DNA from: an uncultured Anaeromyxobacter sp.
GTDB lineage: Bacteria; Myxococcota; Myxococcia; Myxococcales; Anaeromyxobacteraceae
Length of the DNA stretch: 32,172 nt
Assembly: GCA_903855945.1 (NCBI GenBank)
Contig: CAIOAK010000206.1
Coordinates: 1 to 32,172 of the forward strand
Direction: 5' to 3'
Both the position numbers and the translations under genes were made by a program. Within the stretch, counting starts at the first letter, position 1; each line of letters opens with the position of its first letter. Positions 1 through 32,172 of the stretch are shown one piece after another. The notes below the pieces were generated by a model. That model had not been told where the DNA came from. It ran no database searches and was given only the letters and a program-made list of their open reading frames with translations.

Positions 1-121
1 AGTGCTCGGAGGCGGCGCCCGGAAGCTTCTGGCCGTCCTTCTCGATGGGGAAGATCTCCCAGTTGCTCTTGGAGAGGTAGTACCCGCCCTGCACTGCGCT
101 GCCGCCGTTGATGGTCTTCAT
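1..121 (-). CDS. Small membrane-protein gene, copy 1 (5' part only; runs off window)
   Basis: Only the first 40 codons are inside the window. The protein starts MKTINGGSAV and continues through WEIFPIEKDG to the window edge. It differs from the complete copy at 14988-15404 by one residue among these 40 (Ala instead of Ser at residue 37). The start is an ATG preceded by the same GGGAGA ribosome-binding site as in copy 2. If the rest resembles copy 2, the product is a small protein of about 138 residues with one hydrophobic segment and a charged C-terminal tail. Its function is unknown. It is transcribed away from the peptidase gene at 374, so the two share a divergent intergenic region. Confidence 0.8.
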   Translation of the reverse strand, partial: MKTINGGSAVQGGYYLSKSNWEIFPIEKDGQKLPGAASEH

Positions 122-228
122 GGTCTGTTCTCCCTTTCTGACGAGGAGTATGCCCGCGGCGGCGACGCGGCGAAATTGGGAGATCTGCCCAGTTCGCGGA
201 GAACGATTCCGGTGCGGCGGTAGGGAAA

Positions 229-253
229 ACACCCCAACCCGGATGGGGCGTGT
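229..253 (-). terminator. Inverted repeat with T-run, terminator-like (left copy)
   Basis: Read on the minus strand, ACACGCCCCA and TGGGGTGT can form an 8-bp stem with a 2-nt bulge and a loop of about 7 nt, followed directly by TTT. This looks like a weak intrinsic terminator. In this copy no minus-strand gene lies upstream, since the neighbour at 374 runs the other way. It is therefore either a relic carried along by the duplication or a leader structure of the small membrane-protein gene. Confidence 0.35.
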
Positions 254-373
254 CCGGCGGGCTCTCCTCGGGTGGACCCGGTGCTCAAGACGACACCCAG
301 GTGAAGGTCGTGCGGGCTCACATCTGCCGCTTGCCGCCGCCACCCCCTCGTGTGACGCTCCGGCGTGCACCGC

Positions 374-2359
374 ATGAACGATCCAGGGACCTCGAATCGC
401 AGGGCCAGGCGCGGCGTCGGCGCAGGGCTCGCAGCAGCGGCACTCCTCGTGGCAGGGCTCGCCGGCGTGGCGCGTGGCGCTCCCGGGAGCGCGAAGAACG
501 CTCCTCCCGCCATCGCCGAGTGGACCATCTTCGTCTACGGCCACGGCGACAACGACCTCTCTGCGCAGCTCATCGACGCGATCGAGGAGATGGGTCAGGC
601 CGATCTCGGCACGAACGTGAACGTCCTCGTGGCCGCCGATTACTGCGCCGGGAACGTCTGCCGTGACGCCAGTACCCAGGTGCTCGACCCCGCCCGCGGA
701 AAGCCCATCACCGCCGGGACCCAGTACCTGCGCATCCAGGGCGGCGGGAAGAAGCCGATCCTCGTGGCGGAGGCCCCGGAACAGAACTTCGACGAGCCGG
801 AGGTGCTCCGGGCCTGGGTGGCGCGGACCTTCCGCGACTACCCGGCACGCCGTCACGCGGTCTTCATGAACGGCCACGGAGGATCGTGGGCGGGATTCGG
901 CTGGGACCGTCAGGACGGGACGCTCGACGTCACCCGGGGGCTCGAGATCGAGGAGATGGCCCACGCGATCCGCTCGGGCATGCGGGATGCCGGGCTGCCG
1001 GAGGGCTCCAGGCTCGACCTCCTCGTCTTCGACGCCTGCCTCATGGCGGGGGCCGAGGTCCTCTGGCAGTTCCGCGACCTCGCCCGGGTCATCATCGCGG
1101 ATGCCGAGGTGGACGCGAGCGAGCTCGGCCGCGCCGGGATCCTCACCCTCCTGTCGGCGAGCCCGGACGTCTCCACCTCCCACCACGCCGTGATGGACCT
1201 CCAGTCCTGGGAGGCCACCCACGTGGACACCGACCGGGCGAGCGAGCGACTCCTGCGCGCCCGGGGCGCCTTCGACATGGAGCGGTTCGCCCGCTTCGCC
1301 GGCGACATGAAGGCCCTCGCCGACCTCATGTTGCGCAGCCACACGCTGAGCTGGACCGAGGTCGCGCGAGCCCATGCGCTCACGTCCCCTCCGTACGGAG
1401 CGTGGACCCTCGAGTTCGCCTCCAACTTCCTCGACGCGGGGCAGTTCTTGGGGCTCCTCGCGACGATCCGCAGCGATCCGGAGGTCGCGGCCGCGGCCAC
1501 CAAGGCGCAGCAATCGCTCCGGGACGCAACCATCCGGACCTCGCTCGGGACGCTGCGTGCGGCGGCCGGCCAGTCGGCGCTCCAGATCGCCGGCAACCGG
1601 GGGGAGTCGTGGGACCGGGCGATGCAGTCGCGCTACTCCCAGCTCTCCTGGGACCGGGAGGTGGGATGGGGGCGCGTCCTCTCCGCCCTCGACGCGGCGG
1701 GCGAGGACGACCCGCCCGCGTTCCAGGCCAAGGTCTCCTCCCCGAAGCCCGGCACCACGCGCATCGAGGTGACGCCGACCTCGGAAGGGGTCGTGGACGT
1801 GATCGCCTTCGTGGCCCGTCGCGACCCGGACGGGAATGCATACCGCCTGGGCGGCATCTGGAACGAGCAGATCGCTCCGGGAAAGACCACGAGCTACGCC
1901 TGGGACGGCAAGGTCCCGGTCCTCGTCGGCAAGGACGGCAAGGGAGTCCCCGTGAGCGCCGAGCCGCTCTTCCTCGTCCCGGGGCAATCCGCTCCGCTGC
2001 AGGGCCTGCCTGCGTACCTCAAGGACCGGAAGGGGAAGTACCTCACGAACGACGACGGGAAGCCCCAGGAGATCCGGGCGTTCTTCGATTCGTCCGGAAG
2101 CCTCCAGAGCATCCTGGTCTTCACCGACGAGCGCTCCGCCGCCTGGGACCCGGAGGCCTTCGCGGACGCCTGGTCGCTCGTCCCCGTCCTCCAGTCGGTG
2201 GATGGACGCGCGGTGAAACCGGGCAAGCCGGTCCCGCTCCCGGCCTCCTCCATGCCGCGGCTGCGGATGCAGCCGGTGACGGGCGACCTCGTCATCGAGG
2301 TGATCGTGCGCGACGTCTGGGGGCACGCCTCGGAGAAGACGTTCCCCGCTAGAATGTGA
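374..2359 (+). CDS. Secreted clostripain-family (C11) cysteine peptidase
   Basis: The product has 661 residues if it starts at the ATG at 374; a GTG at 365 is also in frame, and neither has a clear ribosome-binding site. Residues 1-38 look like a signal peptide with an Arg-rich n-region, a hydrophobic Ala/Leu core and an ARGAPGS end. The catalytic half follows the C11 pattern: the opening strand EWTIFVYGHGDNDL, the His motif MNGHGGSWAG (His168) and the Cys motif DACLMAGAEV (Cys222). In this family the His and Cys form the catalytic dyad, and cleavage usually follows Arg or Lys. The C-terminal 300 or so residues are beta-rich and I cannot assign them. The last 11 bp overlap the convergent transporter gene at 2349. 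The protein probably acts in the periplasm or outside the cell. Confidence 0.85.
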   Translation: MNDPGTSNRRARRGVGAGLAAAALLVAGLAGVARGAPGSAKNAPPAIAEWTIFVYGHGDNDLSAQLIDAIEEMGQADLGTNVNVLVAADYCAGNVCRDASTQVLDPARGKPITAGTQYLRIQGGGKKPILVAEAPEQNFDEPEVLRAWVARTFRDYPARRHAVFMNGHGGSWAGFGWDRQDGTLDVTRGLEIEEMAHAIRSGMRDAGLPEGSRLDLLVFDACLMAGAEVLWQFRDLARVIIADAEVDASELGRAGILTLLSASPDVSTSHHAVMDLQSWEATHVDTDRASERLLRARGAFDMERFARFAGDMKALADLMLRSHTLSWTEVARAHALTSPPYGAWTLEFASNFLDAGQFLGLLATIRSDPEVAAAATKAQQSLRDATIRTSLGTLRAAAGQSALQIAGNRGESWDRAMQSRYSQLSWDREVGWGRVLSALDAAGEDDPPAFQAKVSSPKPGTTRIEVTPTSEGVVDVIAFVARRDPDGNAYRLGGIWNEQIAPGKTTSYAWDGKVPVLVGKDGKGVPVSAEPLFLVPGQSAPLQGLPAYLKDRKGKYLTNDDGKPQEIRAFFDSSGSLQSILVFTDERSAAWDPEAFADAWSLVPVLQSVDGRAVKPGKPVPLPASSMPRLRMQPVTGDLVIEVIVRDVWGHASEKTFPARM

Positions 2360-2867
2360 GCGCGCCCACCACGGCGGCGGCGAGGATCAGGAGCGCCGGG
2401 TTGATCTTCCACCTGAGCAGGATGAGGAACGTGGCGGCGGCGATGGACGCCGTCTCGAGGCCCACCACCGCTTCCCGGGCGAAGGAGAGGCATCCGGCCA
2501 GGAGCAGCCCGATGGAGACGGGCGCGAGCCCCAGCTGGATCGACTCGCGCCACGGCCACTTCCCGAGACGGATCCACAGCCGGCCCACGAGCAGCGCGAG
2601 GATCGAGGTGGGGCCGAAGAAGGCGACCACCACCACCAGCGCGCCGAGGAGCCCCGCCACCCATTCGCCGATGGCGACGATCATCATCATGTTCGGCCCG
2701 GGAGCCATCTGCCCGAGGCTGTACAGGTGGATGAGCTGCGGAAACGTGAGCCAGTGGTGCACGTCCACGGTGAGGATCTTCAGCTCCGGAAACGCCGCCA
2801 TGCCCCCGCCAACCGTGAGCAGCGACAGGTAGGCGAACACCCGCACGAGCGCCGGGATCTGGCTCAT
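2349..2867 (-). CDS. Chromate transporter family (CHR) half-protein, downstream subunit
   Basis: This 172-residue integral membrane protein belongs to the CHR family (PF02417 type). The N-terminal part has TVGGGMAAFPE, followed by the hallmark GQMAPGPN and several hydrophobic segments up to the C-terminus at ALTF. Half-size CHR proteins are usually encoded as pairs whose two products together match one full ChrA. Here the start codon overlaps the stop of the upstream half in an ATGA, so the pair is translationally coupled. The expected activity is anion export, with chromate or sulfate as the substrate of the family. The actual substrate cannot be read from the sequence. The 3' end overlaps the convergent peptidase gene by 11 bp. 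Confidence 0.9.
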   Translation of the reverse strand: MSQIPALVRVFAYLSLLTVGGGMAAFPELKILTVDVHHWLTFPQLIHLYSLGQMAPGPNMMMIVAIGEWVAGLLGALVVVVAFFGPTSILALLVGRLWIRLGKWPWRESIQLGLAPVSIGLLLAGCLSFAREAVVGLETASIAAATFLILLRWKINPALLILAAAVVGALTF

Positions 2868-3430
2868 GGCGCGCTCCCCGCGGGGCGCGGCCGGTACCAG
2901 AGGGTGGCGAGCACTCCGACGACGAGGAGCACGGTCAGCACCGAGAGGTGGAACCGGTTCACCCCGATGACGGCCACGGCGACGAAGACGACGTCGGCGA
3001 CGTGCCCGAGGGACTTCCTGCCGAGTTGCAGCGCGGTGGCGAGGATCAGTCCCACCGCAGCGGCGGCCACGCCCTTCAGGGCGGCCGTCGCGAGGGGGTA
3101 GTCCCCGTGCTCGTGGAAGAGCATGCCCACGAGCAGCATGAGGATGCCGCCCGGCAGGCAGATCCCCACGAAGCCGGCGAGCGCTCCGCGCGTCCCCTTC
3201 AGCCGGTCGCCGACGAGGATGGCCATGTTCGTGGAATTCAGGCCGGGGAGCGACTGGCTGATGGACAGCAGCTCCACGAACGAGCGGTCGTCCAGCCAGC
3301 CGCGCTTCTCGACGAGGCCGCTGCGGAGGTAGGCGACGACACCCCCTCCGAAGCTGGTCGCCCCGATGAGCAGGAACTCGCGGAAGATCTGCAGGAGCGT
3401 GGCGGATGGGGCGGCGGGGGGATTCGTCAT
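2864..3430 (-). CDS. Chromate transporter family (CHR) half-protein, upstream subunit
   Basis: This 188-residue membrane protein is the first half of a split CHR transporter. The N-terminal region contains ATSFGGGVVAYL, then SISQSLPGLNSTNMAI, which is the family's PG-N motif in the slightly divergent form LPGLNS. Four or five hydrophobic stretches follow, and the tail is short and Pro-rich. Its TGA overlaps the ATG of the second half by 4 bp (ATGA, 2864-2867), which argues for co-translation and a heteromeric transporter. The start is an ATG at 3430. The 72 bp between it and the stop of the lipoprotein gene at 3503 shows no obvious terminator. Confidence 0.9.
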   Translation of the reverse strand: MTNPPAAPSATLLQIFREFLLIGATSFGGGVVAYLRSGLVEKRGWLDDRSFVELLSISQSLPGLNSTNMAILVGDRLKGTRGALAGFVGICLPGGILMLLVGMLFHEHGDYPLATAALKGVAAAAVGLILATALQLGRKSLGHVADVVFVAVAVIGVNRFHLSVLTVLLVVGVLATLWYRPRPAGSAP

Positions 3431-3502
3431 GGCGGGTCGCTGACCTCGGGGTTCCGGGCATTCTGGGCTCGGAGCGGCCTCGGTGCCAGGGTTCTTGCAC
3501 GG

Positions 3503-5350
3503 TCATCGCGTCCTGAACTTCAGGACCCACTGCTGGCTGGCCCTGTTGGGGTCGCAGGTGTTCTGGACGAGCGCGTTGCCGTTCCCGGTCCCGCCGTTTC
3601 GCATGTCGAGGCACTTCCCGCTGCTCGCGCTCTGGAACATCGTGACGTTGCCGCTCATCCGGACGGGAAGCCACCGGTGGTTGTTGCCGCCACGGTCCGG
3701 CCAGGCGATCACGTCGGCGTTGTCCTGCCGCTCGTCGTTCTTCACGGCGAGGTAGCGCCACGCCTGGATGCCGACCCTGTCGTAGATGCGGAAGTAGCCC
3801 GTCCCGTCCGGCTCGAAGTACCAGATGCGGTTCGACGTGGAGCCTGCGTCCCAGTCCCAGAGGACCACGTAGGCGGCGTTGGCCCAGATGAGCCAGAGGT
3901 TCTGCGTGAGGGGGCGAGATGGGGCGTTCGAGGGGGAGATAGAAAAGCCACGTCCCGAGGAGAGGTCCGCGACCCCATTCGGCGTCGACCACGTCCGCAC
4001 GGGGAGGACCGGATGGATCGTGGTGCCGCAGCCATCGAAGTCATTCCAGAAGGACAGTTGCACGGTTGTGAACCAATCCGGGTCACTGTACGTCGACGAC
4101 ACGTACCAGGAGTTCGCCAGATTGATGAATCCCCTTGAGTTGATTGGGTGGAGATTTAGGGAATACGTCGAGACGAACTCGGGCCCCGTCTTGAGACCTC
4201 TCAGTTCATTCGCGGCGGGAATCCTCCACTCGCCGCCGACCGAGCCATCGGTGAGCCCGCACTGACCATTGCCGAGAAGAGCGACTTTCTGGTCCGCGTC
4301 GCCCTTGGTGATCTTTCCCCAGCAGTTCGCGTTCTTCAGCCAGGCCAGCCCCGTTGTCATGTCCAGGATCGTCCCGTCGTTCAGGTCGCACCAACGGGCC
4401 GAACCCGGCATGAGCGTGCCCGGACAACCTGAAGCAGCGGCAGCCGTGCTCACACCGGCAGCCTGAGCCGATACGGGTGCGCCGACCGGCACCGTGGCCA
4501 GGCACTGTCCCACCGAGCCCTCCGCGCACGTCCTTCCGTCGATCCAGGTCGCCCAGGAGAGCGTGGCAAACGTGAGGTCTGCACCGGCCAGCGCCCCTCC
4601 CGTGAGGTCCGCCACCGAGAGGTCCGCGCCACGGAGCGTCGCCCCGGTCAGGTCGGCACCCACGAGCTTCACGCCCGTGAGGTTCGCCTGCGAGAGGTCC
4701 GCGCCACGGAGGTTCGCCTCACTCAGGTCCGTGTACGAGAGCACGTTCATCGTGAGAGCGACGTCGGAGAGGTCCGCGCCAGCCAGACTGCATGCCTCGC
4801 ATCGCGTGCCGCTGAAGAAGTGGAGCGCCGCGATCTGGGGAGCAGCGGCCGCCGGGTCCTGCAGGACTGGGACCGAGTAGAAGTACACCGGTCGCCAGCC
4901 CTGCGTGGTGCTCGTCGTCGAGACGTAGCCCGAGTAGACGGATGCTGTGTAGACCCCCACCGGGAGCGTGACCGTGGTGTACGGGGATGCGGGCGTGAGC
5001 AGCACCTTCACGGTTCCACCCACGTCGGAGACCTCCACCCTTCCGATGGTCCCGGACATGTCGAGCGAGTCGAGCGAGTAGACGATGCTCTGCGCGACAT
5101 CGACCGCGAACCGGAAGCTGTCCACTCCCAGTGGGCCGCTGTCGGGTTCCGTGGAAGTGGCGTCCTGGGGTTCCAGGTACAGGATCGCGGACTGGCCGGG
5201 CTGGACGACCAGCGACGGGTCCGAGATCAGATCGCTCTCGGTGATGACCTCGGGAGTCTGGCCGCCGGGGGTGCTGCCCGACTGGGCGCAGGCCCCGATG
5301 AGCAGGAGGCCCACTGCGGCGATGGCCATCGTCCCGTTCCTGGTATTCAT
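3503..5350 (-). CDS. Lipoprotein with pentapeptide repeats, DUF1566-like and ricin-type lectin-like domains
   Basis: The product has 615 residues. The ATG at 5350 follows AAGGATC at good spacing, and the N-terminus carries a lipoprotein signal with the lipobox LIGAC. After a beta-rich region (about residues 30-185), an RCEAC motif leads into about ten pentapeptide repeats of the A(D/N)LxxA type (LSEANLRGADLSQANL and similar), which normally fold as a right-handed beta-helix. Next is a DUF1566/Lcl-C-like segment (DMTTGLAWLKNANCW, then EWRIPAANELRGL). The C-terminus is ricin-B-like, with SGKCLDMRNGGTGNGN and ending SQQWVLK. This order suggests a surface protein that binds carbohydrate. I see no catalytic motif. 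An open frame continues upstream to 5746 but lacks a signal peptide there. Confidence 0.8.
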   Translation of the reverse strand: MNTRNGTMAIAAVGLLLIGACAQSGSTPGGQTPEVITESDLISDPSLVVQPGQSAILYLEPQDATSTEPDSGPLGVDSFRFAVDVAQSIVYSLDSLDMSGTIGRVEVSDVGGTVKVLLTPASPYTTVTLPVGVYTASVYSGYVSTTSTTQGWRPVYFYSVPVLQDPAAAAPQIAALHFFSGTRCEACSLAGADLSDVALTMNVLSYTDLSEANLRGADLSQANLTGVKLVGADLTGATLRGADLSVADLTGGALAGADLTFATLSWATWIDGRTCAEGSVGQCLATVPVGAPVSAQAAGVSTAAAASGCPGTLMPGSARWCDLNDGTILDMTTGLAWLKNANCWGKITKGDADQKVALLGNGQCGLTDGSVGGEWRIPAANELRGLKTGPEFVSTYSLNLHPINSRGFINLANSWYVSSTYSDPDWFTTVQLSFWNDFDGCGTTIHPVLPVRTWSTPNGVADLSSGRGFSISPSNAPSRPLTQNLWLIWANAAYVVLWDWDAGSTSNRIWYFEPDGTGYFRIYDRVGIQAWRYLAVKNDERQDNADVIAWPDRGGNNHRWLPVRMSGNVTMFQSASSGKCLDMRNGGTGNGNALVQNTCDPNRASQQWVLKFRTR

Positions 5351-5651
5351 GACGAGATCCTTCCGCCGCCCATCACGGATACGGCACTCCGCCCCACTCA
5401 CCGACAGCATGGGGCTGGCGGATGGGGCGCGCCAGAGACCCAATTGAGTAGAGCAATCTGCATCTGTAGGTGTAAGCGGATTGACACGGTAAGCCTCACT
5501 TATCGTGCCACACGGCGAGTGGACCAGGAGCCGGCTCGTCATTTGGGGCGTAGCGCGGGCGAACGTTCGGTGACCATCCTGTTCACAGAAAGTATCTTCG
5601 TCACCGCGCTCGGGGGAACGCGGGGGCCGCTGCTCACGACAGGAGAGCCCA
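5351..5651. other. Divergent intergenic region between two lipoprotein genes
   Basis: This 301-bp region separates two divergently transcribed lipoprotein genes and must hold both promoters. It is visibly more AT-rich around 5440-5510 than the flanking genes. A TTGACA hexamer at 5481-5486 on the plus strand is a candidate -35 box, but no convincing -10 box sits 16-18 bp downstream. I see no inverted repeat large enough to call an operator or terminator. Confidence 0.4.
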
Positions 5652-7832
5652 ATGTTGAATCGCCCCGGAATCCTCGCAGCGCTCCTCGCCACCGGCCTGC
5701 TCGCAGCCTGCGGCAGCACCGCGGACACCGCGCCCGCTGGCCTCACCTACTCTTCCAACCCGGCGGTCTACACGAAGGGCGTCTCCATCACGCCCAACAC
5801 GCCGACCAGCACGGGTGGTGCGATCTCGTCGTACGCTGTGTTGCCCACCCTCCCCGCGGGCCTGGCGCTGAACGCGACCACGGGGGTCATCTCCGGAACT
5901 CCGACCGCCCTGGCCGCGGTCGCCTCCTACGTCGTCACCGCCACCGGTTCCGGCGGAAGCACGACCGCGAGCCTGTCCATCACCGTGAAGGACTTTGCCC
6001 CGGCAGGGCTCACCTACTCTTCCAACCCGGCGGTCTACACGAAGGGCGTCGCCATCACGCCCAACACGCCGACCAGCACGGGCGGCGCCGTCGTCTCCTA
6101 CCTGCTCTCCCCTTCCCTCCCGGCCGGCCTCGCCTTCGACGCCTCGACCGGCATCATCTCCGGCACTCCCACCGTCCTGGCCGCGACAGCCACCTACGTC
6201 GTCACCGCCACCAACTACGAGGGAAGCACGACCGCGAGCCTGTCCATCACCGTGAAGGACGCGGCTCCGGCGGGTCTCACCTACTCGAACGGCGCCGTGC
6301 TCTACACGAAGGGGATCGCCATCACGCCCAACACGCCCTCGAGCACGGGCGGCGCCGTGGCGTCCTACGCCGTGTCCCCCGCCCTCCCGGCGGGCCTCTC
6401 GCTCAACACCACCACGGGCGTCATCAGCGGCACGCCGACCGTATTGACCGGCACGGTCATCTACGCCGTCACCGCCACCAACTCCGGGGGAAGCGCGACC
6501 GCGAGTCTTTACATCACCGTGAAGGACGTGGCCCCGGCGGGCCTCACCTATTCCACCAACCCGGGCATCTACACGGTGGGGACGGCCATCACGCCCAACA
6601 CGCCGACCAGCACCGGTGGAGCGATCACCTCCTACACCGTCTCGCCGACACTCCCAGCCGGCCTCGCGCTGAACGCGACGACGGGAGTCATCAGCGGCAC
6701 GCCGACCACTGCGACGGCACGGACTCCGTACACCGTCTCCGGATGGAACGGCTCGGGCATCGCGACCGCCTCCGTGGTCATGGGCGTGCCGGGGTTCGTC
6801 GCCACGGGGAGCATGAGCGTACCGAGGAGCAACTTCACCGCGACGCTTCTCCCGAACGGCAAGGTGCTGGTCGTCGGTGGACGGAGCAATTTCGACCCGA
6901 CCGCAAGCGCCGAACTCTTCGACCCCGCAACCGGTCTCTTCGCCCCGGTCGGGAGCATGACGGTTGAGCGCCGCAATCACACCGCCACGCTGCTCCCGAA
7001 CGGGAAGGTGGTCGTGGTGGGTGGCCTCGACGCCGTCGGGAATACCCCCCGTGGCGTCGAACTCTTCGACCCGGCGTCCGGACAGTTCACTGCAGCGGGA
7101 AGCGTGAACTGCCCGCATGCCTATCACACCGCCACGCTGCTCCCGAACGGGAAGGTTCTCGTGGCGGGTGGCTTTGAGCAGTGCGACGGCGACGAGCGAT
7201 TGAATGCCGAATTGTACGACCCAGGAACGGCAACCTCCACGAACACGGGTGGCATGGCCCGCAGACGCTTCGGGCATTCCGCCACGCTGCTCTCCGACGG
7301 CAAGGTGCTCGTGGCGGGGGGAGCACGGGGCGGGTCTTCCACTTACATCGCCAACGCCGAAATGTATGACCCTGCTACCGGCCTCTTCACCTACGCAGGA
7401 ACGATCCCCCCCCCGCACGTGTTCATGTTTGCGCCGGCCGTCCTCCTGCCCGACGGAAGGGTGCTCATTGCGGGCGGGAGCGACTCGCCTTTCGACGGCG
7501 CTCCGAACGACTTGGCGGATCTGTACAGCCTTACCTGGGGATTTGCACCGACCGGGGAGATGCTCACCGCCCGCTACAGCTATGCGGCTGCGCTTCTGTC
7601 CGGAGGGAAGGTGCTGCTGGCAGGGGGGCAGGCACCGGATGGCCAGGTCACCGCGAGCGCCGAACTATTCGCCCCCGCCACGGGAACCTTCTCCGAGGCC
7701 GGGAACATGGTCTCGAAGCGGATGAACCACACGGCCACGCGGCTGGGTAGCGGTGCGGTGCTCCTCGTCGGCGGGACCTCCGACTCGGGCGACCGACCAC
7801 AGTACGCGAGCGCGGAGCTCTACTTCGAGTGA
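5652..7832 (+). CDS. Lipoprotein with four Ig-like (He_PIG) repeats and a seven-motif Kelch propeller
   Basis: The product has 726 residues, and its ATG follows AGGAGA. The lipobox is LLAAC (Cys20 or so). Four tandem 89-residue modules follow (about residues 27-382), each running APAGLTYS...PAGLALN...GVISGTPT, which is the putative-Ig He_PIG pattern. The C-terminal half (about 383-726) has seven Kelch-type motifs of the form GSM-x-RxxHTATLLPNGKVLVxGG, with ELFDPATG between them, so it should close as a seven-bladed beta-propeller. The product is probably displayed on the outer membrane by its lipid anchor and may bind a ligand or polymer. No enzyme active site is visible. The C-terminal sequence ASAELYFE recurs as a fragment at 14677-14703. 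Confidence 0.85.
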   Translation: MLNRPGILAALLATGLLAACGSTADTAPAGLTYSSNPAVYTKGVSITPNTPTSTGGAISSYAVLPTLPAGLALNATTGVISGTPTALAAVASYVVTATGSGGSTTASLSITVKDFAPAGLTYSSNPAVYTKGVAITPNTPTSTGGAVVSYLLSPSLPAGLAFDASTGIISGTPTVLAATATYVVTATNYEGSTTASLSITVKDAAPAGLTYSNGAVLYTKGIAITPNTPSSTGGAVASYAVSPALPAGLSLNTTTGVISGTPTVLTGTVIYAVTATNSGGSATASLYITVKDVAPAGLTYSTNPGIYTVGTAITPNTPTSTGGAITSYTVSPTLPAGLALNATTGVISGTPTTATARTPYTVSGWNGSGIATASVVMGVPGFVATGSMSVPRSNFTATLLPNGKVLVVGGRSNFDPTASAELFDPATGLFAPVGSMTVERRNHTATLLPNGKVVVVGGLDAVGNTPRGVELFDPASGQFTAAGSVNCPHAYHTATLLPNGKVLVAGGFEQCDGDERLNAELYDPGTATSTNTGGMARRRFGHSATLLSDGKVLVAGGARGGSSTYIANAEMYDPATGLFTYAGTIPPPHVFMFAPAVLLPDGRVLIAGGSDSPFDGAPNDLADLYSLTWGFAPTGEMLTARYSYAAALLSGGKVLLAGGQAPDGQVTASAELFAPATGTFSEAGNMVSKRMNHTATRLGSGAVLLVGGTSDSGDRPQYASAELYFE
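5730..6797 (+). repeat. Four tandem 267-bp in-frame repeats
   Basis: The codons for APAGLTYS recur at 5730, 5997, 6264 and 6531, so the period is exactly 267 bp (89 codons). Copies 1 and 2 are almost identical in DNA over their first 80 bp, and the others are more diverged, especially the last 100 bp of copy 4. The precise period and high DNA identity suggest expansion by recombination inside the gene. The number of copies could vary between strains. Confidence 0.93.
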
Positions 7833-7902
7833 GCATCGCTGGCCGGACGGCGCGCTCACCATCGTCACGTGGCGCTTCCGCTCGAGGACCTGGGCGAGGC
7901 GG

Positions 7903-10014
7903 TCAGGGTCGAGCGCTACCCGTCCCTGCACCCGTCCGGCGGCGCCGCCACACGAGGATGAATGCCAGCAGAGGCAGCACGGAACCCGCGGCACTCCCGG
8001 TGGACGAGCATCCGCCGCTCTTGGCCGGAGTCGGAGCCGGAGGCGACGAGACCGTGAGGGTCACCGCAGCGGTGTGCACGGGCGCACCGTCCGGTCCCGT
8101 TCCGGTCACCGTCACGGAGTAGCTCCCCGCCGTCGCGGTGGCCGACGTGGTCACGGTCAGGACCGCCGTGTCGCCCGCGGCCACGAACGTCTTGTCGAGG
8201 GTGGCCGTGATCCCGGCCCCGGAGGGCGAGATCGTCGCGGCGAGCGTCACGTTGCTCGCAGGCCCCACCTTCGTGGTCGCGATGACGCTCTGCGACGACC
8301 CGCCCTGGCCGAGCGACATGGTCACAGGGGTCGCCGAGATCGTGAAGTCGGCGGCCTGGACGCAGCCCGGGAAGGAGAAGCTCCGGATCTTGGTGCTCCA
8401 GTTGAAGTTGCCCGTCGTCCGCAGGTACTGGTTCGTGTAGTAGAAAGTGCACTCGTCCACCGGGTCCACGGTCATGGACGAGTAGTCTCCCCACCGCCAC
8501 GCGTGCACCGACCCTTCCTGCACGCCCGAACCGTCCAGCATGCTCGTCTCCCCCTGAGGCATCGTCCCCACGGGGTCTGCCTGCAGTCGTCCCGACACGG
8601 CGATGCTGGGTGGGAGCGAGCTGCTTCCCAGGCTGTAGCCGACCGCCATGTTCCCGAACTTGTCCATGGCGATGCTTCCCATCCAGCGGTACTTGGCGTC
8701 CGGCGTCACGGTCCCCTGCTGGTAGACGGTGGGAGTACCCGAGGGATTCCGGATCTCGTACCAGCGCACGCCGGCGGCGCCGCTGGCCCCCACGGTGTGG
8801 TTGGCGACCAGCGACTCGTGGGTGTCGAAGTTCCGGTAGGCGAACCGGTCCATGGGGCGGCCGGCCAGCGCGTCGAGCGTCTGGGCGGTGTTGGGCTGGT
8901 CCACGCAGCTTCCGGCTGGATCGTCGCAGACCGCGGTGAAGGGCTGCACGGTCAGTTTCACCGGGTCTCCGACGAGCTGCAGGGTCCCGGTCCCGGTCCA
9001 GTTCACACGGAGCCGATACAGGTTGAGGGACGTCACGTCCTTGAGTCCATAGGCGAAGGCCGGAGAGCCCGACGGCGGAAGCGTCCGTCCATCGAGGGTC
9101 GCGGTGAGCAGGAGGTTCTCGTCCTTCGGCCGATCGAGGCACGCCGAGCGAACGGGGCGATTTCCGTTGATCATGGCGGTCCGGTCGAGCGCGCAGATTC
9201 GTGCCCCTTGAAACTTCCCCGTCGCCCCCGGGACGTCGTAGAGCGCGTAGGTGACGTAGTAGGCGTCGGTCCACAGCGCGACCTTGGGGTAATCGACGAA
9301 GAGGGTGTCGTACTTGAACGAATAGGCCCAGTACTCGCCCGTGGGGTTACCGGTCTTGGAAACCGCGACGCATTCGAAGAAGCCGTTCGCGATGGTGTTG
9401 CTCCAGGCGAACTGGGTGAGCACCCACCGGTCTACGAGGTGGTCGTAGACGATCGACGGGTCCCCGTTGTTGTTCGTCTTGCACAGGTCGATGCCGTTTG
9501 AATCGGGGAGGTCCTTGAAGAGGCTCTTGATGTCGAACGGCCCCGCCATCAGCGCCCCCGTCTCCTTGTTGAACACGGCGTAGGCCGCGTTCACCATCTG
9601 GACGTAGTGGTCCTTGCCCACCGCTCCCGTCGTGTCCGGCGGCATGACCCCGGGGACGAAGCTGGCGAGTCCGACGCCGATTCCGTCGAACGCCTTGCCG
9701 AAGGAGATCGGCGCCTGCGGCCCCGTGAATGCGCTCGTGGGACGTGCCACCTCGGCCTGGGCGGGAAGGCCCACGATCGGGGTCTGGCCGCGCTCCCTCA
9801 TCGTCGGGGCGGTGGTTCCGGCCACGTCGCCCGGTCGCAGCATCGTCCGAGCGGGCACCGACACCGGACCATTCGCCACGACGACGAAGCTGGAATTCCC
9901 TCCATCCCCGGCGGATGCCGGGTGCTCCGCCGACGACGTGGCTCCGCAGCCCGCCGTCAAGAATGCGAGCGCACCCACTCCCAGGATGAGCTGCCGATTC
10001 CCGTTCGCCATCAT
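7903..10014 (-). CDS. Secreted propeller-type protein with MYXO-CTERM-like sorting tail
   Basis: The product has 703 residues. It starts at an ATG after GAGGGG and has an N-terminal lipoprotein-like signal (LAFLTAGCGA). The central region (about residues 110-520) has the pattern VMPPDTTGAVGKDHYVQMVN, GDPSIVYDHLVDRWVLTQF, ECVAVSKTGNPTGEYWAY and DYPKVALWTDAYYVTY. This pattern is common in large secreted proteins of uncharacterised function and is probably a beta-propeller. One Ig-like domain follows (about 555-655). The C-terminus has a short PAPTPAKS linker, GGCSST, a hydrophobic stretch (VLPLLAFILV) and WRRRRTG. This is the layout of MYXO-CTERM tails, which in myxobacteria are thought to be processed by myxosortase at the Cys. 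The 131-bp gap to the peptidase gene upstream allows co-transcription. Confidence 0.75.
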   Translation of the reverse strand: MMANGNRQLILGVGALAFLTAGCGATSSAEHPASAGDGGNSSFVVVANGPVSVPARTMLRPGDVAGTTAPTMRERGQTPIVGLPAQAEVARPTSAFTGPQAPISFGKAFDGIGVGLASFVPGVMPPDTTGAVGKDHYVQMVNAAYAVFNKETGALMAGPFDIKSLFKDLPDSNGIDLCKTNNNGDPSIVYDHLVDRWVLTQFAWSNTIANGFFECVAVSKTGNPTGEYWAYSFKYDTLFVDYPKVALWTDAYYVTYALYDVPGATGKFQGARICALDRTAMINGNRPVRSACLDRPKDENLLLTATLDGRTLPPSGSPAFAYGLKDVTSLNLYRLRVNWTGTGTLQLVGDPVKLTVQPFTAVCDDPAGSCVDQPNTAQTLDALAGRPMDRFAYRNFDTHESLVANHTVGASGAAGVRWYEIRNPSGTPTVYQQGTVTPDAKYRWMGSIAMDKFGNMAVGYSLGSSSLPPSIAVSGRLQADPVGTMPQGETSMLDGSGVQEGSVHAWRWGDYSSMTVDPVDECTFYYTNQYLRTTGNFNWSTKIRSFSFPGCVQAADFTISATPVTMSLGQGGSSQSVIATTKVGPASNVTLAATISPSGAGITATLDKTFVAAGDTAVLTVTTSATATAGSYSVTVTGTGPDGAPVHTAAVTLTVSSPPAPTPAKSGGCSSTGSAAGSVLPLLAFILVWRRRRTGAGTGSARP

Positions 10015-10145
10015 GACCCCCTCGTGGTTCGGTGGATGCCGGACGGCACGGTAGGGTTCCCACCCGGTACCCGGCCAGCATCCATTCGGGGCTTACCCAA
10101 GACGGGCGTCCCCTCCCCCGATGGTGGCAAGTGGTCGCAGGACCC

Positions 10146-12023
10146 CTACTGGACGGTCGCCGTCACCCCGGTGATCGGCTGGAGGTAGGAGATGGTCCCG
10201 ATGGCGTCCAGGGCCTTGCCGGTGATGGTCTTCCCGACGAGGGCCGGCACGCTCCGTCCGCCCGCCTTCACGGCCTCCACGACGTCCGCGTAGTTGTAGC
10301 GGGGGTTGTAGGCCCGGAGCATGGTCACGACCCCGGCCACGTGCGGCGAGGCCATGGAGGTCCCGTCGATGGTGTTGTAGCTCGTGTTGTTCAACGCGAG
10401 CGTCTGCACGCGGACCTTGCCGACGGCGATCCCCTTGGCGGTGGGGCCGTCGGCGGACGTGAGCTGGAATCCGATGGTGCAGGCCGGGCTCGAGATGCAC
10501 CGTTTCACATCGAAGCTCGCGCTCCAGGAGTCCTCGAGGTTGGACTCGGGCCACTCCCAGTAGGTCCGCTCGATCAAGGGGGTTCTGCCATCGAACGGGT
10601 CACTTGCGGTCTCCCCCGCGGCGTAGGCGGCCCGGAAGAAGCCGGCGTACGGTACCTCTCCGGCGATGACGTACTTCAGCAACGCTGCGTCCGCCGGCCC
10701 GATCGGGAGCCCGCTCCACGCATGGTCGTCCGTTTTCTCGCGGTACGTGCCGGTCGGGAAGGTCGATGGGTCCGCCAGGATCTGGAGCGGCCCCTTGGCG
10801 GTTGTGGCGGTCGTGGAGCTCCAGCCCCCGGAGGTCGTCGTCGAGGTGGACCAGTCGGGCGTGAGCGGGTTCGGGATCGGGTAGTCAACGTCGGCATTCG
10901 TCCCTGGCCAGGTGCTCACGACGTTCGTGCCCGGAGCGCCGATCATGACCTTCGTGACGCCCCAGTTGGAGAAGCCAGCGAGGGCGTACTTCTGGTCGAG
11001 GGCGGCCACGCAGACGAGGTTCGGCTGTGTGAAGTTGCATGGATAGGCGTTCGTGCCCGCGGCGTCGTTGTTCTTCCGGTCGTTTCCCGCGCAGACCACG
11101 ATGACGACGTCGGCATCCCGGGCCCGCGTCACCGCTTCGCTGTAAGCCTGATCAAAGGGGTTGTATCCGATGATGCTCATGTTGATGACCTTGGCACCCT
11201 GGGCGACCGCGAAGTTGATGCCGGAGATTAAGCTGGCCGTGTTGCCATGGTTGGTCGCGTCGAGCACGCGGACGGCCATGATGGAGGCCTTCCAGCAGAC
11301 GCCGGTCACGCCCAGGTTGTTGTTGCCCACCGCGCCGATGGTGCCTGCGACGTGGGTGCCGTGCCCATGCAGATCCATGGGATCGTCGGTGTGGTCCACG
11401 AAGTTGTAGCCGTGCTTCGGGAACGCGGTGCTGCTCCACATGTTCGCGGCAAGGTCCTGGTGGTCGTAGTTCACGCCGCTGTCCACCACCGCCACGACCA
11501 CGCTGCTGCAGTCGGTGATGGCGTTCCAGGCCAGCTCGGCGTTGATGTCGCTGCCCGCCGTGCCCGGGTTCGAGCCGGGATAGTTGACGTCGTAGGAGAG
11601 CGGCGACCCCGGCGGCTGGGTGAAGGCGTTCGTGATGGTCTGTCCGCGGTTCTTCATGCCCCAGAGCTGTCCATAGATGGAGTCGTTCGGCACCTTCTGC
11701 CCGCTGTAGATGTAGTTGGGCTGTGCGTACTCGACGGCGGGATCGTCCTGGTACGCTGCGACGGCGGCTTCCACCGACTGGCCCGCGCTCACGCGGACGA
11801 CGGCGAAATTGCGGACGTCCAGGTCCTGGATGAGGGCATGGCCGCGCCGCGCGAGGATGGCGCCACGTGACGTGGCGGTAGCTTCGGCCTTGAACTTCAC
11901 CAGCACCTGTCCGGGTACAAAGGCCGCCTGCCCGTCGTCGGTCCCCGGGGAACTGGCAGCCGAGGCCGGGGCGGAGAAGAGGGAGAGGGAGAGGAGGAGC
12001 GATGCGAAGGTTCGGATCGTCAT
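10146..12023 (-). CDS. Secreted subtilisin-like serine peptidase (S8)
   Basis: The product has 625 residues. Its ATG at 12023 follows GGAGA, and the signal peptide ends SAPASAA. Residues of about 35-110 look like an I9-type propeptide (FVPGQVLVKFKAEA to VEYAQPNYIY). The catalytic Asp is in VVDSGVNYDH (Asp181), the His in HGHGTHVAG (His221), the oxyanion Asn in CAGND (Asn314) and the Ser in DGTSMASPHVAG (Ser556). The gap between Asn314 and Ser556 is much longer than in subtilisin. It contains an insert of about 150-170 residues (roughly PDWSTSTT to ALNNTSYN), probably an embedded beta-sandwich. The gene follows the FN3/Ig-like lipoprotein gene by 16 bp, so the two form an operon. Confidence 0.93.
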   Translation of the reverse strand: MTIRTFASLLLSLSLFSAPASAASSPGTDDGQAAFVPGQVLVKFKAEATATSRGAILARRGHALIQDLDVRNFAVVRVSAGQSVEAAVAAYQDDPAVEYAQPNYIYSGQKVPNDSIYGQLWGMKNRGQTITNAFTQPPGSPLSYDVNYPGSNPGTAGSDINAELAWNAITDCSSVVVAVVDSGVNYDHQDLAANMWSSTAFPKHGYNFVDHTDDPMDLHGHGTHVAGTIGAVGNNNLGVTGVCWKASIMAVRVLDATNHGNTASLISGINFAVAQGAKVINMSIIGYNPFDQAYSEAVTRARDADVVIVVCAGNDRKNNDAAGTNAYPCNFTQPNLVCVAALDQKYALAGFSNWGVTKVMIGAPGTNVVSTWPGTNADVDYPIPNPLTPDWSTSTTTSGGWSSTTATTAKGPLQILADPSTFPTGTYREKTDDHAWSGLPIGPADAALLKYVIAGEVPYAGFFRAAYAAGETASDPFDGRTPLIERTYWEWPESNLEDSWSASFDVKRCISSPACTIGFQLTSADGPTAKGIAVGKVRVQTLALNNTSYNTIDGTSMASPHVAGVVTMLRAYNPRYNYADVVEAVKAGGRSVPALVGKTITGKALDAIGTISYLQPITGVTATVQ

Positions 12024-12039
12024 GGTCGTGTCTCCTCGT

Positions 12040-13239
12040 TCACGGGACGGTGACGCTGATGGCCTGGCTCGGGGTGCTGAATGTGCCCGAGGTTCCACCT
12101 TGGATGTCGAGTGCTGCGTAGGACGACACCGTGACCGTATAGGTGCCGGCAGGGAGAGGGACGGTCGTAGACGTGGGGGCTGCGGAGCCGGACACGAATG
12201 GAACGTCCACCGACGGGCTGCCGGCGATGTTCACCCGATAGCCGCCTCCCGGCTTGTTGACGCCGCTCTCCTTGCTCCCGTTCCAGGAGATGAGGACGTT
12301 CTTCGAACCGCTGGCGACCGTGACGACGAGCCCCACCTCGGCGAAGCCCGAGCCGTTCGTCGCCCGGACTGTGTACGTCGCCGACGTCGCAGGCGCGGTG
12401 GGCGTTCCGGAGATGACCCCGGACGCAGTGTTCAGGCTCAAGCCAGCGGGCAGCGAAGGCGAGACCGAATACGATGCCACCACTCCACCGCTGCTCGAGG
12501 GAATGTTCGGGGAGATGGCGACGCCGACGGTGTAGATGGCAGGGTTGGTCGAGTAGGCGAGCGAAGTCGGCGCCCCGATCGGTGTCACGACGCTGGACGA
12601 TGCGCTCGCGGGGCCGTTGCCCACTGCGTTCGTGGCGAGAACCTGGAACGAGTAGGCCGTGCCGTTCGTGAGGCCCGTCCCCGTAGCCGTGGTGCCCGTC
12701 ACGGTGAACACCGCCGATGGGGCGACCGGAGAGACGGTGACCGAGTACCCCGTGATCGCACTCCCGCCGTTCGAGGAGGGAGCCGTCCAGGATAGGGTGG
12801 CGGAAGCATTTCCGGCGATCGCCGTGACGCCCGTGGGGGCGCCGGGCACGTCGGGTGTCGTGACGGGCGTGGAGGGCAAGGACGCGGGTCCGGTGCCTGC
12901 CGCGTTCGTGGCCGTGACGGCAAAGGTGTAGGCCGTGGAGTTGGCGAGGCCGCTCACCGTCGCGCTGGTTCCCGTGACGGTCACCACGGCAGAAGGTGAC
13001 GCGGGGGCGATGACCACCGTGTAGCCGGTGAGATTGCTGCCGCCGTTCGAGGCCGGAGCCGTCCAGGACACGGCCGCGCCGCGGACACCCGCAACGGCGA
13101 CGACGCTCGTCGGCGCGCCAGGGGCGGTCGCACCACCACCGGCATCACCTCCGCAGGCCGACAATGCGATGGCTGCGAGGAGACCGAGCGAAATGATCAT
13201 CGGAGCGGCGATGGTGCTACCCCGGGGCGAGCTCTTCAT
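12040..13239 (-). CDS. Lipoprotein with two fibronectin-III-like domains and a He_PIG Ig-like domain
   Basis: The product has 399 residues. The ATG follows a strong GGAGGAGG site, and the lipobox is IALSAC. Two FN3-like repeats follow (about residues 40-130 and 131-222), each with SWTAPxSNGGSxxTGYxV and GLxNxTAYxFxVxATNAxGxGPAS. Next is a He_PIG module (about 224-312) closely related to the four repeats of the Kelch lipoprotein at 5652. The last 85 residues form a small beta-rich domain (NVLISWNGSKESGV to the end). It lies 16 bp upstream of the subtilisin-like peptidase gene. It could display, bind or chaperone that enzyme, but this is inference. No catalytic residues are visible. Confidence 0.83.
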   Translation of the reverse strand: MKSSPRGSTIAAPMIISLGLLAAIALSACGGDAGGGATAPGAPTSVVAVAGVRGAAVSWTAPASNGGSNLTGYTVVIAPASPSAVVTVTGTSATVSGLANSTAYTFAVTATNAAGTGPASLPSTPVTTPDVPGAPTGVTAIAGNASATLSWTAPSSNGGSAITGYSVTVSPVAPSAVFTVTGTTATGTGLTNGTAYSFQVLATNAVGNGPASASSSVVTPIGAPTSLAYSTNPAIYTVGVAISPNIPSSSGGVVASYSVSPSLPAGLSLNTASGVISGTPTAPATSATYTVRATNGSGFAEVGLVVTVASGSKNVLISWNGSKESGVNKPGGGYRVNIAGSPSVDVPFVSGSAAPTSTTVPLPAGTYTVTVSSYAALDIQGGTSGTFSTPSQAISVTVP

Positions 13240-13393
13240 CGGTGCCTCCTCCAGCTGCGAGTCGCTTCCTGGACCTGAGCAAGGGCAGAGAAATCCCCTC
13301 CAGTGGGCATTCGGTACCCCAAGTCGCTCGCCTTCTACCTCGAAATGCCGGACACGACCACGGCAACGACATCAACCTCCCCACCACGACGTA

Positions 13394-13939
13394 TCAGATA
13401 GCTGCGCGGGAGTCGGGGCTGGGCGAGATGGGTCTCGGGCGGTCGAGGAGGAACGCGGCGGCGAGGCAGGCGACGGAGAAGAGCGAGACCCAGCCCCAGG
13501 TGGCGCCCACGCTCCGCGCGTACAGGTTCACGTCGCCGAGATCGGGGCCGAGGAGCGGTGCGAGGCGCGGGTAGGCCTCCGTGAAGGCGAGTCCCGCGAG
13601 GAGGCCGCCCGCCATCCCGGCGCCGGCGTCGAGGCTCCCCTCGCCGAGCGCCATGGGCATCGTTCCCGGGCAATAGCCGAGCACCGCCATCCCGGCCCCG
13701 AAGAGAATCCCGCCGCCGACCACGCCGGCGACGATCAGCGGCTTCACGTTCAGCACGGCCCATCCGAGCTGGAACTCGAGGAGGAAGAGGATCGAGGAGA
13801 CGCCCACCGCGACGAGGACGGTCTTCGGGGCCTCGAAGTCCTCCAGGAGGCCGAAGCCGACCACGCGGTCGAAGCGGGTGATGCCGACCCGCTGGATGAG
13901 GAGCGCCACGACGACGCCGGCGAGGAAGGCGACGATCAT
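13394..13939 (-). CDS. YeeE/YedE-type sulfur transporter half, downstream subunit
   Basis: This 181-residue membrane protein starts MIVAFLAGVVV and carries the family signature GMAVLGYCPGTMPMALGEGSLDA at about residues 80-105. The Cys in GYCPG is the conserved Cys of YeeE/YedE (thiosulfate or sulfur-compound transport) proteins. It has four or five hydrophobic segments and a short Pro/Ser-rich tail. Its ATG overlaps the stop of the upstream half by 4 bp (ATGA, 13936-13939), so the pair is translationally coupled and probably makes one transporter. No sulfur-metabolism enzyme is adjacent, and the exact substrate is not evident. Confidence 0.88.
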   Translation of the reverse strand: MIVAFLAGVVVALLIQRVGITRFDRVVGFGLLEDFEAPKTVLVAVGVSSILFLLEFQLGWAVLNVKPLIVAGVVGGGILFGAGMAVLGYCPGTMPMALGEGSLDAGAGMAGGLLAGLAFTEAYPRLAPLLGPDLGDVNLYARSVGATWGWVSLFSVACLAAAFLLDRPRPISPSPDSRAAI

Positions 13940-14436
13940 CGTGCGCCTCCATAGAACCATCGGGCCGTGACGACGAAGGAGAGGAGAACGAAGACCGCGA
14001 AGAGGAGGCTGCTCGCTGCGAGCTGCATCCCACCGGAGAGAACGTGGCCGCTCGAGCACCCACCGGCGAGCCGCGCTCCGAGCACGAGGACGAAACCGCC
14101 GGCGAAGGCCCACGCCAGTCGCCGTCCCCCTCCCGGCCCCCGTGTTCGCTCCCAGAGGGCCGGCACGGTCCGGAGGCGGAACGACCGGGTCACGAACGCC
14201 CCCAGGAGCCCGCCGACGAACCCGCCGGCCAGGAAGAGGAGCTCCCAGGCGCCGGCCACGTCGATCTCCCGGAAGTAGAGGGAGTCGCGGAGCCCGGCGA
14301 GGACCGCGGCGGCCCACGGATAGCCGGTGGACGCCCCGATCGGCCTGCCCGCGAGGTGCACGTTTGCGACGGCGACGTTGAGGAGGCCGAGCGCGATGCC
14401 GGTCCACAGCCACCTCCGCGGCCAGCCGCTCCTCAT
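13936..14436 (-). CDS. YeeE/YedE-type sulfur transporter half, upstream subunit
   Basis: This 166-residue membrane protein has hydrophobic segments near its N-terminus, at about residues 62-82 and at about 108-155. It carries the YeeE/YedE motif RLAGGCSSGHVLSGG at about residues 122-136, whose Cys is thought to touch the sulfur substrate. Split YeeE/YedE pairs of this size are frequent in proteobacteria, often annotated as PmpA/PmpB or DUF6691 proteins. The ribosome-binding site is only a G-rich stretch (GGGGTGGGAC). It is the first gene of the pair, so the promoter should lie in 14437-14600. Confidence 0.88.
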   Translation of the reverse strand: MRSGWPRRWLWTGIALGLLNVAVANVHLAGRPIGASTGYPWAAAVLAGLRDSLYFREIDVAGAWELLFLAGGFVGGLLGAFVTRSFRLRTVPALWERTRGPGGGRRLAWAFAGGFVLVLGARLAGGCSSGHVLSGGMQLAASSLLFAVFVLLSFVVTARWFYGGAR

Positions 14437-14987
14437 CGTCCCACCCCGGGGACGTCACCCCAGTTCCCCGGCACCTCGACGTACGTCAGGATTTGTCGTG
14501 TTCGTCCCCGCACTTGTCGGGTGTTGTGACATTTTCACGGTATGCCAGCAAGCACCTCGGAGGGACGAGGCGCATCGCATCGCGCGTGGAATTGCCGGGA
14601 CGGACATCGACTCCACGAGTCGATGAGGCGCTACGACTGAAGCGCACCCCCGGCCACGAACGTCTACCGCCTCCTCGCCAGCGCCGAACTTTACTTCGAG
14701 TGAGCATCGGCCTGCGGCGTTCAGTACGAGCAAGCGTGCCGGTGATGCAGGGGGAGGCGGTGCGATGCGAACCATGTCCGCCCACGGTCACCCGGGACGG
14801 CACGCCTGGAGCGACTTCTCCTGCTCGTGCCCCACGAAGTTCAGGTAGACGGCTGAGTTCCGTGAGCAGGTCAGCAAGGGTCGTGGAGCCGGTACCGGTG
14901 ACCATGGACGTCGCGGACCGGCCACGAACGCCAAGAGGCGGCTCTCGCCGCCCCTCGTCGCTGCCCTCCTGAAGGGAGACCTTCGGG
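14437..14987. other. 551-bp gene-poor gap with gene debris
   Basis: I cannot support an intact gene here. Open frames exist on both strands but have no ribosome-binding site, signal or family motif. The region upstream of 14436 must hold the promoter of the sulfur transporter pair. The stretch around 14677-14708 is a fragment of a Kelch-type gene end. The palindrome CCGGTACCGG lies near 14890. The gap sits directly beside the duplicated membrane-protein gene, consistent with past rearrangement. Confidence 0.5.
14655..14703 (+). pseudogene. 3'-terminal remnant of a Kelch-type lipoprotein gene
   Basis: The plus strand reads NVYRLLASAELYFE and then TGA at 14701-14703. The last eight residues, ASAELYFE, and the following bases (TGAGCATCG) match the end of the Kelch lipoprotein gene at 5652-7832 almost base for base (7808-7840). 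No Kelch motif can be read further upstream, so only a tail remains. It looks like the leftover of a deleted or recombined paralogue. Confidence 0.6.
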
Positions 14988-15404
14988 CTACGCGTTGCGC
15001 TTCTCTTCCACTTCCTTGGCGAGCTCGGCGAGCTTCTCGTCCTCGGCCTTCTCGCCCTCGGCCTTCTTCTCGGTGGCCTTGCCCGTGAGGTGCGCGGCGC
15101 CGGGGGCCCAGCCGGGGGTGATGGTCGCGGCCAGATCCTGCGCGGAGCGGTTGAACGCGCCGGTCACTCCGCCGACCGCGGTCTTCGCGGCGAGGTAGAG
15201 ACCGATGAAGGGGAGGAACACCACCATCAGGCCGCCCAGCACCGGCATGAGGCCGAGGGCCGCCGCGGTGGGGACCTTCACGTAGTGCTCGGAGGAGGCG
15301 CCGGGGAGCTTCTGGCCGTCCTTCTCGATGGGGAAGATCTCCCAGTTGCTCTTGGAGAGGTAGTACCCGCCCTGCACTGCGCTGCCGCCGTTGATGGTCT
15401 TCAT
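14988..15404 (-). CDS. Small membrane-protein gene, copy 2 (complete), function unknown
   Basis: The product has 138 residues. The ATG at 15404 follows GGGAGAACAGACC. The frame stays open upstream to 15563, but the conservation with copy 1 and the ribosome-binding site support this start. The N-terminus is polar (SKSNWEIFPIEKDGQ). A hydrophobic stretch spans about residues 46-74 (AALGLMPVLGG to LYLAAKTAVGG) and could span the membrane once or as a hairpin. The C-terminal 35 residues are Lys/Glu/Ala-rich and probably helical. I do not recognise the family. The first 40 codons and upstream DNA are duplicated at 1-262. Confidence 0.8.
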   Translation of the reverse strand: MKTINGGSAVQGGYYLSKSNWEIFPIEKDGQKLPGASSEHYVKVPTAAALGLMPVLGGLMVVFLPFIGLYLAAKTAVGGVTGAFNRSAQDLAATITPGWAPGAAHLTGKATEKKAEGEKAEDEKLAELAKEVEEKRNA

Positions 15405-15545
15405 GGTCTGTTCTCCCTTTCTGATGAGGAGTATGCGCGTGGCGGCGCCGCGGCGAAATTGGGAGATCTGCCCAGTTCGCCGAGAACGATTCCGGGGCGA
15501 GGGTAGGGAAAACACCCCAACCCGGATGGGGCGTGTCCGGCGGGC
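15284..15545. repeat. Long direct repeat, right copy
   Basis: This segment matches 1-262 without gaps, with about 11 mismatches by eye. About three of these fall in the 121 coding bases and eight in the 141 upstream bases. Similarity ends at about 15545, just before the end of the vitellogenin-like gene at 15636. The conserved upstream part includes a CATACT hexamer that could be a -10 box and the inverted repeat at 15512-15536. Confidence 0.95.
15512..15536 (-). terminator. Inverted repeat with T-run, terminator-like (right copy)
   Basis: This is identical to the left copy: on the minus strand ACACGCCCCA pairs with TGGGGTGT and is followed by TTT. Here it sits 100 bp after the stop of the operon at 15636-20555 and upstream of the small membrane-protein gene. 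It could therefore end that operon's transcript. The stem has a 2-nt bulge and the T-run is short, so it would be weak. Confidence 0.45.
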
Positions 15546-15635
15546 CCTTGCGGAGGGCTCCATCCAGCGTCCGGGCTCGCTCTCGACCGGGTAGACCGTG
15601 ACCCGCTTCGAATCGCCAGGATCCGGGGCGTCCCC

Positions 15636-17531
15636 TCAACCCTGCTGGGCCTGCGCCCGCTCCACGAGCTCCCGGATCTCGAATCGCCGGATCGGGGCTC
15701 CCGCCATGGCGGCGAGGAGCGCGCGGATCGCCTCGGGGGGCGAACCGCCCTGCCGGGCCCGCGCGGCCAGCAGGATCAGGTCGGGGAAGCCCAGCTCACC
15801 GATGGCGCCGGACTGCACCAGCCCGGAGATCCGCTCGAGCATGGCGGCGTCCATCCGGTATCCGGCCAGCGTCTGCAGCGCCACGGCCTGCACGGGTCGG
15901 TCCGGGTCGGACGCCAGACCGAAGAGCAAGCCCTCGGCCTCCGCGGTCTGGGTCTGCCGCACGGCGTTGGCGGCGGCGGCCCGGACCTGCGGCTGGAGGT
16001 CCGCGGCGTGGCGGGAGACGTCGGCGACGTTCTCGGCCCGGCCCGCGTTGGCCATCGCGGTGAGGATCACCTGCCGGCGCTCGGGGTCGGCGGTCGTCGC
16101 CAGCTCGGAGCGGAGCCGCGCGTTGAACTCGGTCGCCAGCGGGGCGGACTCCCCCTTCGCGGCGTGGATCGCCGCCCCCAGGGCCGCGGTCGCCGGCCCC
16201 TGCCCCGGCCCGGCGGCGGCGGACTCGTCCGCGAGGAGCCGGAGCGTCGCCGGCTCCGGATCCCGGAGATACGAGAGGGTCGAGAGCCACATGGGCCGTC
16301 CGTCGTCCTCACGGAGCCTGGCGTCCTCGAGGAGACCGCGCAGCGCTCCCTGCGCCTGCGGTGTCCCGGTGGCGACGAGCAGCGTCACCGCGCCCCGACG
16401 TCCGTCCGCCGGCAGCTCGCGGAAGCGGGCCGCCAGCCGTGCGCAGTCCTCCGGATGGAGCTTCAGCCACGCCGAGCCGCGCCACATGAAGTCGCGGGGG
16501 AGGTGCTGCCCCGGGGCGAGCGCCTCGAGCTGCTCCAGCATGGACGACAGGTCGTATCCGCCGGCGACCCTGGCCAGGGCCTCCTCCTCCCGTTCCGCCG
16601 TGGCCGGAAGGTCGAGCCGCGCCGGAGGTGCGCCCGCGACCGAGGCGAACAACCTTCCCGCTGCCTGGTCCACCGGCGCCGGCAACGAACCCACCCGGAA
16701 CAGGTCGAGCGAGAGGCTGCTGCGGGAGGCGACGAGAACCGTCCCCGCCCCGTTCCTCACCTCGAGCCGCTCCCGGGATCCGATCCGGCGCAGCTCGCCG
16801 TCCCCGGAGAGAACCGCCTCGAGCCTGCTCTCGAGCGCCTGGGTCGTCCCCTCGAGCCCGCGCGGCAGGGCGTGGAGGGACAGGTAGCGTCGCTTCTCCT
16901 TCACCGCGACGTCCTCGGTCACGCCCCGGCTGGCCCGCCAGGACACCTCGGCCTCGCCTCGCTGGCCGGTCTCCCGGACCTCCCAGGCGCGCGTTCCGAC
17001 CCGAAGGTCGAGCCGCCCGTCGGAGAGGACGGCGACGAGCGAGCGACGGAAGAGGGCCGCCGCCGCGGGCGGGAAGCGAAGCTCGCGAGGGACGCCATCC
17101 GGCCCCAGGAGCAGTTCGGCCTCCACGCCGGTGAGCTGGGCCCGGGCCGCCTCGAGGGATGGCAACGCCTGCTGCCCGCCCACCTCGACCGAGGCGGCCG
17201 TCACCTCGGAGAAGGAAGCACCGAGGATGGTCGCGCCGTTGCGATCCCCCAGCGCCGCCAGACGGAGCACACCGTCGAGGGAGTACCGGGCCCGGATCGA
17301 CCCTGCCTGGCCGCCGCCGGCCTGCACCCCGAGCGCGGCCACCAGGTCCACCGCCTCATCGCCTCGCCACGCGACCCGGTAGAGGTACTCCCGGCCGGGC
17401 TCGAACCGGAGCGGCGCGCGAAGCCCCCCCAGGAACCAGCCCGTGGCGACGATGCCCACGAGCAGGAGGGCGCCCGCCGCGACGAGCCCCACCCGCCGCC
17501 CCGGGTGCTTGCGAAGGGTCACGTCCGTCAT
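15636..17531 (-). CDS. Membrane-anchored vitellogenin-N-like protein with HEAT-like helical repeats
   Basis: The product has 631 residues. A cytoplasmic n-region (MTDVTLRKHPGRR) is followed by one transmembrane helix (about residues 14-34), so the rest is periplasmic or membrane-anchored. Residues of about 40-290 are beta-rich, opening with FEPGREYLYRVAW and containing ARYSLDGVLRL and LLLGPDGVPRELRF. This resembles the beta-barrel start of the vitellogenin/apolipoprotein N-terminal (lipid-transfer) module. From about 320 on the sequence is helical and HEAT-like (LVATGTPQAQGALRGLL, LSYLRDPEPATLRLLADE, DLQPQVRAAAANAVRQT), as in the helical domain of that family. The gene lies 3 bp after the large lipoprotein gene and so is in the same operon. 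Lipid or lipoprotein handling is inferred from fold resemblance only. Confidence 0.65.
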   Translation of the reverse strand: MTDVTLRKHPGRRVGLVAAGALLLVGIVATGWFLGGLRAPLRFEPGREYLYRVAWRGDEAVDLVAALGVQAGGGQAGSIRARYSLDGVLRLAALGDRNGATILGASFSEVTAASVEVGGQQALPSLEAARAQLTGVEAELLLGPDGVPRELRFPPAAAALFRRSLVAVLSDGRLDLRVGTRAWEVRETGQRGEAEVSWRASRGVTEDVAVKEKRRYLSLHALPRGLEGTTQALESRLEAVLSGDGELRRIGSRERLEVRNGAGTVLVASRSSLSLDLFRVGSLPAPVDQAAGRLFASVAGAPPARLDLPATAEREEEALARVAGGYDLSSMLEQLEALAPGQHLPRDFMWRGSAWLKLHPEDCARLAARFRELPADGRRGAVTLLVATGTPQAQGALRGLLEDARLREDDGRPMWLSTLSYLRDPEPATLRLLADESAAAGPGQGPATAALGAAIHAAKGESAPLATEFNARLRSELATTADPERRQVILTAMANAGRAENVADVSRHAADLQPQVRAAAANAVRQTQTAEAEGLLFGLASDPDRPVQAVALQTLAGYRMDAAMLERISGLVQSGAIGELGFPDLILLAARARQGGSPPEAIRALLAAMAGAPIRRFEIRELVERAQAQQG

Positions 17532-17534
17532 CGA

Positions 17535-20500
17535 TCAGGTGCAGCTGTTCGGCCGGCTCCACTTCGCGAGCTTGTCCAGGTTCTTCTCGGTGAGGTTGAA
17601 GCTCCGGTCCCAGATGACCGTCCCCTGCCGGAAGCCCGTCCAGTCGAAGAGCGTGATGTCGAACTTCTTGCAGAGCGGGCAGGCGCCCACCTTCGCCCAG
17701 GCGTAGAAGCGGCCGGAGAGCAGGGTCGTTTCGAGCTCCAGCTTCGAGACGAGCGCCACCGAGCTGGTGCTCCCGCCCGACGACCCCGGCGGGGTCGTCC
17801 GCATCGCCAGCCGCCCGGAGAAGACCGGACCGATCTCGACGACGTCGATGGAGGCGCCGACACCCGCTCCCACGATGCCTGCGTCCACGCCGCCTTCGAC
17901 GAAGAGGCTCGTGAACGCCTTGGCACTCGCGTCAACCGCTGGCTCGGGCACGAGGGTGACCGCGGTGTCGAGCCCCCACCCTCCCCCGACCCCGTAGGAC
18001 ACCGAGATGGGAACGGGACCGATCGAGAAGTAGTAGGTGTCGGACCAGCCGGTGAACTCGCTGGACTGCGTGCTCCTGGAGAGGGGCCAGGTCCGGTCAA
18101 CCCCGGCGACCCGCACCACGATGGTTCCCGTACCGGTCGTCCCGGTGCCCCTCTCGCCGTGGGCCGAGACGTGCAGGAACTCCGAGTGCGAGCTCAGGAA
18201 GACGGAGGAGGCGCTGACCGAGGCCTCGAGCACGGAGGCGTCGGTGAGCCCGTCCTTCGACCAGAGGAAATTCTCCTCCAGCGTGGCGCCGACGAGGGCG
18301 TTCCCGAACTTCTGGCTGGCCGTGTGCACCTCGGTCATGGTGGGGGAGGTGCTGCACTGGGGGATGAATGCGGTGGCGACGGCGAAGGCCACCTCGTCCA
18401 TCTTCCCGGCGCGGGTGATGAAGTTCTCGATGCCCCGGTGATCGTCCCGGTAGCTGACGGGCGGGTAGAATACCGGATAGGTGACGGTCGCGGGGTCGTT
18501 CGGGGTCGCCAGCTCGCCGCAGTGGTAGTGCGCCTTGGCCATGTGCACGTCCGCCGGGGCCGGAGTGCAACCGCAGACCTCGAACTGGCTCACGCTGCCG
18601 ACGGGCGAGTTGAGCGGGCACTCGAAGGGGAAGCTGGTCTTCAGCCGGGCGAAGTTCACGCCCCGCATGAAGCCCAGGCACCGCCGCTGGTCCGCGGAGG
18701 GCCCTACGTTCGGGGAGTCGGCCCGGACCACCGGGGGCAGGTTCATGAGCTGCTCCTCCCGGACGCCCTGGAACCGGTCTACGAACATCTCCGGGAGCCA
18801 CGTGCACAGCACGTGAGGGTTGGCGGCGAGGCAGCTGGTGAAGGGCTCCGTCCAGCCCTGCTGCGACGCCGCGGTGAGCACCGACTCGATGTGCTCGTCG
18901 AGCCCCTTCAGGCGCGCCTCCAGGTCGGTCTGGGTGCGCGAGGCGACGTCGGCCTTCACGGCGGCCCAGTCCCGGGCGAACTGCTCCCGCAGGAAGGCCC
19001 TCTCCCTCCAGGAGATGGAGCCGAGCGTGCTCGCGAGCTCGCCCCGGGCCAGCGAGCTGGCCCGCACCGTCTCGGTGATCCCGACCGCCGGCGCCCACAG
19101 GACGTCGAGCGCTGGAGTGACCACGTCACGGCCGGCCAGCCGCGCCGCCATCTCCAGCTGCGCCCGCCGGGCGTAGAGCTCGAGCACCTGCTCCCGGCGG
19201 AGGCGCATCACCGCCTCCTGGACGGCGGTGATCCCGTACCTCACGTAGGCCCCGTAGCTGTCGCCGTGCCAGGCCCAGGTCTCGCTCGTGGTGGCGGTCG
19301 TGCAGCCCGCCAGGCCCGAGCAGGGCTGGCTGTAGGTGGCGAGGAGCGCCCCGGAGAAGATCAGGCGGTGGGCGTGATCCGCGGCCTTGGCTGCGTCCAC
19401 CTTCCGCTTCGTGCCCATGAGCAGCTCCTGCACGAGGCTGGGAGCGCGGGCGACCCCGGCGGTGAGCGGGAAGGCCGGGTTGGGAGCGACCGAGAAGAGG
19501 GCCGGATACCAGGAGCGGGAGACCACGTTCTGGTTCCGCACGAGCCAGCCCACGTTGCCGCGGGCGGTGGCGTCGAAGGCGGCCGCCACGCGCAGGATGT
19601 CGGGGACGTCGTCGAGCCCCATGAGGTCCCGCTGCATCCGGATCCGGAAGACCGCCCAGTCGTAGTACTTGTGCTTCGCGTAGTCGTCGCAGCTGGCGAC
19701 GTCCTGGATCTCCTGCTTGTGGATGCCGAACGGATCGTCGAAGTAGCCGTTCGACCTCCAGGAGACGTTGGGCTGGAGCTGGCCGTCGCTGACGCAGGTC
19801 AGCGCCAGCGGGCCCACGTTCAGGGAGTACTTCCCCGGCGGCACCACCGGCGTCGAGCCCAGCGCGACGATCCGGGCCGTGTCCCCCGAGGTGAGGGGCG
19901 ATCCCGCCTGGAGCGCCGCCGGGATCGGGACGCTGGTGGGCTCGACCGGCGTGGACAGCGAGGACGTGGCCGTGGCGGTGGGGTCGAAGGCCAGCGCCGG
20001 ACCGAGCTGGAGGGTGTCGAACCAGGGGTTGATCCGCGACCAGATCGCCCCCTGGAGCTGCTCGTCGATCGGCGAGCCCGAGACGGCCGATTGCGGCCGG
20101 GGAGGGACGTGGTACTGCCGGCAGGTCATGCCGATCTCGTTTCCTCCCACGTAGCCGTCCGTCCGGAAGGTTGTCGGGTAGAGCGCGAGGACGATGCGGC
20201 TGCAGATCTTGGGCTGGCTTCCCACGGAGCAGTCGGAAGGAAGCGTGCAGGGCCTCCAGTAGTCGTCGCAGGCGGCGGTCTTGAGCCGCTCGGCGCTCTG
20301 CACCGTCGCGAAGGCGGCGTAGCAGCGGGTCACCAGCAGGTCGCTGCAGTTCGACGGAAGGGCCGCATGCTGGCCCGCCATCCAGGTCTGATCGAGGCAC
20401 TGGTCGACGGTCGGCTGGGGAACGACGGAGGCGCAGTCGACCGGAGGAGGGGTCGGAGGGATCGTGGGACCCGAGGACCCGCCGCAGCCGCCCGCGATCG

Positions 20501-20555
20501 GCAGCGCGAGGAGCGCGAGGAGGATGGGGATCGGCGACACACGAGTGAAGGGCAT
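17535..20555 (-). CDS. Large Cys-rich lipoprotein of unknown function
   Basis: The product has 1006 residues. The start is the ATG at 20555 after AGGGA, and the lipobox is LPIAGGC. The N-terminal 150 residues are Cys-rich (DCASVV, QCLDQT, NCSDLLVTRCYAAF, ACDDYWRPC, DCSVGSQPKICSR). The middle (about 300-620) is mostly helical with many Arg, Glu and Ala residues. A second Cys-containing zone follows (FPFECPLNS, FEVCGCTPAPADVHMAKAHYHCGE). The C-terminal 250 residues are beta-rich and amphipathic (GPVPISVSYGVGGGWGLD, VVEIGPVFSGRLAMR) and end with a CPLC pair. I recognise no family. The gene ends 3 bp before the vitellogenin-like gene, so the two products probably work together at the envelope. 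The disulfide-rich layout fits an exported protein. Confidence 0.7.
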   Translation of the reverse strand: MPFTRVSPIPILLALLALPIAGGCGGSSGPTIPPTPPPVDCASVVPQPTVDQCLDQTWMAGQHAALPSNCSDLLVTRCYAAFATVQSAERLKTAACDDYWRPCTLPSDCSVGSQPKICSRIVLALYPTTFRTDGYVGGNEIGMTCRQYHVPPRPQSAVSGSPIDEQLQGAIWSRINPWFDTLQLGPALAFDPTATATSSLSTPVEPTSVPIPAALQAGSPLTSGDTARIVALGSTPVVPPGKYSLNVGPLALTCVSDGQLQPNVSWRSNGYFDDPFGIHKQEIQDVASCDDYAKHKYYDWAVFRIRMQRDLMGLDDVPDILRVAAAFDATARGNVGWLVRNQNVVSRSWYPALFSVAPNPAFPLTAGVARAPSLVQELLMGTKRKVDAAKAADHAHRLIFSGALLATYSQPCSGLAGCTTATTSETWAWHGDSYGAYVRYGITAVQEAVMRLRREQVLELYARRAQLEMAARLAGRDVVTPALDVLWAPAVGITETVRASSLARGELASTLGSISWRERAFLREQFARDWAAVKADVASRTQTDLEARLKGLDEHIESVLTAASQQGWTEPFTSCLAANPHVLCTWLPEMFVDRFQGVREEQLMNLPPVVRADSPNVGPSADQRRCLGFMRGVNFARLKTSFPFECPLNSPVGSVSQFEVCGCTPAPADVHMAKAHYHCGELATPNDPATVTYPVFYPPVSYRDDHRGIENFITRAGKMDEVAFAVATAFIPQCSTSPTMTEVHTASQKFGNALVGATLEENFLWSKDGLTDASVLEASVSASSVFLSSHSEFLHVSAHGERGTGTTGTGTIVVRVAGVDRTWPLSRSTQSSEFTGWSDTYYFSIGPVPISVSYGVGGGWGLDTAVTLVPEPAVDASAKAFTSLFVEGGVDAGIVGAGVGASIDVVEIGPVFSGRLAMRTTPPGSSGGSTSSVALVSKLELETTLLSGRFYAWAKVGACPLCKKFDITLFDWTGFRQGTVIWDRSFNLTEKNLDKLAKWSRPNSCT

Positions 20556-20810
20556 GGAGCGGTCCCTGCGAAGGTGCGATGACCACCGACGGTACGGAGG
20601 CGTTCCTGCACCGTCAAGTCCCCCCCAACCGGGAAACGGTGGAGACTCATTTCACTTTGGGACTCACAGGAATCCCGAGGAGATCGCGACGCCGGGGTCA
20701 TGCCCATTCGGGTCTCTGGACGGAGGCTTTACGTGTATGCCCTGTTCAAGCATGAAGACGCCGCGGGCCCGGACGGATCCGGCACCCCGCCCGGCCGGGA
20801 GTCATCACAC

Positions 20811-21458
20811 ATGAGGAAGATCGGTCTCGTGGTCGCAGCGGTGGCGGGGATCGCGTTTGCGGGCGCCGCACGGGCGCAGGTCACGCTGGACCTGAAGGTC
20901 GGCTATGCGATCCCGACCGGGAACGGGGGCGCGGCCGCACCGATGTCCGACACCTGGGGTGGCGCCATCCCCCTCGGGATCGACGCCCTCTATCGCTTCA
21001 CGTCGAACCTGTCGGCCGGGGTCTTCTTTCAGTGGAATCCGGCCTTCGCCGCGTCCGGGTTCTGCGCACGCGAGTTCGGAGCCACGGCCACCTGCTCGGG
21101 GTCGGACATGCGCGTCGGCATCCTGGTCGCCTACGCCTTCCTGCCTCAGGGGTCGTTCAACCCCTGGGTGAGCCTGGGCACGGGCTGGGAGTGGACCAAC
21201 ATGTCGGCCAAGCTTCCCGGAGGGACCGCCGGCGCCACCTTCAGCGGCTGGGAGTACCTCAACCTCCAGGCGGGCGTGGACTTCCCGCTCGCCAGGATCT
21301 TCGCCATCGGCCCCTACATCGGCTACTCGGGCGGGACCTTCACGTCGATGACGGGCACCGGCAACAACAGCGGCATGGGCACGGTGACCATCGAATCGGC
21401 GAATCGCGCCTTCCACGGCTGGCTGCAGTTCGGCGTCAAGGGAACCCTGAACCTGTAG
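20811..21458 (+). CDS. Outer-membrane beta-barrel protein
   Basis: The product has 215 residues. The start MRKIGLVVAAVAG gives a typical signal peptide cleaved after GAARA. The frame is open further upstream, but that extension has no signal sequence. The mature part alternates aromatic and polar residues in eight or so strands (VTLDLKVGYAIPTG, GIDALYRFTSNLSAGVFFQ, VGILVAYAFL, FNPWVSLGTGWEW, FAIGPYIGYSGG) and ends with LQFGVKGTLNL, which looks like a final barrel strand. This is the usual architecture of small OmpA/OMP_b-brl proteins. The single Cys pair (FCAREFGATATC) could form a loop disulfide. The gene lies alone on the plus strand, divergent from the lipoprotein operon. Confidence 0.8.
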   Translation: MRKIGLVVAAVAGIAFAGAARAQVTLDLKVGYAIPTGNGGAAAPMSDTWGGAIPLGIDALYRFTSNLSAGVFFQWNPAFAASGFCAREFGATATCSGSDMRVGILVAYAFLPQGSFNPWVSLGTGWEWTNMSAKLPGGTAGATFSGWEYLNLQAGVDFPLARIFAIGPYIGYSGGTFTSMTGTGNNSGMGTVTIESANRAFHGWLQFGVKGTLNL

Positions 21459-21676
21459 GGATCCGGCGGCGCATCCACGCTTCACCGTCGGTGACCTGCG
21501 CAGCCAGACGGCGTCTCTCCGTATGGACACGCCGCTCGCGTTCCGGGTTGCGTTCAAGCGACCACACCAGCCATGCTCACCGTGGAGACGCTCCACGTGA
21601 AGTTCGTCAGGCCCACGACGGCCATCGGGGGTGTACGGTGAACTCATCCTGTTCGGGGGAGAAGACCGAGGGTGGC

Positions 21677-23407
21677 ATGACATCGCAGCGACGACTCCCG
21701 GCCGCGGCCCGCCTCATCTCCCTGGCGCTCGCGGCGGCTGCCTGCAGCAGCCAGTCGAGCACGCCGACGAACAGCGTCTCCTACAACGCCATCCTCGCCA
21801 CCGACGACCGGGAGACGACCGTCCAGCTTGTCAAGCTGACGGCCGACGGTGCCGGGACGGTGGAGGGGGAGATCCTGGGCGAGGTCGGGCTGGGATACGG
21901 GGAGATGCCCTTCCTCCTGGGCCAGGGAAAGGTGCCCGGCTCGGGGACCGTCGCGCCACCCGAGTGCCTGGTGAGCCAGTCGATGGGCCCCGGCATGATC
22001 GATGCCTGCGTGACCTCTCCCGCGCTGACGTGGATCGACTGGATCGCGGGGCAGTACGCCATCCCCCAGGACGAGGTCGTGATCACGGCGTCGTACGACA
22101 CCAGCTCGTCGGAGAGCTACCAGACCCCGCTGGTGGACGCGGCGGCGACGGCGACGGACGTGTTCGCCGAGGGGCTCGGCTACACGTCCAGCATCATCCC
22201 CGAGGAGCCCGAGCCGGAGATCCCCGAAGCGGCAGGCGCGAGTTCGGACTTCTACAACCACGACAGGAACGTCAGGAACCGCCCGGAGCGCGCCGAGACC
22301 TGGATTTCCGAGCTCAGGGAATCGGCGAGGCTGAGCCAGCTCTCCATCCCGGGCACCCACGACAGCGCCGCCTGGAAGCACGACACGCTGGGCGGCCCCG
22401 TCACGCAGACCCAGTCCATGGACATCCCGACGCAGCTGAAGGCAGGGGTCCGGTTCCTGGACATTCGCCTGAAGTGCCTCGTGATCAGCGGGCGCCACCA
22501 GCTGAAAGCCTTCCACGGCCTCTCGCCCCAGGAAATCTCCTTCGACGAGATCATCGGGGAGCTCAGGGACTTCCTGGCGACGCACCGGCGCGAGGTCGTC
22601 TACGTCCGGATCAAGAACGAGTCGGGTGGCTCCGAGAAGGACCAGTACTGCTTGAGAAAGGGCATGCCGCCCGACAACGAGACGTTCCGCAACGTCTTCA
22701 AGAGCTACTTCATCAACAACGGCGACGTGTTCTGGACCCCGCCGGGGAAGGCCTCGGGCGGGATTGGGGACCCGACCCTGGGCGAGACGCGCGGCAGGGT
22801 CGTGATCATCAAGGACTTCGTGGACAAGGTCGAGGACGTGAACTTCGGCCTCGTGTGGGCCTGGGGCATGGAGATCCAGGACGAGTTCCACGTGAACGCC
22901 GAGTGGGAGATCTACTCGAAGTGGAACAAGATCAGGCAACAGCTGGAACGGGCGCGGAGCGTCATGGGCCAGGAAACGCACCCGATCTTCATCAACTTCC
23001 TGAGCGCGTCGGGCGACCTGGTGCCCCTGGTCCACCCGTGGTTCGTCGCCAGCGGCCAGCGGTCGCCCAACAACGGCGACGGCCGGCGCACCACCTCGAT
23101 CGCGGGCTGCAAGGGGGAGGAGCCCGAGGCGAAGACCATGAAGGACTTCCCGCGCCGATGCGAGCTGAAGATCCCCAAGTTCAAGAAGTGCGGCAAGTAC
23201 AACAAGAACTGGTGCGAGATCGACTACATGGGCATGAACGAGCTGGCGGCGCTCTGGTTCCGCGAAGAGAACTACACCGACTTCTCGGGCATCGTCGTGG
23301 CCGACTTCATCGGCGGCGATCTCATCTATCGCGTCATCGACATCAACCGGCACAAGCTCCTCGACACCGCGCCGGCTTCCGGACCCGCCATGGAGGACAA
23401 ACGATGA
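21677..23407 (+). CDS. Lipoprotein with phosphatidylinositol-specific phospholipase C-like X domain
   Basis: The product has 576 residues, starts at the ATG at 21677 after GAGGGTGG, and has a lipobox LAAAAC. Residues of about 25-200 form a variable N-terminal region with an acidic Pro/Glu linker. The PI-PLC X-like domain begins near residue 215. It has LSIPGTHDSAAW (His228, general base in the family), GVRFLDIRL, KAFHGLS (His280, general acid), VVYVRIKNE and VVIIKDF. Both catalytic His residues are therefore present. In the family this fold cleaves phosphoinositides, and bacterial members release inositol phosphates or cleave GPI anchors. A Cys-containing Lys-rich insert (FKKCGKYNKNWCEIDY) lies near the C-terminus. 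The stop overlaps the start of a small ORF by 4 bp. Confidence 0.85.
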   Translation: MTSQRRLPAAARLISLALAAAACSSQSSTPTNSVSYNAILATDDRETTVQLVKLTADGAGTVEGEILGEVGLGYGEMPFLLGQGKVPGSGTVAPPECLVSQSMGPGMIDACVTSPALTWIDWIAGQYAIPQDEVVITASYDTSSSESYQTPLVDAAATATDVFAEGLGYTSSIIPEEPEPEIPEAAGASSDFYNHDRNVRNRPERAETWISELRESARLSQLSIPGTHDSAAWKHDTLGGPVTQTQSMDIPTQLKAGVRFLDIRLKCLVISGRHQLKAFHGLSPQEISFDEIIGELRDFLATHRREVVYVRIKNESGGSEKDQYCLRKGMPPDNETFRNVFKSYFINNGDVFWTPPGKASGGIGDPTLGETRGRVVIIKDFVDKVEDVNFGLVWAWGMEIQDEFHVNAEWEIYSKWNKIRQQLERARSVMGQETHPIFINFLSASGDLVPLVHPWFVASGQRSPNNGDGRRTTSIAGCKGEEPEAKTMKDFPRRCELKIPKFKKCGKYNKNWCEIDYMGMNELAALWFREENYTDFSGIVVADFIGGDLIYRVIDINRHKLLDTAPASGPAMEDKR

Positions 23408-23469
23408 AGACCACCAAGACCGAGATCTACTTCGGCGAGGACGAGCCGTCACCTCACGACTCGCCGTGA
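23404..23469 (+). CDS. Small coupled ORF, 21 residues, function unknown
   Basis: The ATG overlaps the TGA of the phospholipase gene (ATGA) and is preceded within that gene by GGAGGA at 6-7 nt spacing, which is a better ribosome-binding site than most in this window. The peptide begins MKTTKTEIYFGEDE and ends SPHDSP. It is polar and has no signal peptide or membrane segment. Strong coupling and a good ribosome-binding site favour real translation. The short length and lack of a known family keep this uncertain. Confidence 0.5.
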   Translation: MKTTKTEIYFGEDEPSPHDSP

Positions 23470-23542
23470 CCCTTCGCCTTTCCCGTTCCGGCCCATCCCG
23501 CCCCGTGGTGCAGGGTCGGGGCACAGGTGGGGCACATGGCGA

Positions 23543-23752
23543 TCAGCCGTCCGCGAGGAGTTTGCGGAGAGGCTCGATGATGGTGTCGTCCATAGGGTCT
23601 CGTCCGTGACACCGAAGTACTCGTGGACGACGACGTTGCGCATTCCCCGCATCTCCGCCCAGGGAATCCCGGGGTGGTCAGCGATGACTTCCTTTGGGGA
23701 TGTGCGTGGTGGCCGCCTCGAGGATGTCCTCGATCCCGTCCAGGGTCAGGGC
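23543..23752 (-). pseudogene. Decayed HepT-like (DUF86) toxin gene, C-terminal part
   Basis: Reading the minus strand across frames gives LDGIEDILEAATTHIPK, then EVIADHPGIPWAEMRG, MRNVVVHEYFGVTDETLW, then DDTIIEPLRKLLADG and a stop at 23543-23545. This matches the DUF86/HepT C-terminal half, including the RNase motif RX4HXY (RNVVVHEY). Two frameshifts break it: one near 23700 (after HIPK) and one near 23596 (after LW). The N-terminal half and the partner antitoxin (MNT nucleotidyltransferase) are absent from this window. It is a remnant of a HepT/MNT toxin-antitoxin locus. Confidence 0.7.
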
Positions 23753-23760
23753 TGCGGACC

Positions 23761-24057
23761 AACGCCCAGGCGGTGAGCCAGTTGCTCGAGGCTCGGGCCT
23801 ACGGCACGCCGCGGGTGGTCGACGAGGACTCCCTCGGCTATCGGCTCATCCCCGTCTCTCCCGACGACCAGCTCCGGTACGGCCTCAACTTCCTCTCGGT
23901 CCGCGGCCGGAAGATCCTGGCCATCGACGGCGTGAGCGACGAATACAAGCAGAGGCTGGCCTCGGTCGGGGTGGACGCGACCTGGATGGACTTCCGCAAC
24001 CTGACGGCGGGCTTCGGGGCGGCGCACTGCACCACGCAGGTGGTGGTGCGGAAGTAG
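23761..24057 (+). pseudogene. 5'-truncated guanidino-modifying (arginine deiminase/amidinotransferase-like) gene
   Basis: The plus strand reads, without a start codon of its own, from TNAQAVSQLLEARAYG through LNFLSVRGRKILAIDGV to FRNLTAGFGAAHCTTQ and VVVRK, then TAG. The ending G-(F/G)-G-A-A-H-C-T-T-Q resembles the catalytic Cys motif at the C-terminus of arginine deiminase, agmatine deiminase and amidinotransferase family enzymes, and NFLSV before it fits the penultimate beta strand. About three quarters of the gene is missing. The frame is open upstream to 23623, but that part reads into the HepT remnant of the other strand. The junction near 23755 is therefore a rearrangement point. Confidence 0.5.
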
Positions 24058-24076
24058 CTCGGCGAGCATCCACGGA

Positions 24077-24088
24077 CGGAACGTTCCG
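24077..24088. repeat. 12-bp perfect palindrome CGGAACGTTCCG
   Basis: This perfect palindrome lies in the 44 bp between the deiminase remnant and the end of the ABC transporter operon. It could be the core of a weak terminator for either strand or a protein-binding site. There is no T-run beside it, so its role is open. Confidence 0.35.
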
Positions 24089-24101
24089 AACTGGATGGAG
24101 C

Positions 24102-25637
24102 TCACGCCCGCGCCGCGGCCCCCTGGGCCAGGTCGCCCCCCACCGCGCGCTTCATGATCGCCTCCTCGCTGGCGTCGGCGCGCGACAGCTCGCCCACGAT
24201 GGTCCCCTCGCGCATGACCAGGATGCGATCGCTCATGCCCAGCACCTCGGGCAGCTCCGACGAGATCATGATGATGCCCACGCCCCGCTTCGTGAGCTCG
24301 TTCATGATCTGGTAGATCTCGGACTTGCTCCCCACGTCGATGCCGCGGGTCGGCTCGTCCATGATCAGGATCCGGGTGTCGATGGCGAGCCAGCGCGAGA
24401 TGATCACCTTCTGCTGGTTGCCGCCGCTCATGTTCAGGACGATGGAGCTGGCCCCCGGCGTCTTGATCCGGAGGTCCTGGATCAACTTCTGAACCAGGGC
24501 CTTCTCCTTGGCCCGCTGGATGAAGCCGGCCCTGCACAGCCCCTTGAGGGCCGCGATGGTGGTGTTGACGGTGACGTCCAGCTTCAGGAAGAGCCCGTGG
24601 GCCTTGCGGTCCTCGTTGACCAGCGCGATGCCCCGCCGGATGGCCTCCGTCGGGGAGCTGGCCCGGTAGGGCTTGCCCGAGATCCTCATCTCGCCGCCGT
24701 GGGCATCCGCGCCGAAGATGGCACGGACCACCTCGGTGCGCCCGGAGCCCGTGATCCCGGCGAACCCGAGGATCTCGCCGGCGCGGAGCTGGAAGCTCAC
24801 GTCGTGGACCAGGCGGGCGCGGCGGAGGTTCTTCACCTCGAGGAGCACCTCGCCGGGCACCACCTCCCGCCTGGGGAAGACGTCCTCGAGGCCGCGACCG
24901 ATTATCAGGCGGACCAGCTCGTCCATGGTCACGTCGGCGACGCGCCGCGTCCCGACGAAACGCCCGTCCTTGAGCACCGTGACCTCGTCGGCCAGCTCGA
25001 AGATCTCGCGCATGCGGTGGGAGATGTAGATGATGCCGATGCCCTCGGCCTGCAGCGAGCGGACCACCTGGTGGAGGCGCTCCAGGTCGCTCTCGCCCAG
25101 CACCGCCGAGGGCTCGTCCATGATGAGGATGCGGGTCTTGCGGTTGAGCGACTTGGAGATCTCCACCAGCTGCTGCTCGGCCACGGACAGGGTCGAGACG
25201 ATGGCGTTGACGCGGATGGTCGCGCCGAGCCGGTCGAGGATCTCCCTCGACTTCTTCCTGACCGTCTCCCAGTCCACCAGCAGGCCCTTGGCCGGTAGGC
25301 GTCCGAGGAAGATGTTCTCGGCGACGGTGAGATCCTTGGCGAGGTTGGGCTCCTGGTAGATGGTGGAGATGCCCAGATCCTGCGCGTCCTGCGGGCTGCG
25401 GATGGTGACGGGCTGGCCCTCGAAGAAGATCTCGCCCTCGTCCTTGGTGTAGGCCCCGGACAGGATCTTGATGAGGGTGGACTTCCCGGCGCCGTTCTCG
25501 CCCAGGAGCGCCAGGACCTCGCCCTCGCGGACGGACAGGCTCACGCCCTGCAGCGCCTTGACGCCGGGGAACGACTTGCCGATGTCCTTCATCTCCAGGA
25601 GGACCTTGCCCTGGGGCGTGGCGGTGGTCGCGGTCAT
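24102..25637 (-). CDS. Sugar ABC transporter ATPase, double-domain (RbsA-like)
   Basis: The product has 511 residues, close to the usual 500 of RbsA/MglA-type ATPases. The start is the ATG at 25637 after GGAGG; an upstream frame to 25682 overlaps the permease gene. The first domain has Walker A GENGAGKST (about residues 46-54), the signature LSVAEQQLVEISKSL and Walker B RILIMDEPSA. The second has the degenerate Walker A GITGSGRTE typical of this subfamily, the signature MSGGNQQKVIISRWL and RILIMDEPTRGIDVG. It powers uptake through the permease encoded just upstream. The stop of the permease gene lies 16 bp before this start, so this is the last gene of a three-gene operon. Confidence 0.95.
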   Translation of the reverse strand: MTATTATPQGKVLLEMKDIGKSFPGVKALQGVSLSVREGEVLALLGENGAGKSTLIKILSGAYTKDEGEIFFEGQPVTIRSPQDAQDLGISTIYQEPNLAKDLTVAENIFLGRLPAKGLLVDWETVRKKSREILDRLGATIRVNAIVSTLSVAEQQLVEISKSLNRKTRILIMDEPSAVLGESDLERLHQVVRSLQAEGIGIIYISHRMREIFELADEVTVLKDGRFVGTRRVADVTMDELVRLIIGRGLEDVFPRREVVPGEVLLEVKNLRRARLVHDVSFQLRAGEILGFAGITGSGRTEVVRAIFGADAHGGEMRISGKPYRASSPTEAIRRGIALVNEDRKAHGLFLKLDVTVNTTIAALKGLCRAGFIQRAKEKALVQKLIQDLRIKTPGASSIVLNMSGGNQQKVIISRWLAIDTRILIMDEPTRGIDVGSKSEIYQIMNELTKRGVGIIMISSELPEVLGMSDRILVMREGTIVGELSRADASEEAIMKRAVGGDLAQGAAARA

Positions 25638-25653
25638 GCGGGCCTCCGGCACG

Positions 25654-26640
25654 CTACTTGGCCCGGTGAGAGAGGTAGTCAACCGACACCGCCAGGATCA
25701 CCAGGATGCCGGTGATGAGGACCTGGTAGATGGAGCCGACGCCCATGAGCTGGAGCCCGTTGCGGAAGACGCCCACGATGAGGGCGCCCACCAGCGCGCC
25801 CATGATCTGGCCACGCCCGCCCAGGAGGCTCGTCCCGCCCAGCACGACCGCGGTGATGCTATCCAGGTTGCCGGTCTGGCCCGCCTGCGGGTCGCCGACG
25901 CCGGTGCGCGCCACCAGCAGCAGGCCGGCGATGCCGTAGCTGAGCGCGGCCATCGCATAGACGCCCACCAGGACGCGGCTGGTGCGGATGCCGGCGAGGC
26001 GCGCGGCCTCCGGGTTGTCGCCCACGGCGTAGACGGAGCGCCCGGCCCGCGTCGAGCCCAGCACCAGCCAGGCGATGGCGAACAGCACCAGCATGAGGAT
26101 CGAGCCGTAGGTGATCTCGGTGCTCCCGATGGAGAAGGTGTTGCCGAAGAAGAGCAGCGAGTCCGGGACGCTGGTGATGGTGGCGGTGGTGTAGATGCGG
26201 ACCAGGGCGTAGGCGATGTTGAACGTCCCCAGCGTGACGATGAAGGGGGGGAGCCCGATGGCGGTCGTCAGCCAGCCGTTGAGCACGCCGAAGGCCACGC
26301 ACACGGCCAGTCCGAGGACCACGGCGAGGAAGGGGTGCACGCCCGAGTTGGCGATGAGGCCGGTGGTGAGCACCGAGGACAGCGCCATGATCATGCCGTT
26401 GGAGAGGTCGATGCCCCCGGTCAGGATGACCAGCTCCTGGCCGATGGCCAGCGTGCCGACCACCATGACCTGCTGCAGGATCAGCGAGAAGTTGGCGCCG
26501 GACAGGAACCGGTCGGTCTGCGTGGCGAAGAAGATGCACGCCAGGATCAGCGCCGCCACGGGGCCGAGGATGGGCGCTCCCCGCAGGAGGTCGATGACCC
26601 GGGAGTGGCGCGGCGCGGCGGCGGTGGGGGCTGCGGTCAC
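25654..26640 (-). CDS. Sugar ABC transporter permease (RbsC/FrcC-like)
   Basis: The product has 328 residues and a GTG start at 26640 preceded by GGGAGAG. After a short cytoplasmic N-terminus it has eight to ten hydrophobic segments, with the family landmarks LVILTGGIDLSNGMIMAL, GLPPFIVTLGTFNIAYAL, YAVGDNPEAARLAGI (the loop that meets the ATPase) and VVLGGTSLLGGRGQIMG. It should form a homodimeric inner-membrane channel for a monosaccharide. The gene sits 33 bp downstream of the binding-protein gene and 16 bp upstream of the ATPase gene. Confidence 0.95.
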   Translation of the reverse strand: MTAAPTAAAPRHSRVIDLLRGAPILGPVAALILACIFFATQTDRFLSGANFSLILQQVMVVGTLAIGQELVILTGGIDLSNGMIMALSSVLTTGLIANSGVHPFLAVVLGLAVCVAFGVLNGWLTTAIGLPPFIVTLGTFNIAYALVRIYTTATITSVPDSLLFFGNTFSIGSTEITYGSILMLVLFAIAWLVLGSTRAGRSVYAVGDNPEAARLAGIRTSRVLVGVYAMAALSYGIAGLLLVARTGVGDPQAGQTGNLDSITAVVLGGTSLLGGRGQIMGALVGALIVGVFRNGLQLMGVGSIYQVLITGILVILAVSVDYLSHRAK

Positions 26641-26673
26641 GGAGCTCTCCCGGTCGGACGAGGTGAGGCGAGC

Positions 26674-27675
26674 CTACTTCTTGCCCCAGCAGCTGGCCGT
26701 GCCGAACTTGCTGTCCTTGCTGGCCACGCCCGCCTGGGGCCTGTCGGTGACGAGCGTGACGCCGGTGTCAACGTAGCCGCTGGCCTTCTTGCCGGTCTTG
26801 GCGTAGTTCACCACCGCCTCGACTCCCATGGTCGCCATCTTGAGCGGGTACTGCTGCGAGGTGGCGGCGATCTTGCCATCCACCACGCCCTGCACGCCCC
26901 GGCAGCCGCCGTCCACGCTCACGATGACGATCTGCTTGTCCTTGCCGGCGGCCTTGACGGCCGTGAAGGCGCCGAACGCGGCGGGCTCGTTGATGGTGTA
27001 GACGAGGTTGATGTCGGGGTTCTTGCTGAGGCAGTTCTCCATGGCCGCCTGCCCCTCGGCCTGGTTGCCGTGGGTGTCCTGGCTGCAGACCACCTGGGGC
27101 GCGGTCACCAGGTCGGACGAGTTCGGATCGGCCTTGGCGACGCCGAAGCCCTGCAGGAAGCCGTTGTGGCGCTGGGCCCCGACGGTGATGCCGGGCTGCA
27201 GGTCGAGCGTGGCGATGACCGGCTTCTTGCCGGCCATGGCGCCCTTGGCCCACTGCCCGATGAGCAGGCCGGCGTCGAAGTTGTTGGTCGCGAAGAGCGC
27301 GTCCACGGCGGTGACCGGCTCGGTCGCGGTGTCGAGGGCGATGACCAGCACGCCCTTCTTCCGGGCCTTCTGGATCGAGGGCACGATGGCCTTGGTGTCG
27401 CTCGGCGTGATGAGGATGCCCTTGGCGCCGGCGTTGATCATGTTCTCCATGGCCGTCACCTGGCCCTCGTTGTCGCCGTCCTTGGCGCCGGCGCCGGTGA
27501 GCAGCTTGGCGCCGAGCCTGGTTGACTCGCTGGCGGCGCCCTCCTTCATCTTCACGAAGAACGGGTTGGTCTCGGTCTTGGTGATGAGGCCGATGACGAT
27601 GGGATCCGCGGCGGCGGCCGGGCTGGCCGCCAGGGCGATGAGGGTGACGACGGGCAAGGCGAGCTTCAGGAACAT
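26674..27675 (-). CDS. Sugar ABC transporter substrate-binding protein (FrcB-like)
   Basis: The product has 333 residues. It starts at the ATG at 27675 with the signal peptide MFLKLALPVVTLIALAAS, ending PAAAADP; a GTG at 27708 would add 11 residues before the signal. The mature protein has the periplasmic-binding-protein type 1 fold pattern: VIGLITKTETNPFFVKMKEGA, MINAGAKGILITPSDTKAI, VLVIALDTATEP, NNFDAGLLIGQWA, LVYTINEPAAFGAF and VIVSVDGGCRGVQGV. The TKTETNPFFVKMKEGA opening is closest, in my recollection, to fructose-binding FrcB proteins, but ribose or another pentose/hexose cannot be excluded. It is the first gene of the operon; the promoter should lie in 27676-27852, where I see no clear boxes. 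Confidence 0.93.
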   Translation of the reverse strand: MFLKLALPVVTLIALAASPAAAADPIVIGLITKTETNPFFVKMKEGAASESTRLGAKLLTGAGAKDGDNEGQVTAMENMINAGAKGILITPSDTKAIVPSIQKARKKGVLVIALDTATEPVTAVDALFATNNFDAGLLIGQWAKGAMAGKKPVIATLDLQPGITVGAQRHNGFLQGFGVAKADPNSSDLVTAPQVVCSQDTHGNQAEGQAAMENCLSKNPDINLVYTINEPAAFGAFTAVKAAGKDKQIVIVSVDGGCRGVQGVVDGKIAATSQQYPLKMATMGVEAVVNYAKTGKKASGYVDTGVTLVTDRPQAGVASKDSKFGTASCWGKK

Positions 27676-27852
27676 GGGACGTCCAGGTTGGGGTGAGTCA
27701 CGACGCACGGAGCTGCGGGAACGAACGGGTGGCGCGCCATGCGCGACGGATGAGCGGGCTCGCGATCAGGGCACCTACTCTCCGACGTTCCGGGTCCTGG
27801 GACGGCTGTCCCTGGCCGCTCCTGGACCGGAATGTCGAACCTGGCTCGGGCC

Positions 27853-29052
27853 CTACCGAACCTCAAGCTTTCCGATACGGAAGTCCGCACTCGAGGCGAC
27901 GTCGGTCCCGCCCTTGTCCCGCAGGCCGCCGCTGAATTTCACAGGGAGCGCGCTTCCATCGAACACGACGCCGGCGGTCGCGCCGGGCTTCAGGTCGAGC
28001 CTCAGCGAGTAGAACACCTGGCCCACCGAGATGGTGGCGTCCGTGGCCACCGCGCCGGCGCCCGCCGCCTTCTGGCTGAGGGCGGACACGAGGACGTTGG
28101 CGAGAGGCCCGGTCGCCTTCAGGACCGCGCCCGCCGCTAGCGGAGGCGCCCCGGCGGCGAGTGCTGTCCCCGGGACGAACGACGGCGTCGCGAGCGAGAC
28201 TTTCGAAGCGTCGATCGGCAGGTTGAACCCGGTCGAGTAGCCCTTCATCGCGGCGCCGGCCACGAGGTCGAGCACAAGGGTGGTGGCCGTGGACGCTTCG
28301 TTCCGGACGAGCCGAAGCTTTCCGCCGGCCGCTGGCTCCGTGTAGTAGAGCGCGGGCGAAACGTTCGCGGAGAAGTCGATCGGGGCGAAGGCTCCCGTGG
28401 TCGCCCGGAACACGTTCGTCGGGCCACCCCCGCCGAGAACCCCGGTGGCGCTGGCGGTCCCGTCGGCGGCCGTGGTTGGCGACCCAACGACGATGCTTCC
28501 TCCACCCGTCACGGGGGCCCAGGCGATGGTCACGCCGCCTACGCCGTTTCCGTAGGCATCCGTCACCTGTACGACCAGCGGGTTCGCGAGCGGCACGCCG
28601 ATGGCGCCGGACTGTCCCCCGCCGCTCACGGCGGCGAGCGCCGCCGCCGGGCCGGGACTTCCCGTCGCAGCGAAGTTCACCGGGGAACCGGACAGCCCGT
28701 TCGCGGTGGCCTGGAAGGCGTAAGCTCCGGCCCTCGTTCCGACGGTCGCGGTCGCGGACGCGGTTCCGTCGGAGCCCGTCGTCGTGGTGGCGGGGAGGAT
28801 CGTCCCTCCTCCGGCGCTCGCACTCCACGTCACCGTCACACCGGTAGCCGGATCTCCGGCTGCCGTCGTGACCCGCACGACGAACGGCGTGGTGAGCACA
28901 TGCCCGACCGCCGCGCTCTGGCCGGAGCCGGAGAGGATCGCGATGGCGCTGGGCGAGGCCGGCCCGGACGTGGAACCGCTGCTGCAGGAGATCGCGAGCA
29001 GGGACATCGTAGCGAAAGAGAGGCAGCGGGCCAGCGGACGCGTCCGGCTCAT
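27853..29052 (-). CDS. Lipoprotein with two Ig-like domains and a cohesin-like C-terminal domain
   Basis: The product has 399 residues. The ATG at 29052 overlaps the stop of the upstream gene (ATGA). The lipobox is LLAISC. Two bacterial Ig-like (Big_1-type) domains follow: about residues 33-130 (QSAAVGHVLTTPFVVRV, TVTWSASAGGGTI) and 131-230 (QSGAIGVPLANPLVVQV, TIAWAPVTGGGSI). The last 165 residues run LRLVRNEASTATTLVLDLV, MKGYSTGFNLPIDASKVSL and QVFYSLRLDLKPGATAGVVFD. The order of strands and the G-Y-x-F-x-L-x-(Y/I)-D-x-S-K-V motif resemble cohesin domains. Because the partner gene encodes a dockerin-like tail, a surface anchoring role is attractive. The cohesin call is tentative. Confidence 0.7.
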   Translation of the reverse strand: MSRTRPLARCLSFATMSLLAISCSSGSTSGPASPSAIAILSGSGQSAAVGHVLTTPFVVRVTTAAGDPATGVTVTWSASAGGGTILPATTTTGSDGTASATATVGTRAGAYAFQATANGLSGSPVNFAATGSPGPAAALAAVSGGGQSGAIGVPLANPLVVQVTDAYGNGVGGVTIAWAPVTGGGSIVVGSPTTAADGTASATGVLGGGGPTNVFRATTGAFAPIDFSANVSPALYYTEPAAGGKLRLVRNEASTATTLVLDLVAGAAMKGYSTGFNLPIDASKVSLATPSFVPGTALAAGAPPLAAGAVLKATGPLANVLVSALSQKAAGAGAVATDATISVGQVFYSLRLDLKPGATAGVVFDGSALPVKFSGGLRDKGGTDVASSADFRIGKLEVR

Positions 29053-31991
29053 GGGTGGTCTCCGAACTTGGCCATCAGGGCCGTGAGATCCGTCTCGTCG
29101 ATCACGCTCGTCGGGTAGCTCGAGGTCGAGCTGAGGTCCAGGTTCCAGTTGTAGGTAGGCCAGACGCTGTTGGCCGGCGTCGTTTCTAGACGGGATGCGA
29201 GCGCGGCGATGTCCGCCCAGTCGATCCGTCCGTTCCGGTCGAAGTCGCCGTCGCCCAGGGCTCCCTGCGGCGCGGTCGAGTTCGGGTAGATCTCCCAGAT
29301 GCCCCGTCCGAAGGTGGAGACGCGGATGAGGCTCTGGTTCCGGGAGATGTAGATGTCGTTGACCGCGACCATGGGCAGACCGATGCCGTAGCGTCGCCAG
29401 GTGCTGCCGCCGTCCACGGTCCGGTACATCCCGAGGGCAGTGCCGACGTAGATCGTGTTCGAGGAGGGATCGCCGGGATCGTACCGGACGACGTAGACCG
29501 GGACGTTGGGAAGGTCCCAGCCCGTGCCGTTCCCGTGGAATGGCTCGAAGGTGGAGCCACCGTTCACTGAGCGGAAAAGATGTCCGACCGTGGGCGGGAC
29601 CGGCGTCGCACCGTCCGTGAGCAGCCATGCCTTGCTCGCCGCGAGGAACACCATACCCGGATCGACCCCCGTGGGCGTGACGGGAGGAAAGACGATCGAG
29701 GTCGCCTGAGCAACTACCTGCTTTCCAACACCCAGCATCTCGGACGGATTCCACGTCTTCCCTGCGTCGCTCGTCCAGGCCACCCAGCCACCTGCAGCGA
29801 CTCCGTACAGTCCGACGATGTTCTGCGACGCGTAGACCGTGTAGATGTCTGCGAAATTGTCACTGCTGAAGTAGGTCTTGTAGAGCGGCTTGGCTTCCCA
29901 TGTCGGCTTCGGGTCCTTGGGGTCGTCGATGTAGCCGCTCCGATACACGGCATAGGAGGTGTGGGAGAGGAATTGGGCTCCCGTCGGATCGGTCTGGATG
30001 GGCGAATACCGGATGAAGAAGGGCTGGGTGTCTTCTTCATCGGGGTTTCCTGTGTCGATCAGCGGGGGGTTCGACTTCGTCCAGGAGCCCCCTGCCCAGC
30101 AGTCATCCTTCTCCGGCTTGCAGAACAGGTGTTCGTACTGCTGGGCCACCCAGTAGAACTGGCCCCCCGTTCCGGTGTTCACTGCGGCGCCGATGCCGTC
30201 GCCGCCGAGAACCTGGTTGAAGGTGGAGGGATTGAGCGTCGAGTCGCGATACCGCACGCCGTTGTCCTGGAGGCCCGTGAGCACCACGAACGGGTTACCG
30301 GTCGCCGGATCCCCGGAGCCCACGCTGTAACAGAGGTGGGTGACCATGCCGCGGTTGTGGAAGTTCCAGACAACGTCCGTGGGAACCGTGTTCGCGTTGA
30401 AGAGGTTGGTGGAAGAGAAGACCCCTCCATCGGTCCCGGCGAAGGTCCGCAAGCGTCCGCCGACGCGCGACACCAGGGTGGCCTGGTAGTCGGCGTGCAC
30501 GTACGGAAGGCGCCCGGCGGCGGTATCGCCACCGTAGAAAGGCAACCAGTGGGAGACGTTCTCCCAGGTCGGGTTCCAGTCGGTGCCGTTCAGCGTTCGA
30601 ACGCCGCAAAGGCTACCGCCCGCGATGACCTGGTCGGCGTTCGCGGGATCGACGGCAATGGACAGGTCGAACCAGGACTGGTCGTGACCCAGGTTCATGT
30701 CGGGGCAGTCGTTGCTGGATGTGGATTTGGTCTCCGGGGGTACCGGGTCCTTCTTGACGGGAATCGTCGGATTCACGAGGGTCCCAACCGGCCCCACCCA
30801 GTCGGCGCCGCCATTCGGCGACCGGAAGACCCCCAGCGTGGCCTTCCCATCCAGCGTCGACTTCAACGCGTAGACCACCGTCGTCGCGGGATTCGTGGTC
30901 GGCCCTGCAGCGAGCCGGACGAGCCCCACGTTCGTCTGCTTGATCGGAGCCCACGTCACCCCGGAGTCGGAGCTGGTCCAGAGCTCGCCGGGCGTCCCGT
31001 AGGTGCAGGTCGAGAAATCCATCGGGTTCTTCTTGCCGGCCTGGGCCGATTGCTTCGCCCAGGGAGGCAGCTTCCCGGGATCGCACGCGCAGATGCCGGA
31101 CAGAATCCACCGGCTCCGGGATCCCACCGCTCCGAGGTAGACGATGTCCCACGTCGCCTCGGCCAGTTGCACCGGGCCGGAGTTCGGAAGGTCCACGAGG
31201 GCGAAGCTCGCCCCCGCGTCCGCGGACCGGAAGAGCCCCACGTCGGTGGTTACGAAGACGACGTTCGGATCCTTGGGATCCACCTTCAGATCGCGGGAGG
31301 AGAGCGGCTCCGCGACGAGGCCGCCGGCCGATGCTGGGTAGGAGGCCTTCAGCTTGATGGGAGCGGACCACGTCCCTCCGCCGTCCACGCTCTTCAGGAC
31401 GAAGGTGCCGAACGTGTCGTACGGGTCGCCGGTGGCGAGATAGATCGTGTCTGGGTTGCTCGGGTCGAGCCCCATCGCGCCGACGGCCAGGTTTCCGATG
31501 GTCTCGGTGATGGGTTGCCAGGTGGGATTGGGCGCAGCCGTCTCGAAGTCGAACGTCTTCCAGACGCCGCCCCCGGTCGTCGCCACGTAGACAACGTTCG
31601 GGTCCCGAGGATCCACGAGGATGCGGGTGGCACGGCCGGAGTCCACCTGCAGGTAGTAGCTACTGTTCCACTGGAAGCGGGCGTCGGTCGGCCCCAGGCT
31701 CACCCAGCTCTCCCCGGCGACGGGCGCGGCGGAGACCGGGGCGGATCCCGCGCGGAGCGGGGGAAGCGCCCGGGCCGGGCGCGGGAGGCTGCTCGCCCAG
31801 CGGCTCGCCTCGCCCGTGGCGACGTTCAGGAACCCCTCGACCGCCTGCCGCGGCACCGGCTCGATGCCGCCGCGCACGGCCGGCTTCCGACCGGGACTGA
31901 CCTGCGCGGAGGCGATCCCGCCGTCCGTGACGGCGACGACGGCGAGAAGGAAGAGGAACGCTACGCCTCGTCGTGCACCGAATGTTCCCAT
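29049..31991 (-). CDS. Secreted Asp-box beta-propeller protein with dockerin-like C-terminus
   Basis: The product has 980 residues. It starts at the ATG at 31991 after GGGAGAGACC and has a signal peptide ending GGIASAQ. The body contains many sialidase/sortilin-type Asp-box motifs (SVDGGGTWSAP, SSDSGVTWAP, SPNGGADWVG, TSDAGKTWNPS, TVDGGSTWRRYG) and Val-Tyr-Val-Ala or Tyr-Val-Gly strand repeats, so it should form one or two seven-bladed propellers, as in GH74 xyloglucanases and related non-enzymatic proteins. I cannot identify catalytic acids. Residues of about 910-980 hold two Ca-binding-loop-like repeats: GDGDFDRNGRIDWADIAALA and NLDLSSTSSYPTSVIDETDL followed by TALMAKFGDHP. This is the dockerin type I arrangement, with a longer second loop. 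The stop overlaps the next gene's start. Confidence 0.85.
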   Translation of the reverse strand: MGTFGARRGVAFLFLLAVVAVTDGGIASAQVSPGRKPAVRGGIEPVPRQAVEGFLNVATGEASRWASSLPRPARALPPLRAGSAPVSAAPVAGESWVSLGPTDARFQWNSSYYLQVDSGRATRILVDPRDPNVVYVATTGGGVWKTFDFETAAPNPTWQPITETIGNLAVGAMGLDPSNPDTIYLATGDPYDTFGTFVLKSVDGGGTWSAPIKLKASYPASAGGLVAEPLSSRDLKVDPKDPNVVFVTTDVGLFRSADAGASFALVDLPNSGPVQLAEATWDIVYLGAVGSRSRWILSGICACDPGKLPPWAKQSAQAGKKNPMDFSTCTYGTPGELWTSSDSGVTWAPIKQTNVGLVRLAAGPTTNPATTVVYALKSTLDGKATLGVFRSPNGGADWVGPVGTLVNPTIPVKKDPVPPETKSTSSNDCPDMNLGHDQSWFDLSIAVDPANADQVIAGGSLCGVRTLNGTDWNPTWENVSHWLPFYGGDTAAGRLPYVHADYQATLVSRVGGRLRTFAGTDGGVFSSTNLFNANTVPTDVVWNFHNRGMVTHLCYSVGSGDPATGNPFVVLTGLQDNGVRYRDSTLNPSTFNQVLGGDGIGAAVNTGTGGQFYWVAQQYEHLFCKPEKDDCWAGGSWTKSNPPLIDTGNPDEEDTQPFFIRYSPIQTDPTGAQFLSHTSYAVYRSGYIDDPKDPKPTWEAKPLYKTYFSSDNFADIYTVYASQNIVGLYGVAAGGWVAWTSDAGKTWNPSEMLGVGKQVVAQATSIVFPPVTPTGVDPGMVFLAASKAWLLTDGATPVPPTVGHLFRSVNGGSTFEPFHGNGTGWDLPNVPVYVVRYDPGDPSSNTIYVGTALGMYRTVDGGSTWRRYGIGLPMVAVNDIYISRNQSLIRVSTFGRGIWEIYPNSTAPQGALGDGDFDRNGRIDWADIAALASRLETTPANSVWPTYNWNLDLSSTSSYPTSVIDETDLTALMAKFGDHP

Positions 31992-32172
31992 GGTCTCTCC
32001 CGTCCGGAGCCTCTGCGCCCACATTTGCTTTGGGTGTGGATCTTCTGCGACGACGGTACAGCGTGTGAATTCAGGAGGTTGAGCCGATGGTGAAGTGAAA
32101 ACGGGGCCCGTTCTCAGGTACGTATGGGTTGTCGAAGTTCATACATGCCAGGAGAGGAGCCCCGTTCCATGG
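31992..32172. promoter_or_regulatory. Upstream region of the propeller operon; possible start of another gene at the edge
   Basis: The minus-strand promoter of the propeller/cohesin-like operon should be here. Notable elements are the perfect palindrome AACGGGGCCCGTT (32100-32112) and, 50 bp on, a related GCCCCGTT (32159-32166). On the plus strand, AGGAGAGG (32150-32157) precedes an ATG at 32169 by 11 nt, which may be the start of a gene outside the window. These paired GC boxes could equally be the end of a mobile element. Nothing here is decisive. Confidence 0.25.

Follow-up and report, generated by a model that had tools for sequence, protein, structure and literature searches.

A candidate lipid-anchored cohesin and its dockerin-bearing neighbor: a proposed two-gene surface-retention cassette in Myxococcota and Acidobacteriota

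Known cohesin-dockerin systems and the present locus

Cohesin and dockerin form a textbook high-affinity pair that is tied to cellulosomes. The locus described here resembles cellulosomal systems, such as Clostridium thermocellum CipA (PDB 1aoh, 1ohz, and 3kcp), in the predicted cohesin fold of one domain (Z-score up to 11.1), in a dockerin-type double loop, and, as proposed here, in cargo that is held through its own dockerin. In contrast to those systems with their multi-cohesin scaffoldins, it has a single cohesin on each lipoprotein, a lipid anchor, cargo consisting mostly of peptidases and Asp-box propellers, and a cohesin that is not recognized by the Pfam family PF00963 (Cohesin). The genome carrying the window (the whole analyzed stretch of DNA, 32,172 nucleotides long) contains a single copy of this C-terminal domain (CTD), one profile-level dockerin, and no PF00963 cohesin. 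The combination that defines a cellulosome, i.e., a multi-cohesin scaffoldin together with cellulolytic dockerin enzymes, is absent from this genome, and the window system is not a cellulosome. Two further PF00404 matches in the genome were rejected, since by inspection they look like non-coding frames.

The general idea of cohesin-dockerin pairs outside cellulosomes is known already, with non-cellulosomal cohesins and dockerins described in archaea and bacteria (PMC9012536). Similarly to ANME archaea (PMC9012536), the present locus has a cohesin and a dockerin that are unconnected with the breakdown of cellulose, and it lacks a multi-cohesin scaffoldin. The CTD fold also matches the cohesins of Archaeoglobus fulgidus (2xdh) and of Clostridium perfringens GH33 and GH84 proteins (2vo8 and 2w1n), with Z-scores of 8.9–9.8. 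These non-cellulosomal systems differ from the locus studied here, which shows a fixed adjacent gene pair, a lipoprotein anchor, a conserved ATGA overlap, and repeated exchange of cargo.

As for syntrophic sulfate-reducing bacteria, passages of PMC10553843 discuss adjacent cohesin and dockerin genes as adhesins; in these Gram-negative bacteria, too, the two domains are neighbors. Those pairs, however, were found through the usual domain annotation, to which the CTD family is invisible, and the passages describe no lipoprotein/peptidase cassette. A search of the open-access literature returned no report of the CTD lipoprotein family or of such pairs in myxobacteria. Thus, the CTD cohesin family, the lipid-anchored one-to-one cassette, and the peptidase and propeller cargo appear to be new.

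Domain content of the two genes

According to its open reading frame and translation, gene 1 (29049–31991, minus strand) encodes a secreted Asp-box (BNR/Sortilin-like) propeller protein of 980 aa, the putative cargo, with a Sec-type signal peptide that is seen by eye. The body of the protein gives weak, sub-threshold BNR/Sortilin matches in Pfam, and its matches to solved Asp-box folds (6p2k and 3b7f) are all weak; homologues of the propeller at 32–48% are present in CTD loci.

Residues 905–980 of the propeller protein (29052–29279, minus strand) form a dockerin-like tail with two loops. Loop 1 (residues 916–927, 29211–29246, minus strand) has the canonical calcium-type sequence DFDRNGRIDWAD, and loop 2 (residues 952–968, 29088–29138, minus strand) is enlarged by an insertion and reads DLSSTSSYPTSVIDETD. 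The original prediction of two dockerin-type EF-hand repeats is amended in one point: the second loop is present but enlarged and non-canonical. Among the 52 dockerins found next to a CTD, the calcium pattern of loop 1 is kept in all 52, and loop 2 has the 12-residue canonical form in 10, with mostly longer forms in the others. Taken alone, the window tail stays under the cut-off of Pfam Dockerin_1 (PF00404), with an E-value of 0.022 and 15.4 of the required 22.9 bits. A profile built from 29 dockerin-like tails, however, matches the solved cellulosomal dockerin 2y3n_B with an E-value of 1.9e-4 and several further solved dockerins below 0.1, and Dockerin_1 itself matches 17 of these 29 family members (best E-value 1.5e-5). 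The AlphaFold2 model of the tail places a helix after each loop but is of low confidence (pLDDT 50), and the window tail is thus called dockerin-like by its sequence.

Gene 2 (27853–29052, minus strand) encodes the putative anchor, a lipoprotein of 399 aa, and is joined to gene 1 by a 4-nt ATGA stop/start overlap (29049–29052, minus strand). Both open reading frames and their overlap were found exactly as had been predicted, and the same holds for the proposed lipoprotein with two Ig-like spacers. Specifically, the protein has a signal peptide and a lipobox AISC (LLAISC, 28984–28995, minus strand) with Cys23 as the lipidation site, the features by which bacterial lipoproteins are recognized, followed by two Big_1 Ig-like spacer domains (28360–28953, minus strand; two PF02369 stretches, E-value 2.3e-14) and the CTD of 167 aa (27856–28356, minus strand). 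An automatic rule detects a lipobox in 88 of 108 CTD proteins, and in complete ones the CTD forms the extreme C-terminus, usually of a lipoprotein with a spacer.

Regarding the nature of the CTD, sequence profiles and predicted structure give different answers. No Pfam or NCBIfam family covers these last 167 aa of the lipoprotein, and PF00963 is matched neither in the window protein, nor in 22 and 24 members of the CTD family, nor anywhere in the window genome at E ≤ 1. Searches of the CTD sequence against PDB returned noise alone and recovered no PDB cohesin. An hhalign comparison of the CTD with Pfam-recognized Acidobacteriota cohesins gave a plausible register that is not significant (P-value 0.012, probability 3.5%). 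The CTD is therefore not a Pfam cohesin, and the expectation that PF00963 and Dockerin_1 would call the window domains failed for both at threshold.

The predicted fold, in contrast, points clearly to cohesins. The CTD was modeled with AlphaFold2 from a shallow alignment of 5 rows (the window CTD and four relatives), which gave a pLDDT of 91.4 and a pTM of 0.88. VIA-align 2 ranks cohesins in places 1 to 47 of its 50 best PDB entries, with Z-scores from 11.1 down to 7.6; their matches span residues 14–170 of the model, with up to 144 residues aligned. The first non-cohesin match, a GH20 enzyme, has a Z-score of 7.1, and two more cohesins follow at 7.0. The best Foldseek matches in PDB are likewise cohesins (top match 6kgd, probability 1.00), with E-values of about 1e-3. 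The predicted fold thus bears out the suggestion of a cohesin-like C-terminus, its best Z-score of about 11 lying four units above the first non-cohesin, and the CTD can be assigned as a cohesin by its modeled nine-stranded jelly roll. A fold other than the cohesin jelly roll, the outcome named in advance as refuting the idea, did not occur. Since sequence identity to the structurally matched PDB cohesins is 8–19%, this assignment is one of fold. The CTD family reads as a group of cohesins that profile libraries lack, which would make present counts of non-cellulosomal cohesins too low.

Gene pairs in Myxococcota and Acidobacteriota

Profile searches detect the CTD family in 33 of 195 Myxococcota genomes. 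A search with the CTD alone already recovered relatives in identical gene order, a whole-protein search in named genomes found nothing, and a search with the propeller alignment returned, besides generic propellers, three genuine cassettes in Myxococcota and a single locus in Acidobacteria. Iterated profiles yielded 63 distinct CTD open reading frames, mostly myxobacterial, with four coming from one Acidobacteria genome. In 52 of the 63 the adjacent gene ends in a dockerin (E < 1e-9). The other 11 comprise 2 at contig ends, 2 broken fragments, and 7 lying beside M4 proteases, whose dockerin-like tails are weak or degenerate. Conversely, the dockerin profile has 22 matches in 10 genomes, and all 22 adjoin a CTD.

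Gene order is conserved as well. Nearly every propeller-class CTD gene neighbors a homologue of the window propeller with the same tail, usually immediately upstream. Among the 30 relatives of the same gene order whose start was called automatically, 29 have the identical 4-nt ATGA overlap. At one locus (L034) the order is reversed, with the genes still adjacent.

With a broader profile, the CTD is found in 40 of 396 Acidobacteriota genomes. For 30 of the 45 Acidobacteriota CTD open reading frames examined, the neighboring gene encodes the strict calcium-loop motif within its final 100 aa, compared with a background of 3 out of 429 other open reading frames. Many of the Acidobacteriota partner tails also exceed the Pfam Dockerin_1 cut-off (e.g., E-values of 1.5e-9 and 2.1e-7). 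The partners in this phylum include propellers, M4, M6, S53, and papain-like peptidases, and Ig/NPCBM proteins. In several Myxococcaceae-like genomes the gene next to the CTD encodes a protein of about 1450 aa; the one at L167 is a thermolysin-like M4 protease that carries Ig domains together with a canonical dockerin. At L077, from an Acidobacteria metagenome-assembled genome, an S53-type pro-kumamolisin protein is followed by a lipoprotein that consists of lipobox and CTD only. The cargo is thus swapped (propeller, M4, M6, S53, or papain-like peptidase) while dockerin and CTD remain paired. Adjacency in other genomes, one of the points raised for checking, is therefore conserved in two phyla and with different cargo enzymes; the predicted adjacent pair is real, although it is not a single pair but one of a large family of pairs.

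Among the matches listed, no CTD belongs to the other searched genomes of the genus and family group of the window, whereas other families of its order do have the domain; this distribution suggests that it was gained horizontally or lost sporadically. The CTD profile is also unmatched in 49 genomes, largely from other phyla, which is weak evidence of absence there.

Several irregular loci were also observed. In L158 (3971–10166) and L160, CTD lipoprotein and M4 protease genes alternate in tandem arrays, and the protease tails resemble degenerating dockerins. L065 (G047:C213) and L174 (G047:C94:20545) are broken CTD copies beside which no dockerin was detected. The genome that carries them has intact cassettes as well, and the broken copies may be decaying cassettes or assembly errors.

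As for the cohesins that Pfam does recognize, PF00963 exceeds its cut-off in 204 of 392 Acidobacteriota genomes. In L254, a type II/III secretin (Secretin, E-value 2e-35) is followed by a cohesin (Cohesin, E-value 3e-13), and many other Acidobacteriota PF00963 matches are of similar length, about 700–900 aa. Carried on a secretin, a cohesin might capture secreted proteins that bear a dockerin right at the gate.

Proposed mechanism, alternatives, and surroundings

Based on these results, the original interpretation is supported overall, and we assign a probability of roughly 0.8 to a two-gene surface-retention cassette in which a lipid-anchored cohesin holds an exported dockerin cargo outside cellulosomes. 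In such a cassette, the Asp-box propeller with its C-terminal dockerin would be exported, and the product of gene 2 would reside in the outer membrane as a lipoprotein whose Ig-like domains hold the single cohesin-fold domain off the membrane. The dockerin would then bind the CTD, probably with calcium in its loops, and the exported cargo, rather than being lost by diffusion, would stay attached to the cell or to vesicles derived from it. The ATGA overlap may provide roughly matched amounts of both products. Judging from their genomic pairing, CTD and dockerin likely act as a working cohesin-dockerin pair. We infer their binding, its calcium dependence, surface exposure, and cargo activity, and the pairing of the two domains strongly so.

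The lipoprotein could also face the periplasm. The CTD would then bind the dockerin only transiently and, acting as a docking site or chaperone, pass the cargo on to a secretion machine of the outer membrane. Acidobacteriota secretins with a canonical C-terminal cohesin, such as L254, show that cohesins can be part of secretion gates, and we regard this alternative as unlikely yet the most serious of those considered. Spacer length varies widely among relatives, and because mature CTD proteins range from 155 to 2068 aa, a CTD at the tip of stalks of such different length favors display over a fixed periplasmic role. Stalks of Ig-like repeats in proteins of up to the latter length fit the periplasm poorly and resemble surface stalks. 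In addition, a general secretion helper would be expected to be shared, whereas here each cargo has its own neighboring partner.

It is considerably less probable that the two domains have separate ligands, with the tail being a sorting or stability element read elsewhere, the CTD binding something else, and the genes traveling together because they serve one pathway. This explanation agrees with the non-canonical loop 2 of most propeller dockerins and with a partial-Mantel test on 33 propeller cassettes, in which CTD and dockerin distances are uncorrelated beyond propeller distances (partial r = −0.03), i.e., show no coupling beyond shared inheritance. Since CTD, dockerin, and propeller descend together, however, the lack of excess co-divergence neither supports nor excludes contact. 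Against separate ligands, cohesins and dockerins are known partners, dockerin and CTD recur together in two phyla, the cargo being of five or more kinds, and all 22 matches of the dockerin profile in 10 genomes lie beside a CTD. Finally, a chance resemblance of an EF-hand-like tail and an unrelated beta-sandwich, although in line with the sub-threshold scores of single-sequence profile searches, is hardly credible given the confident CTD model, for which cohesins score far above other folds, and is refuted by adjacency conserved in dozens of loci versus the low background frequency of the loop motif.

Beyond the window, the retention cassette may be one case of a wider scheme, in which a separate cohesin superfamily invisible to profile libraries is a general means of cell retention for peptidases and propellers, with private, mutually exclusive pairs in each genome. 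This reading covers many myxobacteria and some Acidobacteriota, with each cargo gene having its own lipid-anchored socket, and we give it even odds. If true, the one-to-one lipid-anchored form would widen the role of cohesin and dockerin in both groups, explain how peptidases and propellers remain on the cell, and offer many natural private pairs to protein engineering. Some genomes contain two to four CTD-dockerin pairs, which makes cross-binding, and hence specificity, directly testable.

Regarding the surroundings of the cassette, a promoter scan of the window was empty, and terminators in it are at chance level. Three other genes of the window possibly encode secreted hydrolases: a clostripain family C11 protein (365–2359, plus strand), an S8 subtilase with a fervidolysin-type prodomain (10146–12098, minus strand), and a protein with a PI-PLC X domain (21032–23407, plus strand). 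Directly downstream of the cassette and on the same strand lies a sugar-type ABC transporter operon (24102–27708, minus strand), which encodes a periplasmic binding protein, a permease, and a double ATPase.
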